The notes under the pieces: generated by a model
Told to the model about the DNA's origin: nothing
The model's input: only the letters and a program-made list of their open reading frames with translations
Databases searched by the model: none
In this document: positions 1 to 64,000 of the stretch, one piece after another
Numbering within the stretch: the stretch's first letter is position 1
Layout: each line of letters starts with the position of its first letter
Source: Acidobacteriota bacterium
GTDB taxonomy: Bacteria; Acidobacteriota; Terriglobia; Acidiferrales; UBA7541
Reading direction: 5' to 3'
DNA: 64,000 nucleotides
NCBI GenBank assembly: GCA_003223245.1
Contig: QHYI01000151.1
Coordinates: forward strand, 1 to 64,000
Made by a program: the position numbers and the translations under genes

Positions 1-418
1 CGACCAGACCGTCCACTTTCGCTTCCGACGCGCAAATCTCCACGATGAGCGACGTCGGCGCGACGTCGACGACGCGCGCGTCGAACACTTGCACGAGCTG
101 CATGACAGGCGCCCGATTGTTGTGGGTTGCGCTGACTTTGATCAGCGCCAGATCCCGGACCACCGCCGCGCGCGGCTGAAGGTCGTCGACGCGGATGACC
201 GGGACCAGCTTCTGCAGATGGGCTTTGATCCGCGCGGCCCCGCCGGCATCGGTCTGAACGACCACAGTCATTCGCGAGACGCCCGCCGTCTCCGAATTTC
301 CGACGCTCAGCGAATGGATATTGAAGCCGCGCCTCCGGAACAGCGATGCCACGCGATTCAGCACGCCCGGCTGATCCTCGACGTAAACGGCAAATATATG
401 CAGGGTGTCAGTCAGCAT
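1..418 (-). CDS. ilvN: Acetolactate synthase small (regulatory) subunit, 3' end off the window
   Basis: This is the regulatory subunit of acetohydroxyacid synthase, which binds valine and activates the catalytic subunit in Ile/Val/Leu synthesis. The translated N-terminus from ATG at 418 has the classic ACT-domain opening (HIFAVYVEDQPGVLNRVASL, residues 7-26), followed by the GFNIHSLSVG strand and the DLALIKV segment of the second half. The gene runs off the left edge, so about 139 residues are visible of a usual 160-180. It starts 2 nt after the ilvB stop codon and must be co-transcribed with ilvD and ilvB. Family assignment is secure; whether the rest of the gene (and an ilvC behind it) is intact cannot be seen. 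Confidence 0.93.
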   Translation of the reverse strand, partial: MLTDTLHIFAVYVEDQPGVLNRVASLFRRRGFNIHSLSVGNSETAGVSRMTVVVQTDAGGAARIKAHLQKLVPVIRVDDLQPRAAVVRDLALIKVSATHNNRAPVMQLVQVFDARVVDVAPTSLIVEICASEAKVDGLV

Positions 419-420
419 CG

Positions 421-2087
421 TTAGTCCGCGGCCGTCTCCGCGATCGGGTTCGGCCTCCGAATCATCGCGTGCAGATCGGCCCCGGCCGGGACCATCGGAT
501 ACACGGTGTCTTCCTGCTCGACGCGAAAATCGATCACGACGGGACCCGCATGCGCTCGCGCGTCCTCGATCGCCGGCAGCACATCGACGCGCGACGTGAC
601 GCGGCGGCTCCTGATGCCGAATGCATCCGCGAGCTTCGCGAAATCGGGCCCCGACAGCGGCGTGGCCGCGTAGCGCCTCTCATAGAAGAATTCCTGCCAC
701 TGGCGGACCATGCCGAGATAGCCGTTGTTGATGATAGCGATCTTCAGGTTGATTTTTTCCTGGACGATAGTGGCGAGCTCGCTCATGGTCATCTGGAACC
801 CGCCGTCGCCGACCACCACCCAAACTTCGGAGTCCGGCTTCGCGAATTTTGCTCCAATACCCGCAGGCAGCGCGAAGCCCATCGTGCCGAGCCCGCCCGA
901 GGTGATCAGCGTTCGCGGGCAGTTGTGGTGGTAATACTGCGCCTCCCACATTTGGTGCTGGCCCACGTCGGTGACCACGATGGCTTCGCCGTGCGTTTCT
1001 TTCCAGAGGTCATTAATGACGTGCGCGGCGTAGAGATGGCCGGTGTCCGGCAGGCTTTGGATGTCACGCACGGCGGAATCGCCCTTCAGCTCATGGATAT
1101 GGCGAATCCAGGCGCTGTGATCGCGTGTTTGGATGTGCGGGGTGAGATTTTCGAGAACTTCACGAGCGTCGCCCACCAGCGCCGCGTCTACTTTGACGTT
1201 TTTGTTGATTTCCGCGCGGTCAATTTCGATGTGGATCTTGCGCGCATTCTTCGCGTAGGTGCGAAGGTCGCCGGTAACACGGTCATCAAACCTCATGCCG
1301 ATGGCGATGAGCAAATCGGCTTCTTGAATCGCGTGGTTCACCCAAGCTTCGCCATGCATGCCCATCATGCCGAGGTTGAGCGGATCTTTCGCGGGAAAAC
1401 AACCGATGCCGAGCAAGGTCATCGCCACGGGATAGTTGCCCGCTCGAATGAACTGCTCGAAGGTGCGTATCGCGCCGGAAATCATAATGCCGTGGCCGGC
1501 GAGAACCACCGGGCGCTTCGCGGTGTTGAGCAATTCCACGGCACGGTCAAACTCGGCTTGATCGTGATTGTTGCGAATGCGCTTTGGCGGCAGCTTCGGG
1601 GCGCACGCGTCCCAATCAAATTCCGCACTGGCTTGTTGCGCGTCCTTCGTGATGTCTACGAGCACCGGGCCGGGGCGCCGGCTCTTGGCGATGACAAATG
1701 CTTCGCGAATTGTTCGCGCAATATCTTCGACATGTGTCACTACCACATTGTGTTTGGTGATTGGCATGGTGATGCCGGTGATGTCCGTCTCCTGAAATGC
1801 GTCGGAGCCAAGCACTTTGCTGCTTACCTGGCCGGTGATGCAAACGATAGGCGAGGAGTCCATCATGGCGGTGGCAATGCCCGTGACCATGTTCGTTGCG
1901 CCGGGTCCCGACGTCGCCATCGCTACGCCGTGGCACCTTGCTCGTGCCGCACCAGCACGTGATGCAATTTGGATTTGCCGAGCGCATCGTAAACCGGCAG
2001 AATTGCTCCGCCAGGATAGCCGAAGATTTCGCGCACGCCGAGGCGCGTCAGCGCCTCGCAAAGAATTTCCGCACCGCTTAGCTTCAT
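421..2087 (-). pseudogene. ilvB: Acetolactate synthase large subunit, interrupted by an internal deletion/frameshift
   Basis: This is the ThDP-dependent catalytic subunit of acetohydroxyacid synthase. Translation from ATG 2087 gives the true N-terminus ([39 protein letters not shown]) but stops at a TAG at 1925-1923. The rest of the protein continues in another frame from about 1929 ([17 protein letters not shown]) to the stop at 421, with the ThDP motif VVVGDGGFQMTM and the C-terminal region intact. Compared with the family, the conserved ADGYAR stretch between the catalytic Glu segment and [10 protein letters not shown] is missing, a net loss of about 40 nt that breaks the frame. Start 2087 overlaps the ilvD stop by 4 nt. 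As read, no full-length enzyme can be made. A metagenomic assembly error is an equally plausible cause. Confidence 0.9.
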
Positions 2088-3814
2088 ACCGACCTCACAT
2101 TCTGAAGAGGCTGAGCCGATGCCGTAAGAACAGCTGGGGGCGTGGTGACCGCGCCGAGCGAAGGTGAAGAAACCAGCAGCGCGTATTTGGCCATCACGCC
2201 GTTCAAGAATCGCGGAGCCGGCGGCTTCCACGAAGCCAGGCGCTTCTGGATTTCCGCCGCAGTAAGCCCCACGTTCAACTGGCGATTGGGAATATCGAAG
2301 GTGATGATGTCTCCATCGGCGACCGCTGCAATCGGGCCGCGGTTCGCTGCTTCGGGTGCAACGTGTCCTGCCATCAAGCCATGTGTGGCGCCGGAAAAGC
2401 GCCCGTCCGTCAGAAGCGCGACGGAATCGCCTAATCCTTCGCCAACGAGCGCCGCGGTGACCGCGAGCATCTCGCGCATGCCGGGCCCGCCTTTGGGTCC
2501 TTCGTACCGAATCACCACCACATCGCCCGCTTTGATTGCGCCCTTTTCGACAGCGGCAAACGCCGCTTCTTCGCTGTCAAACACGCGCGCGGGGCCGGTG
2601 AACTTCTGCAAATTGTGTCCGGCAACTTTGATGACGCAGCCTTCCGGCGCGAGATTTCCTTTCAGGATGACGAGCCCGCCCGTCGGTTTGAGCGGTGCGT
2701 CGAGTTTGCGCACTACCTCTTGCCCGGGCGTTTCTCTCGTCGCCTTTGCTTCTTCGCCAAGCGTGCGTCCTGTGACTGTGGGGCATTCACCGTGCAGGAA
2801 CCCACCTTCCACCATACGCTTTGCGACAAGCGCCGTTCCGCCTGCCGCGTACAGATCGGTAGCGACAAATCGTCCACCTGGCTTAAGGTCGGCAAGAATC
2901 GGTACGCGCGAGCTGATGCGGTCAAAATCATCAATGGAAAGAGGAATCTTGGCTTCATTCGCGATAGCCAGCAAATGCAACACGGAATTCGTGGAGCCGC
3001 CGGTGGTCGCTACGCCGGCGATGGCGTTTTCTATCGCCGATTTCGTGAGGATTTTCGACGGCGTCACATTTTTGCGAAGAAGATCCATCACCAATTCACC
3101 GGAGCGCCGGCCTGCTGTCGCCTTTGCCGGATCGGTGGCTGGGACGCTGGAAAGTCCCATCGGCGCGATCCCCAGAAATTCGCAGACCAGCGCCATGGTG
3201 TTCGCAGTGAACTGTCCTCCGCAGGCGCCAGCTCCCGGACAAGCGGAAGTTTCCAGCGTTTTGAGTCGCGCATCGCTCAGGTTGCCGCGCGCATGCGCGC
3301 CAATGGCCTCGTAGACATCCTGAATCGTGACCGCGTGCCCTTCAAACTTGCCAGGCGCAATGGAGCCGCCGTACAAGACAAGGCCGGGAATGTTCAGCCG
3401 CGCCAGCGCCATGACTCCTGCGGGAATGGTCTTGTCGCAGCCAACGAGAACGATCAGCGCGTCGAACAAATTGCCGCGCGCAACCAGTTCAATCGAGTCC
3501 GTGATGACTTCGCGGCTCACCAGCGAAGCGCGCATGCCTTCTGTGCCCATGGTGATGCCGTCAGAGATGGAAACGGTATTGAATTCGAGCGGCGTGCCTC
3601 CCGCGGCGCGAATCCCTTCCTTGACGTGTTCCGCCAGTTCCCGCAGATGGTAGTTGCAGGGACCGATCTCGATCCAGGTGTTGGCCACGCCAATAAGCGG
3701 TTTTTGAAAGTCGTCGTCCTTCAGGCCGCAGGCGCGCAACATGGCGCGTGCTCCGGCGCGATTTGCCCCGTCGATGAGTGCATGGCTTCGTGGCTTGAGC
3801 TGTTGGTCGGTCAC
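2084..3814 (-). CDS. ilvD: Dihydroxy-acid dehydratase
   Basis: The enzyme dehydrates 2,3-dihydroxy-isovalerate and -methylvalerate to the 2-keto acids of Val/Leu and Ile synthesis, using an Fe-S cluster and Mg. Family signatures are all present: [12 protein letters not shown] near the start, the cluster-binding GCDKTIPAG and [16 protein letters not shown] segments, and the C-terminal [14 protein letters not shown] chose the GTG at 3814 because it has GGAGG about 8 nt upstream and matches the usual family length (576 aa); the frame is open for 18 more codons upstream. It is the first structural gene after the ilv attenuator, and its stop overlaps the ilvB start (ATGA). It is full length, in contrast to its damaged neighbour. 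Confidence 0.96.
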
Positions 3815-3868
3815 TGGATAGTTCCTCCGCTTGGGCAAAACGGCCGCAGAGTCCGGAAGCAAGCCCAT

Positions 3869-3906
3869 AAAAAACTCAGGCCATCATCCGGGTTTGGATG
3901 ATGGCC
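3869..3906 (-). terminator. Intrinsic terminator (attenuator segments 3:4) upstream of ilvD
   Basis: On the minus strand a perfect 11-bp stem (GGCCATCATCC at 3906-3896, loop AAACCC, GGATGATGGCC at 3889-3879) is followed by TGAG and a run of six T (3874-3869). It lies 55 nt before the ilvD start and after the ilv leader peptide, so its natural role is conditional termination before ilvD. Confidence 0.9.
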
Positions 3907-4048
3907 GAATTCTTGTGCTTCGCTTTGGCTTATGCCGCCATCATCCGCTGGTGCGTCCTCCTACGAGGACGAAGCCAATTCCTACAAGCACGACACGTAC
4001 TCGGCCGCCCTGAACCACAGCGTGGCCGCTTCGCGTGTTGGTGATGGC
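3879..4048 (-). promoter_or_regulatory. Branched-chain amino acid attenuator with mutually exclusive hairpins
   Basis: Four repeats of one complementary motif are laid out in the order expected for transcription attenuation. Segment 1 is GCCATCACC (4048-4040), inside the leader peptide coding sequence. Segment 2 is GGATGATGGC (3946-3937), which contains the leader peptide stop codon. Segment 3 is GGCCATCATCC (3906-3896) and segment 4 is GGATGATGGCC (3889-3879). Segments 1:2 pair with one bulged A, 2:3 pair over 10 bp (antiterminator) and 3:4 pair over 11 bp (terminator). A ribosome reaching the stop codon would cover segment 2 and let the terminator form. A ribosome stalled in the Val/Leu/Ile codons would leave segment 2 free to sequester segment 3. 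The pairings are seen directly; the regulation is inferred from the enterobacterial ilv/leu/trp model. Confidence 0.85.
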
Positions 4049-4072
4049 GATGCTCGACATAGGTATCGCCAT
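3941..4072 (-). CDS. ilv operon leader peptide, Val/Leu/Ile-rich
   Basis: A 43-codon reading frame runs from ATG 4072 to TGA 3943-3941, 127 nt before ilvD. Its second half is packed with branched-chain codons (VRVVLVGIGFVLVGG), and an earlier stretch is also rich in them (SSIAIT and AVV). Only Ile, Val and Leu among regulatory amino acids are enriched, which matches the ilv genes that follow. There is no clear Shine-Dalgarno before ATG 4072. The best promoter places the transcript start at or next to that ATG, so translation may be leaderless, or may start at ATG 4060 or GTG 4018; all keep the regulatory codons. The peptide presumably has no function beyond being translated. Confidence 0.8.
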   Translation of the reverse strand: MAIPMSSIAITNTRSGHAVVQGGRVRVVLVGIGFVLVGGRTSG

Positions 4073-4076
4073 GAAG

Positions 4077-4104
4077 ATTATCAGGATGAGGCAGGGGAAG
4101 TCAA
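4077..4104 (-). promoter_or_regulatory. Candidate sigma-70 promoter of the ilv operon
   Basis: On the minus strand TTGACT (4104-4099) and GATAAT (4082-4077) are separated by 16 bp. The predicted start point falls at about 4072-4069, on or beside the leader-peptide ATG. A weaker alternative (TTGTTT with TAACTAT) lies further upstream. Confidence 0.55.
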
Positions 4105-4300
4105 TGAGTCCAATTAATAGTTATGCTGGATCAAATAAAAACAAATTATGATAGAGGTGTGGCAGCTTGCGCGCCCTATCCGGACATAATGCGGTTCTCT
4201 CTTTTCTGGTGGTCAGACATCTCTCGGTGGGCCCGCACGTCCAAGCCTTGCCCAGGAAACATGCTGTCGACGGTCACAAAGCTTACCGGAAACTTGTTGT

Positions 4301-4969
4301 ATGATTCGGGCTGTGAATATCCTTCTGAATGAAGTGGAATGCCGGATATTGGGATCGCTGGTCGAAAAGGAAATCACGACTCCGGAATACTACCCTCTTT
4401 CGTTGAACGCGCTGGTCAATGCCTGCAACCAGAAGTCGAACCGCGATCCAGTGATGAGCCTGGACGAGGCAGCGGTGCGCCAGGCGCTACGCTCCTTGGA
4501 AGGGCAGTCGCTAGTACGGTCAGTCAGCCCGGCGGACAGCCGCGTAACCAAGTACGAGCACCGGTTGCAAGAAGCCTTCAACTTCTACCGCCACGAGATT
4601 GCCATCCTGTGCCTGTTGCTGCTGCGCGGACCGCAAACTCCCGGGGAATTGCGCGGCCGCTCCGAGCGCATGCATAACTTCGACGACCTCGGAGCGGTGC
4701 AATCGAGTCTGCAGTATTTAATGAAGCGCGAGCCGCCCCTGGTGAAGCCGCTTCCCAGACAGCCAGGAACCAAAGAGACGCGCTATGCGCACCTGTTGTC
4801 AGGAGATGTGGCATTTGCGGAGCCGGAGCTCGGAGCCGAGCCTGGCACTGGAGTTGGCTCAATGGACGGCGACAGGATAAAAAAGCTGGAAGAAGAGATC
4901 GCGGAACTCAAGAACGAAATGGCGGACCTGAAACAGCAATTTGGCCTGTTTCGAAAGCAGTTTGAATAA
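4301..4969 (+). CDS. YceH-family protein (DUF480/UPF0502)
   Basis: This is a conserved cytoplasmic protein made of two winged-helix-like domains. The diagnostic family block is present near the N-terminus (ILGSLVEKEITTPEYYPLSL, then NALVNACNQKSNRDPVM, residues 16-52), followed by the second domain (LLLLRGPQTPGELRGRSERM, residues 104-123). The last 35 residues form a predicted coiled coil (KLEEEIAELKNEMADLKQQF). Start could be ATG 4301 or GTG 4313. It is transcribed divergently from the ilv operon and stands alone. The molecular role of the family is not established; a DNA-binding or regulatory role is suggested only by the fold. The 279 bp after it hold no recognisable gene. Confidence 0.9.
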   Translation: MIRAVNILLNEVECRILGSLVEKEITTPEYYPLSLNALVNACNQKSNRDPVMSLDEAAVRQALRSLEGQSLVRSVSPADSRVTKYEHRLQEAFNFYRHEIAILCLLLLRGPQTPGELRGRSERMHNFDDLGAVQSSLQYLMKREPPLVKPLPRQPGTKETRYAHLLSGDVAFAEPELGAEPGTGVGSMDGDRIKKLEEEIAELKNEMADLKQQFGLFRKQFE

Positions 4970-5248
4970 ACGAGCCGCTGACTCCAACAGGGGCACGTAT
5001 CGAGCGGCGTCAGGTGCGGCGCCAGGTCAAGAGAATGTAAGAACTGCGAACGAAGGGATATCTTGCGCAAAAGTTCCGCGCACTGCGCCGGCTAACTAAC
5101 CGGCAACACACCTTTGCTGGGCATTCACTTTCCATTTCCGATGGAGATGCGATTCTTATGGCGCAAAAGCTGGCTGCAAATTTGCGCCTGGCGGTCGGCG
5201 TATCTTCCGGGTGCAATTTTTTATTTCGGGCCCTGGCCACCGCCCCAA

Positions 5249-6127
5249 TTATACATCGCAGAGATCAACCGCTTCTCGCAACGAAGTCAGCGGATCTCGC
5301 GTGGGAACAAATTCGTGCGCCACGTACCCGTTGTAATTTGTCGCCGCGATCCCTCTCATTACCGCATCCCACTGGACTTCCTGCGTGTTGTCCAGCTCAT
5401 GTCTCCCCGGCACTCCGCCCGTATGGAAGTGCCCCAGCCACTGGATGTTTTTTTGGATCGTGCGAATCAAATCGCCTTCCATGATTTGCATGTGGTAGAT
5501 GTCATAAAGCAGCTTCACGCGCGGCGAGTTAACCGTCTCCATCACCCGCACTCCCCACGCTGTATGGTCACACATATAATCGTGATGATCCACCTTGCTG
5601 TTCAGCAGCTCGAGGCAAATCGTCACCCCGTTGTCCTCGGCGATTTTTTTCACGCGGCTCAGCCCGGCGATCGTGTTTTTTGCCCCTTCGTCGTCGGGCA
5701 TGCCCGCGCGATTCCCGGAAAATGTGATCACGTTAGGCACTCCCTGCTTGGCTGCTATCGGAATATTTTTCCGGAAAGCCTCCTCGATCTTCGCGTGATT
5801 TTCCATCCGGTTCAAAGCGTTGGGAATATCCCCGCCCCCGGCATACCCCATGCTACAAATCAACCCGTAGCGGCGTGGAACCTCCCACTCCTCCACACCT
5901 AGCAGGTCAATCGCCTTCAAACCCATCTCCGCGCTCCGCTGGCACAGCTCGTCCAGAGGAATTTTCTGGTAACACCAGCGCGAAACAGACTGTTTGATTC
6001 GTCCCTTGCGGGGCGCTGCATGGATTTCCTGCGCCCACGAGGACGCAGGGGAAAGTGAGGAAACGGAGGCGATAGTCACTCCCGCGGCGATGCCTTTCAA
6101 TAGTTCGCGGCGCGGTGCGTTGCTCAT
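5249..6127 (-). CDS. Exported hydroxypyruvate isomerase-like TIM-barrel protein
   Basis: This is a member of the sugar-phosphate isomerase/epimerase (AP-endonuclease-2-like TIM barrel) superfamily, closest in feel to hydroxypyruvate isomerase. The N-terminus has an [11 protein letters not shown] Tat-like signal with Ala-rich h-region and an AQE cleavage area, so export is likely. Metal-ligand strands typical of the family can be seen: [48 protein letters not shown] and [10 protein letters not shown]. Length (292 aa) is normal. Substrate is unknown; many acidobacterial Tat-exported members of this superfamily are annotated only by fold. It has no co-directional partner and is followed (divergently) by a broken DUF5916 gene. 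Confidence 0.85.
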
Positions 6128-6259
6128 CGTAGCCCGAGTCTACCTGAGTGAGCCGAATCCTGGCGAGTGCAGAATTTCTGGACACCAATATGGCTGCTTT
6201 GGAGTCGTACGACAAGCAAGATTCCGATTGTAAGTCTGACCCGGAAGTTGGCGACCTGA

Positions 6260-7178
6260 GACACGCGTCTCGTGTTCTTTAAGGACTGGTTTGTTGACGC
6301 CCACATGGCCGGAACGCGATCACCCGGAGACCCGAGCGGGGCTAGCGATGTCGGGACCTCTTTGACCTACAGGTCCAACTGGCTGGACGGGATCGTAGAA
6401 CGGCGAAAGATCGGCCCGAACTTCAACCCAGATGTGGGATTCATCGAGAGAGTGGATTCAAACGAGACCTACGGCAACCTAACTTTCAAAGCGAGACCCG
6501 AAATCAGAGGCGTGCGCGAGTTGCAATTCGAGGGATTCATTCTCCACGCTCCAGACACTCACAACGTCGTGCAAACACAGGAGTGGCAGGGCACTTTCCG
6601 CGCGGAATTCAACAACGGCGGTTATACCGACGACGATATCGCCGACGTGTTTACACAACGAATCACAACGCCCTTCCACATTTACAAGAACGTGTTTATT
6701 CCCAACGGTCTGTACCATTTTGCCCGCCATCAGTTGACCTATGGGTCGGGGCAAGATCGTAGGTTCACTTACAATTTCTTCGAACGCTTTGGCGGCCATT
6801 ACGGTGGGAGTCTGAATGAATTCCGTGTACGGGCCAATTATCGCCCAACGGCGAAATTTTCGATTTCCGCTTCAGAGACTTGGGATCGCTTTAGATTGCC
6901 CCTGCCAAACGGAAATCTCTCCGCAGCGCCGGCGAGCTTGCAAGGGAACTACTCATTTAGCCGCTTTCTGACTTTTACCAGCCTCATTCAGATGGACACT
7001 TCAAACACGCAAGCCGTCAGCGCAAATCTTCGTCTGAGGTATAACTACCGCCCTGACAGCGATCTTTACATCATCTATAACGTCGGGACGCGGTTCGCCA
7101 GCATTGCCCCGGCGAACCCCCCTTCAGGTCCGGGAAACTCGCTTCGCAGTGAAATGGACCTATTCTTTCGCTCCATAA
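6260..7178 (+). pseudogene. C-terminal remnant of a DUF5916 outer-membrane protein, 5' truncated and frameshifted
   Basis: DUF5916 proteins usually have a signal peptide, a CBM9-like domain and a C-terminal beta-barrel of several hundred residues. Only the last ~300 residues are present here (KIGPNFNPDVGFIERVDSNE, then alternating aromatic strands such as FRVRANYRPTAKFSISASET). A TGA at 6257-6259 closes the frame upstream and there is no signal peptide or CBM9 part. At the 3' end the reading frame leaves the family sequence at a C6 run (7117-7122). After a one-base correction the expected terminus appears (ETRFAVKWTYSFAP, stop at 7176-7178). Without correction the frame reads on to 7210 with unrelated residues. 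It is most likely a dead gene. Confidence 0.82.
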
Positions 7179-7450
7179 ATCCCGAGATACGAAACGGGAG
7201 AATCCGATAGTAGTTAGCGGTCGCTAAATGGAAATTGGTTGGGCCGTACGGGCACGAATGTGTCGAACGCGAGAGATTGGCTGGAGCGATGCGACATGCC
7301 CCCGGTATCCGATATGGACATAATAGACAGGGAAGAACCACGACAGATCTCGCTTTACCTTCATTCCCCCCGGACTTTTTCCACCACTGACCTCCGCAGC
7401 GTGCGGCCGACCAGGTTTTTGCGCATCACAAGATTTCGTTTGCTGGCCCC

Positions 7451-8644
7451 TCAGATCACACCGGCATTTCGCAGCTTAAGAATCTTCGTGGCGTCGTAGC
7501 CCAGCTTAGCGAGCCAGAGTTCAGTGTGCTCAGACAGGACCGGAGCAGGGCTGGCAGGCACAGCATCATCCACTGATAAAACAAAACCACCGCGGGTGAC
7601 GCGCTGGGAACCTTGTGGACTATCGAAAGTTGTGACGAAGTTCCGTTCCGCAAGATGTGAGTGCGACAAAATCTCCGGCACGCTCAGCACCCGCCCCACA
7701 GGCACACCGGCTTCGGTCAATAGTGATTCCCATTCGGCAGCGCTGCGAGCCGATAATGCTTGCTCCACTTCCTTGTTGATCGAGGCGCGGTTTCGTTTCC
7801 GAATCTCGCGATCCGAGAAACGCGGGTCGGTTTTTAATTCCGGCCGTCCGATCAGGTCGCATAGCTTTTCGAATTGATAGGTCTCATTTGCGGCGATGTT
7901 GAGCAGGCCATCCGCCGTGCGAAAGGTCCCCGAAGGAGCGGCCGTAAAATTTTCGTTTCCCATTGGGATGGGGACCACGCCGGCATTCAAATAGTTGGAA
8001 ACGACCCAGCCCATGGAAGCAAGAGTTGCCTCCAGCATGGAGACATCGATCATGCGGCCGCGACCGCTTACCCGTGAGTCAACAAGAGCAGCGCAGACCG
8101 CCAGCGCCGCGGTAATGCCCCCCAAGGTGTCGCACACCGGGTAACCGACGCGCAATGGCGCGCTTTGCGCATCGCCGGTCACACTCATCACTCCGGATAT
8201 TCCCTGGATGACCTGGTCGTATGCCGGGCGCATAGCGAGCGGGCCATCCTGCCCAAACCCGGACACGGCGCAATAAACAATACTTGGATTGATTTTCGAG
8301 ACCACGTCATAGTCAAGCTGTAGGCGCTTCATAACTTTCGGGCGGAAATTTTCGAGGACAACGTGTGAAATGAGGACAAACTTCTTGAAAATCTCTTTGC
8401 CTTCCGGGGCTTTCAGGTTCAGTGTAACCGACTGCTTGCCCGCATTTACCGCAACGAAGGAGGCGCCCATCAACCGCGCGGCGGCGGCAGGATCGGCACC
8501 GAGCATCCGTGCCAGATCACCACGGCCAGGCTGTTCGATCTTGATCACCTCGGCGCCCAGTAACGCGAGTTGATAACTGCAGAAGGGCCCAGCGAGAACA
8601 TTGGTGATGTCCAATACCCGAATGCCGGTGAGCGGGAGAGTCAT
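7451..8644 (-). CDS. Family III CoA-transferase (CaiB/BaiF)
   Basis: This enzyme moves CoA between carboxylic acids through an aspartyl-CoA intermediate. The family opening (GIRVLDITNVLAGPFCSYQL, residues 7-26, then GAEVIKIEQPGRGDLAR), the VLENFRPKVMKRL segment and the region with the catalytic Asp (GRGRMIDVSMLEATLASMG, around residues 196-214) are all present. Length (397 aa) is typical. Its start lies 44 nt downstream of the HMG-CoA lyase stop on the same strand, so the two are likely one unit. A reasonable reading is that it activates a free dicarboxylic acid such as 3-hydroxy-3-methylglutarate with succinyl-CoA (as SUGCT-type enzymes do) for the lyase to cleave. That substrate is an inference. 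Confidence 0.93.
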   Translation of the reverse strand: MTLPLTGIRVLDITNVLAGPFCSYQLALLGAEVIKIEQPGRGDLARMLGADPAAAARLMGASFVAVNAGKQSVTLNLKAPEGKEIFKKFVLISHVVLENFRPKVMKRLQLDYDVVSKINPSIVYCAVSGFGQDGPLAMRPAYDQVIQGISGVMSVTGDAQSAPLRVGYPVCDTLGGITAALAVCAALVDSRVSGRGRMIDVSMLEATLASMGWVVSNYLNAGVVPIPMGNENFTAAPSGTFRTADGLLNIAANETYQFEKLCDLIGRPELKTDPRFSDREIRKRNRASINKEVEQALSARSAAEWESLLTEAGVPVGRVLSVPEILSHSHLAERNFVTTFDSPQGSQRVTRGGFVLSVDDAVPASPAPVLSEHTELWLAKLGYDATKILKLRNAGVI

Positions 8645-8688
8645 CCTGCCTCAGTGGTGAGAAGAGTTCAGCCGGGGTTTCTTCTGCT

Positions 8689-9630
8689 CTAAGAAACCGT
8701 GGCCCCAACCGAAGTGGGTATACCGCCGCAGGCAGCGGGCCGTTTCGCTCGAAGCACATGTCCCTGATACGGCCTGGAAGAAAAATGGCTTGCGAACTCC
8801 GCGGCGTCAAGCAATCTATCCAGGTGAATTCCGGATTCGTATCCCATGCCATCCAGAAACGCAACGAGATCCTCGGTGGCCACGTTGCCACTCGCTCCGG
8901 GGCAATAGGGGCAGCCACCGAGTCCTGCGGACGTAGAATCAAACTCACGAATGCCAGCCTCAAGACCAGCCAGCGTATTCGCGAGTGCCCGTCCATACGT
9001 GTCGTGAAAATGGAGCGCCAACTCGTTTGTTGGGATTTTGAGCTCTTCCTGAATGAGCGCAAGGGCTTCACTGACCTGATCCGGGAACGCCATGCCATCC
9101 GTGTCGCAAAGGGCCACCCGCCATGAACCTTGTTCGCGAGCAGCTCGAACGGCACTCAGTAAAGAGCGACTGGAAATTCTTCCTTCAAAGGGGCAATGAA
9201 AGCAGGTGGAAAATCCCGAGCGCAGAACAACACCATCCTGTTCGGCTCTCCTACTGACCTGGTTGAGCAGTTCGATAGATTCGGTCATGCTGCGGTTCAA
9301 GTTTTTGCGATTGAAAGTGTCACTCACGGCGATAACAAACTCCAGATGGCGTATGCCAGCGGCAACGGCCCGTTCATAGCCTTTCAGGTTTGGAATCAGA
9401 GCAGAAAACTCGACTCCAGGGAATTTGTCGAGTTGCGCGGCTACGGCTTCTGCATCTGCCAGCTGCGGCACCCATTTTGGATGGACAAAACTGGTGGCCT
9501 GAATGTGTTTGATGCCAGCAGCAACCAGCTTCTCGATAAGAGCGAGCTTGTCTTTCGTTGGAATTGGATTGGGCTCGTTCTGGAGCCCGTCGCGCGGCGT
9601 GACGTCAACCACATGAATTTTGTCTTTCAT
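8689..9630 (-). CDS. mvaB: Hydroxymethylglutaryl-CoA lyase
   Basis: A DRE-TIM metallolyase that cleaves 3-hydroxy-3-methylglutaryl-CoA to acetyl-CoA and acetoacetate, the last step of leucine degradation. The opening VDVTPRDGLQNEPNPIPT carries the catalytic Arg/Asp pair (RD). The metal ligands lie in LALHFHDTYGRALANTLAG, and the active-site cysteine loop is GLGGCPYCPGASGNVATEDL near residues 235-254. Length (313 aa) matches the bacterial family. It precedes the family III CoA-transferase by 44 nt. Related lyases act on 3-methylglutaryl or citramalyl-CoA, so the exact acyl-CoA is not certain, but the conserved loop favours HMG-CoA. None of the upstream leucine-degradation genes is in the window. 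Confidence 0.93.
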   Translation of the reverse strand: MKDKIHVVDVTPRDGLQNEPNPIPTKDKLALIEKLVAAGIKHIQATSFVHPKWVPQLADAEAVAAQLDKFPGVEFSALIPNLKGYERAVAAGIRHLEFVIAVSDTFNRKNLNRSMTESIELLNQVSRRAEQDGVVLRSGFSTCFHCPFEGRISSRSLLSAVRAAREQGSWRVALCDTDGMAFPDQVSEALALIQEELKIPTNELALHFHDTYGRALANTLAGLEAGIREFDSTSAGLGGCPYCPGASGNVATEDLVAFLDGMGYESGIHLDRLLDAAEFASHFSSRPYQGHVLRAKRPAACGGIPTSVGATVS

Positions 9631-9736
9631 CGGAATAACCCCTCTGCCAACCGAAAAAGACCAACAGTCCCCTCAGCAACCTGCAGAATGGAACCGCGCA
9701 GATAAATGCACTTCAGATCAATATTCTAGCGCTTTG

Positions 9737-10771
9737 TCAGTCTTCCGCCTCGTAGGTCCATACTTGAGCGGGCTCGCTTCCCTTGGCAGGAACGCCCACA
9801 TAAAAGCGGTCGCGCCTGGCGAAGAAATAACCGGTACGAATTCCAATCCCTGATGGAACATTTGCAATCAACTCGTAGTGGTCAGGATCATTCTCCTGGA
9901 AGACGCTGATGAATCCCTCGGCGCCGATGACGTAGATGCGTTTACGCGAGGCGTCAAAGAAAACGTCGTCACACTCTCCAGCGGCGCGGAGCCGAGTGAC
10001 TTCGTTGCCAGTTTCGGTATTCAGGACGACCATCATAGGGGTCTTGCGGGTAATGCTAAAGAGCCGGTGATCCTGTTCATTCAGGGCCATTGCATAATTG
10101 CCACGGAGTCCCTTAAGCGGCCATTTCGTCACTGCCCCGGTTTTGCGGTCGATGGACTCCACCACGTTGCCTGCGTCCGGCACGTTCGCATAGATGTGTC
10201 CACCGGATGCCTCCACTTGAAAAGACTCGGGATGACCCTCTGTTTTGTATAACTGGCCTGTGCGTTCGTCAGTCTTGGGGTCGATCTTGGCGATGCCGCC
10301 ATCGTCTTCGCCGAATCCGACAAAGACCGTCTTTGAGACTTCGTCGTACCGCATGTTGTCGGGGTCTTTGCCAAAGTCAATGGTCTTGTGAAGCGTATAG
10401 GTCGCGCCGTCGTACACTCTCACCTTGCCGTCTTCGGCGTTTGCCACATAGAGCTTGTCGAAGCCGGGGACGTAGAGCGGGCCTTGGGGTTGCGCGAGGC
10501 CTTTAATGCTGTGGACAACTCTTCCCGCGAACACGTCGATGACTTCCAATGTGTTGTTGCCGAGCGCCGAAACGAACAACCGCCTCCGCTTGGCGTCCGC
10601 TGTAAAATGATCGAGTCGGCCGGCCACGCCGGGCACGGGAATCTGCTCCTCCAACTGCAACGGGAGAAATTCACGGGTCTGCGTTTGCGCTACCGCAGTC
10701 TTTGTGCTTCGCATGGTAAGCACACATAGTGTCGCCAGTGCGACGAAACTAAAGACGAACAGCCTCTTCAT
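9737..10771 (-). CDS. Secreted YVTN-type beta-propeller protein
   Basis: An N-terminal signal peptide (MKRLFVFSFVALATLCVLTM, then an AVAQ cleavage region) is followed by repeated propeller blades with a strand pattern such as RRLFVSALGNNTLEVIDV, KLYVANAEDGKVRVYDG and KTVFVGFGEDDGGIAKID. The protein (344 aa) is expected to form a periplasmic seven-bladed propeller. The function is not known; no catalytic motif is visible. It is a paralogue of the next gene (10839-11873), with the same blade spacing and shared phrases (GRIDHMDVD/GRLDHFTAD, PDHYELI/PDNYETL), so the pair arose by tandem duplication. It sits between the HMG-CoA lyase and an MFS carrier on the same strand. Confidence 0.8.
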   Translation of the reverse strand: MKRLFVFSFVALATLCVLTMRSTKTAVAQTQTREFLPLQLEEQIPVPGVAGRLDHFTADAKRRRLFVSALGNNTLEVIDVFAGRVVHSIKGLAQPQGPLYVPGFDKLYVANAEDGKVRVYDGATYTLHKTIDFGKDPDNMRYDEVSKTVFVGFGEDDGGIAKIDPKTDERTGQLYKTEGHPESFQVEASGGHIYANVPDAGNVVESIDRKTGAVTKWPLKGLRGNYAMALNEQDHRLFSITRKTPMMVVLNTETGNEVTRLRAAGECDDVFFDASRKRIYVIGAEGFISVFQENDPDHYELIANVPSGIGIRTGYFFARRDRFYVGVPAKGSEPAQVWTYEAED

Positions 10772-10838
10772 ATTCCCTCCTGAGAATGATTGTTACTGCT
10801 TCCTGGACTCACCAAAATCCAACCGGGTCCGAAGGGTT

Positions 10839-11873
10839 TCAGGACCCTGGTTCGAACACAAGTATCGCGGCCTCTTCGTTATCATGAGCTGGCGCCGCGA
10901 CGTAGTAGCGGTTCAGTTCTGGCGACCAGAACGACGTGCCGGCTCCGGGTCGCGTCGGGATTTTCCCGAGGGTCTCATAGTTGTCCGGGTCTTTTTGCTG
11001 ATAGCAGAAGACGTATCCAACATCAAAACCCCTGCCGCCCGAAACGTAGATTCGCCCGCGCGCGGCATCGAAATAGACGCCGTCCATGCCTTCAACAGTC
11101 GGAAGATGCGCGACTTCCTTCCCAGAACTCGAATCCATTGCGACCATCTCCGGCGGAGTTCGTGTCCCTATGAATAACCGGTGGGACTTTTCATCAAAGG
11201 CGCCATCGCCGGTACGTTGACTGCTGACAGGCCAAGTTGAAACGATCTTGCGATTTTTCGTGTCGATCACCTGGACTTTGCTTTCCGTGGAAACAAAGAC
11301 GAAGAGTGTCTTTCCGGATTTGTCAAGCAAGAGTTCGGCAGGATGAGCGGCGACTTGCACGCCGCCAACGTGCTTGTCCGTTTTGGCGTCGATAATCCCA
11401 ACCTCGCCGAAGTCTTTGCCTGCATCCTTGCCGCCATAGCCTACATAGAGCAACTTCGCGTGCGGATCGTAGGCCACACGGTTAGGACCCAGCTCCAGCT
11501 TGATGGAATCAAGCAACTCGAGGGTGTCACCGCCGAATACCCGGAGCATTCCGTCGTCTCCGCTGGCCACAAACACTTTGTTGAGAGATTCCACGTACGC
11601 GATACCCTGCGGCTTTTGAAACCCTGGGATGCTTTTCATCCACTTGCCCGCCTGCAGATCCACGACTTCGAGCGAACCGTTCTCTAGTCCGGCGACGAAT
11701 AGGCGCTTCCCCTTGACGTCCACATCCATATGGTCGATGCGGCCCTTGACGTTCGGCATAGGGATCGTCTGGGTGAGACGAAGCGCCTGTTTTTCTTGTG
11801 CGTTCGAGTTTGCTGGTTCGAATCCCGAAAGAAGCAGTAGGATGGTTAGAACAACGGAACGACGATTTTTCAT
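10839..11873 (-). CDS. Secreted YVTN-type beta-propeller protein, tandem paralogue
   Basis: The start was set at ATG 11873, which has AGAGGT about 7 nt upstream and gives a proper signal peptide (MKNRRSVVLTILLLLSG, with SNAQ cleavage region); the frame is open for 32 more codons upstream. The blades read KRLFVAGLENGSLEVVDL, NKVFVASGDDGMLRVFG, KLLYVGYGG and RIYVSGGRGFDVGYVFC. It is clearly related to the preceding propeller at 9737-10771 but only moderately similar, so the duplication is not recent. Likely periplasmic; it could bind or process the ligand brought in by the neighbouring TonB receptor and MFS carrier, but nothing in the sequence proves this. Confidence 0.8.
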   Translation of the reverse strand: MKNRRSVVLTILLLLSGFEPANSNAQEKQALRLTQTIPMPNVKGRIDHMDVDVKGKRLFVAGLENGSLEVVDLQAGKWMKSIPGFQKPQGIAYVESLNKVFVASGDDGMLRVFGGDTLELLDSIKLELGPNRVAYDPHAKLLYVGYGGKDAGKDFGEVGIIDAKTDKHVGGVQVAAHPAELLLDKSGKTLFVFVSTESKVQVIDTKNRKIVSTWPVSSQRTGDGAFDEKSHRLFIGTRTPPEMVAMDSSSGKEVAHLPTVEGMDGVYFDAARGRIYVSGGRGFDVGYVFCYQQKDPDNYETLGKIPTRPGAGTSFWSPELNRYYVAAPAHDNEEAAILVFEPGS

Positions 11874-11934
11874 CGCGTTGACCTCTCGCTTTGACATTTT
11901 TCCTGGGGCCCTCTTGCCTGCTCCATCAACCTGT

Positions 11935-13296
11935 CTAAGGTGATTTCTCTTCGATAGTCCGACCTGCATTCACGACCGAAAAGAGCAATCCCGAGCCTAC
12001 GGTGATCAGCGCGGCGACGTCCAGTGCGCGGCTCCAGCCTTGGTGGACAGCGAGATAGGCCGTGGCAGTTGACGAAATTGCTCCACCCACATTCCCCACC
12101 GTGTTCATGAGCGCAGAAAGCGAGGCCGAGAAATCCGGGGCAAGGTCAATGCAAGAAGCCCAGAAATTGGAGGTGGCAAAGTAGTTGAAGCCGGCGGCAA
12201 GAGCGATCATGGGGAGCGCAATCATAGTAATGGTGAGATGGCTTCCGGTGAGAAGAAGAATCGCCGAGACTCCCATGCCAAGCCATACAGTGTAGATTCG
12301 CCCCTGGCGTCGCCCGGCACGGCGAGATAAGTGGTCGGAGAACCAGCCGCCAACAGGAGAGAGCAAAGCCATAGCCAGGAAAGGAGCAGAAGTCCAAGCG
12401 GCGGCTTCCATCATTTTCAGGCCGCGCACCTTGACGGCGTAAAAGTAAAACCAGTTGTAGTACACGTAGAACGCGTAACCCTGGCAGCCGTAAGCGAGAA
12501 TCAAACCCCACACTGACGAACTGGCGAGCATTTTAAGCCAAGGAACGCTCTTGGCGCGCGCCGTCAGGCGCCGCAGGTCATCGCCGCCTCGAGCGCCGGG
12601 ATGAATCTGGTCAAGCTCAGCGGCGGTGACGCTCTTGTGTTCTTCCGGCCAATCGGTCGCGTAAGCGCGCCAAATCACAACCGTGAGAAGCGCCAGCGCG
12701 GAACACAAATAAAAAGAGATGCGCCAGCCGTAATGGAGGGTGGACCAGGCAATAAAAATGGGAGTCAGAGTTCCACCAAGGCCCAGGCCGGCGCTTTGCA
12801 ATCCGCTGGCAAAGCCGCGTTCCCTCAAACTAGTCCACGAGGCAATTACCCGAATGCAGCTCGGCGAGACGGCCGCCTCGCCGACTCCGGTGAGGAAGCG
12901 AATGATTTGGAACACCAGCAAGACACTGATCCCGGCGCCCGCAGCAAAGCGCGGCCCAGCCCCCATCATTCCAGCGCCGAGGCCGAAACACAGGATGGAC
13001 GCGGTCAATGTGCGCATAGGGCCGAGGCGGTCGCAGATGTATCCCCAGGGAATTTGAAACAGGGCGTAGCCCCAGAGGAAAGAGCTGAAGATGCGCCCCA
13101 TTTTGATGGTGTCTAAAGCAAACTCTTCCTCGATAGTCTTGCCTGCGATGCTCAGGTTAAGACGGTTGAGCGCGGTCACCGCCATGATCAACATGACGAT
13201 GCCCATGATGTTCCAGCGGACACCGGTGGCAGCGCGTGAGTTTGTGGGGCCAGTCACGGCAGGAGATTGTGCGGAAGCGGTGGTCGGATGATTCAA
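11935..13296 (-). CDS. MFS transporter, anion:cation symporter-type
   Basis: Twelve hydrophobic segments can be traced through the 453 residues. The family features are the LNRLNLSIAG first-helix motif, GYICDRLGPMRTLTASIL (the MFS motif A loop after TM2), RFLTGVGEAAVSPSCIRVI in TM4, and a second-half loop GGWFSDHLSRRAGRRQGRIY. This pattern fits the ACS (tartrate/glucarate/galactonate/phthalate) branch, which imports organic anions with protons or sodium. Genes on the same strand around it are the two propellers, the CoA-transferase/lyase pair and a TonB receptor. A joint role in taking up and degrading an organic acid is a fair guess; the substrate is unknown. Confidence 0.9.
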   Translation of the reverse strand: MNHPTTASAQSPAVTGPTNSRAATGVRWNIMGIVMLIMAVTALNRLNLSIAGKTIEEEFALDTIKMGRIFSSFLWGYALFQIPWGYICDRLGPMRTLTASILCFGLGAGMMGAGPRFAAGAGISVLLVFQIIRFLTGVGEAAVSPSCIRVIASWTSLRERGFASGLQSAGLGLGGTLTPIFIAWSTLHYGWRISFYLCSALALLTVVIWRAYATDWPEEHKSVTAAELDQIHPGARGGDDLRRLTARAKSVPWLKMLASSSVWGLILAYGCQGYAFYVYYNWFYFYAVKVRGLKMMEAAAWTSAPFLAMALLSPVGGWFSDHLSRRAGRRQGRIYTVWLGMGVSAILLLTGSHLTITMIALPMIALAAGFNYFATSNFWASCIDLAPDFSASLSALMNTVGNVGGAISSTATAYLAVHQGWSRALDVAALITVGSGLLFSVVNAGRTIEEKSP

Positions 13297-13509
13297 AGGA
13301 TGCTTAGCCCCCGTAGCGGTGATTGCTGCGAACTCTACCTGTGACCGGAGCGAATGATGTATCTTCCGATGGGCACACCGGGCGAGAGGAGTTGGTAAAA
13401 CGCTTAGATCCTCCGCTGAACCGCGACTCGATGAACAGAAGTCGTCACTTCGCTAGAGAAGGTCATGCCTGAAAAGCACGGCCTTCTCTTCGAAGCAGAA
13501 GGGTAACTC

Positions 13510-16500
13510 CTACCAAAGGAATTTAACTCCAAGCTGAATCTGACGTGAGGTTGTGGTCGTCGCGTCAATCTGACCCAAGCTCCCCCCCAGCGTGTTGTTG
13601 TCCAACGGCGCTTGAAAATTCGCGTGGTTGAAAAGGTTAAAGAACTCAAAGCGTAATTGCACATTGAACGCTTCCGAAATTCGTGGAACGTGAGTGTTTT
13701 TGATCACAGAGAAATCCACATCCACTAGCTTTGGGCCATACAACTGGTTGCGTCCATTGTTGCCCATTCTGATGCCGTTTGCTGTGGGCGGGGCAAGCTG
13801 GAAGCAGCTAGCATTGAGATAAGTGAGGCCCACGATGCTCTTGAAATTTGAATTAATCGGGTTACATCCAGCTACTCGATCCGGATAGTCGAACTGGTCT
13901 GAGCTATTTTGCCCGAGCGGATCCGCTCCGGTGACCACGGTGAACGGCACACCCGTGCTGGCAGTGATAATCCCTCCCACTTGCCAACCCCCGGCAACCC
14001 ACTTCAATGGCGAATCGCCACCTGGGCTCGGCAGGCTGTAGAGATAATTCACGGATAGGTTTTGGCGAATGTCAAAGTCACAGGGGCCGTGCCTGCTTCC
14101 AGCCTTGTCAAAGAAGATTAGCGAGCTCAGCGAGTTCTGGTAGGGATCGCCCAGTTGTGCGCCGTCTCCGTCGGACAGGCATTTGCTCCATGTGTATGCG
14201 GTCTGAGCCTGGAAGCCATGCAAGTCCCTTGCCGCAAGTTGGGCCTGAAGGCCGTTGTATTTGGACGTGCCATCAAAAAAGATGGGGCGAATAAAAGCAG
14301 AGTTCGGGTTTGCAATTGTGCCGCTCCCCACTGGTATGGGCCAGAAGTACTGCCCATTGATCAACTTGGCGATTACTTGATTGCTGTCGTCTGTGGTGAA
14401 TGCGTTGTGCACGACATGCGAACCAACGTATCCGATCTGCGCAGAGACTTTGGAGGTGAGCTGACGCTGGATATTGACGTTCCAATTCATCGCATAGCTG
14501 CGGTGGGGGTGCTGATCGACCCAGCGAGTTCCCGGAGCTGTTGGGTTGATGAAGGGCAGCACGTTGGGGAACGAACCCGCGGGCAGGCCTCGCTGGCTGA
14601 ATGAGAGAGAGAACGGATAGGTAAGAGAATCCCCTATCGTAAAGACGTACGGCAGCGGTAGAACATCGAAAAGTCCGAATCCGCCGCGTAGGGCCGTTTT
14701 TCCATTGTGGAAGGGATCCCAGGAGAAACCGATTCTCGGATCAAAATTGTGAGTCGTGGGATTGCTTTCCCACATGCTGCCCACAGGCACGGTGCAACCT
14801 GGGACGCTCGTCGGGCCGAAAGCATTCGGGAATACGTTGGGGCAGGGTCCCGATCCCGCAGGCGCGGAAAACGAGTTCAGCAGTCCGAACTTGCCATGTG
14901 CTTCGCTCGGATCGGTGAGTATTTCATAGCGTAGCCCGATGTTCAAAGTCAAGTTGGATCTTAGGCGCCAATCATTCTGAATGTAGCCCCCGAACAGGCT
15001 GTCCCGGGTTCCCACCTCGCCTCTGACAGCAGGCGAAAGAAGCAGCGCCTGGGCCGGATGGTTGGTAAGAAAATTCTCGAGCGGTGTAACGCTTGTTGCG
15101 TTGAACCGAAAGTCCCCATTCTGCCTAACTTTCGACAAGACGTCGTATTGCATGCGCTCGAAGGCGAATCCGAATTTCAATGAGTGCTTCCCTTTTGTCC
15201 AAAAGATGTCATCGTAGGCCTGGAAGGAGTTGTAGTGATGTCCAAAGAAGGATAGATTTCCCAAACCTCCTGCAGAACTGATTTCCCCCGAAACTTCGAT
15301 CAGCGGGGCGAATAGACCGGCGCTTATGCCCAGATTCGTGTCTCCCGCGACTGGATTGACCGCTCTTACGGGCTGATTCACCAATCCGACAACTCGGTTG
15401 AAACCGAACCTGGCGGTATTGACAAGCGCGGGATTAAAGATGTGATTTTCTGCGATCCCGAACATCTGCCGCTTGGTAAAAACTTGATGAATGTTGTTGT
15501 TCAAATTGTCCGGCGTGGCCTGTGGCGCCTTATCAAAAAAGTAGCTCCCGTTCAGCGAGTCGCTCGCTGAAATCTTGTGGTCCGCCTTGATTGTGAAGTA
15601 GTTCTCGTTAAGGACCTTAAGCCCGGCAGTCCTTATAGTCTCAGTGTCGCCGTTGTTCTGTGTTGCTATTGCCGTTACTTTCGTCGGGTCCGGCCACAGC
15701 CCGAGGTATGGTGCAACTCTGGAATCTACCGTCACCGTGTGCGGTGTACACGTAGCACCGGCGCCGGGAGCGGAACACAAATTACCAGCCCGCGCAGCGG
15801 CCGAAGGAATAATATCGCTGAAGCTGAGGCTCTGACTCTGACGGACGGCCTCGTAATCTCCAAAGATGAACGTCTTATCCTTTATAATCGGCCCCCCGGC
15901 GGACCCGCCAAACTGAGTGCGACGGAATGGGGGAATCTTCGGGCCATCGAAGAAATTGCGGGCGTCTAAGACTTTGTCACGATCAAAAAAATAACCGGAG
16001 CCATGGAATTGGTTGCTACCAGACCGGGTGATGGCGTTGATAACGGCGCCGGAGGTGCGCCCATATGCCGCGGTGTAGTTGGTAGTCACGACAGAGAACT
16101 CTTGGACGGCGTCTACGCCCAAGCTAGCCCCGAGCACGCTGCCAGGCGCGCCGTTCGAGTAATCATTTATGTTGATGCCATCAATCCGGTAGGTGTTCTC
16201 ATTGGGACGGTGGCCGCTGTCGGCAAGCTGGTCGCCAAAACCACGGTTTCCACGATTGGCGGTTGCCCCGGTCGAAGCCTGCGCACGGACGCTGATAACG
16301 CCCGGTTGGAGGGTCGCCAGTTGCGTCCAATCACGCCCGTTCAAGGGAAGCTCTACGACCGTCCGCTGCTCGACGGTTGCGGTAACCGTAGAGCTTGTTG
16401 TGTCCACCGAGGGTGGAGCTTCATTTACAGTGATTGTTTGAGTGAGCTGCCCGACCTTCAAACCGAAATTCAGTGCCTGCTGAGCTCCGACAGTGAGCGT

Positions 16501-16812
16501 GATCCCCTTTTGCACCGTGGTTTGGAAACCGTTAGCCGTCACGGTTACCTCGTAGTTGCCCGGGGAAAGGTTTGGCGCGGAATATACTCCGTCCGTGTTC
16601 GTGGTGACTTCGCGGACGTCCCCGGTCGCAACGTTTTTGATGGAAACTTTCGCACTCGCCACCGCGCCACCCGACTCGTCGGAAACAACTCCAGACAGAC
16701 TTGCCCCTGCCAATTGTGCCTGGGCTGGCTTTGTAAAGACAAAAAAGGCAAGTAAGAAGAACGCGATCACGATAGTGCCGGCACTGATCTTCTTCGTACT
16801 TCCGAAGTTCAT
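13510..16812 (-). CDS. TonB-dependent receptor with carboxypeptidase-regulatory N-domain (Oar-like)
   Basis: This is a very large outer-membrane receptor (1100 aa) of the type amplified in Acidobacteriota. After a signal peptide (IVIAFFLLAFFVFTKPAQAQ) comes a carboxypeptidase regulatory-like Ig domain (SGVVSDESGGAVASAKVSI). It is followed by the plug region (TVVELPLNGRDWTQLATLQP and the AYGRTSGAVINAITRSGSNQ block) and a long beta-barrel ending in a typical terminal strand (TTSRQIQLGVKFLW). The start is ATG 16812, which sits behind a strong AGGAGG; in-frame codons further upstream are unlikely to be used. It probably imports a large or scarce substrate with TonB energy. It closes the 7.4-16.8 kb metabolic locus. 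Confidence 0.93.
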   Translation of the reverse strand: MNFGSTKKISAGTIVIAFFLLAFFVFTKPAQAQLAGASLSGVVSDESGGAVASAKVSIKNVATGDVREVTTNTDGVYSAPNLSPGNYEVTVTANGFQTTVQKGITLTVGAQQALNFGLKVGQLTQTITVNEAPPSVDTTSSTVTATVEQRTVVELPLNGRDWTQLATLQPGVISVRAQASTGATANRGNRGFGDQLADSGHRPNENTYRIDGININDYSNGAPGSVLGASLGVDAVQEFSVVTTNYTAAYGRTSGAVINAITRSGSNQFHGSGYFFDRDKVLDARNFFDGPKIPPFRRTQFGGSAGGPIIKDKTFIFGDYEAVRQSQSLSFSDIIPSAAARAGNLCSAPGAGATCTPHTVTVDSRVAPYLGLWPDPTKVTAIATQNNGDTETIRTAGLKVLNENYFTIKADHKISASDSLNGSYFFDKAPQATPDNLNNNIHQVFTKRQMFGIAENHIFNPALVNTARFGFNRVVGLVNQPVRAVNPVAGDTNLGISAGLFAPLIEVSGEISSAGGLGNLSFFGHHYNSFQAYDDIFWTKGKHSLKFGFAFERMQYDVLSKVRQNGDFRFNATSVTPLENFLTNHPAQALLLSPAVRGEVGTRDSLFGGYIQNDWRLRSNLTLNIGLRYEILTDPSEAHGKFGLLNSFSAPAGSGPCPNVFPNAFGPTSVPGCTVPVGSMWESNPTTHNFDPRIGFSWDPFHNGKTALRGGFGLFDVLPLPYVFTIGDSLTYPFSLSFSQRGLPAGSFPNVLPFINPTAPGTRWVDQHPHRSYAMNWNVNIQRQLTSKVSAQIGYVGSHVVHNAFTTDDSNQVIAKLINGQYFWPIPVGSGTIANPNSAFIRPIFFDGTSKYNGLQAQLAARDLHGFQAQTAYTWSKCLSDGDGAQLGDPYQNSLSSLIFFDKAGSRHGPCDFDIRQNLSVNYLYSLPSPGGDSPLKWVAGGWQVGGIITASTGVPFTVVTGADPLGQNSSDQFDYPDRVAGCNPINSNFKSIVGLTYLNASCFQLAPPTANGIRMGNNGRNQLYGPKLVDVDFSVIKNTHVPRISEAFNVQLRFEFFNLFNHANFQAPLDNNTLGGSLGQIDATTTTSRQIQLGVKFLW

Positions 16813-17141
16813 TGTCCCCCCCTCCTGCAAAATCAATTCCCCCAAATACTGCAAAGGACTCAATTCCCAGGTTCTAATTCCCTGAACACGCTTGATCCTT
16901 AGCAAATCAATCGACTTGAAATGGGTAATGGGTGCCCCTGTCCGGTTTCTGCCGGAGCACCCAGTGTTGCGGGACTCTGACCCAGAATGGAAAACGATTG
17001 CAATGCTCTATGCGTCACATGCAAAACATTCCTAGGTCACACATGCAGCCACAGATGATAAAGAGGTTATGGAGCGTTGTAACACGTCTTTGACCTGTAT
17101 TTCCTCAGAGACTATACTTCCCTCGACACCCTTCCTGTGCC
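16813..17141 (-). other. Divergent intergenic region between TonB receptor and winged-helix regulator
   Basis: This 329-bp region has no gene. It holds a GC-rich stem-loop at 16930-16962 (outer arms GGGTGC and GCACCC, inner CCGG/CCGG) in the upstream region of the TonB gene. Two near-identical motifs, GTCACATGCA (17014-17023) and GTCACACATGCA (17036-17047), start 22 bp apart and could be an operator. A strong promoter for the rightward gene lies at 17090-17118. Confidence 0.5.
17090..17118 (+). promoter_or_regulatory. Sigma-70 promoter of the winged-helix/TPR gene
   Basis: TTGACC (17090-17095) and TATACT (17113-17118) are exactly 17 bp apart, 24 bp before the ATG at 17142. The predicted 5' UTR of about 15-18 nt lacks a visible Shine-Dalgarno. 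The paired GTCACA(CA)TGCA motifs lie 43 bp or more upstream of the -35 box. Confidence 0.7.
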
Positions 17142-19127
17142 ATGGACCCGGCTGCCCATACCGCTAAACTCATTCGCTTCGGCGTTTTTGAAATCGACTT
17201 GGAGGCCGCCGAACTCAGGAAGCAGGGCCGGAAGATCAAGCTCCAAGAGCAACCTTTGCAAATCCTCCTGCTCCTGCTCGAACATCGCGGTGGGCTGGTC
17301 AACAGGGATGAGCTACGACATGCGTTATGGCCCGATGATACATTTGTGGATTTTGATCACAGCCTGAACACTGCCGTGATGCGGCTCCGCGAAGCGCTGG
17401 GCGACTCCCCGGAGAATCCGCGCTTCATCGAGACCGTCCCCAAACGTGGCTATCGGTTCATTGCCCCCATCGACGTGGTGGCCGCTCCGGTCCCGGAGAG
17501 GCCCGTGCAAGTGCACCTTGGAACGCTGGTGCCTGCCGCCGCCCTGACCATGAGGGCGGCGGCAGTGCCCAAAGAATTGGCTGAGGCCTCTGAAGTCGCG
17601 GGGCCGGACAAGAAGCCGCAGAGCGTACAGAAAACCGTCCGGAGAACAGGAATCATCGCGGCGGGTGCGATCCTGGTCCTGGGCATCACCGCATACTCGA
17701 TTCATAAAGTCAACGCCGGCAAGGCCAATTCTCAGCGAATCACTTCACTGGTTGTGTTACCGCTCGAGAACGTTTCCGGGGATAAGGATCAAGACTACTT
17801 CGCCGATGGCATGACCGACGAATTGATCGCTCATCTTGCGAAAATCCGTTCCCTGCGAATCATTTCGCGCACGACGGCGATGGCTTATAAGGGCAATCGC
17901 AAACCCCTTTCGGAAATCGCGCGTGACCTGAACGTGGATGGAGTCGTCGAAGGAACAGTTCTGCGCGCAGGGAATCGTGTCCGCATTACGGCAGAGCTAG
18001 TCCAAGTTTCCACCGATCGCCAGATCTGGGCCGAATCGTATGAGAGCCCTGTGGGGGACATTCTGACATTGCAAGGTCAGGTTGCCAGTGCAATTGTCAA
18101 CCAAATTAGTGTCCAGCTGACTCCGGAAGATCAGAAGCGGCTGGCGAGCAGTCCGCGGCCCCTCAATCCGGAAGCCTACGAAGATTATCTGAAGGGCCGC
18201 TACTACTGGAACAAGCGCTCAGACGAAGGGATTTCTAGAGCCATCGAGTATTTCGAAGCTGCTACGAAGAAGGATCCCACCTATGCGCTCGGATACGCCG
18301 GCCTCGCGGACTGCTACAGCGTCGTGGGCTCAACCATCGTCGGCACGATGTCCCCTGCTGAAGCAGGTCTGAAAGCCAAGGCGGCGGCACAAAAGGCGCT
18401 GGAAATCGACAGTTCGCTCGGAGAGGCGGAAACCTCCCTTGCTAGCGTGCGCTTCAATTACGATTGGGATTGGCTGGCCGCGGCGAGCGGATTTCAGCGC
18501 GCCATCGAACTGAATCCGAGTTATGCCACCGCCTACCAACGCTATTCACTCTATCTCATGGCAATGGGCCGCGCTCAGGAGAGCGTGGAGGAAATCAACC
18601 TCGCGCGTCAACTCGATCCACTGTCCCTGAGCATAAATTTTAGCCTGGGCTGGCGGCTGTACATGGCGCGCCATTACAAGCAAGCGTTCGAACAGTTGCG
18701 CAATACTCTGGAGATGGACCCGAACTTCGCGCTGGCTCATCTTGTCCTTGGGGAAACCTACGAGCAACAGGGCAATTATCCGCAGGCCATTGAGCAACTG
18801 CAAAAAGCAACGGCCATTGCTCCGAATAGTCCGCTGATGCTCGCAGGGCTCGGCCACGCGTACGGCGGCGCGAAGAGAACTGCGGAAGCACGAACCGTTC
18901 TCAACCAACTGATGGAGCAATCGAAGAAACAATACGTCGCGCCGTTTTATGTTGCACTCGTTTACGCTGGCTTGAGCGAAAACGAAAAAGCGATGGACTG
19001 GCTGGAAAAGGGTTATGAGGATCGTTCGAATGGGCTTGTGTTCATAAAGGTCGACCCGGAATTGGATAGCCTGCGTTCGAATTCTCGGTTTAAAGAACTG
19101 CAGAGCAAAATGCACCTTTCAGAGTAA
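17142..19127 (+). CDS. CadC-like winged-helix regulator with FlgO-like and TPR domains
   Basis: This is a membrane-bound transcription regulator of a type that is abundant in Acidobacteriota. Residues 10-112 are an OmpR/PhoB-type winged helix (FGVFEIDLEAAELRKQG, NRDELRHALWP, DHSLNTAVMRLREALGD, ETVPKRGYRFIAP). A single transmembrane helix follows (GIIAAGAILVLGITAYSI, about 170-187). A FlgO/TolB-N-like domain comes next (LVVLPLENVSGDKDQDYFAD, GVVEGTVLRAGNRVRI), and the C-terminal half is TPR repeats (e.g. GYAGLADCYSVVG, LAHLVLGETYEQQGNYPQA). It presumably senses a periplasmic signal and binds DNA on the cytoplasmic side. It is divergent from the TonB receptor, so it may control that locus. The 165 bp after it are empty. 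Confidence 0.9.
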   Translation: MDPAAHTAKLIRFGVFEIDLEAAELRKQGRKIKLQEQPLQILLLLLEHRGGLVNRDELRHALWPDDTFVDFDHSLNTAVMRLREALGDSPENPRFIETVPKRGYRFIAPIDVVAAPVPERPVQVHLGTLVPAAALTMRAAAVPKELAEASEVAGPDKKPQSVQKTVRRTGIIAAGAILVLGITAYSIHKVNAGKANSQRITSLVVLPLENVSGDKDQDYFADGMTDELIAHLAKIRSLRIISRTTAMAYKGNRKPLSEIARDLNVDGVVEGTVLRAGNRVRITAELVQVSTDRQIWAESYESPVGDILTLQGQVASAIVNQISVQLTPEDQKRLASSPRPLNPEAYEDYLKGRYYWNKRSDEGISRAIEYFEAATKKDPTYALGYAGLADCYSVVGSTIVGTMSPAEAGLKAKAAAQKALEIDSSLGEAETSLASVRFNYDWDWLAAASGFQRAIELNPSYATAYQRYSLYLMAMGRAQESVEEINLARQLDPLSLSINFSLGWRLYMARHYKQAFEQLRNTLEMDPNFALAHLVLGETYEQQGNYPQAIEQLQKATAIAPNSPLMLAGLGHAYGGAKRTAEARTVLNQLMEQSKKQYVAPFYVALVYAGLSENEKAMDWLEKGYEDRSNGLVFIKVDPELDSLRSNSRFKELQSKMHLSE

Positions 19128-19292
19128 GGTCTTCAATACAAGAGCCCCTGTTTTGCGCATACTGTGGGATGCATGCTTCACAAGATTTAGGTTGCGTTTA
19201 GGTTTTCTGAATTAGTTTTGTGCTGGCAGCGTCCTGCTTACGCAACGCAATTAAAGACTCGTTGAGATTCTGATGCCTGCGAGGATGGAAAT

Positions 19293-19814
19293 ATGATGAG
19301 GCGCGATCTTTTTAAAGCATCTCTGGTGACAGGAGCAGCGGCGCTGCTTAGCAAGCCGAGTCTCAGCAAGGCCGCCAAAGGCCAGAGCGTTTTTCCGGAC
19401 GTGCCTGGTCTGACAAAGTACGTGGCGCAATTTGTTTTAGATACAAAGTATGACGACATCCCGCCGGAAGTCATCGCGCTCGGCAAGAAATCGATTCTCG
19501 ATGGATTTGGATTGGCCCTGGCGGGCTCCCTGGCGGAGTCCGGCCCGATTAGCCGCCGCAAGTACATCGAGAGTTTGGGTGTTTGCCAAGGGAAATCCAC
19601 GGTCATCGGGTCATCTCTGAAGTCCACTCCGCGATTCGCAGCTTTTGTTAATGGCGTATCGATCTATGCCGATGATTTCGATGACACGCAGCTTGCGGTC
19701 GCGAAGGATCGCGTGTACGGTCTGCTGACGCATCCGACTGCTCCGGTTTTGCCATCGGCCTTTGCCCTCGCAGAACTTGGCGAAATTTCCGGGAAAGACC
19801 TAATGCTCGCGTAT
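19293..19814 (+). pseudogene. 5' fragment of a MmgE/PrpD-family protein, broken at a rearrangement junction
   Basis: The start is intact: MMRRDLFKASLVTGAAALLS is a Tat-like signal. The following 150 residues are clearly MmgE/PrpD (2-methylcitrate dehydratase-like): LTKYVAQFVLDTKYDDIPPE, KKSILDGFGLALAGSLAE, FVNGVSIYADDFDDTQ, and HPTAPVLPSAFALAELGEIS ending in GKDLMLAY. At about 19814/19815 similarity stops abruptly. The next bases belong, in the opposite orientation, to a tartrate dehydrogenase-like gene. About 170 of a normal 450-500 residues remain, so it cannot be functional. The frame continues through the foreign DNA to 20057 with meaningless sequence. Confidence 0.85.
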
Positions 19815-19972
19815 CCGGTTTTGATGTACGTATCGCAACTCCAGTCGAAGGCCTGCCACTTGAAGCGAAATCCAAAACGCTGGCCTGCCGCCTCCAGAAC
19901 GCGGATGCCTTCGGGAACGACTTCTTTCTCGATGCCATCCCCAGCGATGACTGCGATTGTGAAGGTATTCAT
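19815..19972 (-). pseudogene. 5' fragment of a tartrate/isopropylmalate dehydrogenase-like gene
   Basis: From ATG 19972 on the minus strand the product opens as a TtuC-type beta-decarboxylating dehydrogenase: FTIAVIAGDGIEKEVVPEGI, then RVLEAAGQRFGFRFKWQAFD and WSCDTYIKTG. Similarity ends at the CCGG at 19815-19818, where the DNA becomes the antisense of the prpD fragment. Only about 52 codons of roughly 360 remain. The nucleotide-binding GDGIG motif reads GDGIE here, an extra departure from the family. The two fragments face each other and end at the same base, which points to a single inversion, deletion or assembly breakpoint. Confidence 0.85.
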
Positions 19973-20074
19973 CTGCGCCGTTGTTTTTCCTTTCTCAGGT
20001 GAGAACAACGAAAAGAATCTCGCTCTTTTGCGGAGAGATTTCAAAGTCTCGTCGTAAAACCAACTAGGGCTTGA

Positions 20075-20557
20075 ATTCCATCTGCATTCTGTTCGAGCGA
20101 TTCGCTGACTGGCTTGGCGAATCATCGCCGTCTTTTCGATGCGCTACACGCAGAGATTTGCCGATTTAAACGCACCAAGCGGGAATTCTCTCTGGTATTG
20201 CTGGACCTCGATGGATTGAAAAAGATCAACGATCGATATGGTCATCTAGCGGGAGACCGGGCGCTCTGCAGGCTGGCGCACATCCTGGCAGATCGCAGCC
20301 GGTCCGTAGACACCGCAGCGCGGCAAGGCGGAGACGAGTTTGCTCTGGTTCTGCCGGAGACCGGCATAGTCGCCGCGACATTGGTAGCACACCGGATTTG
20401 CGATCTTGCTGCGAAAGATGCGGAAGAGCCAAGGCTTTCCGTTAGCGTAGGGGTTGTCAGTTATACAAAGGATGCCGATACCATCGGGACTATGGTACGA
20501 GCAGCGGACCAGGCTCTCTATGCCATCAAACTGGCAAAAGCCGCTCGCGTTTCTTAG
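20075..20557 (+). pseudogene. GGDEF (diguanylate cyclase) domain without a start or sensor region
   Basis: The open frame begins after a TGA at 20072-20074 and goes directly into a GGDEF domain: SLTGLANHRRLFDALHAE, then FSLVLLDLDGLKKINDRYGH. The catalytic signature is intact (RQGGDEFALVLPETG), and an allosteric I-site RSVD lies five residues before it, so the domain would be capable of c-di-GMP synthesis and product inhibition. No ATG or GTG precedes the domain; the only possible start is TTG 20114, which cuts into the first helix. GGDEF proteins normally carry a sensory N-terminus, absent here. I read it as a 3' fragment left by the rearrangement that also broke its left neighbours. It is followed by GAF and PilZ genes. 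Confidence 0.8.
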
Positions 20558-20641
20558 TTGTTTTACCACATTGAAATCCCGAGTCGTCGTAATCGGGAAC
20601 GTCAATTTGATAGCAACACGGCCTGCAAAGGAAGGCCCCCG

Positions 20642-21151
20642 ATGAATGAATATCCTTCCCGCCCACGTGCTGGGTCACAAATACTCAGGCTGCCTCGTAG
20701 TTCTGACGACAAAATCCAGTATTTACTGAGAGCGGAAGAACAGCTTCTTCAATCGATTTCTGCGCGTGCACCCCTTTCGGAAGTTCTCGATAGAATCTGC
20801 AGCGCTATTGATTCTCAGATTGGCAACATGGTTTCGCTCATTTCCCTTCCGGGCGACGATGTAACCGATCATGCCGAAATCGCACGGATTGCAGCGCTTT
20901 TTGGTTTACATGCTTTTTGCTCCTCACGTGTTGTTGCGGAGAATGACGAACTGCTTGGAACCCTGGAGATGTACAGCTGCGTTCCGCGCAGCCCCTCTGC
21001 CCGCGAGTTTCGATTGATTGAGCGCGCGACGTGTCTCGCCGCAATTGCGATCAGACGTCACGATGCGGCAAACCAACATAGCTATGGTCGCATTCCCTGG
21101 AATCGGCCAGTGCGAGGACGTGTTCTCGAATGGCCAGTTTCCACGAACTAG
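20642..21151 (+). CDS. Small GAF-domain protein
   Basis: The start is ATG 20642, preceded by AAGGAAGG. The 169-residue product is essentially one GAF domain: KIQYLLRAEEQLLQSISARA, LDRICSAIDSQIGNMVSLI, FGLHAFCSSRVVAENDELLG, TLEMYSCVPRSPSAREFRLI and ERATCLAAIAIRRHD. In other acidobacteria such short GAF units form the tail of PAS/GAF sensors or stand alone. No catalytic domain is attached. It lies between a broken GGDEF gene and a PilZ gene, and its end overlaps the PilZ start by 22 nt, so GAF and PilZ are co-translated. A role in c-di-GMP-linked sensing is inferred only from these neighbours. Confidence 0.82.
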   Translation: MNEYPSRPRAGSQILRLPRSSDDKIQYLLRAEEQLLQSISARAPLSEVLDRICSAIDSQIGNMVSLISLPGDDVTDHAEIARIAALFGLHAFCSSRVVAENDELLGTLEMYSCVPRSPSAREFRLIERATCLAAIAIRRHDAANQHSYGRIPWNRPVRGRVLEWPVSTN

Positions 21152-21597
21152 TTTCCAAGCAAACAACGGACATGCACTCTGATAATTACATCTTCCAGCA
21201 TCGAATTGCTCCTGGGAGAAGGCGCTACAAGCGAGTCGAGACACCCCAAGGGGTCTCGGTCTATTGGGCGTGTCAAAAGCTTGAGGATACTGCACGAGTC
21301 CGGGACCTCAGCTTGGGAGGTCTGTTTGTCGCGGCACAAGAAGCGCTGGCCGTGGGAGCGACGCTCAAACTTGACTTTCTTGTCCAGGAAGGCACGATCA
21401 GGGCCGCTGGCGTTGTGCGGCACGCAGAGCCCGGACGCGGAATGGGGCTGAAGTTCAGGTCAGTGCGTGGTGAAGATCTCCAGCACTTGGTGGAACTAGT
21501 GAATCGCTTGTCCGCTCTTTCTAGTTTTCAGCCTGCCCAGGAGGGGAAACAAAATGACCGAATCCGTTCACGCTGTCTGACGCGATTCTCCAAGTAA
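21130..21597 (+). CDS. PilZ-domain c-di-GMP binding protein
   Basis: The product (155 aa) is a single PilZ domain with the two ligand-binding signatures. An Arg-rich RRRYKR box sits at about residues 30-35, and DLSLGG fits the D/NxSxxG motif around residue 59. The closing strand AAGVVRHAEPGRGMGLKF is typical. The start is either ATG 21130, which overlaps the GAF gene by 22 nt and has GAGGA upstream, or ATG 21172. It may act as the effector that reads c-di-GMP. With the adjacent GGDEF remnant and GAF gene it suggests the debris of a c-di-GMP module whose synthase has been lost. Family assignment is confident, pathway inferred. Confidence 0.85.
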   Translation: MASFHELVSKQTTDMHSDNYIFQHRIAPGRRRYKRVETPQGVSVYWACQKLEDTARVRDLSLGGLFVAAQEALAVGATLKLDFLVQEGTIRAAGVVRHAEPGRGMGLKFRSVRGEDLQHLVELVNRLSALSSFQPAQEGKQNDRIRSRCLTRFSK

Positions 21598-21726
21598 TGC
21601 TGCGGTTAGCCAGCGCTGCTCCCAAAACGCTTTCATGGTTGCACTTTTCTTTGCTACGACTTCAAGACATGATTGAGCCCGTTTCCGCGTACCCTTGACG
21701 GAAAAGGCTTCTGGAGGTATATTCCT

Positions 21727-22029
21727 TTGGAGGAATGGGAAGTAGAGTTTACGGATGAATTTGGAGGATGGTGGGACGGTTTAACTGAAGCCGAACAAGT
21801 AGACGTTAGGGCGGAGGTAAACCTGCTTCGACGCTTCGGACCGGCACAGCATCGGGGAAAGCCCTACCGCGTGCTGTTTGCTTTCGACCCGCGGCGAACT
21901 GCGATCCTCCTGATCGGCGGAAATAAGACGGGGAAGGGTCGTTGGTACAAGGAGTTTGTGCCGATGGCCGATAGGTTGTACGAGAAACATCTGGAAACGC
22001 TCCGACGGGAGGGATTGCTCAATGGCTAA
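21727..22029 (+). CDS. HigB/RelE-like toxin (gp49 family) lacking a core segment
   Basis: This is the toxin half of a type II toxin-antitoxin pair. Family landmarks are EWEVEFTDEFGGWWDGLTEA at the start and YRVLFAFDPRRTAILLIGGN, GRWYKEFVP and YEKHLETLRREG at the end. Between NLLRRFGP and RGKPYRVLF the family normally has about 20 more residues, including the SRH...ELR strand that contributes active-site side chains; here they are missing in frame. I place the start at TTG 21727, 9 nt after GGAGG, because the sequence before it is not family-like. A TTGACG-17-TATATT promoter-like pair (21695-21723) overlaps this ribosome site. The shortened protein is probably inactive as a ribosome-dependent nuclease. 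Confidence 0.72.
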   Translation: MEEWEVEFTDEFGGWWDGLTEAEQVDVRAEVNLLRRFGPAQHRGKPYRVLFAFDPRRTAILLIGGNKTGKGRWYKEFVPMADRLYEKHLETLRREGLLNG

Positions 22030-22393
22030 GAATTTTCGAGAACTGGAAGGGAAGATGTCACCGGGGGCCCGTGCGCGGTCAGATGCCAAAACACAGAAAA
22101 TGATCGCGGAGATGGCGCTCAACGAGCTTCGTCAGGCAATGGGCATAACCCAGGAGCGCTTGGCAAAGGCGTTGCGCATCAATCAAGCCGGCGTGTCCAA
22201 GATCGAAAGCCGCTCCGACATCTTTGTGAGCACGTTGCGCAAAGCTATCGAGGCGATGGGCGGTAAGCTGGAGATTCGCGCTAAGTTTCCGGCTGGCGAA
22301 GTGAGGATTAGGCAGTTTGGAGGACTTGCCAGACGACAGCGCTCACGATCCCGGCGTAGCGACCCGGGCCGACGCGCGAAGGCTGCGGCATAG
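22022..22393 (+). CDS. HigA-like XRE-family antitoxin
   Basis: The start is ATG 22022, overlapping the toxin stop by 8 nt and preceded by GGGAGG, so the pair is translationally coupled. Residues 30-75 form a helix-turn-helix (ALNELRQAMGITQERLAKAL, NQAGVSKIESRSDIFVSTL), followed by the usual tail (EAMGGKLEIRAKFPAGEVRI). It should bind and neutralise the upstream toxin and repress the operon. The last 25 residues are basic and Arg/Ser-rich (RRQRSRSRRSDPGRR), longer than in most homologues and perhaps a read-through extension. The antitoxin looks intact even though the toxin is not. Confidence 0.87.
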   Translation: MAKNFRELEGKMSPGARARSDAKTQKMIAEMALNELRQAMGITQERLAKALRINQAGVSKIESRSDIFVSTLRKAIEAMGGKLEIRAKFPAGEVRIRQFGGLARRQRSRSRRSDPGRRAKAAA

Positions 22394-22560
22394 GGAGAGC
22401 GATGAGCGGTTGGAGTGGGCTTAAGTTGGGCACAGTTGCAGGTTGCAGGCAGCATTGAGCGACTCCTGAAATTCAAGATCAGATCCAAAGACCGCGCATA
22501 ACCATTTGAGACGATTCGCCACGGGCGGAAGCGGATCAGTCTTCCTCATTGTTGCTTCCG

Positions 22561-22659
22561 GTGAAGCCAGGACGGGTCACTGTGCCACATCCTGTTCGAG
22601 ATATACCGATTGGCACGCTGAGAAGCGTCGAAAAGCAAGCAGGCATTAGGTTGAGGTGA
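22561..22659 (+). pseudogene. hicA: hicA toxin 3' remnant
   Basis: A 32-codon stretch ending at TGA 22657-22659 encodes the C-terminal half of a HicA mRNA-interferase (VKPGRVTVPHPVRDIPIGTL, then RSVEKQAGIRLR). The preceding bases do not give the expected N-terminal half. A few codons resemble the end of its first helix (AEAD), but the segment with the catalytic GSH motif is absent and the frame closes upstream. It lies 3 nt before hicB, the correct order for a hicAB operon, so this is the decayed toxin of that pair. Confidence 0.8.
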
Positions 22660-22662
22660 TTG

Positions 22663-23082
22663 ATGGATTACATCGCATATCTGCATAAGGATCGTAAATC
22701 GGATTTTGGCGTGAGCTTCCCAGATTTTCCTGGGTGCATTACGGCTGGTAGAACTTTGGAAGAAGCGCGGCGCAGAGCGGCAGAAGCCTTGAGCTTTCAT
22801 ATCGCTGGTATGGTTGAGGATGGCGAGAAGATTCCCAGTCCATCCACTGTTGATGACGTGGCAGGCGATCCTGCCATTAAGGATGCCGTGGCGTTTCTTG
22901 TCCCTGCTCATTCTGAACGGACAATCCGCGTCAACATAACCGCTCTGGAGAGCCAGATTGAGAAGATTGACCGTTTGGCGCGGTCTGCAGGCCTAACGCG
23001 ATCGGCTTTTCTCGTGCGGTCGGCCATCCAGTCTCGGCCAGCGAAAGAGAAGAAATACAAGGGCAAAAAAGCTTTCGCCTAA
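22663..23082 (+). CDS. hicB: HicB-family antitoxin
   Basis: The 139-residue product has the HicB partial RNase H-like fold at its N-terminus (YIAYLHKDRKSDFGVSFPDF, PGCITAGRTLEEARRRAAEA). The C-terminal part is a ribbon-helix-helix DNA-binding segment (RTIRVNITALESQIEKIDRL, GLTRSAFLVRSAI). ATG 22663 has GAGGTG upstream; the TTG three bases earlier is less likely. Normally it would neutralise HicA and autoregulate the operon, but the adjacent hicA is only a stub, so this is an orphan antitoxin. Orphan antitoxins can persist as regulators or as protection against related toxins from mobile elements. Confidence 0.88.
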   Translation: MDYIAYLHKDRKSDFGVSFPDFPGCITAGRTLEEARRRAAEALSFHIAGMVEDGEKIPSPSTVDDVAGDPAIKDAVAFLVPAHSERTIRVNITALESQIEKIDRLARSAGLTRSAFLVRSAIQSRPAKEKKYKGKKAFA

Positions 23083-23264
23083 TCCGCCAAGAGAAAATAA
23101 AACTAGATCATTCGAGCGCCGATGGTCTAAAGCTGTCGGCACTCTCTTTTTGCAAACTATTCCTGTCTAGCCATCCTTTCCCAGGTTTTTGAAAAGCGAT
23201 GCCTGATTTACGATCCTCTGTCCGTCAGGGTCGGTTGTAGAGGGGAAAAGACATCTTTTCGCGG

Positions 23265-25166
23265 ATGGCGGATTCAACGCGGTTCGCAATTGTGAGCGGC
23301 ACCACAAAATCCCTTATCGAAGACTCAACTTACAACCGCATTGCCACGAAGCTAAAAGATGCCTTCTTCCTCGAATTTCGGTACCAGCCACCAGTCGCTG
23401 AGGTGAATTCCTGGAACAATTCTCTCCGCGCCGTCTCACAAGTTTTTCAAACAGCAAGCTTGCTCGATCATGGCGTTTTGCTGGAACTTCAACTCCCACT
23501 CACTTCCAAGCGGCTTGACTGCCTTGTGACCGGGTACGACAGCAAAAAAGCACCTAACGCAGTCATCATAGAGCTAAAGCAGTGGAGCGGCTGCAAAGGC
23601 GCATCTGGCAAGAACGAGGTAGCGACCTTCGTCGGCCGCAATGTCCGGGATGTGCTTCATCCTTCCGTCCAAGTCGGTCAGTACATGACGTATCTCACCG
23701 ATTGCCACACGGCTTTTCAGGGCGAAGACGGAATCAGCGCACACGCCTGTTCTTATTTGCACAACTACAGCCCGATCAAGGACGATCCTCTTTTCTTACC
23801 GCACTTTGCAGAGCAGATTAGGCGGTCTCCGGTCTTCACTGCCGATCACGTATCGCATCTCACTGCGTTTCTAGACGAACGAATCCATGGTGCCGATAGC
23901 GGCGATGTTTCGGCGAAAGTAGAGCAGAGCAAGTACCGCCCCAGCAAGAAGCTGCTCGACCACGTCGCCAAACTTATCAAGGGCAAGCCGGAATACGTGC
24001 TACTCGACGAGCAGCTAGTGGTTTATGACAAGGTTGTGGAAGCTGCGAAGGATGGTGTCAAAAGTAGGAAAAAGGTGGCCATTATCGTGCGAGGCGGCCC
24101 TGGCACCGGGAAATCGGTCATTGCCATGAACTTGCTCGGTGATCTCTCAGGGATGGGCCTGAACGCGCACTACGTGACGGGTTCTCGTGCCTTCACCTCC
24201 ACTATTCGGGAAATCGTAGGCACCCGTGGGGCTGCGCAAGTGCGGTACTTCAACAGCTATATGGGCGCGGACGCGAATGTGATTGATGTCATGATCGCCG
24301 ATGAAGCTCATCGAATTAGGGAGACTAGCAACAACCGATTCACGCCAAAGGTAAAGCAAAGCAAACTCTCACAAATCCACGAGTTGTTAAAGGCAAGTCG
24401 CACATCTGTGTTTTTCATTGATGACGACCAGATCGTAAGACCAGGGGAGATCGGCTCTACCGGCTACATTAAGACGGAAGCTGAAAAACTCCACTGCGAC
24501 GTTTGTGAATTTGAATTGGAAGCCCAGTTCCGCTGCGCTGGCTCAGATGCGTTCGTCAGTTGGGTGAACAACACCCTCGGAATTCAGCGCACACCACATG
24601 TGATGTGGAATCAGGCCGACGAGTTCGATTTTAGAATCATGCCCACACCCCAAGCTTTGGAGGACGCAATCAGGAAAAGGCTGGAAGAAAAATCGACAGC
24701 GCGGCTGGCAGCAGGCTTTTGTTGGCCGTGGTCTAATCCCCGGTCTGACGGGACACTCGTGGATGACGTAGTCATCGGTGATTACGTCCGACCATGGAAC
24801 GCCAAATCCGACTCGGGCAGCCTCGCTCCTGGCATCCCGAAAGAGAGCCTCTGGGCGTACGACTCAGGCGGCGTGAATCAAATTGGTTGTGTTTACACGG
24901 CGCAGGGATTCGAATTCGATTATGTGGGCGTCATCTTCGGGCCTGATTTAGTCTACATACCCGAGGCTGGGGATTGGAGGGGAGACAAGACCAAGTCCTT
25001 TGACACTGTTGTGAAGAGGTCCGGCGAACGATTCACGCAAATGGTAAAAAACACTTACCGCGTTCTTCTGACGCGCGGCATGAAAGGCTGCTACGTCCAC
25101 TTCATGGATAAGAACACAGAGAACCTGTTTCGAAGTCGCGTGGAACACACTGGAAAAGTGCAGTGA
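23265..25166 (+). CDS. DUF2075 nuclease-helicase (Schlafen group 3-like), candidate defence gene
   Basis: This is a 633-residue two-part protein. Residues ~60-110 look like a PD-(D/E)xK nuclease core: hydrophobic strands, Asp85 in KRLDCLVTG and Glu103-x-Lys105 in AVIIELKQWS. Residues ~265-625 are a DUF2075/SF1-like ATPase: Walker A RGGPGTGKS (~276-284), Walker B IADEAHR (~344-350), a sensor-like FFIDDDQIVRPGE, a Q-x-R region QFRCAGSDAF, and C-terminal GCVYTAQGFEFDYVGVIFG with RVLLTRGMKGCYV, which resemble SF1 motifs V and VI. Proteins of this group are common in defence islands. Here it stands alone beside toxin-antitoxin genes and an initiator tRNA. Phage restriction is inferred, not shown. 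Confidence 0.82.
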   Translation: MADSTRFAIVSGTTKSLIEDSTYNRIATKLKDAFFLEFRYQPPVAEVNSWNNSLRAVSQVFQTASLLDHGVLLELQLPLTSKRLDCLVTGYDSKKAPNAVIIELKQWSGCKGASGKNEVATFVGRNVRDVLHPSVQVGQYMTYLTDCHTAFQGEDGISAHACSYLHNYSPIKDDPLFLPHFAEQIRRSPVFTADHVSHLTAFLDERIHGADSGDVSAKVEQSKYRPSKKLLDHVAKLIKGKPEYVLLDEQLVVYDKVVEAAKDGVKSRKKVAIIVRGGPGTGKSVIAMNLLGDLSGMGLNAHYVTGSRAFTSTIREIVGTRGAAQVRYFNSYMGADANVIDVMIADEAHRIRETSNNRFTPKVKQSKLSQIHELLKASRTSVFFIDDDQIVRPGEIGSTGYIKTEAEKLHCDVCEFELEAQFRCAGSDAFVSWVNNTLGIQRTPHVMWNQADEFDFRIMPTPQALEDAIRKRLEEKSTARLAAGFCWPWSNPRSDGTLVDDVVIGDYVRPWNAKSDSGSLAPGIPKESLWAYDSGGVNQIGCVYTAQGFEFDYVGVIFGPDLVYIPEAGDWRGDKTKSFDTVVKRSGERFTQMVKNTYRVLLTRGMKGCYVHFMDKNTENLFRSRVEHTGKVQ

Positions 25167-25241
25167 ATCTGGCGATTATTCCGAGGGTGCTCGCCATGCT
25201 CAATACTTGCGAGATTTCCGGAACCCCTGTGGTTTGAATTC

Positions 25242-25841
25242 TCATTTGCTGGCGACGACAGAGAATAACTGAAAGTCGCCAGGGATGTTCTTTACGTCGT
25301 TGATTACGCGCGCATCTTGAAGCTCAAAGTGATCCTTAACTCGAGCCTGAGTTGATGCGGAAACAAGAATCTGGTTCTTGAGTGATCGCGATTCTATCCG
25401 TTGAGCGAAATTCACGTTCGGCCCAAGAGCTGTATACTGGTCGCGTAACTCAGTTCCACCATTGCCGATAAGTGCTTCACCCGTATGAATGCCACAGCCT
25501 AAACCAATTTCGATGACTTGCGGGGTGTATAGCGTCCACTGTTCTGTCCACTTTGCCAGCAAGGGCACAAACTGCCGCTTCATATCAACGGCAGCACCAA
25601 CAGCATGAACTGCGTCCTGTCGGCCATCATCATCTTTATGATTGAACGCTCCAAACACGCCCATTACGGCATCGCCACTGTACTTGTCTAGAACGCCGTG
25701 GTGTGTGAAGATGATTTCGGCCCCCACCTGGAAATATTCCTTGAGGAATCCTGCTATTAGGGTAGGGTGAGCCTTCAGACTCTCACATAATTTTGAAAAG
25801 CCTCTTACGTCCCAGACTCGGTCACGCGGTCGGATCGCCAG
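25242..25841 (-). pseudogene. Class III adenylate/guanylate cyclase catalytic domain, 5' end missing
   Basis: In the minus strand the frame opens after TGA 25844-25842 and soon enters a nucleotidyl cyclase domain: DVRGFSKLCESLKAHP (first metal-binding Asp), then VLDKYSGDAVMGVFGAF (second Asp), IEIGLGCGIHTGEALIGN and YTALGPNVNFAQRIESRS. The catalytic core is nearly complete to the stop at 25242. No start codon precedes the domain; the first GTG (25727) lies well inside it and would remove the first metal-binding Asp. Such domains normally have an N-terminal sensor or transmembrane part. I read it as a truncated 3' fragment lying on the 3' side of the initiator tRNA. Confidence 0.78.
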
Positions 25842-25881
25842 TCACGGAGACAATCTATACTCATGTGATTAGCGAGGACGG

Positions 25882-25925
25882 AAAAAGCGAAACGGCCCAG
25901 AGGGAGCATCGCTCTAAGCCGTTTC
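25882..25925 (-). terminator. Intrinsic terminator after the initiator tRNA
   Basis: On the minus strand the arms GAAACGGC (25925-25918) and GCCGTTTC (25896-25889) enclose a second small stem (GAGC/GCTC) and are followed by GC and five T (25886-25882). It lies 14 nt downstream of the tRNA 3' end. Confidence 0.8.
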
Positions 25926-25939
25926 TTATCAACTAGAAA

Positions 25940-26016
<77 letters not shown>

Positions 26017-26021
26017 CAGTC

Positions 26022-26050
26022 ACTATATAGGACTCGCCCGTTGGCGTCAA
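26022..26050 (-). promoter_or_regulatory. Promoter of the initiator tRNA
   Basis: TTGACG (26050-26045) and TATAGT (26027-26022) lie on the minus strand 17 bp apart, with the start point expected at or within a few bases of the mature tRNA 5' end at 26016. Confidence 0.8.
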
Positions 26051-26148
26051 ATCGCACCTTCGGTGCATTCCTCGACGGAATTTGGCGGGTTATCGCGCCA
26101 TTGCGGCACGAACAAAATCTAGAAAGGAAAGATTCGATCGGGTCGGAA

Positions 26149-26595
26149 TCACCACTCGTTGTACGGCGTGCCTTCAAACGGTGATACTTGCGGGGAATTC
26201 GAATGGACGTCCACCATGCCCGTGGTCGTTTGATCCGGGCTCAAAACCACGCTGTCGAACTGTGGCACCCAATCCTTGGCATGGGTCATCGGGTCTACTG
26301 GCACCGCGCGAAGGTAGCCGGCTTGCTGCAGATCATCGAGCGATTGCGGCGCGGCCTGTTTGTCCAAGGTGTAGTTGTCAATCGCGTCGCGCATCGCGCG
26401 CAGGTCCTGTTTCAGAACCGCTTCCTTTGAGTGCTGCACCACTTTGTCGTAGCGCACCGCGGCGATGCCAATGAGAATAGCGATGATCGCCATCACGATC
26501 ATCAACTCAATAAGAGTGAACCCGAAACCGCGTTGCTCGTCATAATCTTTCTGCGGCGAGCCCGCTGGAAATCGATTGCGTAAGTTCATCTTCAC
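26149..26595 (-). CDS. Type II secretion/type IV pilus pseudopilin (GspG-like)
   Basis: The product has the class III prepilin signal: a basic leader ending in QRGFG, then FTLIELMIVMAIIAILIGIA, with cleavage expected between G and F and the conserved Glu5. After the N-terminal helix comes a short globular part with GspG-like phrases (LRAMRDAIDNYTLDKQAAPQ and VPVDPMTHAKDWVP). Length (148 aa) is normal. It is the last of three co-directional genes (secretin, pseudopilin, pseudopilin) with 30 nt to its upstream paralogue. It presumably assembles into a short periplasmic pseudopilus; no ATPase or platform protein is present in the window. Confidence 0.88.
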   Translation of the reverse strand: MKMNLRNRFPAGSPQKDYDEQRGFGFTLIELMIVMAIIAILIGIAAVRYDKVVQHSKEAVLKQDLRAMRDAIDNYTLDKQAAPQSLDDLQQAGYLRAVPVDPMTHAKDWVPQFDSVVLSPDQTTTGMVDVHSNSPQVSPFEGTPYNEW

Positions 26596-26625
26596 CTTGG
26601 AAGCCCTTCCTCTGCTCTCGTCATC

Positions 26626-27162
26626 TCACCAGGCGGAATATTTCGTTCCATCCAATGCCGTGCCCGTAGATCGGGAATACACATCAAAAACGTCTTTGCC
26701 GCCCCATTGTGTCGAGTCGAGCTCATCCTGCACGGCGCGAAGCCCCCAGTCCGCCTGGCCAGTCATGGGATCGATCGGGATTTTTCGCAAGAAGCGAATT
26801 TTCCTGTCACCCTCTTCATTCCCTGTGGCCCCTGTGCCTAGAGTTCCCCCTGTGCTCAGAGGCACACCCGTCACGAGAGTTTGCAGATCGGGCGGGTAGC
26901 CCTCGGTGCCTATCTCCACTTTAATCTGATTGTGATCCGCTGCATCTTTGTAACGATCGATGGCGTCACGGATTTCTTCGAGGTTGTGGCGAAGCGTGGC
27001 TTCTTTTTCGCGAACCAGCGTGTACCTGGCAATGGGAAGCGCAAGCGTGGACAGAACCAGCATGATGCCGCAGGTCAAGATCAACTCGAGAAGCGTGAAG
27101 CCCGCTCGAGGGCTTCCGCGCTGCCGGCGAACGCGCATTCGATTGGAAATGTCACGCAACAT
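26626..27162 (-). CDS. Type II secretion/type IV pilus pseudopilin (GspG-like)
   Basis: This is a paralogue of the next gene. The prepilin signal reads RRQRGSPRAG followed by FTLLELILTCGIMLVLSTLA, with cleavage before the Phe and Glu at +5. The globular part has LRHNLEEIRDAIDRYKDAAD and FLRKIPIDPMTGQADWGLRA, the same plan as the downstream copy, with an extra Gly/Thr-rich loop (STGGTLGTGATGNEEG). The last residues (DGTKYSAW) match the EGTPYNEW end of the partner. It starts 18 nt after the secretin stop, so the three genes form one operon. A role in a type II secretion-like envelope machine is inferred. Confidence 0.88.
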   Translation of the reverse strand: MLRDISNRMRVRRQRGSPRAGFTLLELILTCGIMLVLSTLALPIARYTLVREKEATLRHNLEEIRDAIDRYKDAADHNQIKVEIGTEGYPPDLQTLVTGVPLSTGGTLGTGATGNEEGDRKIRFLRKIPIDPMTGQADWGLRAVQDELDSTQWGGKDVFDVYSRSTGTALDGTKYSAW

Positions 27163-27179
27163 CGCACTATTTAATTCGA

Positions 27180-29474
27180 CTACGGCTGAACTTGCAGAGT
27201 TGCCTCACTGGTGACCAACGGGATGGACTTCTGCTGCGAGTCTTTGGCATTCACCTGCACGATGGACAAAGGCGAAGAGCCCGGCGCCACCGCCTTTACC
27301 ACGAGCCCAAGCAGCGTGCCGCTTCCACTTACGCCAGGAGTGCTGGGGGGACGCGTGGCGGAGATAATGTACTGGCCCTTATCCTTAAACGGCTGCGACA
27401 CTATCGAGATTTCCTGCGCCCCGCCGTTCGAGAGAAAGCCGCCATGCTGCACTTCTTCGATGCTGATCACCTTCGGGTCGTATTGCAATAGCAAGGGAAT
27501 GGAATAAAGATCGTTCACGTTTTCTACGACCACGCCCACCGTGGCAACCTGTCCGACCTTGAGCGTGAGCGTTTGTGGTTCAAAGCGAATCTTGGCAACT
27601 GCGCCGGCGTTGGCTGCGGGGACCCCTTGCGTCGGTGTGGCAGGACTTGCGCTCGCTGGTTGCTGCCGCAACGCCTGCGGCTGCGGCTGTTGCGGAGCCG
27701 GCTGAGTTTGCTCCGGTTGGGGCGCCTTAAGCTCGCTTTCGCGCTTAGTCTCGACAAAGGCTTCTGTTCCGGAAAGCATCGGCCGCAGATTCGCTTTCGT
27801 CCAATCGGGTATTCGAACGATGTGCGGGGTCAAGACAATCAGCGTCTCGTCTTCCTCGTGATCCACCTTGGTATCAGAGAAAAAGTGACCGAGAATCGGG
27901 ATTCTCGCAAGACCGGGCCATCCACTGATGCTTTTTGAATCCGTCTGCTCAACCAGGCCGCCCAGAATATTGGTCTCGCCCTCTTTGAGGCGGATGTCAT
28001 GCTCGATCGTCTTCGAAGCGATCACAGGCTGCGAAATACCGCCGATGTTCACGGTGGTTAGCTCGGACGAAATCTCGATTTTCAGCTTCAGACTGACCTC
28101 GTGATCTGGGTGCACGCGTGGAGTCATATCCACATTGACGCCAACCTCCAAATATGTGAACTGAGTATTTACCAACGGATTGACAAAGCCCGCGCCGCCG
28201 GTGGCGCCCACGCCTACTCCGGCCTGGAAGCTGCCCGTAGCCACTGGAATGCGCTGGCCGATCCTCAAGTGTGCGATTTGCCCGTCAACGGACCGAATCT
28301 CCGGGTTCTGAATAATTTTTGTGTCGCTGTCACTTTCTAGTAGGTTGAGGGTGACGCTGGGGAGCGTAACGCTAAAGCTGCTCGGGTTCAGGTGGCGAAA
28401 AGTGTCGAAAGTCATGGGATTGTTTGTTGTAGTTGTAGCGGTGCCGCTAGAAGAGCTATTTGTCGTTGTGCCATTTGTTATAGCAGCCGAAGCAGCCTGC
28501 CCCGGCTGAAGCCCCAGCTCGCGCATCCTGTCCCTGCTGACTTGCAAGACTTCGACTTGCACGACGACTTCCGGCTTGGCTTTGTCGATGTCGTCAATCA
28601 TTTTTTGCACGAGCATCAATTTGTCCGGTGTATCGCGGATGATGAGCGCATTTTGTGAATTAACTTGCTGGATCCTCTTCAAATCGAACAGTTGTCTGAG
28701 CCCAGTCTGAATCTCCGTTAATTCCTGGGGCTGTGTCACGTTCGAGAGATAGAACGTGCGCACGACCTCTTCCTCGTAATCGCGGCGTTTCTGGGGTTGA
28801 TCCGGATATATGAAAAGAGTGTTCTCTGTCACCGGCTTGATGACCGCTTTGCTTTCCAGGGCGGTGATCTCTAATGCCTGCTCCAACGTAACGTTGTTGA
28901 AGTCCACGGTAATGCGTCGCGCCGGGAAATCCGGGTCATAGACCATGGTTAGTCCGGCGGTCTTTCCTATGGTGTCGAAAACGATTTTCGCGTCGTTTGA
29001 CATCTTCATGCTGATCGGCGCACGTGATAGCGGCTTGATCTCGGGCGGCATGGAGGCCAGCGGCTGCTGGTTCTGGTCGGTGGGAGCTTCGGGCCGGTTC
29101 CGATGGTCCCTTTCTGCGATCATTTCTGCGGTGCGCTTCAATTCTTGCTCGGCGATGGAACTGGAAGGGTCGGCCAGGAATGCCTTCTGCAATTCGACGG
29201 CGGCCCCGTCCAGCTCGCCTCTTTTTCGCATCTCCAGTCCGCGCTTGATGTGAAATTGGCCAGCCTCAAATCGCGCCTGGTACAGCCTGATTTTGTAGGT
29301 GGCGTTGTGGGGTTCCGCCTTGACCGCCTTTTCGTAGTAAGAGACAGCGGCGTCCCAGTCCTGGAGGTTCTGGGCTTTTTCGCCTAAGTTATAGTCGCTG
29401 TGCCCCTTGGGGCATCCGGCGGCGAACAGACCGAAACTTACACAAAGGATTAGGCTTCCCCAATTGCGCTGCAT
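27180..29474 (-). CDS. Secretin (GspD/PilQ-type) lipoprotein with TPR and C-terminal cohesin domain
   Basis: The start is ATG 29474 with GGAGAGAG upstream; it gives a lipoprotein signal (LCVSFGLFAAGC, lipid Cys20). Residues ~25-130 are TPR repeats (WDAAVSYYEKAVKAEPHNAT). Then come an STN-like N0 domain (FDTIGKTAGLTMVYDPDFPA), an N1 domain with QVNSQNALIIRDTPDKLMLV, and the secretin core (VEVLQVSRDRMRELG, VGVNVDMTPRVHPDHEVSL, EGETNILGGLVEQTD, GLARIPILGHFFS, ETLIVLTPHIVR). After a Gln/Pro-rich linker the last 140 residues resemble a cohesin (IRFEPQTLTLKVGQVATVGV, YDPKVISIEEVQHG). The TPR-secretin-cohesin order is characteristic of Acidobacteriota. It should form an outer-membrane pore for the pseudopilins that follow. 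Confidence 0.92.
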   Translation of the reverse strand: MQRNWGSLILCVSFGLFAAGCPKGHSDYNLGEKAQNLQDWDAAVSYYEKAVKAEPHNATYKIRLYQARFEAGQFHIKRGLEMRKRGELDGAAVELQKAFLADPSSSIAEQELKRTAEMIAERDHRNRPEAPTDQNQQPLASMPPEIKPLSRAPISMKMSNDAKIVFDTIGKTAGLTMVYDPDFPARRITVDFNNVTLEQALEITALESKAVIKPVTENTLFIYPDQPQKRRDYEEEVVRTFYLSNVTQPQELTEIQTGLRQLFDLKRIQQVNSQNALIIRDTPDKLMLVQKMIDDIDKAKPEVVVQVEVLQVSRDRMRELGLQPGQAASAAITNGTTTNSSSSGTATTTTNNPMTFDTFRHLNPSSFSVTLPSVTLNLLESDSDTKIIQNPEIRSVDGQIAHLRIGQRIPVATGSFQAGVGVGATGGAGFVNPLVNTQFTYLEVGVNVDMTPRVHPDHEVSLKLKIEISSELTTVNIGGISQPVIASKTIEHDIRLKEGETNILGGLVEQTDSKSISGWPGLARIPILGHFFSDTKVDHEEDETLIVLTPHIVRIPDWTKANLRPMLSGTEAFVETKRESELKAPQPEQTQPAPQQPQPQALRQQPASASPATPTQGVPAANAGAVAKIRFEPQTLTLKVGQVATVGVVVENVNDLYSIPLLLQYDPKVISIEEVQHGGFLSNGGAQEISIVSQPFKDKGQYIISATRPPSTPGVSGSGTLLGLVVKAVAPGSSPLSIVQVNAKDSQQKSIPLVTSEATLQVQP

Positions 29475-29589
29475 ACTCTCTCCGAGGCCTTGGACGTATG
29501 ACCTTGGCAGTCTAACACCCGCTTTAGACGGGCGGCAAGGTCGCTGGCGTTTACCGTCTTTCATGTAACAATAGTTGCTTTCTCCCGCA

Positions 29590-29618
29590 GTGACAACTTT
29601 TTCCGCTGCAGCTATGAT
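29590..29618 (+). promoter_or_regulatory. Candidate promoter of smpB
   Basis: GTGACA (29590-29595) and TATGAT (29613-29618) are 17 bp apart. The predicted start lies almost on the GTG at 29627, so the smpB mRNA would be leaderless or nearly so; no Shine-Dalgarno is visible. Confidence 0.5.
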
Positions 29619-29626
29619 GGACGGTC

Positions 29627-30127
29627 GTGACCAAACCTGCCAAAAAATCTGAGAAGAAAGGTGCCAAGCCAGGCGAGCAAATCGTGGCTCAAAACCGCGC
29701 GGCCTCGTATAACTACCATATTCTTGAGAAACATGAAGCGGGCTTGGTGCTACACGGCACGGAAGTGAAGGCCCTTCGCGAAGGCAAAGCCAATATCCGG
29801 GACGCCTATGTGGATTTCAACCCAAGCGGCGCTTGGCTGGTTAACGCACACATTGCACAGTACTTACCGGGCGGTCCGTGGAACCACGAGCCCCTAGGTT
29901 CGCGCAAGCTGCTCCTTCACAGGAACGAAATTCACAAGCTTTCCGGACGTGTCGAATCCAAAGGCCTGACGGTCATCCCCCTAAGAATCTACTTTCGCAA
30001 CAGCCTCGCCAAAGTGGAGATCGCGCTAGTACAAGGCAAGAAGGCCTGGGACCGCCGGCAGGACGAACGCGTCAAGGAAGCGCGCCGGGAAGTGGAAGAA
30101 TCTATGTATCGCAATCGGAGGCGATGA
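29627..30127 (+). CDS. smpB: SsrA-binding protein
   Basis: SmpB binds tmRNA and delivers it to stalled ribosomes for trans-translation. The OB-fold core is complete: QNRAASYNYHILEKHEAGL, LHGTEVKALREGKANIRDAY, WLVNAHIAQYLPG, RKLLLHRNEIHKLSGRVESK, LIPLRIYF-type strand (VIPLRIYFRNSLAKVEIALV). The basic C-terminal tail is KKAWDRRQDERVKEARREVE. The start is GTG 29627; the first 16 residues are Lys-rich. It is followed after 6 nt by pepA on the same strand, suggesting co-transcription. tmRNA itself is not in the window. Confidence 0.97.
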   Translation: MTKPAKKSEKKGAKPGEQIVAQNRAASYNYHILEKHEAGLVLHGTEVKALREGKANIRDAYVDFNPSGAWLVNAHIAQYLPGGPWNHEPLGSRKLLLHRNEIHKLSGRVESKGLTVIPLRIYFRNSLAKVEIALVQGKKAWDRRQDERVKEARREVEESMYRNRRR

Positions 30128-30133
30128 AGCAAC

Positions 30134-31624
30134 ATGCAAATCACGTTGGAGAGTAAGCCGTTCGCGGCCCTCGAAACCGAGGCCCTAGTTGCGTATGTGT
30201 TTGAGGAGACCGACCCGGTTCAGGGCCGCGTCGCGGAGATCGATCGGTCGGCTGGAGGGTTGCTGCGTAGGTTGGCCAAGAGCGGAGAGCTTACCGGCAA
30301 GATGCTGGAGTTCACCCTCGTTCACGCGCCTGCAGGCCTGAAAGCGGCGCGATTGCTGCTGATTGGAGCAGGAAAACGCGAGCAATTTAATTCCGCTGTG
30401 CTGCGCAAAGCCGCCGGCGCGGCTTTGCGCTATTTGAAATCGCGCTCCGTAAAGAATCTCGCTTTCGTCGTGCGCGAAGGCGACGCCACCGAAGATTCGG
30501 CACAAACAATCGTCGAAGGCGCGCTGGCCGCGGATTTCGAATCCCACAAGTACAAAACCGACAAAAAGAACGACAAGAGAATCGAATCGATAGGAATCGC
30601 CGGTTACTCTGAGGCGGAACGCGCCAAAGGGGAAAAGGGTTTAGCGAAAGGCCGCATCATCGCGGATTCGCAGAATTTCGCGCGGGATTTGATCAATGAG
30701 CCTTCGAACAAGCTCACGCCAACCATCTTGGCGCAAAAAGCCGAGGCCATGGCGAAAGCGGCGGGCCTCTCCGTGGAAGTTCTGGACGAAAAGAAAATCG
30801 CGGATTTGAAAATGGGAGCCCTTTTGAGCGTCGCGCAGGGCAGCGTTGAGCCGCCTCGCATGATCGTTATTACTTACAACCCAGCGAATCCAAAGCCCGG
30901 CGCTCCGGTGATCGGCCTCATCGGCAAAGCCGTTACTTTCGACACCGGCGGCATTTCCATCAAGCCCTCCGAGGGCATGGAAAAAATGAAGTACGACATG
31001 GCGGGCGGTGCGACGATGATTGGCGTCATGCGCGCTCTTGCATCACTGAAACCCAATGTCAAAGTCATTTGCGTCGTCCCATCAACCGAAAACATGCCCG
31101 GCGGCCGGGCCCAAAAACCGGGCGACGTTCAGACCGCCATGTCCGGCAAAACCATCGAAGTGTTGAACACGGACGCTGAAGGGCGGCTCATTCTTGCCGA
31201 TGGCGTGCACTATGCGAAGCAACTTGGTGCAACGCATTTGATTGACGCGGCGACATTGACGGGCGCGATCGTGGTTGCTCTCGCGGGCGTCAATGTTGGC
31301 GTCTTTGGTTCAGATCAGGCGTTCACGGACAAGCTGCTGGCCAGCGCCAAAGCGACAGGCGAAAAAATGTGGCCAATGCCCATCGACGAAGAATATCGGG
31401 AATTCATTAAGGGCACCGTCGCAGACATCCAGAACATCAGCAGCAGCAAAGGCGCCGGAGCAACGATCGGCGCTTTGTTCATCAAAGAATTCACCGGCGA
31501 CTCTCCGTGGATTCATCTGGACATCGCCGGCACGGCTTGGCATGACGACGCGAAGCCTTGGCTTGCCAAAGGCCCCACCGGCGTGGGCCTTCGCACGCTC
31601 GTGCACCTCATCATGTCGTATTAA
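30134..31624 (+). CDS. pepA: Leucyl aminopeptidase (M17)
   Basis: A cytosolic di-metal aminopeptidase that removes N-terminal residues from peptides. The N-terminal macro-like domain is followed by the catalytic domain, with the linker GIAGYSEAERAKG and NEPSNKLTPTILAQKA. The metal ligands lie in GLIGKAVTFDTGGISIKPSE, MKYDMAGGATMIGVMRAL and the M17 signature NTDAEGRLILADGVHYA (residues ~338-354); the closing segments are LIDAATLTGAIVVALAGVNV and HLDIAGTAWHDDAKPWL. Length (496 aa) is normal. ATG 30134 lies 6 nt after smpB. In many bacteria PepA also binds DNA; nothing here bears on that. Confidence 0.96.
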   Translation: MQITLESKPFAALETEALVAYVFEETDPVQGRVAEIDRSAGGLLRRLAKSGELTGKMLEFTLVHAPAGLKAARLLLIGAGKREQFNSAVLRKAAGAALRYLKSRSVKNLAFVVREGDATEDSAQTIVEGALAADFESHKYKTDKKNDKRIESIGIAGYSEAERAKGEKGLAKGRIIADSQNFARDLINEPSNKLTPTILAQKAEAMAKAAGLSVEVLDEKKIADLKMGALLSVAQGSVEPPRMIVITYNPANPKPGAPVIGLIGKAVTFDTGGISIKPSEGMEKMKYDMAGGATMIGVMRALASLKPNVKVICVVPSTENMPGGRAQKPGDVQTAMSGKTIEVLNTDAEGRLILADGVHYAKQLGATHLIDAATLTGAIVVALAGVNVGVFGSDQAFTDKLLASAKATGEKMWPMPIDEEYREFIKGTVADIQNISSSKGAGATIGALFIKEFTGDSPWIHLDIAGTAWHDDAKPWLAKGPTGVGLRTLVHLIMSY

Positions 31625-31677
31625 AAAGCCTTGTTACCGCGGCGGCACGAGCGGGTTATATCTCGTCCGGTGGCGTC

Positions 31678-32265
31678 TTACGGTCTACTGGCGGTCGACT
31701 GAGTTCCCGAGGCCGGTGGCACGATGCCGTTTGCTCGCAAGTATTCAACCAGTTGCCCATAGTGGTCATAGGCGTGTGCGCATGCGTGTGTCGCCATTGC
31801 CAACCGCGTTTTGAATCGTGGCACTGGCGCATTTTCCACTATCGTGACTGCGTTGTCTGGCGTGATCGTGCCGATGGCCCGATGGCCCAGGGCAAATGAT
31901 TCTCGAAGGTAGCGCAGGATTTCCGCCTTTGTTCGAATCGACTGCGGCCCTTCTCTCCCAGGTCCAGCCTCTGCTTTCTCCCCGACGATCGCGCTAAAGA
32001 ACAGATGATTGGCGAACGCCACGTGCTTCACTTCTTGGGCGAATGTACGCACTCCCTTGAATTCTCCCGTGGTCGGCGCGTAGGAGTATTGATTTTCCGG
32101 CATTGCTTCCGCCAGCGAAACGAAATCACTTTCCAGTGCACCGAGCTGGCTGTCTAGCTCCGATGCAATCGTCGGCTTGGTCACAAGTTTTTCCTGCGCC
32201 GCAATCATTGTTCCAAGCGTCAAGAGGCCCACAATTCCGCAAAAACAGAACGATTTGCTCATCAC
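31678..32265 (-). CDS. Exported DinB-family protein
   Basis: A signal peptide (FCGIVGLLTLGTMIAAQ) precedes a DinB/YfiT-like four-helix bundle: ASELDSQLGALESDFVSLAE, RTFAQEVKHVAFANHLFFSA, and HACAHAYDHYGQLVEYLRAN near the C-terminus. The His residues at KHVAFAN and HACAHAYDHYGQ are in the places used for metal binding in the family. Length is 195 aa. Biochemical function is unknown; some relatives are thiol-dependent transferases. It is convergent with pepA across a 53-bp gap. The ATG pair at 32265/32262 leaves the exact start open. Confidence 0.88.
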   Translation of the reverse strand: MMSKSFCFCGIVGLLTLGTMIAAQEKLVTKPTIASELDSQLGALESDFVSLAEAMPENQYSYAPTTGEFKGVRTFAQEVKHVAFANHLFFSAIVGEKAEAGPGREGPQSIRTKAEILRYLRESFALGHRAIGTITPDNAVTIVENAPVPRFKTRLAMATHACAHAYDHYGQLVEYLRANGIVPPASGTQSTASRP

Positions 32266-32299
32266 GAACTCCTTTGTTTCCTTGTGACTTTTCCTTACC

Positions 32300-34324
32300 T
32301 CACATCTTTTCCGGAGCTTCGATTCCCAGCAAACTCACAGCGCGCACCAGCTGTGCCTCGACGAATTCCGTTAACTGCAGCAAGAACGCGCGTTTCTCTG
32401 CGTCCGCTTCCGACAAAATATGATGCCTGTGGTAGAAGTTGTTGAATGCCTGCGCCAGTTGGAAAGCGTATTTCGCGACAAACGACGGCTCTTGCGTGGC
32501 GATTGACGCGTCCACTGCATAATCGAGCGAACCTGCCGAAAGCACTAATTCCCACAGATCGGCACCCTCGGCTGCAGAGAGGAACCGACCCGCGGCATCG
32601 GAATTCACTTTCGAAGTTGCAGTTTGAGTCAGGGTCTCCGCTCCTCTGCGCCGGATGCCGCGAATGCGCACCACGGCATATTGGCAATACGGCCCCGTTT
32701 CTCCTTCAAAACTCAGCGCGTCTTTGAAATCGAACGCGATAATCGAATTTCGCGTGAACTTCAGTAGAAAGAATCGCAGCGCGCCGACTGCAATTGCATG
32801 CGCGGTCCGCTTCTGCTCTTTTTCGCTCATTTCCGGGTGGCGCTGCTGGACTTCGCTGGACGTTGCCGCTTCCAATTTGTCGATCAAGTCGTCGGCTTTT
32901 ACGCCAAAACCCTTGCGTCCGCTCACTTCCACATACGGTTTTTTCGCTTCTTCCGGCGAAAGTTCGTAGTTCAGTTCGGCAGCGCACCGCGGCGTCAGCG
33001 CTACGATCTCGTAGGCAAAGTGGATGGAATTCTTCGCGGCTTCTTCGTGCCCCAGCCGCCGCAAACCCTCTGCCACGACATCCTGCAGATACGCTTGCCG
33101 TGCATCAATGACGTTGTAGACGGTTGCGGCGGGGTCGCCAAAGTGCGGCGCATCCGGTTCGCTTCTTCTGCTTGTGGTGGCCCAGACCGTTTGCCCGTTG
33201 GGCGCATTCGGCCATCTCCGGTAACAAAAATCCTTTCCTAACAAGCCGAATTTCCAAAGCTGATACGCGATGTCTTTTCCGACGTAGGTTACCGTTCCAT
33301 TCGAGCGCACGATGATCTTGTCTTGTTCATTCTCGTCCTCCTCTGCCGGCGTCTTTTTCTTCTCTGTGCCCTTTGTGCTCTCACTGGCCTCTGTGTTAAT
33401 TGTTGCTTTTTCTTCCCACGGTAAAACCCAGCAGCCCTTCATCTTTCCGCTGGTCGCGAGATGAATGGCCCCGGATTGTTTCAGCATCTCAAAGGCGGTA
33501 TCCCAGAATTTCAAATGCAAAATCTCGCTCTCGCGCGCCAGCAAATCGTAGTGGATGTCCAAGCGCGCCATGGTTTGCAGATGGCAAGTCACAATCGCAT
33601 CTGCAAGCACTTGTGCTACTTCCGCTGCTTCCCCGCGCCCGTCTTCGATGGCCTTCAGCGTTTCCGCGCGCAGCTTGGCTGCTCGCTCGGGGTTTTCTGC
33701 AAAAAAACTCGTAGCCTTGGCGTACAAGTCCCAGCAGTAGTAGTCAAACTTCGGTTCCTTCGCGAGCATCTTTACGTTGGAGATGGTTCGCTGCTCCATG
33801 CGCAGGAGCCCGATAACCACGTCGGCGACTTGCACGCCGGTGTTGTCGATGTAGTTTTGAATCTGCACGCGCTTGCCGGCGTGTCGCAGAATGCGCACCA
33901 TGGTGTCACCGAGCACCGCGTTTCGAACATGGCCGATGTGCGCCGCCTTGTTGGGATTGATGCTGGTGTGTTCGACGATGATTTTCTGTTGGTTGCTGCT
34001 CGGCGATTGCCGCTCGCCGCTGCCCTCCTTCTGTGCGCTGTCCCAGAACGCTCCGCGGTCGAAGTAGGCGTTCAGGTACCCACCGCCAGCCACTTCCAGG
34101 CGCGCGACCCCTTCGACCTTCCCGAGGCTGGCTGCAATTTCCTGGGCAATTTGGCGCGGCGCTTTTTTCAGCCGCTTCGCCAGCTCAAAGCACACCGGCG
34201 AAGCCGCTTCGCCCATCTCGAGCTTCGGCGGGCGTTCCAACACGATCTCCACATTCACGCCATACTTTTCGCGGATGTGCGCTGCCAGCGCCTCGCGCAG
34301 CCGATTCGTCAGTGTCTGATACAC
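32300..34324 (-). CDS. argS: Arginyl-tRNA synthetase
   Basis: A class I synthetase charging tRNA-Arg. The N-terminal additional domain is present (LREALAAHIREKYGVNVEIV, LEVAGGGYLNAYFDRGAF), then the HIGH motif in EHTSINPNKAAHIGHVRNAV. The catalytic fold continues with TYVGKDIAYQLWKFG and VYNVIDARQAYLQDVVAEG. The KMSKS-equivalent is VEVSGRKGFGVKADDLID, i.e. VSGRKG, a divergent form also known in other ArgRS. The anticodon-binding domain ends GEADAEKRAFLL-type helices and the C-terminal EAPEKM. Length (674 aa) exceeds E. coli ArgRS (577), partly because of a Glu/Lys-rich insert (STKGTEKKKTPAEEDENEQD). Confidence 0.95.
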   Translation of the reverse strand: MYQTLTNRLREALAAHIREKYGVNVEIVLERPPKLEMGEAASPVCFELAKRLKKAPRQIAQEIAASLGKVEGVARLEVAGGGYLNAYFDRGAFWDSAQKEGSGERQSPSSNQQKIIVEHTSINPNKAAHIGHVRNAVLGDTMVRILRHAGKRVQIQNYIDNTGVQVADVVIGLLRMEQRTISNVKMLAKEPKFDYYCWDLYAKATSFFAENPERAAKLRAETLKAIEDGRGEAAEVAQVLADAIVTCHLQTMARLDIHYDLLARESEILHLKFWDTAFEMLKQSGAIHLATSGKMKGCWVLPWEEKATINTEASESTKGTEKKKTPAEEDENEQDKIIVRSNGTVTYVGKDIAYQLWKFGLLGKDFCYRRWPNAPNGQTVWATTSRRSEPDAPHFGDPAATVYNVIDARQAYLQDVVAEGLRRLGHEEAAKNSIHFAYEIVALTPRCAAELNYELSPEEAKKPYVEVSGRKGFGVKADDLIDKLEAATSSEVQQRHPEMSEKEQKRTAHAIAVGALRFFLLKFTRNSIIAFDFKDALSFEGETGPYCQYAVVRIRGIRRRGAETLTQTATSKVNSDAAGRFLSAAEGADLWELVLSAGSLDYAVDASIATQEPSFVAKYAFQLAQAFNNFYHRHHILSEADAEKRAFLLQLTEFVEAQLVRAVSLLGIEAPEKM

Positions 34325-34510
34325 GCGTCCTCTATGTAAGCAATTAGCTGATTCGAATCACGCCAGTATAGGAGATGCCTGCGACGAGGGTCAAAGCAAT
34401 GGGCCATAAAAAGTTAGGCATCCAATTCAGACCAAATCTAAACCCACACATAAGACGGAAGTTTGTTTTACGTCCGACTCTTTTCCCCTATCCGAAGCAC
34501 CTCGGGCGGT

Positions 34511-34539
34511 TTGACACTGTTCATCTGCGCCGATAGTAT
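34511..34539 (+). promoter_or_regulatory. Consensus sigma-70 promoter of the larC-metG unit
   Basis: TTGACA (34511-34516) and TAGTAT (34534-34539) are 17 bp apart. The start point would be near 34546, giving a 5' UTR of about 55 nt before the larC ATG at 34601. The rest of the 276-bp gap (34325-34600) between argS and larC shows no gene. Confidence 0.75.
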
Positions 34540-34600
34540 CAATTTGAATCCGACGGAGTGACAATTCCGGCTCGAAGTCCCACCGTTCGGCGGTAGATCC

Positions 34601-35788
34601 ATGAAACTGGCTTATTTTGACTGTTTTTCCGGCATCAGCGGCGACATGACCCTAGGGGCTCTGGTGGATGCCGGCTGCCCGGTCGAGCACTTGCGCGCGG
34701 AACTTCGCGGCCTCGAAGTTCCTGGCTGGGAACTTTCTGCGGAAAAAGTCTGGAAGAACGGCATGGCTGCCACTTACGTCACGGTCCAGACGGAGGACCC
34801 GCAGAAGCATCGCTCGTTGAGCGCGATCCTCGAAATCCTGAAAACTTCGAGGCTGGCGGCACCGGTTCGCGATCGCGCTGGTGCGATTTTCACCAAACTT
34901 GGCGAAGCCGAAGCGCGCGTGCACGATGTGCCGCTTGAACAAATTCATTTCCACGAAGTTGGTGCTGTCGATGCGATTGTTGACATCGTTGGGGCTTGTA
35001 TCGGCTTTCACTTTCTGGGCATCGAGCAGTTCGCGTGCTCGGCGCTCAATGTGGGCGGAGGTACAGCAAAAATGGCTCACGGTGTTTTGCCGGTGCCGGC
35101 GCCGGCCACGATCAACCTGCTGCAGGGCAAGCCGACGTATTCGAGTGGCGTGCAGAGGGAACTCGTCACGCCCACGGGTGCGGCAATCGTCGCGACACTT
35201 TGCGATTCATTCGGCCCGCAGCCGGCGATGAGGGTAAGTGCCATTGGTTATGGCGCAGGCACGGCTGACCTCGAAGGGCAGCCCAACGTCGTTCGAATCA
35301 TGATCGGCGAGGTTGCCGAAAAAGCGGTTCCCGGCTTCGAGGAGGAAATTGCGGTCATCGAAGCGAATCTGGATGACATGAATCCGCAGATCTATGGTTA
35401 TTTTCTCGAAAAGGCATTGGCGGCTGGCGCTCTGGATGTGTACACCACGCCGGTACAAATGAAGAAAAATCGTCCGGGGACTTTGCTGACAGTTTTATGC
35501 AAGCCACACGACACGCAGGCGCTGATGTCGCTGATTTTTGCGGAGACCACGACGTTCGGCGCGCGCACCTACCGCGCGCAACGCCGCACGCTGCCGCGCG
35601 AATTCGTGAGCGTGTCAACGGATTTTGGCGATGTGCGCATCAAGATTTCACGCGTGAACGGCCACATTTTGCACGTTGCTCCGGAATACGACGACTGCCG
35701 TAAGCTCGCAGTCGCGAAAAATGTGCCGCTGCAGCGCGTCATCAGCGAAGCCTTGCGCGCGTATGAAACGGCGGGCAAAGCAAACTGA
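34601..35788 (+). CDS. larC: Nickel pincer cofactor cyclometallase LarC
   Basis: LarC inserts nickel into the pyridinium dithiocarboxylic acid mononucleotide to make the lactate racemase cofactor. The product (395 aa) has the family opening YFDCFSGISGDMTLGALVDA, the HFHEVGAVDAIVDIVGACIG block with metal-binding His/Glu, GVLPVPAPATINLLQGKPTY, TPTGAAIVATLCDSFG and the C-terminal LDDMNPQIYGYFLEKALAAG with YTTPVQMKKNRPGTLLTVLC. LarC1 and LarC2 are one continuous frame here, unlike Lactobacillus plantarum where a programmed frameshift joins them. metG starts 2 nt after the stop. The LarE partner is 8.4 kb away (44146-45033); no larA or larB is in the window. Confidence 0.94.
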   Translation: MKLAYFDCFSGISGDMTLGALVDAGCPVEHLRAELRGLEVPGWELSAEKVWKNGMAATYVTVQTEDPQKHRSLSAILEILKTSRLAAPVRDRAGAIFTKLGEAEARVHDVPLEQIHFHEVGAVDAIVDIVGACIGFHFLGIEQFACSALNVGGGTAKMAHGVLPVPAPATINLLQGKPTYSSGVQRELVTPTGAAIVATLCDSFGPQPAMRVSAIGYGAGTADLEGQPNVVRIMIGEVAEKAVPGFEEEIAVIEANLDDMNPQIYGYFLEKALAAGALDVYTTPVQMKKNRPGTLLTVLCKPHDTQALMSLIFAETTTFGARTYRAQRRTLPREFVSVSTDFGDVRIKISRVNGHILHVAPEYDDCRKLAVAKNVPLQRVISEALRAYETAGKAN

Positions 35789-35790
35789 AC

Positions 35791-37779
35791 ATGTCACCGC
35801 GCAAGCCCAAATTCTATTTGACCACGCCGATCTATTACACGAACGGCCTGCCGCATATCGGCCACACGTACACGACCGTGGTGGCGGACACCATTCGGCG
35901 CTACAAGCGTATGCGCGGCTACGAAGTCGTGATGACCACGGGCACGGACGAACATGGCGTGAACGTCGAGCGCGCCGCAAAAAAAGCCGGTATCTCGGAA
36001 ACCGCATTCGTCGCCAAGATGGCGGCGGAATGGCGCGCACTGTGGGATGAGCTTGGCCTCACTGCCGATGAGTTCGTTCGAACGACCGACCTGCGGCACG
36101 TCCGAACGGTGCAATGGCTTTTTCGGCTTTGCCGAGAGAACGGCTACGTCTACAAAGGGCACTACACCGGCCAATACTGCATCTACGACAATGCTTTTGT
36201 GAACGACGCGAAACCCGGCGATAACTGTCCGGATTGCGGCCGGCCCACCGAAACGGTGACCGAAGAAAATTATTTTTTCAAACTTTCCTCTTTTCAGAAA
36301 CCGCTGCTCGATTTTTATAGAAAGAATCCGGATTTCATCCAGCCGGAATCACGCCGTAATGAAATTGTGAGTTTCGTGGAAGGCGGGCTGAAAGACCTGA
36401 GCATCACACGCACGACGATCCGGTGGGGAATTCCCGTGCCCGGAGAAGAGCCGCACGTGTTTTATGTGTGGTTCGATGCTTTGACGGCGTATCTCAGCGC
36501 GGTTGGCGGCCCGGAATTCGAGAAGCGCGGCATGTGGCCGGCCGACTTGCATCTTGTGGGCAAGGACATCATTCGGTTCCACGCTGTTTATTGGCCCGCG
36601 TTTTTGATGGCGGCGATGCAGCCAGTGCCAAAACAGGTGTGGGCGCACGGCTGGTTTTTAATGGACGCGGCGAAGATGAGCAAGTCGAAGGGCAACGTGG
36701 TTTTGCCTCGTCCAATTGCCAACATGCTCGGAATGGATGCGCTGCGATATTTTCTGTTGCGCGACGTGGTTTTTGGTCAAGATGGCAATTTCAGCTATGA
36801 CGCGCTGGTGACGCGGTATAACAGCGATCTTGCCAATGGTCTTGGCAATCTTGCCAGCCGCACGGCCGCCCTCATCGAGAAAAACTTTGGCGGCAAAATT
36901 CCCAAAGCAACGGAACGCAAACCGCAAGACGAGGCCCTGGCCAAGGAAGTTCAGGGAGCTATTGGCGAAGCGCTCGAAAGCTATGAAAATCTGAGTTTTT
37001 CGCGCGCCCTCGAAACGGTTTGGGGCGTGATCGCTTCGGCGGACAAATATCTAACGACGGAGCAGCCGTGGGCGCTAGGCAACTCCGCTGAGGAGCAGTC
37101 GCGGAAAGCTACGATTTTGTGGACCACCGCCGAGTTGCTGCGTATCGTGACCGTCCTGGCGCATCCGGTCATGCCTGGCAGTACCGCAAAAGTGTGGGCG
37201 CTACTCGGCCTGCCCGGTTCGGTCGAAGCCGTCGAACTGGATGGGCTCCGCTGGGGCCAACTGGCGCCAGGAAAGCAATTGGGGCCCGGGGAACCGTTAT
37301 TCCCGCGCGTGGACAAAAATGAAGCAATAGAAAGGATTGAAGCGATGGCCAATGAAGAATTGAATCCGACACCGGCCGCCCAGCCTGCCAAGCCCACCCC
37401 GAGCGTGACTCCAGCGGGAGCAGCTGCGGCGCCGCAAGCCGCGCCCGAAAAAATCAGCATTGATGATTTCGCGAAGGTCGAGATGCGCGTTGGGCAAATC
37501 AAAACAGCAGAACGCATCGTGGGCGCGGACAAGCTGCTAAAACTCACCGTGGACATCGGCACGGAGATCCGGCAAATTTGCGCGGGCATTGCGCAGTATT
37601 ACGAGCCAGAAAAATTGATCGGGCGCAAAGTCGCCGTGGTTGTGAATCTCGCGCCGCGCAAGCTGCGGGGAGTGGAGTCCAACGGCATGATTATCGCCGC
37701 AGCGGTCGGCCCGGATGGCCGTCCCGTCCTTGCAGGCTTCCCCGACGAAGACGTAGAAATCGGCGCCCGCCTGAAGTAG
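35791..37779 (+). CDS. metG: Methionyl-tRNA synthetase with C-terminal Trbp111-like domain
   Basis: A class I synthetase for initiator and elongator tRNA-Met. The catalytic opening is KFYLTTPIYYTNGLPHIGHT with the HIGH motif. A zinc-knuckle region follows (GQYCIYDNAFVN, GDNCPDCGRPTE). The KMSKS loop is AAKMSKSKGNVVLP. The anticodon domain (YNSDLANGLGNLASRTAALI, WALGNSAEEQSRKATI) is followed by an Ala/Pro-rich linker and a fused OB-fold dimerisation/tRNA-binding domain (DDFAKVEMRVGQIKTAERIV, CAGIAQYYEPEKLIGRKVAV, PRKLRGVESNGMI). Length (662 aa) fits the long bacterial form. It starts 2 nt after larC and is followed by a small palindromic repeat and tatD. Confidence 0.97.
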   Translation: MSPRKPKFYLTTPIYYTNGLPHIGHTYTTVVADTIRRYKRMRGYEVVMTTGTDEHGVNVERAAKKAGISETAFVAKMAAEWRALWDELGLTADEFVRTTDLRHVRTVQWLFRLCRENGYVYKGHYTGQYCIYDNAFVNDAKPGDNCPDCGRPTETVTEENYFFKLSSFQKPLLDFYRKNPDFIQPESRRNEIVSFVEGGLKDLSITRTTIRWGIPVPGEEPHVFYVWFDALTAYLSAVGGPEFEKRGMWPADLHLVGKDIIRFHAVYWPAFLMAAMQPVPKQVWAHGWFLMDAAKMSKSKGNVVLPRPIANMLGMDALRYFLLRDVVFGQDGNFSYDALVTRYNSDLANGLGNLASRTAALIEKNFGGKIPKATERKPQDEALAKEVQGAIGEALESYENLSFSRALETVWGVIASADKYLTTEQPWALGNSAEEQSRKATILWTTAELLRIVTVLAHPVMPGSTAKVWALLGLPGSVEAVELDGLRWGQLAPGKQLGPGEPLFPRVDKNEAIERIEAMANEELNPTPAAQPAKPTPSVTPAGAAAAPQAAPEKISIDDFAKVEMRVGQIKTAERIVGADKLLKLTVDIGTEIRQICAGIAQYYEPEKLIGRKVAVVVNLAPRKLRGVESNGMIIAAAVGPDGRPVLAGFPDEDVEIGARLK

Positions 37780-37820
37780 CACCGGCACTCTTACCTGTGC
37801 TATTCGTTTTACAGCGCGGC

Positions 37821-37847
37821 GCACAGACAAGAGTGTCTGTGCTACCA
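37821..37847. repeat. REP-like palindrome in the metG-tatD gap
   Basis: GCACAGACA (37821-37829) and TGTCTGTGC (37834-37842) form a 9-bp hairpin with loop AGAG, followed by TACCA. Similar palindromes with a C-rich TAC tag occur at 50554, 51637 and 51917. Confidence 0.65.
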
Positions 37848-37855
37848 AATCACAC

Positions 37856-38671
37856 ATGGAACTGATTGATTCGCACGCGCACATTGATTTTCCGCAATTT
37901 GCGGAAGATCGCGAGGCCATGCTGGAACGCGCACGCGCGGCGGGCGTGACGACGCTTCTCGCCATTGGCACGGGTCCGGGGCCGGAGAAACTCGATTCGG
38001 CCATCCCTTTCGCCGAACAGCACGATTGGATCTACGCGACCGTAGGCATTCATCCCCACGAAGCGAAGGAAGTGACACCAAAGCATCTAGAAGAATTGTT
38101 GCGGCTTGCGAAGCATCCAAGGGTGATCGCCTGGGGCGAAATCGGGCTCGACTATTTTTATGATCATTCGCCTCGCGAAACGCAGCACCAAGTTTTCCGC
38201 GACCAAATGCAGCTGGCGGCGCGGGCCGAACTCCCCATCATCATCCATTGCCGAGACGCATGGAACGATTGTCTGAACCTGCTGGAAGAACATTGGAAAC
38301 CGACAGGGCTGGGTGGGATTCTGCACTGCTTCACCAGCACGCTCGAGGACGCGCGGCGCGGAATCGACATCGGTTTGCTGATTTCCTTTGCGGGAAATTC
38401 AACTTTTCCGAAAGCGCAGAATCTTCGCGAGGTTGCGAAAGCTTTGCCGCTCGAGAAGATTTTGATCGAGACAGATTGTCCGTACCTCGCGCCGCAGCCT
38501 TATCGCGGCAAACGCAACGAGCCCGCTTATGTTGCGGAAGTAGCGCACACGCTTGCGAGTGTGAGAAACTTGTCGGCTGACGAAATCGCCGCCGTCACAG
38601 CAGAGAATTTCCGGCGACTGTTCCGTCTTTCCCGGCCGCAGCGGTCCACGGCCGCAGAATCACGAACGTAG
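37856..38671 (+). CDS. tatD: TatD-family metal-dependent hydrolase (DNase)
   Basis: A TIM-barrel hydrolase with two metals; TatD proteins have 3'-5' exonuclease and D-aminoacyl-tRNA/quality-control related activities. Metal and catalytic residues fall in the family motifs: LIDSHAHIDFPQFAEDRE, YATVGIHPHEAKEV, WGEIGLDYFYDHSPRETQ, LPIIIHCRDAWNDCLNLLEE, GILHCFTSTLEDA and ILIETDCPYLAPQPYRGKRN. The protein is 271 aa. The metG-tatD order is common in bacteria and supports a housekeeping role. The next gene begins 22 nt later. Confidence 0.95.
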   Translation: MELIDSHAHIDFPQFAEDREAMLERARAAGVTTLLAIGTGPGPEKLDSAIPFAEQHDWIYATVGIHPHEAKEVTPKHLEELLRLAKHPRVIAWGEIGLDYFYDHSPRETQHQVFRDQMQLAARAELPIIIHCRDAWNDCLNLLEEHWKPTGLGGILHCFTSTLEDARRGIDIGLLISFAGNSTFPKAQNLREVAKALPLEKILIETDCPYLAPQPYRGKRNEPAYVAEVAHTLASVRNLSADEIAAVTAENFRRLFRLSRPQRSTAAESRT

Positions 38672-38693
38672 AAAATAGGCCAGGAGGAAGGCC

Positions 38694-39677
38694 ATCGCAC
38701 TGCTCACGGCGAAAGAGGTTTTCGATCTCGTCCGCGACGACCTCGCTCTGGTGGAAGACGAGCTGGCGCGCCAAAGCGACACGGCGTACCCGGCGGTGTC
38801 GGAAATTACCGCGTATCTGCTCGGCGGCGGAGGGAAGCGCTTGCGCCCCGCTCTGCTGCTGCTTTCCGCGAATTATGCGGGGCGCAAAGATCGCAGCGCG
38901 ATTCGCCTTGCAGCAGTGGTCGAGCTGCTGCACAGCGCTACGCTGATTCACGATGACGTGATCGACAGCGCCGGGACGCGCCGAGGACGTCCCTCTGCCA
39001 ATGCCCGTTGGGGCAACCACCGCAGCGTGCTCACCGGAGACTGGCTGTACATGCAGTCCTTCCAAATGGCGCTGGAGGAACGCAACTTTCGCATTCTCGA
39101 TATCCTCATCGACGTGACCCAGAAAATGGTGGAAGGCGAACTGATCCAGCTGGAAAAAATCGGGCGCATTGACGTGACGGAAGAAGACGCATTGCGCCTG
39201 GCCACCTACAAAACGGCTTGCCTGTTCAGCGGCTGCACGCGGCTTGGGGCCGTGCTCGGCCGGCTGGAAAGCGAGGAAGAGGAGGCGCTGGCGGAGTATG
39301 GCAGGAACGCCGGGCTGGCGTTTCAGTTGGTAGACGATCTGCTGGATTTCACGGCTTCGGCGCAGCAACTGGGCAAGCCGGTGTTGAGCGACCTGAAAGA
39401 AGGGAAAGTCACGCTGCCGCTGATTTACGCGATGGAAAACGGCCATCGCGAAGCGCGCGAGCTTGTGGCCCAGGTGCTTGTAGAAAAAGAATTTCATTCA
39501 GTGCGCCCGGAGACGATCGTGTCCCTGGTGCAAGATTCGGGCGCGCTCGACCGCGCGCGCAGCCTCGCGCAAGAGTACGCACAACGGGCCAAATCCTGCC
39601 TCAATGGACATCGCGATTCGGAATTTGCGCGCGCTCTGGCCACGGTCCCCGATTTTATTCTGGAACGCGAGAATTAA
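38694..39677 (+). CDS. Polyprenyl diphosphate synthase with a putative ATC start
   Basis: A trans-isoprenyl diphosphate synthase (octaprenyl/solanesyl type) that builds the quinone side chain by adding IPP units. The two aspartate-rich motifs are complete: ATLIHDDVIDSAGTRRG (FARM) and FQLVDDLLDFTASAQQLGKP (SARM), with GGGGKRLRPALLLLS near the start. The frame between TAG 38676-38678 and GTG 38751 has no ATG, GTG or TTG, yet it encodes the expected first helix (LLTAKEVFDLVRDDLALVED). A perfect AGGAGG (38682-38687) sits 6 nt before ATC 38694, where homologues would have ATG. Either the start is ATC, or the base is wrong, or translation starts at GTG 38751 with a shorter protein. Confidence 0.9.
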   Translation: MALLTAKEVFDLVRDDLALVEDELARQSDTAYPAVSEITAYLLGGGGKRLRPALLLLSANYAGRKDRSAIRLAAVVELLHSATLIHDDVIDSAGTRRGRPSANARWGNHRSVLTGDWLYMQSFQMALEERNFRILDILIDVTQKMVEGELIQLEKIGRIDVTEEDALRLATYKTACLFSGCTRLGAVLGRLESEEEEALAEYGRNAGLAFQLVDDLLDFTASAQQLGKPVLSDLKEGKVTLPLIYAMENGHREARELVAQVLVEKEFHSVRPETIVSLVQDSGALDRARSLAQEYAQRAKSCLNGHRDSEFARALATVPDFILEREN

Positions 39678-39738
39678 CCTGGAGATCGGAGAGCAGAGAT
39701 CTGAGATCGCGTTAAAATCACCCGCGTGGTTACGCCTT

Positions 39739-40683
39739 ATGAGAGGTTCCCTGCCATTCACGCTTGTCTACCATCACCGCTATGATTTGAATCTGGGCGA
39801 GCATGTGTTTCCCTCGCAAAAATTCCGGCTGATTTACGAAATGCTTTTGCGCGAAGGGCTGGCGAAGGAAGAAGAGTTTTTGAAGCCTGATCCGGCGGAG
39901 GATGAAGACATTTTGCGCGTGCATACCAAAGAGTGGGTGTGCAAATTAAAGACCGGCACGCTCACCTCAAGCGACGTCATGCGACTCGAAGTCCCCTATT
40001 CCCCGGAACTGGTGGAAGCGGTCTGGCTGGCGGCGGGCGGGTCGATACTGGCAGGACGAATGGCGCTACGAGACGGGTTCTGTTCCAATCTGAGCGGCGG
40101 TTTTCATCATGCCTATCCCGACCACGGAGAAGGATTCTGTGCGATCCACGATGTAGCGGTGGCCATTCGAAAGCTGCAGGCGGATGGCGCCATCAAAAAA
40201 GCCATCGTAGTGGACACGGACGTGCATCACGGCAACGGGACGGCGGCGATTTTTCGTGGCGATCCGACCGTGTTCACGCTTTCCATCCATCAACTCAACA
40301 ATTATCCAGGGCACAAGCCGCCTTCGAGCCTCGATCTGCACATGGACGACCGCGTAGGAGACCAGGAGTATCTGGGCACTCTAATTCCTGCGGTGCAACG
40401 AGCCTTGGGCGAATTTCAGCCGGACATTCTTTTTTATGTAGGCGGTGCCGACCCTTACTGCGAGGACCAGCTTGGCGGATTGTCACTGACAAAAGAGGGA
40501 TTGAAAAAACGCGACCGCAGCGTTTTTGAGGAAGCGCGGCGCCGGGGCATTCCCGTGGCGACGACGCTGGCAGGCGGCTATGCCCGGCGCGTGGAAGATA
40601 CAGTTCGAATTCACGTGAACACGATTCTCGCAGCCAGCGAAGTGGCCCTTGTATTTCCTTCAGCGTCTGCCGCGCGGAGCTGA
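39739..40683 (+). CDS. Histone deacetylase-family hydrolase
   Basis: A zinc amidohydrolase of the HDAC/acetoin-utilisation/acetylpolyamine amidohydrolase superfamily. The motifs are LVYHHRYDLNLGEHVFPSQK at the start, SGGFHHAYPDHGEGFCAIHD (catalytic His pair), VVDTDVHHGNGTAAIFRGD (zinc ligands Asp/His), FYVGGADPYCEDQLGGLSLT and TLAGGYAR. The start was placed at ATG 39739, because codons upstream overlap the end of the polyprenyl synthase and do not look family-like. Length is 314 aa. Substrate is unknown; bacterial members deacetylate small molecules or lysine residues. Confidence 0.93.
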   Translation: MRGSLPFTLVYHHRYDLNLGEHVFPSQKFRLIYEMLLREGLAKEEEFLKPDPAEDEDILRVHTKEWVCKLKTGTLTSSDVMRLEVPYSPELVEAVWLAAGGSILAGRMALRDGFCSNLSGGFHHAYPDHGEGFCAIHDVAVAIRKLQADGAIKKAIVVDTDVHHGNGTAAIFRGDPTVFTLSIHQLNNYPGHKPPSSLDLHMDDRVGDQEYLGTLIPAVQRALGEFQPDILFYVGGADPYCEDQLGGLSLTKEGLKKRDRSVFEEARRRGIPVATTLAGGYARRVEDTVRIHVNTILAASEVALVFPSASAARS

Positions 40684-40730
40684 TAGACTCCCGTCCGCAG
40701 ATTTTCTCCCATAATTCGTGAGGTGCGTCC

Positions 40731-41651
40731 ATGAGATTGCTGCGTCGTCCCTGCCGTGTTTTTATGTTGCTTGTCGTTGCGTCTTGGCTTCTTAGTCCTA
40801 CAGTGGAGTCACCCGCAGCCAAGAAACTCAAGATCTACATTTCGGTGGACATGGAAGGCGTTGCGGGCGTGGTGACCGCGGACCAATTGGGCCCGGGTGG
40901 TTTTGAGTACGAGCGCTTCCGGCATTTCATGACCAATGAAACGCTGGCCGCCGTGCGCGCGGCGAAGGAATACGGGGCGGCCGAGATCGTGGTCAGCGAT
41001 TCGCATGGAAATGGCGAGAGTCTTTTAATTGAAGAGTTTCCTAAGGACGTGCGTATCGTGCGCTCCTGGCCACGTCATGGGAGCATGATGGCGGGCCTGG
41101 ACTCGACCTTTGACGCCACACTCTTTGTTGGCTATCACGCATCGACAACCAACACGCATGGCGTGCGTGCCCATACCTTTTCGAGCGCGCATTTTACGCG
41201 GGTTGCGCTGAACGGCAATGCCGTGACGGAAGGAGAATTCAACGCGGCGTTTGCCGGCGAGCTGGGCGTGCCCGTGATTTTTGCATCCGGTGACGATGCG
41301 GCAATCGAAGAACTGCGGTCCCGGCTCGGAAGCATCGAGACGGTAGAGACGAAGAAGAACTTGAGCTTTCACTCGGCCGAAACACTGACTCCGGAGGCGT
41401 CCTGCGAAAGAATCGGCGCTGGTGTAAAAGCAGCGCTGGCGCGCCTGCGCGATTTCAAGCCGTACACGATCAAAACGCCGGTCACGCTGGAAATCAGCTT
41501 CAAGAACTACACGCCCGCGCAGATACTCAGTTATTTGAGGTCGGTGCAGCGCGTGGATTCGCACACCATCCGTTTTGTGGGAAAGGATATGGCGGAGGTG
41601 TCTGATTTCGTGGATGTGGTTGATGGGTACAGCGCGGACTTGGCGCCCTGA
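40731..41651 (+). CDS. dppA: Secreted M55 D-aminopeptidase (DppA-like)
   Basis: A zinc-dependent peptidase related to Bacillus DppA, which cleaves D-Ala-containing peptides and may recycle peptidoglycan fragments. After a signal peptide (FMLLVVASWLLSPTVESPAA) come the family motifs: KIYISVDMEGVAGVVTADQL, EIVVSDSHGNGESLLIEEFP, LFVGYHASTTNTHGVRAHTF (metal ligands His/Glu/Asp) and LGVPVIFASGDDAAIEELRS. Length is 306 aa. DppA of B. subtilis is cytoplasmic; here the signal peptide suggests export. It converges with the thioredoxin gene over a shared hairpin. Confidence 0.92.
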   Translation: MRLLRRPCRVFMLLVVASWLLSPTVESPAAKKLKIYISVDMEGVAGVVTADQLGPGGFEYERFRHFMTNETLAAVRAAKEYGAAEIVVSDSHGNGESLLIEEFPKDVRIVRSWPRHGSMMAGLDSTFDATLFVGYHASTTNTHGVRAHTFSSAHFTRVALNGNAVTEGEFNAAFAGELGVPVIFASGDDAAIEELRSRLGSIETVETKKNLSFHSAETLTPEASCERIGAGVKAALARLRDFKPYTIKTPVTLEISFKNYTPAQILSYLRSVQRVDSHTIRFVGKDMAEVSDFVDVVDGYSADLAP

Positions 41652-41675
41652 TTCACGTCAGGGCGCGGCGCTTTT
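41644..41675. terminator. Shared hairpin between convergent dppA and thioredoxin genes
   Basis: CGCCCTGA (41644-41651) and TCAGGGCG (41658-41665) form an 8-bp stem with a 6-nt loop; a short CTTTT follows on the plus strand (41671-41675). The stop codon of each gene lies in one arm of the stem. It probably ends transcription in both directions, although the T-tract is weak. Confidence 0.6.
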
Positions 41676-43016
41676 CAGGGCGTTCGTTTTGTCCAGGGCA
41701 CGGCGCACCGCCGCAGAAAGATCCCGCTCAAATGCGTCTGGCTGGAATCCGATGGAACGAAACGCGATTTTCCCCTCTCGGTCAATCACGATGACCGTCG
41801 GGTAAGAGGTGATCGAGTACAGCCGATCGAGGCCATCGGCAAAGACAACTTCGGTTGTCATCTTGTCTTTCTGCAAGTAAGGCGCAACCAAAGTTTCATC
41901 TTCATCACAATTTGCAGAAAGAAAGAGCGCGTCGGGAAGATCATGAAAGTCCGCGGCCACGTGGGCGAACAGCGGCTCGAGCGCGTGGCAAGGTCCGCAC
42001 CAGGTGGCCCAGAAATTCAGGACCACTACTTTTCCCTTTGCTTCTTTCAACGGGTAAGCGCTTCCATTCGAAGCCTTGCGAACGACGAAGTCGGAAAGTT
42101 CTTTAGCCCCTTCATTCCGCCCAGGCTTTTTCAGCGCAGGTCGCGTCACGGAGTCATAAGTGCTCAGCAGATACTCGCCTAAGCCCTTCTCGGAGCCATG
42201 CGCGAGCCGCCAGACGTTGCCGATTTTCTTGCGAATTTCTTCCCGGCTAACGTCGCCGTTTTTTCCTTCGGCAAGGGCGAAGGCCCTCGCGTATTCCTCG
42301 ATGGCGGTATTCAAGTCCTTTTGAAGCTCGGCGGCCTCGCCCAGTCTCTGGGCTGCGCCAGCGGTTGGAAAGATCTCATAGCTGGTTTCGAGATCCTTTC
42401 GAGCCGATTCGTAGTCTCTTAGTTTGAAATACAGGTCACCGCGAAGAAAGTGCGTATTGGCGAGATCGCTCTTTCTCTGAAGCTCCCATTGTTCGGCCGA
42501 GACGCGCGCGGAACGTTCGGAAGAGGAAACGCGTTGCACGAGATCCAAAATGCGCGTGGAGTAGCTGACAGCGCGGCGAAAGCTGGCTTCGTCGTCGCGG
42601 CGCTCGAGAAGCTCGATGGCCAGCAACAGCGTGGAAATATCGTTGGGGTTCAGAGCCACCATGCGTTCCGCATAGTCGGCAGCGCGAGCATCGTCCTTGA
42701 GTTGCACGCTGGCCTCGACGAGCGCGCGGTAGATTGCCGTGCGGTTCGGATAATCTGGATACCTTTTCAGAAAGCCTTCAAGGTTGCGAACAAGAGCGGC
42801 ACGATCGCTGCCAGCTTCGTTCAGGGCGCGCTGCAGTTCTTCCTCGGGTTGGCGTTGCTTGAGGGCAGACTCGTCTTTGGAGCGAGCCGAGGTCGAGGCC
42901 TGGGAAGCGGCCTGCTGATTCGCCTGTGGCGTTCCGGCGCCGAGTGCCCAAGTGGGTGAGATCGCGGTGCAGAGCAGAAGCGCTATACAGGCAGGGACCA
43001 GGGTCTGAGAGGACAT
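41658..43016 (-). CDS. Exported TPR protein with C-terminal thioredoxin/TlpA domain
   Basis: A signal peptide (CIALLLCTAISPTWALGAG) and a Gln/Ser-rich linker are followed by TPR-like helices (ALNEAGSDRAALVRNLEGFL, DDARAADYAERMVALNPNDI, RDYESARKDLETSYEIFPTA). The last 140 residues form a thioredoxin-like domain with the CxxC active site in GKVVVLNFWATWCGPCHALE and the cis-Pro loop ITSYPTVIVIDREGK. The protein (452 aa) should act in the periplasm as a thiol-disulfide reductase tied to a protein-interaction scaffold. It is the last gene of the minus-strand run glmS - POTRA - larE - DUF4097 - Trx. Confidence 0.9.
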   Translation of the reverse strand: MSSQTLVPACIALLLCTAISPTWALGAGTPQANQQAASQASTSARSKDESALKQRQPEEELQRALNEAGSDRAALVRNLEGFLKRYPDYPNRTAIYRALVEASVQLKDDARAADYAERMVALNPNDISTLLLAIELLERRDDEASFRRAVSYSTRILDLVQRVSSSERSARVSAEQWELQRKSDLANTHFLRGDLYFKLRDYESARKDLETSYEIFPTAGAAQRLGEAAELQKDLNTAIEEYARAFALAEGKNGDVSREEIRKKIGNVWRLAHGSEKGLGEYLLSTYDSVTRPALKKPGRNEGAKELSDFVVRKASNGSAYPLKEAKGKVVVLNFWATWCGPCHALEPLFAHVAADFHDLPDALFLSANCDEDETLVAPYLQKDKMTTEVVFADGLDRLYSITSYPTVIVIDREGKIAFRSIGFQPDAFERDLSAAVRRALDKTNALKSAAP

Positions 43017-43098
43017 GCGAGAATTCTAAACGTAGAAAGGAAAATTGTCGCTATCGCCTTGCTTTCCCGTAGCAGGAGAAGGCAAGGCCGATGGTCTG

Positions 43099-44079
43099 CT
43101 ATGTTCCGCTGATGCGAATCTCCCCAGAGACTGTGTGCACTTCGACGCGTCCACCGCCGGAACCCAGGCGAGCGCGGAGCGAGTGTTTTCCTTGCTCCTC
43201 GATCACGATGGGAACATCGGTGCGAATTTGCCCCGAAACTGCGTCTGCGGAAAGATGAAAGTTTGCCGAGGGAGGAACGCTAATTTGAACGCCGCCGGAA
43301 GTGGTCCTGAGACTCCAGTAGCCTTGTGCGCCGGGATTTCCCTGTACGTAAACACGGCCTGACACCGAATGGGCGGTCACATCGTTTGCCGCGCCTTGAA
43401 TCTCGACTTGGCCACTGGTTGTGCTTCCGTCGACGCGGCCGCCGGGTTGCGAAATGTGAACAACGCCCGACGCGACGTGCACGCGAGTATCGCCCTTGAC
43501 ATTTGAAACCGTAACGTTGCCAGAGGCGCTCGAGACCTGGACGTCACCGCCCAGGTCTTCGGCGGAAATGGAGCCGCTTGCCGTAGAAAGCTGTGCGTCG
43601 CGGTCGATCTTTGCAACGTCAATGGTTCCGGAAGCCGAGCGGACTTTCACCGGGCCGCGCAGGTCGCGGATGTTTTCTGTGCCGGAAGCGACGCTAGAAT
43701 CGACCTCCGTCTCGTGAGGAACTTGGATCTTGTAACTAATCGAGACATTGCGCATGCGAGAAAAATCCTTGCCAATGCGAATCGTGTCGCCGCGTTGCTC
43801 AATGGGTGGGTTGGAAACAATCTCGTTCAAGCGCGCCTGCGGATTCTCAAATCCGAAACCGGAAGCGCGGACTTCAGCATTGATCGAGACGGTTCCGGCT
43901 GCTCCCTCCATGATGTCGACATCCCCTGAGGCGTTATTGAGCTCCAGCCGGATAGGACCCGATACTGTGAACGTGCGGGCGAAGCTTCCGTTGACGGCTG
44001 GACCCGTGTAACAGCCGGCAAGGGCAGCGGTGGCTGCGAAGAGCAGCAGGCAGCCGCCGAGATTGCGATAGCGCGCCAT
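43099..44079 (-). CDS. DUF4097 lipoprotein with beta-helix-like repeats
   Basis: ATG 44079 has GGGAGGAGG immediately upstream. The N-terminus is a lipoprotein signal (LLLFAATAALAGC). The body contains repeated short strands around the phrase SASG: VRSASGTIDVAKIDRDAQLS, TASGSISAEDLGGDVQVSSA, GNVTVSNVKGDTRVHVASG, VDGSTTSGQVEIQG, VHTVSGEIRISGT. This is the DUF4097 (adhesin-like, right-handed beta-helix) pattern, about 20 residues per turn. The protein is likely anchored in the outer membrane or periplasm. No catalytic residues are visible. In other acidobacteria DUF4097 genes lie near envelope-stress regulators; none is present here. Confidence 0.85.
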   Translation of the reverse strand: MARYRNLGGCLLLFAATAALAGCYTGPAVNGSFARTFTVSGPIRLELNNASGDVDIMEGAAGTVSINAEVRASGFGFENPQARLNEIVSNPPIEQRGDTIRIGKDFSRMRNVSISYKIQVPHETEVDSSVASGTENIRDLRGPVKVRSASGTIDVAKIDRDAQLSTASGSISAEDLGGDVQVSSASGNVTVSNVKGDTRVHVASGVVHISQPGGRVDGSTTSGQVEIQGAANDVTAHSVSGRVYVQGNPGAQGYWSLRTTSGGVQISVPPSANFHLSADAVSGQIRTDVPIVIEEQGKHSLRARLGSGGGRVEVHTVSGEIRISGT

Positions 44080-44145
44080 TCCTCCTCCCAAGGAACCCGA
44101 ACAGCCGCTTGGATGTTCCCCTAATAGCTACGCAAAAACAACGAA

Positions 44146-45033
44146 TTATGTTCCGGAAACCGTTTTGCGGAAGGACTTCGCAGGGCGCGCCAAAGCTTCG
44201 TTGAGAGAACCTTGGCGATAGCCCTGCAAATCCAGAGTTACGTAGGCGAAGCCGGCGGATTTGAGGCGCTCTGCAATGGCGGCGGCCATCTCCGTCGACA
44301 GCGCCCGAGGCATCTCGTCGGAAGAAATTTCGACGCGCGCGAGATTGTCGTGGATGCGCACGCGAAACTGGCGGAAGCCCAGCTCGCGGAGCACAGCTTC
44401 TCCGCGTTCGACCAGGGCGAGCCGTTCGGGGGTCACTTCCGTTCCGTATGGGACGCGTGAGGCAAGGCAAGCGGAGGCAGGGCGGTCCCAGGTGGGTAGG
44501 TTGGCGCGTCGCGAAAGCAGGCGAATCTCGGCTTTTGTAAGGCCCACATCGAGGAGCGGCGCAAGAACTTGGTGCTCGGTAGCGGCACGGTGGCCGGGGC
44601 GAAAATCGAGCGTGTCGTCGGCGTTCACGCCATAGGCGATCGCAGCAAATCCGCGGGAACGGGCGAGATTATCCAGCACGGAAAACAGTTCGTCCTTGCA
44701 GAAATAGCAGCGGTCGGGCTGGTTCGCGCGATAGGAAGGATTCTCCATTTCGTGCGTTTCGATGAACTCGTGGCGCAAGACCACACTTTTAACAAACTGC
44801 TCTACCATCTCCTTGTCATAGGCGGAAAAACTCGGAGAAAGAGCCGTAACCGACAATGCGCGCTCGCCAAGAGCGCGGTTCGCGGCCCATGCCAGATAAG
44901 CGGAATCCGCGCCACCGGAAAGCGCGACGATGAGCGAAGGAATTTCCGCGAAGCGGGAGACGAGAAGTTCTTCTTTCTCTTCGCCGGAAAGAGTCGATTG
45001 CTCTCCGTTGCGAATTTGAACGAGAGTTTTCAT
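44146..45033 (-). CDS. larE: ATP-dependent sacrificial sulfur transferase LarE
   Basis: LarE activates the carboxylates of P2CMN with AMP and converts them to thiocarboxylates in nickel-pincer cofactor synthesis. It is an N-type ATP-pyrophosphatase with PP-loop SGGADSAYLAWAANRA (residues ~40-55). The family signatures are NPSYRANQPDRCYFCKDELF and WDRPASACLASRVPYGTEVT; the Cys in SACLASR lies where the sulfur-donor cysteine is expected in one-shot LarE enzymes. Length (295 aa) is normal. It is separated from larC by other genes and no larA, larB or lactate dehydrogenase is nearby, so the pathway must be completed elsewhere. Confidence 0.94.
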   Translation of the reverse strand: MKTLVQIRNGEQSTLSGEEKEELLVSRFAEIPSLIVALSGGADSAYLAWAANRALGERALSVTALSPSFSAYDKEMVEQFVKSVVLRHEFIETHEMENPSYRANQPDRCYFCKDELFSVLDNLARSRGFAAIAYGVNADDTLDFRPGHRAATEHQVLAPLLDVGLTKAEIRLLSRRANLPTWDRPASACLASRVPYGTEVTPERLALVERGEAVLRELGFRQFRVRIHDNLARVEISSDEMPRALSTEMAAAIAERLKSAGFAYVTLDLQGYRQGSLNEALARPAKSFRKTVSGT

Positions 45034-45096
45034 ATCAACGCTGAGTATATCGCACAGCGGGGTTTTCGGTGCAGGGTGATCCGAAGCCCCGCAAAA

Positions 45097-46416
45097 TCAC
45101 TTGAAATCCAAAAGCACATCGACCGTGCCCGTGCCAGCGTTGGTTTGCAGCCAGTGGCCAACGCTTTCATAGTGGAGCGGGAGCTCGCCAAAGATCTGTT
45201 CTTGATGCAATTGCAGCTTGGTCAGGACCGCCTCGTATTTCGTCTTGTCGAAAATCTCGCCCTCGGGAATCGGCCAAGCAGCCTGCAGTTTCTTCTCCGC
45301 CGCGGGAGAAAGGCCGGTCAGCACCATTTTGCCGAAGCGATACTGCGGACCTTCGTGAACGGAGACGGAATAAGAAACGGCGTGCGCCGATTCGTCAAAT
45401 GACGGGACGGGATCGATCTTGGCGTCGAGGTAGCCATGATGGCCAAATTCTTCGCGCACGCGGTTCCAGCCCGCTTCGACCTGCATGCCGTCTGCAACAT
45501 CGCCGGGCTTCAAACCAAAATCGCGGTTCAGAGTGAACTCCGAGACCGTAGCGTTTCCCGTCCAATGAACTCCTTTGAAATGATAGATCGGCCCGGGTGC
45601 GATGGGAACAAATACGGGAACTTCTGCAGGCAAGTTCGGGCCGGGCTTGCCTGTCAGCAGTATTTCCGGGGGGCCTAACTTGGGATGCAAGCATCCTTTG
45701 CTTAGATAAATGGGCCGGATCGCTTCGGTCAGGAACAAGTCGATCGTCATTCTCGAATAGGGTTTGCCAACAATCTCGGCGAGATGCTGTTGAACCGCTT
45801 TGGAGGCCAAAAGGGAACTGTCGCTGAATTCCAGCTTGGCGATATGTAGATCCGGGCCTTCGACCTTGAACATTTGAACGGTGCCGTCTGCAAGGGGGTT
45901 GCCGGTGACCTGATGCTGGACGGTCACTTGCAAGCCGTGAGAGGCAATCAATTCCTTGATCGCATCGGCGGCTTGTTCGACGGCCCCGCCGGCTTGGGGG
46001 AGAGTGCCGTCGAAGAAAGGAAGTTTCTTGCGGATAGCATCGGCCAGCTCGGAATCGGCGAACCAGGGAATATTGTCAAAATAAGCGGGGATACGGGGAG
46101 ATTCCTCCACATGGTAAGTGACAATCACTCCCGTGCGCGTTTCGAAGTTGTAGGTGACCTTGTCGAAAAGACCGGTTTTTGAGAGCTTGTCGGCGGCGGC
46201 CTGCAAGTCAGAGCGCCCGACCTCCGAGCCAGGCGTGAGGCCTGTCAAGGCCGCAACTTGAGATTCCGAAAGATGTTTTTCGCCATCTATGCGAACTTCA
46301 CGAAGCGGCGCGGTTGCGGCATCCGGAGTTTTGGTAGGAGTTTGCGCTGCTATTGGGCCGGCTGAAAGGAGCAAGAGCAGCGGCGAGACAAGGCTCGCTA
46401 AAAATTTGCCCTGCAT
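45097..46416 (-). CDS. Periplasmic POTRA-repeat protein without a barrel
   Basis: A signal peptide (LASLVSPLLLLLSAGPIAAQ) precedes several POTRA-like units, each with the beta-alpha-alpha-beta-beta plan. Examples are REVRIDGEKHLSESQVAALT with LQAAADKLSKTGLFDKVTYN, LHIAKLEFSDSSLLASKAVQ, YHFKGVHWTGNATVSEFTLN with RVREEFGHHGYLDAKIDPVP, and YRFGKMVLTGLSPAAEKKLQ. The protein (439 aa) ends without a BamA/TamA beta-barrel. It may be a scaffold that works with an outer-membrane assembly protein elsewhere, or a form that has lost its barrel. It is followed by larE after 63 nt. The function is not known. Confidence 0.85.
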   Translation of the reverse strand: MQGKFLASLVSPLLLLLSAGPIAAQTPTKTPDAATAPLREVRIDGEKHLSESQVAALTGLTPGSEVGRSDLQAAADKLSKTGLFDKVTYNFETRTGVIVTYHVEESPRIPAYFDNIPWFADSELADAIRKKLPFFDGTLPQAGGAVEQAADAIKELIASHGLQVTVQHQVTGNPLADGTVQMFKVEGPDLHIAKLEFSDSSLLASKAVQQHLAEIVGKPYSRMTIDLFLTEAIRPIYLSKGCLHPKLGPPEILLTGKPGPNLPAEVPVFVPIAPGPIYHFKGVHWTGNATVSEFTLNRDFGLKPGDVADGMQVEAGWNRVREEFGHHGYLDAKIDPVPSFDESAHAVSYSVSVHEGPQYRFGKMVLTGLSPAAEKKLQAAWPIPEGEIFDKTKYEAVLTKLQLHQEQIFGELPLHYESVGHWLQTNAGTGTVDVLLDFK

Positions 46417-46491
46417 AGAACTATTTTAGCCGAAAGCAAACTGTTCGCCACGCTTGAGTGCCGGTTTCGGATTGGCTGCAGCATCCGTGGA

Positions 46492-48357
46492 TTACTCGAC
46501 GGTGACCGACTTTGCGAGATTGCGCGGTTGATCGACGTCGCAGCCACGGCGCACCGCGATGTGATAGGCGAGCAACTGCAGGGGAATAATTTCGAGCAGC
46601 GGCGCGAGTAATTCCGGAGCGGGCGGAAGCTCGACGATGTGGTCGGAAGCTTCGCGCGCGAGCCGATCCTTGGCAGTGACAACGGAAATCACAATGCCAT
46701 CGCGCGCTTTGACTTCCTTGATATTGGAGACGCTCTTCTCATAGCGGGTCATCGCTCCGGGATCGGATTCATCGCGAGTGGCCAGCACGACGACGGGAAG
46801 ATTTTCATCAATAAGCGCGTTTGGTCCGTGTTTCATTTCGCCGGCGGGATAGCCTTCGGCGTGGATGTAGGAGATTTCCTTGAGCTTCAACGCGCCTTCG
46901 AGCGCGATGGGGTAATGGATGCCCCGACCGAGATAGAGAAAATCCGTATTGCGGAAAAATTGCCGCGCAAGACTCTCATAAAGACCGGAAGCATCGGCTT
47001 GGAGAACGGTTTCCATTTTGTGCGGGATTTGCAAGGACTCCTGCATCAGATCTCTGGCGGCGGCATCGTTGAGTTTCCCGCGGACTTGCCCTAGATAGGA
47101 GGCAAGAAGCAGCAGAGCAGCCAGTTGCGACGTAAAGGCTTTAGTGGAAGCGACGCCGATTTCCGGGCCGGCGTGCGTAGGAATGGTACCGCTCGCTTCG
47201 CGCGTGATCATGGAACCGATGACGTTGCATATCGCCAGCGTGGGCGAGCCTTTTAGTTTTGCTTCGCGCTCGGCCGCCAGCGTATCCGCGGTTTCACCGG
47301 ACTGGCTGATGCAAACGGTCAATGTGTTGGAATCAATGATGGGGTCGCGATAGCGGAATTCGCTACCATAATCCACTTCGACGGGAAGGCGGGCCAGGCG
47401 CTCGATCATGAACTTTCCGGCCAGCCCTGCATGCCAGCTCGTCCCACAAGCCACGATGCGCACTTGTTGAAACGCGCGAAAGTGCTTTTCCGTGAGCTGC
47501 ATTTCATCGAGAAAGACTTTGCCGGTGTCCTGAGAAATGCGGCCGAGAAGGGTATCGCGGACGGCGCGGGGCTGCTCGAAAATTTCCTTTTGCATGAAGT
47601 GCTTGTAGCCGCCCTTTTCCGCCATGATGGGGTCCCAGGCGACGTGTTGCGGAGGGCGCTGCACAGGGTGGCCGTCGTGATCCATAACTCGGACGCCTTG
47701 CTTTGTCAGAACCGCGATGTCGCCATCAGCAAGAAAAAACATTTCGCGCGTGTGCTCGAGCAGCGCCGGAATGTCGCTGGCAACGAAATATTCGCCGGCC
47801 CCCAATCCGACGACGGAGGGCGGGCCCAGGCGCGTGGCGACGATTTTTTGAGGGTCTTTGGCAGAGAGAAAAACCAGCGCGTAAATGCCGCGCAACTCTT
47901 TCAACGAACGGCGGACCGCTTCCTCCAGTGGGACCCCATCGTCGGAATTTTTCTCCACGAGGTGCGCCACGACTTCCGTGTCCGTTTCGGTGGCGAATTT
48001 GTGGCCTTCCTTCAGGAGCTTCTCTTTGAGCTCGAGATAGTTTTCGATGATTCCATTGTGCACCACGACAATTTGGCCGGTGCAGTCACGGTGCGGGTGA
48101 GCATTTTCTTCGGTGGGCCGGCCGTGCGTGGCCCAGCGCGTGTGGCCGATGCCGTAAGTCCCTTCGATAGGCGACTTGGCGATGGCTTCTTCGAGATTGC
48201 GAAGTTTCCCGGGCGCGCGGCGAATTTCGAGCTTGCCCGTGCCGTTTACTACGGCGATGCCTGCAGAGTCATAGCCGCGATACTCCAGCTTGCGAAGCCC
48301 TTCGATGACTACGGGAACGACTCTTTTGGGGCCAATGTAGCCGAGAATTCCGCACAT
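46492..48357 (-). CDS. glmS: Glutamine-fructose-6-phosphate aminotransferase
   Basis: GlmS makes glucosamine-6-phosphate from fructose-6-phosphate and glutamine, the entry to peptidoglycan and LPS amino sugars. ATG 48357 puts the nucleophilic Cys at position 2 ([13 protein letters not shown]), with AGGTGACG upstream; an ATG four codons earlier is unlikely. The glutaminase domain has [20 protein letters not shown] and [12 protein letters not shown]. The two SIS isomerase domains have [40 protein letters not shown] and [20 protein letters not shown]. The conserved C-terminal [13 protein letters not shown] is complete (621 aa). It feeds the same envelope pathways as the LPS operon further right. 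Confidence 0.97.
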
Positions 48358-49417
48358 AAGGGACGTCACCTCACCTTGCTTCTACCAGCGTAACACGCCG
48401 GCCGGTGGTGGACGATGCGGTGCCGGAGATCGTGACTGGTGATTTGTGACTGGTGACTGAGGGCCTCGAGTCGCAAGTGAGGGATGAGGAGAACATGGAT
48501 AGGAGCTTGCTGGCAACGGTTTTCGGCAAGCGAGGGGCCGACTCGGTCGGCGGGCGCGGTTTCAGGGTGGAGCGAAGGCCCGAGAGGATACGGGAGCGAA
48601 GTTGGATGGGCAGGCCGGACATGGAGTAGACAGAGGGATTCGAACAGGATTGGCGTAAGAGAAAGAAAACACAGGGGTAGAGTGTGCAGAGGCGGCGCGA
48701 TTTTGAGGAAACGGAGCACCGGACAAAGAGCATTTAGACGCGGTCGCAGGAACGTTAGGCGGGATTTTGAACTACACCCCGAACTTTAGGCAGAATGGTG
48801 CTGTGGCGAGTCGAGGCGATCATGCCTAGGGAGCCAAAGGGCTGCCGCAGTCCAAAGGGTCCAAAGCGTATGGTCGCAAGATTTTGCGAGAGGTAATAGT
48901 TGCGGGTTACAACCGGCGGCGGGCATCCGTGGCGCAGGTTAGTTTCTGGATCGCGCGGACTTCGATCCTGCCCTCACGGGCGGGATTTGCGAGGTCACGA
49001 CCCGTGATATACATAGGTTTTGAGGGGAAGGTAAAAAGCTTTCCCTGAAGCTGGCAGCGGATGCGGCATCGGGGGCGGTGCTCCACCAGCCCGCAGGGAA
49101 CCTCCCGGGCCCAAACAGGCGGCGCGAGGCAATTCTGAGGAACATCACTTCTGGAAACCGCTGAAGTCCTGCTAGCCGCATAGCGAAGCTGAGGAAATCC
49201 ACTTCCTTTCCGATCCTCAGGTGGAAGCTCGCGAAGAAGAAGGCTGTTCGTCAATTTGATTGAGAGTCAGGGAACAGATCCATGATGGGCTCCAGCTTCA
49301 AGGTGCTGTCAAGGCTTCGCACCTCCGCCCTCCGGAGGTTTCCTTGCCGTACGCTGTGACGGAATTTCGTGTCTCCGCCCAGCGGTTAGGCTCCGATATT
49401 CTGCTGAGAGGTAAGAA
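48358..49417. other. Long intergenic region with no supported gene
   Basis: This 1.06-kb gap separates divergent glmS and the MscS gene. On the glmS side (about 48430-48470) there is a tandem run of TGACTGGTGA-like units. The rest gives only short open frames with low-complexity, arginine/serine-rich products that match no family I recognise, such as one of 115 codons at 48907-49254 on the minus strand. A TCGCAA...TTGCGA hairpin lies near 48870-48890. GAGAGGT at 49406-49415 serves the MscS start. I see no rRNA, tRNA, tmRNA, RNase P or glmS-ribozyme signature. Confidence 0.5.
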
Positions 49418-50479
49418 ATGGGCTGGATTAAGCAAGCCTGGCCAGGCTGGCTGTGGTCAGCTGCACTTCTCTTAGGGGCAACCTTTCTCGGCCTGGTCGT
49501 TCATTTTGTCATTTTCTCACTCGGCCGGAAGCTCGCGCAGAGGACGGCCAGTTCCTTTGGTGATTCCTTTGTCCGTCATAGCTCTCGGCCAGCCCGGATG
49601 ATCTTTCCGCTCTTAGTGCTTTTCCTGGTGATGCCGGTCCTTCAGCTGCCGCGCAACCTGGTGGATTCCCTACGCCATCTTATCGCCCTCGGGTTAATTG
49701 CGGCAGGGGCTTGGCTGATCATCGCCTTCATGGACGTAACGGAAGACTTCATCTCCCTCAAGTACAAAACCGATGTGCAGGACAATCTCCACGCGCGGAG
49801 AATCCGGACGCAAGCGCTGGTCTTTAAACGGATCGTCACGGTGGTTGTCGGCCTCGCTGCCTTCGCGATTATGCTGATGACGTTTCCCAGTATTCGCCAA
49901 GTAGGCACCAGCATCCTGGCATCGGCGGGATTGGCCGGCCTGGTCGTTGGCTTAGCGGCGAGGCCCGCGCTCACGAACATTGTCGCCGGGGTGCAAATTG
50001 CTTTGGCGGAACCCATCCGCCTCGACGACGTAGTGTTTGTGGAGGGCGAGTGGGGACGGATCGAGGAAATTGGCTCGACGTACGTGGTCGTGCGCATCTG
50101 GGACTTGCGGCGGCTGGTCGTGCCACTGTCTTATTTCGTCGAGAAGCCTTTTCAAAACTGGACGCGCAAAACAGCGAACCTGCTGGGAACCGTGTTTGTT
50201 TACGCGGATTATGCCGTTTCGGTCGAGGCAGTGCGCCAGGAACTTCATCGCATTTTGCAAATTTCGGAAATCTGGGACCGCAAGGCCTGGGCACTGGAAG
50301 TTACCAACGCATCGGAACACTCGCTGGAGCTGCGCGCGCTGATGAGTGCAGAGGATTCTCCGAAGCTTTGGGACCTGCGCTGCCAGGTTCGGGAAAAGTT
50401 GGTTGCCTTTCTTCAGCAGCATTATCCGCAGAGTTTGCCGAAAACGAGAGCGGAAATCCAGGAGCCCCGCCCTCACTGA
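49418..50479 (+). CDS. MscS-family mechanosensitive channel
   Basis: This inner-membrane channel opens on membrane tension. Four or five hydrophobic segments precede the pore region (WLWSAALLLGATFLGLVVHF, FPLLVLFLVMPVLQL, LIALGLIAAGAWLIIAFMDV, RIVTVVVGLAAFAIMLMTFP). The MscS pore helix and beta-domain follow: GTSILASAGLAGLVVGLAAR, ALTNIVAGVQIALAEPIRLD, DDVVFVEGEWGRIEEIGSTY, VVRIWDLRRLVVPLSYFVEK and PFQNWTR. The 353-residue length is in the range of YnaI/YbdG-sized homologues. It is monocistronic. The 453 bp after it contain one REP-like element and no gene before 50933. Confidence 0.92.
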   Translation: MGWIKQAWPGWLWSAALLLGATFLGLVVHFVIFSLGRKLAQRTASSFGDSFVRHSSRPARMIFPLLVLFLVMPVLQLPRNLVDSLRHLIALGLIAAGAWLIIAFMDVTEDFISLKYKTDVQDNLHARRIRTQALVFKRIVTVVVGLAAFAIMLMTFPSIRQVGTSILASAGLAGLVVGLAARPALTNIVAGVQIALAEPIRLDDVVFVEGEWGRIEEIGSTYVVVRIWDLRRLVVPLSYFVEKPFQNWTRKTANLLGTVFVYADYAVSVEAVRQELHRILQISEIWDRKAWALEVTNASEHSLELRALMSAEDSPKLWDLRCQVREKLVAFLQQHYPQSLPKTRAEIQEPRPH

Positions 50480-50553
50480 CTAATGTTTTTTGGGTGGCGG
50501 GGCCGGAGAGACGGAGTTTTTGCGGTTTGCTGGGAGGCCTGGGCAACAGAAGA

Positions 50554-50578
50554 GGGCACGATGTATCGTGCCCCTACA
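50554..50578. repeat. REP-like palindrome with CCCCTACA tag
   Basis: GGGCACGAT (50554-50562) and ATCGTGCCC (50565-50573) form a 9-bp hairpin with a 2-nt loop, followed by CTACA. The tag is shared with the elements at 51637 and 51917. Confidence 0.7.
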
Positions 50579-50932
50579 GTTGCCGACGGGCGGGCGGCGG
50601 CGTTGGTTAGTTTACGGACTCGGTGCACTTCGACGCTGCCGGGCCGGGGAGGCGCGACTTCTTTGGAGGCAAATAGCAGGTCCTGATACCGGGTTGCCAA
50701 ATCTGCTCCTCGTTTTCGTCCTCTTGAACGCATTCTTTCACTAGAATTCTGAATCGTATCGAATGTCTCAGCCACAAGGTTTCGCGCGCCCTCCTCTGTG
50801 TAACTTGTGACCGTTCCACGGGAGGATGACGAGATGCATCCTGCGCAAATTTGGAAACCCATCAGCAGGCGCCACGAAGCGAGCTACTTTTCGCCTGGTG
50901 GCCCTTTCCAAGCTCGGTTAGAGGTAACTCCT

Positions 50933-51199
50933 ATGAAGCAATTCGTTTTCGGTTTCTGCGCGGTGCTCCTGCTTAGACTCGGCTCTGTTCGCACGGCCTA
51001 CGCTCAACACTGGGTGCAGCCCACTGGTCCTGGTCCCAAGGGTGCAGGAGCGGATACACGCATGGAATGGCCAAAGTGGCCAAAGCTGCATATCGAAAGG
51101 TCCCATCAGGAGAAGCTCACGCCGCTCTATACTTCTCCGAAGTCCACCGGCTGGTGGCAGAAAAGTCCCGCGCCCATGGGTGCGGGCTCGGGCAACTGA
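50933..51199 (+). CDS. Small exported protein of unknown function
   Basis: ATG 50933 has AGAGGT 8 nt upstream. The 88-residue product has a signal peptide (FVFGFCAVLLLRLGSVRTAY, AQ cleavage). The mature part is about 65 residues, rich in Pro, Trp, Lys and Gly (QHWVQPTGPGPKGAG, MEWPKWPKLHIERSHQEKL, STGWWQKSPAPMGAGSG). I do not recognise the family and see no transmembrane segment or Cys. A longer frame opens at 50807, but its extra residues show no signal and the internal start is better supported. It is the only gene between the MscS channel and the convergent YCII gene. Confidence 0.6.
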   Translation: MKQFVFGFCAVLLLRLGSVRTAYAQHWVQPTGPGPKGAGADTRMEWPKWPKLHIERSHQEKLTPLYTSPKSTGWWQKSPAPMGAGSGN

Positions 51200-51210
51200 C
51201 AAACAGGTGG

Positions 51211-51567
51211 CTACAGCTTCCTGCGTTGGCCGGTGGTGCTGGCTAGTTCTCTGACCGGTCGTACCTCGATACAGCCGACCTGGGCGGGGGGAATTTGGGA
51301 GGCGATTTGGATGGCCTCGTTCAGGTCAGCGGCGTCAATCAAATAGAACCCTGCCAAACACTCCTTCGTTTCGGTGAACGGGCCATCCCTAACACACACC
51401 TTCCCGTTGCGGACACGCACGGTGGCAGCGGTGTGGACGGGCTGAAGCGCCTCCGAGGCGAGACATCGGCCGGAGTTCCGCAGGGCTTGGTCGTAGGCCA
51501 TACACTCGTCGTCGGTCAGGGCGCCGATTTTTTTCTCTTCCCCGTAGACCAGGCATACGTATTTCAA
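51211..51567 (-). CDS. YCII-related protein, DGPF subfamily
   Basis: A small alpha/beta dimeric protein of the YCII superfamily. The family order is clear: KYVCLVYGEEKKIGALTDDE, ALRNSGRCLASEALQPVHTA, TVRVRNGKVCVRDGPFTETK (the DGPF signature) and GGFYLI-type AGFYLIDAADLNEAIQIASQ, ending GCIEVRPVREL. I chose TTG 51567 because GGGAGA lies 6-7 nt upstream and the family starts MKY; codons further upstream run into unrelated sequence. DGPF proteins are often beside ECF sigma-factor genes, but none is here. Biochemical role unknown. Confidence 0.88.
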   Translation of the reverse strand: MKYVCLVYGEEKKIGALTDDECMAYDQALRNSGRCLASEALQPVHTAATVRVRNGKVCVRDGPFTETKECLAGFYLIDAADLNEAIQIASQIPPAQVGCIEVRPVRELASTTGQRRKL

Positions 51568-51636
51568 GCGCGATCTCCCTTGCGAAGGTGACCCGCCTAC
51601 CGACGAGACTCGCTCGGGAAGGCGTGTTTGCAGGCT

Positions 51637-51662
51637 GGGGCGCAGCATGCTGCGCCCCTACA
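51637..51662. repeat. REP-like palindrome with CCCCTACA tag
   Basis: GGGGCGCAGCA (51637-51647) and TGCTGCGCCCC (51648-51658) form a perfect 22-bp palindrome followed by TACA. It lies between the YCII gene and the broken purS. Confidence 0.72.
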
Positions 51663-51688
51663 GAGGAAAGGGCACAGAACGCGGTAGC

Positions 51689-51872
51689 TCAATCAACGAT
51701 CTCGAGGCGGTATTCTTCAATGACCGGGTTGGTGAGCACTTCCTACGAAGAATTTTCCCTGGCGCACATCTTTCACGGCAGCGTAACCAAGCCCAGAGAG
51801 TGCGTGCTGAATCGTTTGTCCCTGCGGGTCGAGGACGGTGCGCTTTGGCATAACCCACACGTGTGCTTTCAT
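51689..51872 (-). pseudogene. purS: purS with an internal deletion (FGAM synthase accessory subunit)
   Basis: PurS is the small subunit that couples PurQ and PurL in the fourth step of purine synthesis. From ATG 51872 the N-terminal half is clear: MKAHVWVMPKRTVLDPQGQT, IQHALSGLGYAAVKDVRQGK, FF. The C-terminal end appears in another frame (VLTNPVIEEYRLEIVD, stop TGA 51691-51689). The middle strand and helix (about 20-25 residues) are missing, with a one-base frame change at about 51735. The intact protein would be about 80 residues. Read as it stands, translation ends at TGA 51719-51717 with a shortened, aberrant tail. No purQ or purL is nearby. The same kind of lesion is seen in ilvB. Confidence 0.82.
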
Positions 51873-51916
51873 AAGGGGCATTATAGCAAAGCCGCGCCTG
51901 CGGCAGGCGAGCCCTG

Positions 51917-51963
51917 TGGGGCAGCATTCCCGCGAGTTGCTCGGGATAAAGCTGCGCCCTACA
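51917..51963. repeat. REP-like element with CCCTACA tag and inner hairpin
   Basis: GGGGCAGC (51917-51924) can pair with GCTGCGCCC (51951-51959) around an inner stem TCCCG/CGGGA, followed by TACAG. It lies between the broken purS and the adenosine deaminase gene. Confidence 0.65.
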
Positions 51964-51985
51964 GCGAGAAAAGCGCGACGCGGGG

Positions 51986-52978
51986 TTACGTCGCCTTGTG
52001 GGCGGGCTGGAAGGCGTATTGGAAGCCCATTTCACAAATTTGGTCCAACTCGTTTTCGTGCAAGCCCATTTGTGCGGCGCCGGCGTATTCGTCGCAGAGC
52101 GTCGTATGAAATAGCGCAGGATCGTCGGTGGACAAGACAACCGGTATTCCGTGGCGGAAAAACGTCGGGAGAGGATGGTCCTCCATTCGTACATTTTCAC
52201 GGGCGAGTTGGCGGGCGAGCGCGCCGGTGCGCAAGTTGCTTTGCGGACAAATCTCCAGAGGGATTTTGCGTTCTGCAAGCAGATCCATTAATTCAGGATC
52301 CTTGATCGCCGCGATGCCGTGGCCAATGCGTTCCACCCCCAGTAATTCAATGGCTTCCCTTATTTTTTCAGGCCCGCCCATCTCGCCCGCATGAATCAAC
52401 CGATGCAAGCCGATTTCTGCGGCGCGGTCGTACACTTTGCGAAATCCCGCGGTGGACACCTGCAGTTCGTCGCCGCCGATGCCGAAGGCAAGGATTTCTT
52501 TTGAGGAGCAATTTTTGGCGGCTTCCACCACGGCCATGGCCGCTTCGGATCCGAATTGACGGGCAGCGTCAAACACCCAGCGAAGACGAAGGCCGCGGCG
52601 TTCGAATGGTTCGGTTGCGCGAAGCACAGCGTCGAAATTGGCTTCCGGTCGTTGCTTTCTCAGCAGCATCACGCCCACGGAGAGTGTGACTTCCGCATAG
52701 ACGACATGCTGTTCAAGCAAATGCTCTGCAAGGTTGGTTGCGACGAGTGCGTAGTCCTGCGGTTCACACAAAAACGAGGTCAGCCATTTGAACGTTTCTA
52801 AAAACCCTGGAAAGTCGCGAAAGGCATAGCGCTGGCGCACCTCTTGCTCGGTCACCTTGACTCCATGGCGAGCCATGAGCGTGCGCGCCGTGCTGGGCTC
52901 AGTGGAACCTTCCAGGTGCAAATGAAGCTCGGCTTTGGGAAGCGATGCGATTCGGGGAGAAAGTTCCGGCGCTGTCAT
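51986..52978 (-). CDS. add: Adenosine deaminase-family protein
   Basis: A zinc amidohydrolase of the adenosine/adenine/aminofutalosine deaminase family. The metal and catalytic motifs are complete: PKAELHLHLEGSTEPSTART (His-x-His), RLIHAGEMGGPEKIREAIEL (His, catalytic Glu), RIGHGIAAIKDPELMDLLAE, LEICPQSNLRTGAL and VVLSTDDPALFHTTLCDEYA (Asp pair). The protein is 330 aa. It should supply inosine for purine salvage; an aminodeoxyfutalosine deaminase role in menaquinone synthesis cannot be excluded from sequence alone. It lies 9 nt after the secreted hydrolase gene and 114 nt before the broken purS. Confidence 0.9.
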   Translation of the reverse strand: MTAPELSPRIASLPKAELHLHLEGSTEPSTARTLMARHGVKVTEQEVRQRYAFRDFPGFLETFKWLTSFLCEPQDYALVATNLAEHLLEQHVVYAEVTLSVGVMLLRKQRPEANFDAVLRATEPFERRGLRLRWVFDAARQFGSEAAMAVVEAAKNCSSKEILAFGIGGDELQVSTAGFRKVYDRAAEIGLHRLIHAGEMGGPEKIREAIELLGVERIGHGIAAIKDPELMDLLAERKIPLEICPQSNLRTGALARQLARENVRMEDHPLPTFFRHGIPVVLSTDDPALFHTTLCDEYAGAAQMGLHENELDQICEMGFQYAFQPAHKAT

Positions 52979-52987
52979 CCTGAAAAA

Positions 52988-53848
52988 TCAATGCGGCAGA
53001 CTTGGGCGGCCTGCGTTGGTCCAAGCTGTGAGCCAAAAAGAGCCTACATCCGTGGCGGCATCCGAGAGCTGGCGAATCAGAATGGCTCCTGCTTCATTGT
53101 AAAAGCGGTCGTAATAATCGTCGGTATAAGAGTGTTCGCCGCGGAGTGCGTTGCGGTCGGCCAGAAGAATCGATTCGAGCCAGCGGTGAGCGCGGAGACA
53201 TGCGTCAAACGCATGATCGGTAGGGTCATTGATGAACGATGGGTCATTGGGACGCATGGGAAAAAATGAGGAGTATCGGTCGATCAGGGTGCTACCGAAG
53301 CGGTCGTTGATTCCCGCCTGGCCGCTCAGGCGGCCATCGAAATTATCGGTCGTGCTGAAAGGGTCGTGGGCCTGCGCGACATAGTGCGCGAGGATGGCCG
53401 CATCCAGCTTAGCCTCCTCCCATTTTCCCAATTTGAAGGCGTTGGTCAGTTTTTCGCTGTAGACACCGATTTGCCACGGCAGGAGGCCGTTCGCTTCGAG
53501 TTTTATTCTGCCAAACTTCGTGACGGCGGCCTTGTAGCCGCGCGGCAATGCTTCGAAGGGAAAGCGTCCGTATTTGTCCAGGGCAATAAAGTCGTTGCGC
53601 TTCTCGGCGGGGTTTTTCGCCAGCGCGTCGAGAGGGTCGGTGACGTGCTGCGTAAGAAAGTTGCGGCTGGCTTCAAAAAAAGGGCGAATATCAGAGGGCA
53701 GAGTGTCCACGGCCTTATTGACCATGAGCCGGTGCGCATTCCTACCCCAAGCCTGGGCGGAACTGGGAAACGCGGCAAATGCAACCGCTGGGGCGAGCAG
53801 GGCGATTGCAGGAGATCTCAAATTTGTAGCTAGTTTCCAGTTCATCAC
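52988..53848 (-). CDS. Secreted zinc-dependent phospholipase C / S1-P1 nuclease-like protein
   Basis: A signal peptide (IALLAPAVAFAAFPSSAQA) is followed immediately by WGRNAHRLMVNKA. In this superfamily the mature N-terminal Trp is itself a zinc ligand, and the His after it is the next. Further ligands fall in HYVAQAHDPFSTTDNFDG (His/Asp) and ACLRAHRWLESILLADRNAL. The fold is the all-alpha trinuclear-zinc type shared by phospholipase C and P1 nuclease. Length is 286 aa. The substrate (phospholipid or single-stranded nucleic acid) cannot be decided. It lies between the permease and the deaminase genes, all on the same strand with 9-10 nt gaps, so a link to nucleic-acid scavenging is possible but speculative. 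Confidence 0.8.
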   Translation of the reverse strand: MMNWKLATNLRSPAIALLAPAVAFAAFPSSAQAWGRNAHRLMVNKAVDTLPSDIRPFFEASRNFLTQHVTDPLDALAKNPAEKRNDFIALDKYGRFPFEALPRGYKAAVTKFGRIKLEANGLLPWQIGVYSEKLTNAFKLGKWEEAKLDAAILAHYVAQAHDPFSTTDNFDGRLSGQAGINDRFGSTLIDRYSSFFPMRPNDPSFINDPTDHAFDACLRAHRWLESILLADRNALRGEHSYTDDYYDRFYNEAGAILIRQLSDAATDVGSFWLTAWTNAGRPSLPH

Positions 53849-53858
53849 GCAGCTTTCC

Positions 53859-55367
53859 TCATTGAGGCGTAGGCACGGCCAGGGCGCTCCGCTTGCGGCT
53901 ATAAAGGAAATAGATGACCAGTCCGATGGCCAGCCACACGAAAAAGCGAATCCAATTCTCTAGTGTCAGGCTGGCCATGAGCAAGAGGCAGGTGGCTATA
54001 GAAAGGCTCGGGATGAACGGCACCAAGGGCACGCGAAAACTGCGCGGGCGGTCCGGCTGGGACTTTCTCAGAATCAAGACCGCGATCGCGACCAACAAGA
54101 ATGCAAACAGAGTGCCGATGTTGGAAAGATCCGCGAGCGTCCCGATATCAAAAATTCCCGCAGGAATTCCCACGAAGATTCCCGCAACCCATGTCGCGAC
54201 ATGCGGCGTGCGAAACCGTTTGTGTACTTTCGAGAAAGCGCCGGGAAGCAGGCCGTCGCGAGACATCGCGAACCATACGCGCGCCTGACCGAGCTGGTAG
54301 ACGAGCAGGGAAGAGATCATGCCCATCAGCGCGCCGACGGTGACCCATTGTTGCAGCCGGCCCAAGCCAATATTGTGCAGCGCCGTGGCTACCGGCGCGG
54401 CGTCTCCTTTGAAGATTTGATAGGGCTGAATGCCAGTCAAAACCACGGCTACTCCAACGTACAGCGTAGCGCACACAAAGAGAGAAGCCATGATTCCCAA
54501 CGGAAGGTCACGCTTCGGGTTCTTGCATTCCTCGGCGGCTGTCGAAACGGAATCGAATCCGATATAGCTGAAGAAAACGATGGCTCCTCCGGTCAGAACG
54601 CCTTGCCAGCCATTTGGCATGAACGGGTGCCAGTTCACCGGCTTGATGTATTTCGATGCGAACACAATAAAGAGAAAAATGGCGACAAGCTTGATGGCCA
54701 CCATAATGCTGTTCGCGCCGGCAGACTCACGAATGCCCAAGACCAGCAGAACCGTGAGAAGCATGACAATCAGGAAGCCGATCAGGTTGAAATGAAGAGC
54801 CCAGCCGGTTGCCGGCGAGTACGCCGGAGTGCTTAACGCGACGGGCAGGTGAACGCCAAAAGTTTCCAGCAGGCTGTCAATGTACGCGGAAAAGCCAACG
54901 GCTACGGCCATATTGGAAACAGCGTATTCGAGGATCAGATCCCAGCCAATGATCCAGGCGACGAGTTCGCCGAGCGTGGCGTAAGTGTAGGTGTAGGCGC
55001 TGCCAGCGATGGGGATCATCGAAGCTAATTCCGCGTAGCAAAGCCCCGCGAACCCGCATACAACCGCGACCAAGAAGAAAGACAGCGCAATCGCCGGACC
55101 GGCGCCGGGGCGGCCGCTCATGCCCGTGGCATGCGCTCCATGGAGCAGCACGTCCAGAACAGGGGCCTTCAAAATGGAAGGATACTCGACCGATTCACCG
55201 GCAGCGGCGGTGCCGGTCAGCACGAAAATACCGGTGCCAATGATGGCGCCGATGCCAAGCGCAGTGAGGGTGATCCAACCAAGTGTCTTTTTGAGGCGTT
55301 TTTCGGGATTTTCGGAATCGGAAATTAGTTGGTCAATGTCTTTGCAGCGGAAAAGTTGTGAGGCCAC
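53859..55367 (-). CDS. APC-family amino acid permease (CAT-like)
   Basis: A proton-coupled amino-acid transporter with about 12-14 transmembrane segments in 502 residues. Family landmarks: LGWITLTALGIGAIIGTGIF (TM1 with the GxG break), LCYAELASMIPIAGSAYTYT, YATLGELVAWIIGWDLILEY, FFSYIGFDSVSTAAEECKNP (TM6 region with GFD and the charged loop), LPLGIMASLFVCATLYVGVA and VAIAVLILRKSQPDRPRSFR. The EECKNPKRDLPLGI loop is characteristic of the cationic amino-acid transporter branch. Substrate specificity is not readable. It is followed after 10 nt by the secreted hydrolase gene. The 145 bp before it, up to the helicase stop, are empty. Confidence 0.93.
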   Translation of the reverse strand: MASQLFRCKDIDQLISDSENPEKRLKKTLGWITLTALGIGAIIGTGIFVLTGTAAAGESVEYPSILKAPVLDVLLHGAHATGMSGRPGAGPAIALSFFLVAVVCGFAGLCYAELASMIPIAGSAYTYTYATLGELVAWIIGWDLILEYAVSNMAVAVGFSAYIDSLLETFGVHLPVALSTPAYSPATGWALHFNLIGFLIVMLLTVLLVLGIRESAGANSIMVAIKLVAIFLFIVFASKYIKPVNWHPFMPNGWQGVLTGGAIVFFSYIGFDSVSTAAEECKNPKRDLPLGIMASLFVCATLYVGVAVVLTGIQPYQIFKGDAAPVATALHNIGLGRLQQWVTVGALMGMISSLLVYQLGQARVWFAMSRDGLLPGAFSKVHKRFRTPHVATWVAGIFVGIPAGIFDIGTLADLSNIGTLFAFLLVAIAVLILRKSQPDRPRSFRVPLVPFIPSLSIATCLLLMASLTLENWIRFFVWLAIGLVIYFLYSRKRSALAVPTPQ

Positions 55368-55512
55368 CCATCTTCTCCGATCGCGCCCCCAAAGGCGGCG
55401 GAATCAAGTCACCCCATGCTGCATGGTGGAGTAAGAGCGAAACTTAATTTACTCTGAGATGCTTCGTGGTGCAACCTGCGGAGGATCCTTATGTTTCCAG
55501 AGTTGCGCTGCT

Positions 55513-57771
55513 TCAAGCTTGCTCAAGCTGCGCAAAGCGCTCGATGAATTTTTTTGTGCCGCGTCCAGGAAAACTCACAGAAACGCGGCGATCTTCATCA
55601 TCGCCTTCCACCCCTACGATGGTCCCGACGCCATAGCTTGGATGCCGCACCTTCCGCCCAAGCATGGGATTCGAATCGCCTGCGCGTTTGCCGGTTGAGC
55701 GCCCAAATGAATTGGGGCTTGCCGTTCGCCGCACAGGCGCTGCTGGTTTTTGTTCGCGGCGCACGCGGCGAAGGAATTCTTCCGGAGAATACGAATATTC
55801 GGGATCGGGCTCGTAGCGGCGCGTTTCGCCAATCTCCGCCAAAGAGCCTCGTACCGTCTCCACCAGTTCGCTGGGGACCTCCGCAAGAAAACGGGAGGGC
55901 AGGGAAGCGCGCAATTGCTGTTCATTGCCGAAAATACGGCGGTATACGGCGCGCGTGAGCGCGAGCGATTTTCGCGCCCGCGTCATTCCCACGTAAACGA
56001 GGCGGCGCTCCTCTTCGATTCCTTGGTCTTCGTTGATCGAGCGGCTGTGCGGGCAGATGCCTTCTTCCATGCCCGTGAGGAAAACATGATCGAACTCGAG
56101 CCCTTTGGTGCTGTGTAGGGTAATGAGAGTCACGCCGGGTTTGCCGTCGTATTGATCGGCGTCGCTCACAAGAGACGCCGCGTCGAGAAAATCGGCAAAC
56201 GTTTCTCCCCCTTCCATGCTCTCGGCCACGGCGCGCGCAAGTTCTTCCAGGTTTTCCATTCGCGCGACGTCTTCCGGGGTGTTGCGGTCCTTCAGCATGT
56301 CCATGTATCCGGATTCTTCCAGAACAACATGCAGAAACTCTGCCGGTTCTTTGGTCGAGAGCGCCTCCTGCAACTTGTGAATGAGTTCTTGAAAAGCCCG
56401 CAGCGGCGCAACGGCGCGGCCTGTCGTCCCACGCGAGACAGTTTTCTCGATGGCATTCCATAGTGGAGTTCCGTCGGAGCGCGCACTCTCCCGCAGCGCA
56501 TCGACAGTAGTCTTCCCGATACCGCGCGGCGGCAAGTTCAGCACCCGCAGCAAAGAAATATCATCCTCCGGATGCATCGCCAGGCGCACATAGGCAAGAG
56601 CATCTTTGACTTCAGCGCGGTGGTAAAAGCTGAATCCGCCGACCAGTTTGTAGCGGAGGCCTCGGCGGCGAAAGACTTCTTCAAAGGCGCGCGACTGCGA
56701 ATTGGTGCGATATTCCACCGCGCAGGTTTGGTCTGAGTCCTCGCTGAGAATGCGTTCCAATTCTCCGGCAACGTACTCCGCTTCAGCTTGCGGATCCCGC
56801 CCTTCAAAGTACTTTAGATTGACACCAGCGCTTTTCTCCGCTTTCAGCGATTTGCCCAGGCGCTCCGGGTTATTGGCGACCACGGCGCCGGCCGCATCAA
56901 GAATGTTCTGCGTCGAGCGATAATTGCGTTCCAGCTTGACGATACGTGCGGCGGGGAAGTCTCGCGAAAAGCTCAGCAGGATGGAAACGTCAGCGCCGCG
57001 CCAAGCGTAGATGGACTGATCTTCGTCACCCACGACGCAAAGATTTTGCTTCGGACCTGTGAGGAGCCGCATGAGTTCATACTGCACGTGATTGGTGTCT
57101 TGATACTCGTCCACGTGAATGTATTGAAAGCGTGCCTGCCACTTCTCGCGCGTAGCGGCCGATTCACGCAACAAACCTGCCGATCGCAGCAGCAAGTCAT
57201 CAAAGTCGAGAGCGTTGCTATCATGCAGCGCTTTTTCATACGCGCTGAAAACGTTGGCCGTCTGACGTCCGTCCTGGGTAAATGCTTCGGCGCGAACTTG
57301 CTCGGGAGTCTTGCCATGATTTTTCGCATAACTAATGCGGCTTAGTACGTTGCGCGGACCGAGTTCATCGGCGTCAATCTGCAACTTGGCCATCGCTAGT
57401 TTTACGGCGGCAAGTTGGTCGTCATCGTCGTAAATCGCGAAGTCGCGCGGCAGACCAGCCGCGGTAGCCTCGCGCCGAAGCAGGCGTGCACACAGCGAAT
57501 GAAACGTGGAAACCCACGGCTGCCCGGGACGGACGCCCGCTCGCAACAGCAAATCGGTGACGCGGTTGCGCATTTCCTCTGCGGCTTTGTTGGTGAAGGT
57601 CACCGCCAAAATCGATTCGGCAGGCACACCATTGGCGATCAAGTTGGCCATGCGGTAGGTGATTGCCCGGGTCTTGCCCGTACCCGCACCCGCAAGAATC
57701 AATACCGGGCCTTCCCGGGTTTCCACAGCTTGGCGTTGTTCCGGGTTCAGTTCTTCGAGAAGTTTCAGCAT
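55513..57771 (-). CDS. PcrA/UvrD-type DNA helicase
   Basis: A superfamily 1A 3'-5' helicase for repair and replication restart. All motifs are present: LNPEQRQAVETREGPVLILA (Q motif), AGAGTGKTRAITYRMANLIA (Walker A), LDFDDLLLRSAGLLRE, YIHVDEYQDTNHVQYELMRL (Walker B), VVGDEDQSIYAWRGADVSIL (III), VKLERNYRSTQNILDAAGAV (IV), VTLITLHSTKGLEFDHVFLT (V) and ERRLVYVGMTRARKSLALT (VI). The C-terminal tail RKVRHPSYGVGTIVGVEGDD is the UvrD/PcrA RNAP-binding Tudor-like module. I set the start at ATG 57771 (752 aa) because homology begins there; a start 12 codons upstream (57807) is possible, since no Shine-Dalgarno decides. Confidence 0.95.
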   Translation of the reverse strand: MLKLLEELNPEQRQAVETREGPVLILAGAGTGKTRAITYRMANLIANGVPAESILAVTFTNKAAEEMRNRVTDLLLRAGVRPGQPWVSTFHSLCARLLRREATAAGLPRDFAIYDDDDQLAAVKLAMAKLQIDADELGPRNVLSRISYAKNHGKTPEQVRAEAFTQDGRQTANVFSAYEKALHDSNALDFDDLLLRSAGLLRESAATREKWQARFQYIHVDEYQDTNHVQYELMRLLTGPKQNLCVVGDEDQSIYAWRGADVSILLSFSRDFPAARIVKLERNYRSTQNILDAAGAVVANNPERLGKSLKAEKSAGVNLKYFEGRDPQAEAEYVAGELERILSEDSDQTCAVEYRTNSQSRAFEEVFRRRGLRYKLVGGFSFYHRAEVKDALAYVRLAMHPEDDISLLRVLNLPPRGIGKTTVDALRESARSDGTPLWNAIEKTVSRGTTGRAVAPLRAFQELIHKLQEALSTKEPAEFLHVVLEESGYMDMLKDRNTPEDVARMENLEELARAVAESMEGGETFADFLDAASLVSDADQYDGKPGVTLITLHSTKGLEFDHVFLTGMEEGICPHSRSINEDQGIEEERRLVYVGMTRARKSLALTRAVYRRIFGNEQQLRASLPSRFLAEVPSELVETVRGSLAEIGETRRYEPDPEYSYSPEEFLRRVRREQKPAAPVRRTASPNSFGRSTGKRAGDSNPMLGRKVRHPSYGVGTIVGVEGDDEDRRVSVSFPGRGTKKFIERFAQLEQA

Positions 57772-57921
57772 TGGTCGGTGGTGTGCAAGAAAGATGGCAC
57801 ACGTCATGGTAACTGACCGCGACGACGTGCGCAAACGCTCTCGATGACTGGTCCCGATGACAAAGAATTGGAATGGTCTAAAGAATTTTTCGTGAGCCAC
57901 AGAAAAGGCCGAGTTCGTTGC

Positions 57922-58587
57922 CTACTGTTCTCCGGCCTGGCCTAGATCGATCTCAAAGTAGAGTAATGGACGGTCTTTTTCGAGCGCCACTATGTCTGGG
58001 ATGTACAGCCGTGCGCTATTCAGCAGATCGAATTGGCTCCGTAGGTCGAAATAAAGTAGCCCTTGTACAGCACTGTGCGGCGCAATAATGCTGGCCTTCA
58101 CTCCCGCTTCCCGAAGTTCCTGTTCCACTTCCAGCCATTTTTTATCGTGCCCCACTTTGGGTCCGCCGATGGGGATCGGAAACCTGCTCCTGGCCACATT
58201 TCTCGCTCCCGGCTTCAAAATCACATCAGCTGCTTCCTCGGATGTCAAAGGATCCAGGGCTTGGCGGTTATCTTCCGAAAGGTTGATGTTGAGGCGAATG
58301 CGCTCGAGGTTCACCTTCAGGCTATCATCCGAATCGTTGCGAAATGTCACCTGCACAGCGACAATCCCAGCCGCGTAGGGCGATTTCTTATGGAATTTTT
58401 CCTTGTAAAGCGCCGGGTTCCTCCACGGCTGCGCCGAAATGGTCATGCCCTCGTGGGATTCTAGTGCCGAAGTCTTGAGCGGGGCTTGCGACGGTGTTGC
58501 GCCTCTGAGGGGCACCAGATGCCAGCCCGCCATAACCACGAGGAAGAAGGTTAGCTTTCCGGTCGGGTTATAATAAACTTTTCTCAT
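57922..58587 (-). CDS. Exported protein of unknown function
   Basis: A 221-residue protein with an N-terminal signal (LTFFLVVMAGWHLVPLRGAT). The mature part looks mostly beta: GIVAVQVTFRNDSDDSLKVN, LERIRLNINLSEDN and GLLYFDLRSQFDLLNSARLY suggest an immunoglobulin-like fold. A loop FPIPIGGPKVGHDKKWLEVE is distinctive. I do not recognise a named family; similar exported proteins are frequent in acidobacterial genomes. It is divergent from the LPS core operon across a 94-bp gap and 150 bp upstream of the helicase. Confidence 0.7.
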   Translation of the reverse strand: MRKVYYNPTGKLTFFLVVMAGWHLVPLRGATPSQAPLKTSALESHEGMTISAQPWRNPALYKEKFHKKSPYAAGIVAVQVTFRNDSDDSLKVNLERIRLNINLSEDNRQALDPLTSEEAADVILKPGARNVARSRFPIPIGGPKVGHDKKWLEVEQELREAGVKASIIAPHSAVQGLLYFDLRSQFDLLNSARLYIPDIVALEKDRPLLYFEIDLGQAGEQ

Positions 58588-58681
58588 ATTGACGCCTTCG
58601 ATTCGTGGGAGATGCGCAGGGTTGCCCTGCGTGCGCGCCGCCTGATGCCGGCGGCTCGCGGACTAACCGGAGCCACGCATA

Positions 58682-60109
58682 GTGTATTTCATTTATAGCT
58701 TGCTGATGAGCCTGGCGGCCCTTTTGCTCACACCGTACTGGTTGGTGAAAGGCTTGCGTCACGGCAAGTATTTGTCCAATCTGCGGGAGCGCCTGGGCCT
58801 TTCTTTTCCTGCCTTGGCCAAGGCTCCGTCCGCTCGCGCGGGGGCAATTTGGATTCATGCTGTCAGCATCGGCGAAGTGCTTTCTGGCATTACCCTGGCC
58901 CGCCAGTTGAAAGCGGCTTACCCAGACAGACCGCTTATCATCTCCACGACCACGATTACCGGGCAAACGCTCGCTCGCCAGCGCATGTCCTTCGCTGATG
59001 CCATCATTTACTTCCCGTTGGACTGGAGTTTTTGCGTTCGCCGTGCATTGCATGCCGTGCGGCCATCGCTCGCTCTCGTGCTGGAGACCGAAATCTGGCC
59101 TAACTTTCTGCGCGAGGCTGGCCGGCGCAAAATCCCGGTTCTTTTTGTGAGCGGACGTATATCGGATCGCTCGTTTGCGCGTTACCAGCAATTTCTGGGC
59201 ATCTTTGGGTTTTTCCTGCGGCCGCTTCTGAAGGATGCGCTTTCTCATGCGGCCACCTTTCTGATGCAAAGTCAGAAGGATGCCGAGCGCATTCACGCTC
59301 TCGGCGCGCCGGCGGATCGCGTAACGGTCATTGGAAATTTGAAATACGACTCCGAGCTTCCTTCTCCCACGCCGCTCTCGAATTGGCTGGAGGCGGAGAT
59401 CAAACGCAGCGCGCGGTCCCCGCTGATCGTCGCTGGAAGCGTCGTGACTACCGAAGAACCTCTGGCGCTCATCGCTTTTGGAACGCTGCAAGGCGAGTAT
59501 CCCAACGCGTTGTTGGTTCTTGCTCCACGAAAGCCGGAGCAATTTACTTCTGCTGCCGAATATATCCATGAGTCTCACCGAAGATTTATTCGGCGCTCGG
59601 CCCTGCCGATTCCCGCTCCTTCGCAAGTCAGCGGGCGATCCAATAGTGCGGCCACGGCCAACTCCATGCCAGCCAACTCCGCGATTCCTCGCGAGGTTAC
59701 CGTTCTGCTCCTCGATAGCATCGGTGAGCTGGCTTCGCTTTATCGTTTGGCCGACGGCGCGTTTGTAGGAGGTTCGCTCGTCCCCTCGGGCGGCCATAAC
59801 ATTTTGGAACCGGCGGCGTTCGGCAAGGTTCCCATCTTTGGTCCTTCGATGGAGAATTTTGCGGAAATCGCATCGCGGTTCGTTTCTGCAGGCGCCGCGA
59901 TCCAGGTCGAAAGTCCCGAGGACGTTGGCGTCGCTTGGATTGAATTGTTTCGTAATCCGAAGCGCATGAAAGAGATGAGCGAAAAGGCGCGAAATCTTGT
60001 CGAAACCAGCCGCGGCGCCACCGACCGGGCGCTCACAGAGATTGCAAAACACTTGGATCGCGCGGCCAGCGTGCAAGATAGCCGCCAAACCGCGATCGGA
60101 GCATCATGA
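58682..60109 (+). CDS. waaA: 3-deoxy-D-manno-octulosonic acid (Kdo) transferase
   Basis: WaaA/KdtA adds Kdo from CMP-Kdo to lipid IVA on the inner face of the cytoplasmic membrane. The N-terminal anchor helix is followed by the GT-B halves: NLRERLGLSFPAL, WIHAVSIGEVLSGITLARQL (the family glutamate base region), LVLETEIWPNFLREAGRRKI, FVSGRISDRSFARYQ and the C-terminal SLVPSGGHNILEPAAFGKVP and IFGPSMENF. Length (475 aa) includes an insert of about 40 residues (SALPIPAPSQVSGRSNSAAT). GTG 58682 is the probable start. It opens a tight operon whose next gene overlaps by 4 nt. Confidence 0.95.
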   Translation: MYFIYSLLMSLAALLLTPYWLVKGLRHGKYLSNLRERLGLSFPALAKAPSARAGAIWIHAVSIGEVLSGITLARQLKAAYPDRPLIISTTTITGQTLARQRMSFADAIIYFPLDWSFCVRRALHAVRPSLALVLETEIWPNFLREAGRRKIPVLFVSGRISDRSFARYQQFLGIFGFFLRPLLKDALSHAATFLMQSQKDAERIHALGAPADRVTVIGNLKYDSELPSPTPLSNWLEAEIKRSARSPLIVAGSVVTTEEPLALIAFGTLQGEYPNALLVLAPRKPEQFTSAAEYIHESHRRFIRRSALPIPAPSQVSGRSNSAATANSMPANSAIPREVTVLLLDSIGELASLYRLADGAFVGGSLVPSGGHNILEPAAFGKVPIFGPSMENFAEIASRFVSAGAAIQVESPEDVGVAWIELFRNPKRMKEMSEKARNLVETSRGATDRALTEIAKHLDRAASVQDSRQTAIGAS

Positions 60110-61113
60110 TTTTTCCTCGGCCCATGCGAATCTTGCTTTACCCGCTGTCTGTCCTTTATGGGGTCGTGGTACGCGTTCGCGCACAACTTTATGCGAAGGG
60201 ATGGCTCAAACCGAGACGTTTGAACGGAACCGTAATCAGCGTAGGCAACCTGACGGTCGGCGGCACGGGCAAGACGCCCGTGGTGATCTGGCTTGCCGAA
60301 AAATTTCTTTCCGAAGGAAAACACGTGGCGATTCTCAGCCGTGGCTACCGCGGCTCGAATGGCACAAGCGATGAAGTTGAGCTCATGAGATTTCGGCTGC
60401 AGGGCCGGGTTATGTTCGGCGTTGGTAAGAATCGCTATGCGGAGGGCCGCAGGCTTGAAACGCAGCAACACATCGACATTTTCCTCCTCGATGACGGCTT
60501 CCAACACCTGCAGCTTGCCCGCGACTTGGACATTCTCTTAGTGGACGCATGGCGTTCGCCGCACGGGGAGCTATTACTTCCGGCAGGCCGTCTTCGCGAA
60601 CCCCTTTCCGCGATGCGTCGCGCAAGTCTGGTGCTTTTTACGCGCACGGAAACTGTCCCAGGAGCGTCTGAAGCAATCCAGAAGCTCGCGGAATTCCCGG
60701 TTTTTGCTGCGGCAACGCGCCTTCTTGGATTCCGGCGCTACGGCGGCGGAATCCAACTCCAATCGATACAAGAGATCGGTGCCGGACCATTTTTTGCTTT
60801 TTGCGGCATCGGAAATCCCGAAGCCTTCTTCCGCGATCTTCAAGCCTGGGGGCTATCCGTCTGCGGGCGGGAGGTTTTCGCAGATCATCATCGTTATACG
60901 GAACGAGATGCTTTGAAGATCCGGCAAGCTGGGAAAAATGCGGGTGCTAAGGCCTTCATTACCACGGAAAAGGACGCGCAAAATCTTTCTGGATTGCAAT
61001 TCGAGGAGGCTCCCTTATACATTTGCGCGATTGATATGGCGGTCAGTCCGGAAGCCGACTTCCGCAACATCTTAGATCGCTTGCTTGCCGCAAAGATGGG
61101 TGCCGCAGCGTGA
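60106..61113 (+). CDS. lpxK: Tetraacyldisaccharide 4'-kinase
   Basis: LpxK phosphorylates the 4' position of the lipid A disaccharide to give lipid IVA. The membrane-proximal N-terminus is followed by a P-loop (VGNLTVGGTGKTPVVIWLAE), SRGYRGSNG, and the catalytic-loop region FLLDDGFQHLQLARDLDILL with DAWRSPHGELLLPAGRLREP. The C-terminal FFAFCGIGNPEAFFRDLQAW and FADHHRYTERDALKI are typical. ATG 60106 overlaps the waaA stop by 4 nt (ATGA), and the end overlaps waaF by 4 nt (GTGA). Length is 335 aa. Confidence 0.95.
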   Translation: MIFPRPMRILLYPLSVLYGVVVRVRAQLYAKGWLKPRRLNGTVISVGNLTVGGTGKTPVVIWLAEKFLSEGKHVAILSRGYRGSNGTSDEVELMRFRLQGRVMFGVGKNRYAEGRRLETQQHIDIFLLDDGFQHLQLARDLDILLVDAWRSPHGELLLPAGRLREPLSAMRRASLVLFTRTETVPGASEAIQKLAEFPVFAAATRLLGFRRYGGGIQLQSIQEIGAGPFFAFCGIGNPEAFFRDLQAWGLSVCGREVFADHHRYTERDALKIRQAGKNAGAKAFITTEKDAQNLSGLQFEEAPLYICAIDMAVSPEADFRNILDRLLAAKMGAAA

Positions 61114-62156
61114 AGATTCTCATCCGCGCGACCAATTGGGTGGGCGATGCCATCATGGCGTTGCCCGCGTTGCGTGCCGTGCGCATCCGTTTCCCAGAAG
61201 CGGGAATCGCCATTCTGGCGCGTCCTCATGTCGCGGACATCTATCGCGACCAGCAGATTTGCGATCAGTTCATTACCTATGAGTTGCAGGGGAAACATTC
61301 GGGACTTTTTGGCCGGGAACGGCTGGCCAGGGAGTTGCGCGCTTTAAAATTCGACGTGGCTCTTTTGCTGCAAAACGCCTTCGACGCGGCGTGGCTGGCT
61401 TGGCGGGCGGGTATTCCCGAACGCATCGGCTTTGCCCGCGATGCCCGCAGTTTTCTCCTAACGAAAGCGGTTCCGGTCCCTAGGCCGGGCGAAATTCCGC
61501 GGCATGAGAAGTTTTATTATCTGGAATTTCTTCGCCGCGCCGGTTGGATCGATTCGCTCCCAGACGAAACTTTCATTGCTTTAAAAGTTTCCGAGCAAAA
61601 CCGCGTCATTGCAGCAGAGTTTCTTTCTCAGTTTGGCGCGCGCCCCCATTCTCTCCGCATCGCGATTGGCGCCGGCGCTTCCTATGGTTCCGCAAAATGC
61701 TGGCCGCCCTCGCGATTTGCCGAACTCGCGAATCGTTTACAGGCACAGACTGATGCGGACATCATCCTCTTTGGAACCGCATTCGAAGCCGCCGTCACAC
61801 GGGCTATCGCTAGAGAGTTGCGCAAGCCTCCGGTCGATCTTACCGGCAAAACGGCCATTGCCGATCTGCCAGCCGTACTCTCCCACTGTCATCTCTTTAT
61901 TGGAAACGACTCGGGAGCCATGCATGTTGCTGCTGCCGTGGGCCTTCCGGTAATTGCTATTTTTGGCCCGACCGATCCGTTTGGCACGGCTCCGGTAACG
62001 CCCCGCTGCACCATTGTTCAGGAAAAACCATATTGCAGCCCTTGTTTTCTCCGTCATTGTCCCACCGACCATCGCTGCATGCGCGCCATCACTCCCGACA
62101 TGGTGGAAGCTGCGGCGAGACCTTGGCTGCACGCCTTGGGGGCACAGCATGCCTGA
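61110..62156 (+). CDS. waaF: LPS heptosyltransferase II
   Basis: A GT-B glycosyltransferase (GT9) that adds the second heptose to the LPS inner core from ADP-heptose. Motifs: ILIRATNWVGDAIMALPALR (N-terminal), LLQNAFDAAWLAWRAGIPER, IGAGASYGSAKCWPPSRFAE, LSHCHLFIGNDSGAMHVAAA (the GT9 NDSG loop), VIAIFGPTDPFGTAPVTPRC and the Cys-rich end PYCSPCFLRHCPTDHRCMRA. GTG 61110 is the start in a GTGA overlap with lpxK. Length is 348 aa. The downstream gmhB start lies inside its last codons. Confidence 0.94.
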   Translation: MKILIRATNWVGDAIMALPALRAVRIRFPEAGIAILARPHVADIYRDQQICDQFITYELQGKHSGLFGRERLARELRALKFDVALLLQNAFDAAWLAWRAGIPERIGFARDARSFLLTKAVPVPRPGEIPRHEKFYYLEFLRRAGWIDSLPDETFIALKVSEQNRVIAAEFLSQFGARPHSLRIAIGAGASYGSAKCWPPSRFAELANRLQAQTDADIILFGTAFEAAVTRAIARELRKPPVDLTGKTAIADLPAVLSHCHLFIGNDSGAMHVAAAVGLPVIAIFGPTDPFGTAPVTPRCTIVQEKPYCSPCFLRHCPTDHRCMRAITPDMVEAAARPWLHALGAQHA

Positions 62157-62718
62157 GCTCTCGCGCTTGCGTGCCGCCGTGTTCGTCGACCGCGACGGCA
62201 CGATCTGCGAAGAGGTCGGCTACTTGAATCATGTCAGTCGTTTTCGTATGTTCCCGTTTGTCGGGGCGGCACTGCGGCGTCTCAACCAGGCGGGCTATCC
62301 GGTGATCGTTGTGTCCAACCAGTCGGGCGCCGCGCGCGGATACTTTCCGGAATCCTTACTGCACGAAGTGACGGAACTCATGAAGCAGCAACTTTCTGAA
62401 GCAGGCGCGCACTTAGATGCCGTTTACTACTGCCTGCATCCCTCCTCGGAAAGCTGCGCCTGCCGCAAGCCGAAAACCGGCATGCTGGAATGCGCCGCGC
62501 GTGATTATGCTATCGATTTGCAGCGATCGTTCGTGATTGGAGATCGCTACATCGATGTCGAACTCGCTCGCAATGCGCGCGCGCGTGGCATCCTCGTCCG
62601 CACGGGTTATGGGGAAGGCGAGCTTGCGTGGCATGCAGCGAAATGGCCGGCCGCTCCGGAGTTTATTGCCAATGATTTGGCCCAAGCCGCCGATTGGATT
62701 TTGAGGCAGCCACGATGA
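62149..62718 (+). CDS. gmhB: D-glycero-D-manno-heptose 1,7-bisphosphate 7-phosphatase
   Basis: A HAD-family phosphatase in ADP-heptose synthesis. The nucleophile motif is VFVDRDGTICEEVGYLNHVS, then VIVVSNQSGAARGYF (motif II). The Zn-binding Cys/His loop is YYCLHPSSESCACRKPKTGM, and the final motif is FVIGDRYIDVELARNARARG. ATG 62149 overlaps waaF by 8 nt, which fits translational coupling; the frame is open further upstream but only through waaF. Length is 189 aa. Its product feeds HldC and HldA, which follow. Confidence 0.95.
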   Translation: MPELSRLRAAVFVDRDGTICEEVGYLNHVSRFRMFPFVGAALRRLNQAGYPVIVVSNQSGAARGYFPESLLHEVTELMKQQLSEAGAHLDAVYYCLHPSSESCACRKPKTGMLECAARDYAIDLQRSFVIGDRYIDVELARNARARGILVRTGYGEGELAWHAAKWPAAPEFIANDLAQAADWILRQPR

Positions 62719-63773
62719 AGCGCCCCGCCGCTCGAAAAGACCGCCCTGCGTCGGTAGACCTGCGCGACCTCGCCGAGTGTGTGGAAAAATTCCCAGGGAA
62801 GACAATCGTACTTCTCGGTGATTTCGTGGCCGACGAATTCCGCTATGGCGACATTTCCCGAGTTTCTCGCGAAGCCCCGGTTCTGATCCTGAAACATCGT
62901 GAGACTCATGTAGCCCCGGGCGGAGGCGCAAACGCCGCAAACAATCTTGCCTCTCTTGACGCTAAGGTAGTTCCGATCACCGTTGTTGGCGATGACGCAG
63001 CTGGAGATGCCCTTTTTCAGCATTTTCTTCAGAAGGGCATCAGCACAAATGGCATCTTTCGCCTGAAGGGCCGAGCCACGCCGACCAAGACGCGTTTTCT
63101 GGCCGGCTGGGCGCATACCGTCGCGCAGCAAGTTCTCCGCTGCGACTATGAACCGCAAGTTCCTTTGCGGGAAGCAATTCGACGCAAGATTCAGCAGAAG
63201 CTCTCTGCCAGCTTGCGCAAGGCCGACGCGCTGGCCATCTCGGATTATGGATTTGGTGTTGCCACTCCTGATCTCGTCCGCCAGGCTACGGCAAAGCTCA
63301 GAAATTCATTGCCCATCACGCTTGACGCGCGCTACCGGTTGCTCTGCTACGCAAAATCCGGCATCACCTCTGCGACTCCAAATGAGGCTGAACTCGAGGC
63401 GGAGCATCACACGGCCATTGGATCGGATCGAGAGCGACTGGCGCGAGTTGGAGGCGCTACGCTTTCCGCCATGAAGTTGCAGGCCCTCCTGGTTACTCGC
63501 GGCCGTCACGGATCGGCGCTTTTCGAACCGGGCAACCGGCTTACGCACATCCCCATTCACGGCTCTGACCAGGCGGTGGACGTGACTGGCGCCGGCGACA
63601 CCGTTCTTGCGGCTTACACGTTGGCACTTGCCTGCGGTGCATCTTCTCTCGAAGCCGCGCATATTGCGAATATTGCCGGTGGTCTCGTGGTCATGAAGCG
63701 CGGCACAGCCACAGTCTCGCGCCAGGAGCTTCTCGATGCCATCCGCTGCGAAATTTCCGGAGCCTCTTCCTGA
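62715..63773 (+). CDS. hldA: D-glycero-beta-D-manno-heptose-7-phosphate kinase
   Basis: A ribokinase-family (PfkB) enzyme that phosphorylates heptose-7-phosphate at C1. Signatures: IVLLGDFVADEFRYGDISRV, ETHVAPGGGANAANNLASLD, VVGDDAAGDALFQHF, LAISDYGFGVATPDLV, ATPNEAELEAE and the ATP/catalytic loop VDVTGAGDTVLAAYTLALAC. In E. coli this activity is the N-terminal half of HldE; here kinase and adenylyltransferase are separate genes, as in many non-enteric bacteria. ATG 62715 overlaps the gmhB stop (ATGA). Length is 352 aa. Confidence 0.94.
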   Translation: MKRPAARKDRPASVDLRDLAECVEKFPGKTIVLLGDFVADEFRYGDISRVSREAPVLILKHRETHVAPGGGANAANNLASLDAKVVPITVVGDDAAGDALFQHFLQKGISTNGIFRLKGRATPTKTRFLAGWAHTVAQQVLRCDYEPQVPLREAIRRKIQQKLSASLRKADALAISDYGFGVATPDLVRQATAKLRNSLPITLDARYRLLCYAKSGITSATPNEAELEAEHHTAIGSDRERLARVGGATLSAMKLQALLVTRGRHGSALFEPGNRLTHIPIHGSDQAVDVTGAGDTVLAAYTLALACGASSLEAAHIANIAGGLVVMKRGTATVSRQELLDAIRCEISGASS

Positions 63774-63776
63774 ACT

Positions 63777-64000
63777 ATGCGCGAAGCTGCCAGTAAGATC
63801 GTTCCTCGCGAAGTGCTGGGGAGCAAACTCGCGGAACACAAGCGCCGCGGCGAGCGCATCGTCTTTTCCAATGGCTGCTTTGACACGCTGCACGTCGGCC
63901 ACGTCCGCTACCTTGAAGGCGCGCGTCGCGAAGGCGACATTCTCGTCGTGGGGGTCAATGACGATTCGAGCGTGCGCCACTTGAAAGGCCCTGGCCGGCC
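63777..64000 (+). CDS. hldC: Heptose-1-phosphate adenylyltransferase (cytidylyltransferase fold), 3' end off the window
   Basis: This enzyme forms ADP-heptose from heptose-1-phosphate and ATP. The visible 74 residues contain the nucleotidyltransferase signature [20 protein letters not shown] with HxGH (HVGH) and [22 protein letters not shown] 63777 lies 3 nt after the hldA stop. In E. coli the corresponding domain is the C-terminal half of HldE. The gene runs off the right edge, so its length and what follows are unknown. Confidence 0.93.

Follow-up and report, generated by a model that had tools for sequence, protein, structure and literature searches.

A predicted ribosome-mediated attenuator of the ilvD-ilvB-ilvN operon in an acidobacterial genome, with related elements across Acidobacteriota

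Ahead of the ilvD-ilvB-ilvN operon, in the analysed window (the whole stretch of acidobacterial DNA, 64,000 nucleotides in length), lies an element that we regard with high confidence as a ribosome-mediated transcription attenuator of this operon. Its sequence, its conservation, the pairing of its segments together with their compensatory changes, the geometry of a ribosome on its leader and a codon-to-pathway match across operons support this assignment, and we infer its start site, its translation, the stalling of ribosomes and a termination that depends on amino acids. The original prediction had read an ilv attenuator from the letters of this region, and all of the elements it claimed are present where it placed them, on the minus strand (the strand of the whole element and of its operon; positions are numbered within the window).

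Architecture of the element and its operon

The attenuator region occupies the interval from a divergent gene at 4301 to ilvD. The operon comprises ilvD (dihydroxy-acid dehydratase, 2084..3814; NCBIfam TIGR00110, 692.6 bits, over the cut-off), which likely starts at GTG 3814 behind the Shine-Dalgarno sequence GGAGGA (3828-3823), ilvB (acetolactate synthase large subunit, 421..2090; TIGR00118, 617.5 bits, in two adjacent frames) and ilvN (acetolactate synthase small subunit, 1..424, cut by the contig end; translation read by eye). The gene order is thus the one originally proposed, though ilvB is frameshifted in the assembly: near 1925-1960 (1920-1965, minus strand) about 40 nt of the relatives' sequence are missing, so that HEQGATHMADGYARA of the relatives becomes HEQGATA* and the only good ilvB match of the genome is frameshifted, through either an assembly error or a real break.

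A consensus scan found a promoter-like TTGACT-16-GATAAT at 4104-4077. We delimit the promoter at 4075..4104, with the -35 TTGACT at 4104-4099 and an extended -10, TGATAATCT, at 4083-4075 (core hexamer 4080-4075), which is kept among relatives as TGnTAnnnT. The promoter is near-invariant across relatives and is retained in part even at loci without the attenuator. Just upstream of it stands an AT-rich block (CATAACTATTAATTGGACT / CATAACTATTAATTNGACTNATTGAC, about 4125-4107, up to 4099 with the -35) that may act as an up-element of the promoter or as a site for a regulator; CATAACTATTAATTNGACTNATTGAC is nearly invariant in the genus, its core is retained where the attenuator was lost, and a block resembling it occurs also at L033, L034 and L041.

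Given that the -10 ends just before the first ATG (4072), the transcript probably starts near 4069-4067, and its 5' UTR would be short and devoid of a Shine-Dalgarno sequence, none being obvious ahead of the leader start. The ilvBNC leader of C. glutamicum is reported to be translated though it lacks a ribosome binding site, as cited in PMC10272879 (its reference 16).

The leader had been proposed as a 43-codon peptide with a branched-chain-rich end. An ORF of this length is present (4072-3941) and ends as described, in VRVVLVGIGFVLVGGRTSG, but its start needs revision: in most relatives ATG 4072 is out of frame or is followed directly by TGA, and we rejected it, whereas the second ATG (4060) opens a conserved frame that in the majority of them runs for 35-39 codons. 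Since ATG 4072 overlaps the promoter and, among relatives, mostly falls outside the leader frame, we favour 4060 as the probable start, which gives a leader of 39 codons (MSSIAITNTRSGHAVVQGGRVRVVLVGIGFVLVGGRTSG, 3941..4060) with the stop TGA at 3943-3941 and a start and length kept in relatives. Its codons V21-V33 (VRVVLVGIGFVLV, 3962..4000), the candidate control codons, specify Val, Leu or Ile at 9 of 13 positions on translation, and VVRIIPVPVRG-type runs take their place in relatives. Across 24 relatives, V/I/L codons accounted for a fraction of 0.36 among the last 20 in the leader frame versus 0.10 and 0.16 in the other two, and the frame was open over 37 codons in 22 relatives versus 14 and 1; the last V/I/L codon stands most often 7 codons ahead of the stop (genus relatives). 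A short ORF, predicted to be translated and rich in codons for the products of the pathway, thus lies between the promoter and a biosynthetic gene.

Four segments can pair in the RNA. Segment 1 (TCGCCATCA, codons 4-7, 4042..4050) can pair with segment 2 (GGATGATGGC, 3937..3946), segment 2 can form an antiterminator with segment 3 (GGCCATCATCC, 3896..3906), and segment 3 can instead pair with segment 4 (GGATGATGGCC, 3889-3879; 3869..3889 together with the T-run). The 3:4 pairing is the intrinsic terminator, the 11-bp hairpin with a T-run that had been predicted (GGCCATCATCC/GGATGATGGCC, 3906-3879, then TTTTTT at 3874-3869); it stands ahead of the first structural gene, and the antiterminator excludes it. 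The leader stop TGA lies within segment 2, also as proposed. A further small hairpin (CGTCCTC-GTAG-GAGGACG, 3954..3971) spans the last control codons; about 78% of its cells are paired in relatives, and since its covariation does not exceed that of shuffles we do not count it as a defined segment. The fold of the region as a whole beats all 200 dinucleotide shuffles (z -3.44).

Conservation, pairing and ribosome geometry

A comparison of the regions upstream of ilvD among relatives had been suggested as a check on the prediction, and we carried it out within the genus, with a favourable outcome: the leader codons are kept, as are the position of the stop and the segments that pair, and compensatory changes appear phylum-wide. 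A covariance model of the attenuator core (R1) found it in 31 of 36 genus genomes (E 1.1e-7 or better, one strong site each; single-copy in the source genome), and upstream of ilvD segment 2 is conserved jointly with the promoter, the leader frame and the position of the stop. Three sets of genus loci count against the reading: ilvD is kept and the element lost at L015 and L024, the terminator is kept at L025, L026, L027 and L028 but no V/I/L-rich leader frame runs into the stop, and small indels shift the leader frame at L009, L012 and L013.

The alternative pairing was retained throughout the genus, with 96.7% of cells paired for 2:3 and 97.0% for 3:4 (slid controls 12-58%). The segments hardly vary there and double-sided changes are few, because each of the two middle segments has two partners, segments 1 and 3 in the case of segment 2 and segments 2 and 4 in that of segment 3. 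In a phylum set of 62 distinct sequences we counted 11 double-sided compensatory cells for 2:3 and 30 for 3:4, numbers that none of 500 shuffles reached in either case (kinship being ignored in both counts). The 1:2 pairing, which in an attenuator of this kind would permit termination when the leader is not translated, had 87% of cells paired in the genus (slid controls 18-72%), showed few double changes and did not clearly exceed shuffles.

The position of the ribosome had been proposed to decide the fold, and a masking model (RNA masked to 15 nt past the A-site codon, and ending at segment 3) agrees with this. With the A site at any codon up to G34 the computed probability of the antiterminator was 0.92-1.00; it dropped to 0.68 at G35 and 0.37 at R36, and was 0.00 for T37 and all later codons through the stop. 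In the model, segment 2 would thus be free with the ribosome on the control codons and covered with the ribosome at the stop, while the fall after G34 places V33, the last control codon, near the last useful stall position. The 1:2 pairing is predicted to yield to 2:3 once segment 3 is transcribed. Antiterminator and terminator are close in energy (-22.5 versus -20.6 kcal/mol), and after segment 4 has been transcribed the full RNA at equilibrium invariably folds into the terminator; the switch would hence need kinetic control, as other attenuators do.

We propose that RNA polymerase would begin near 4068 and that a ribosome would translate the 39-codon leader. Where too little Val, Leu or Ile tRNA is charged, the ribosome would stall on codons 21-33 with its leading edge short of segment 2, which could then pair with segment 3 as soon as the latter emerges, blocking the terminator and letting the operon be transcribed. 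Where these tRNAs are charged, the ribosome would get to the stop codon in segment 2 and cover this segment, 3:4 would pair, and transcription would stop at the T-run ahead of ilvD.

Related attenuators across Acidobacteriota

A second core model (R2), built from diverse members and used with a cut-off of E 0.001, matched 51 of 396 sampled Acidobacteriota genomes, from 31 genera and many with at least two sites. Among 80 named ilvD loci it matched five (L032, L033, L034, L037, L041), each carrying an Acidobacteria or Vicinamibacterales label, and none of those labelled with other phyla. We set aside six weak matches (L194, L212, L215, L217, L218, L220) as likely false positives, with no well-placed leader stop or no recognised downstream gene.

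The shared core (GGATGATG / GGCCATCATCC) precedes operons for different amino acids, and the leaders differ along with them. V/I/L leaders stand upstream of genes of the branched-chain type, namely ilvD, ilvB, ilvN, ilvA (threonine ammonia-lyase) and citramalate synthase (e.g., LAIIIRSIILPGSGSG, citramalate synthase); Thr-rich leaders upstream of aspartate kinase (e.g., METMTTTTTTIG, TMTRTTTITTGD) and homoserine dehydrogenase; and Cys-rich leaders upstream of a siroheme synthase domain gene (e.g., CPICSCCCTTMM) and of a gene for a PLP-dependent enzyme (Pfam PALP; e.g., CACPCCCPACC) that we take as cysteine synthase-like. For leader residue against pathway (branched-chain, Thr and Cys groups) the statistic was 20.4, which 0 of 100,000 label permutations reached (maximum 18.5), the better of two frames being taken for observed and permuted labels alike and kinship being ignored. 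Val-rich leaders before prephenate dehydratase looked like pathway mismatches at two loci, and we dismissed both by eye: ilvD comes next in L225, and ilvB, ilvN and ilvC come next in L226.

Other contexts were recorded alongside these. V/I/L-rich related attenuators precede LysR-type regulator genes (L160, L168, L187), and in L142 a LysR gene lies upstream of the ilvD attenuator (by eye). Leu/Ile-rich leaders of attenuator type have no recognised gene after them at L155, L161, L192 and L204; at L161 and L192 a short ORF (about 90 aa) follows, that of L161 without a Pfam match. The core also stands ahead of the gene for the large subunit of glutamate synthase (L165 and L206), with leaders that contain Thr and Ile (RSVTIMISAMT, TTAITKVKAITT), and upstream of MFS transporter genes (L162 and L173), where the leader has no obvious control residue.

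The foremost alternative to an attenuator would be an ordinary intrinsic terminator that acts constitutively in the interval from the divergent upstream gene to ilvD and happens to follow a chance ORF; it strikes us as very improbable. The hairpin and T-run by themselves would make a good terminator, and the binomial chance of 9 V/I/L codons in 13 is about 0.001 before allowing for the choice of stretch; yet segment 2 is conserved along with the promoter, the leader frame and the place of the stop, 2:3 carries compensatory changes, the leader codons track the pathway, and it would be pointless to set a constitutive terminator before the sole evident promoter of an operon.

T-boxes control ilv genes in some bacteria. 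So do ppGpp riboswitches (PMC10272879), and we considered whether an RNA that binds a metabolite or a tRNA (a T-box, a ppGpp riboswitch or another riboswitch) could act here in place of a translated leader. We hold this to be slightly less probable still, as conservation tracks codons, the leader residue shifts with the pathway, and Rfam gave no relevant family at the attenuator at gathering or permissive thresholds: at the gathering score the window yielded only a tRNA elsewhere and 16 related loci yielded none, and eight ilvB loci had no match up to E 0.5. A real attenuation that senses slow translation in general, and not branched-chain amino acids, would suit the commonness of Val, Leu and Ile codons and a leader without a Shine-Dalgarno sequence, but merits equally little credence in view of the Thr-rich leaders at aspartate kinase and homoserine dehydrogenase and the Cys-rich ones at cysteine synthase-like and siroheme synthase genes.

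An unexpected feature of the family concerns the end of the leader. Overlapping the leader stop by an ATGA, the mini-frame ATG ATG GCG GCA TAA (3930..3944) supplies a second, out-of-frame stop. A stop within 4 codons in this frame was found in 33 of 58 attenuators versus 1 and 2 in the other two frames, or, weighted by family and gene, in 18.1 of 29 groups versus 1.0 and 0.5, counts to which a training-set bias of the model possibly contributes, with several of the stop forms absent from the training set. The forms vary (ATGATGTAG, ATGAGGTGA, ATGATGGCCTGA, ATGATGGCGGCATAA), and some elements have their leader in the mini-frame, ending at its stop. Two readings suggest themselves, a guard against re-initiating ribosomes entering the terminator, or a tolerance of leader frameshifts, of which L012, where a 2-nt loss puts the leader onto the mini-frame stop, would be a case.

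Relation to known attenuators and significance

In the proteobacterial ilvGMEDA, ilvB and thr attenuators, a leader with control codons has its stop beside or inside segment 2, and a 2:3 pairing competes with a 3:4 pairing that forms an intrinsic terminator; the thr genes have Thr/Ile-rich leaders. By description, the architecture here is like that of these E. coli and proteobacterial systems, with the differences that the gene order is ilvD-ilvB-ilvN and that one core serves different amino acids. Attenuation of E. coli ilvB is cited in PMC10272879. Among the uORF attenuators of ilvB in that paper is the ilvB-OMG motif (41 representatives in various phyla, with a uORF rich in branched-chain amino acids and Thr). 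Our element resembles this motif as a predicted uORF attenuator of ilvB; no such Rfam family was matched at permissive thresholds, and the two appear distinct but may overlap. The ilvBNC attenuator of Corynebacterium (ilvB-II motif) is alike in its upstream ORF rich in branched-chain amino acids and its terminator, and differs in phylum and in the lack of an Rfam match here.

Premature terminators were predicted in Acidobacteria by Naville and Gautheret (2010, PMC2965389), almost none with an associated function, and to those authors' knowledge leader peptides had been known from Proteobacteria and Actinobacteria alone before their own cases in Firmicutes. The original prediction knew of no described acidobacterial example, which agrees with the literature that we found: it contained no earlier leader-peptide attenuator for Acidobacteriota, a search of incomplete coverage that leaves priority uncertain. 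The mechanism is classical; the phylum-wide family, the core shared across amino acids and the paired stops appear to be new. As a broader proposal, which we advance tentatively and would not press, a phylum-wide attenuator family may be built on one core (GGATGATG / GGCCATCATCC) and fitted to Val, Leu, Ile, Thr and Cys operons by leader codons only, with many members bearing a second stop, paired with the leader TGA but out of frame (an ATGATG...stop that overlaps this TGA), which would end re-initiating or frameshifted ribosomes before the terminator is disturbed.

An attenuator of this kind extends a textbook form of regulation to a large and poorly studied soil phylum. The core before ilv, thr and cys genes offers a way into the amino acid regulation of uncultured bacteria and an aid in assigning functions to operons, its many natural variants lend themselves to tests of how an attenuator is set by its leader codons, the place of its stop and the pairing of its segments, and the paired stops raise a specific question of ribosome re-initiation.
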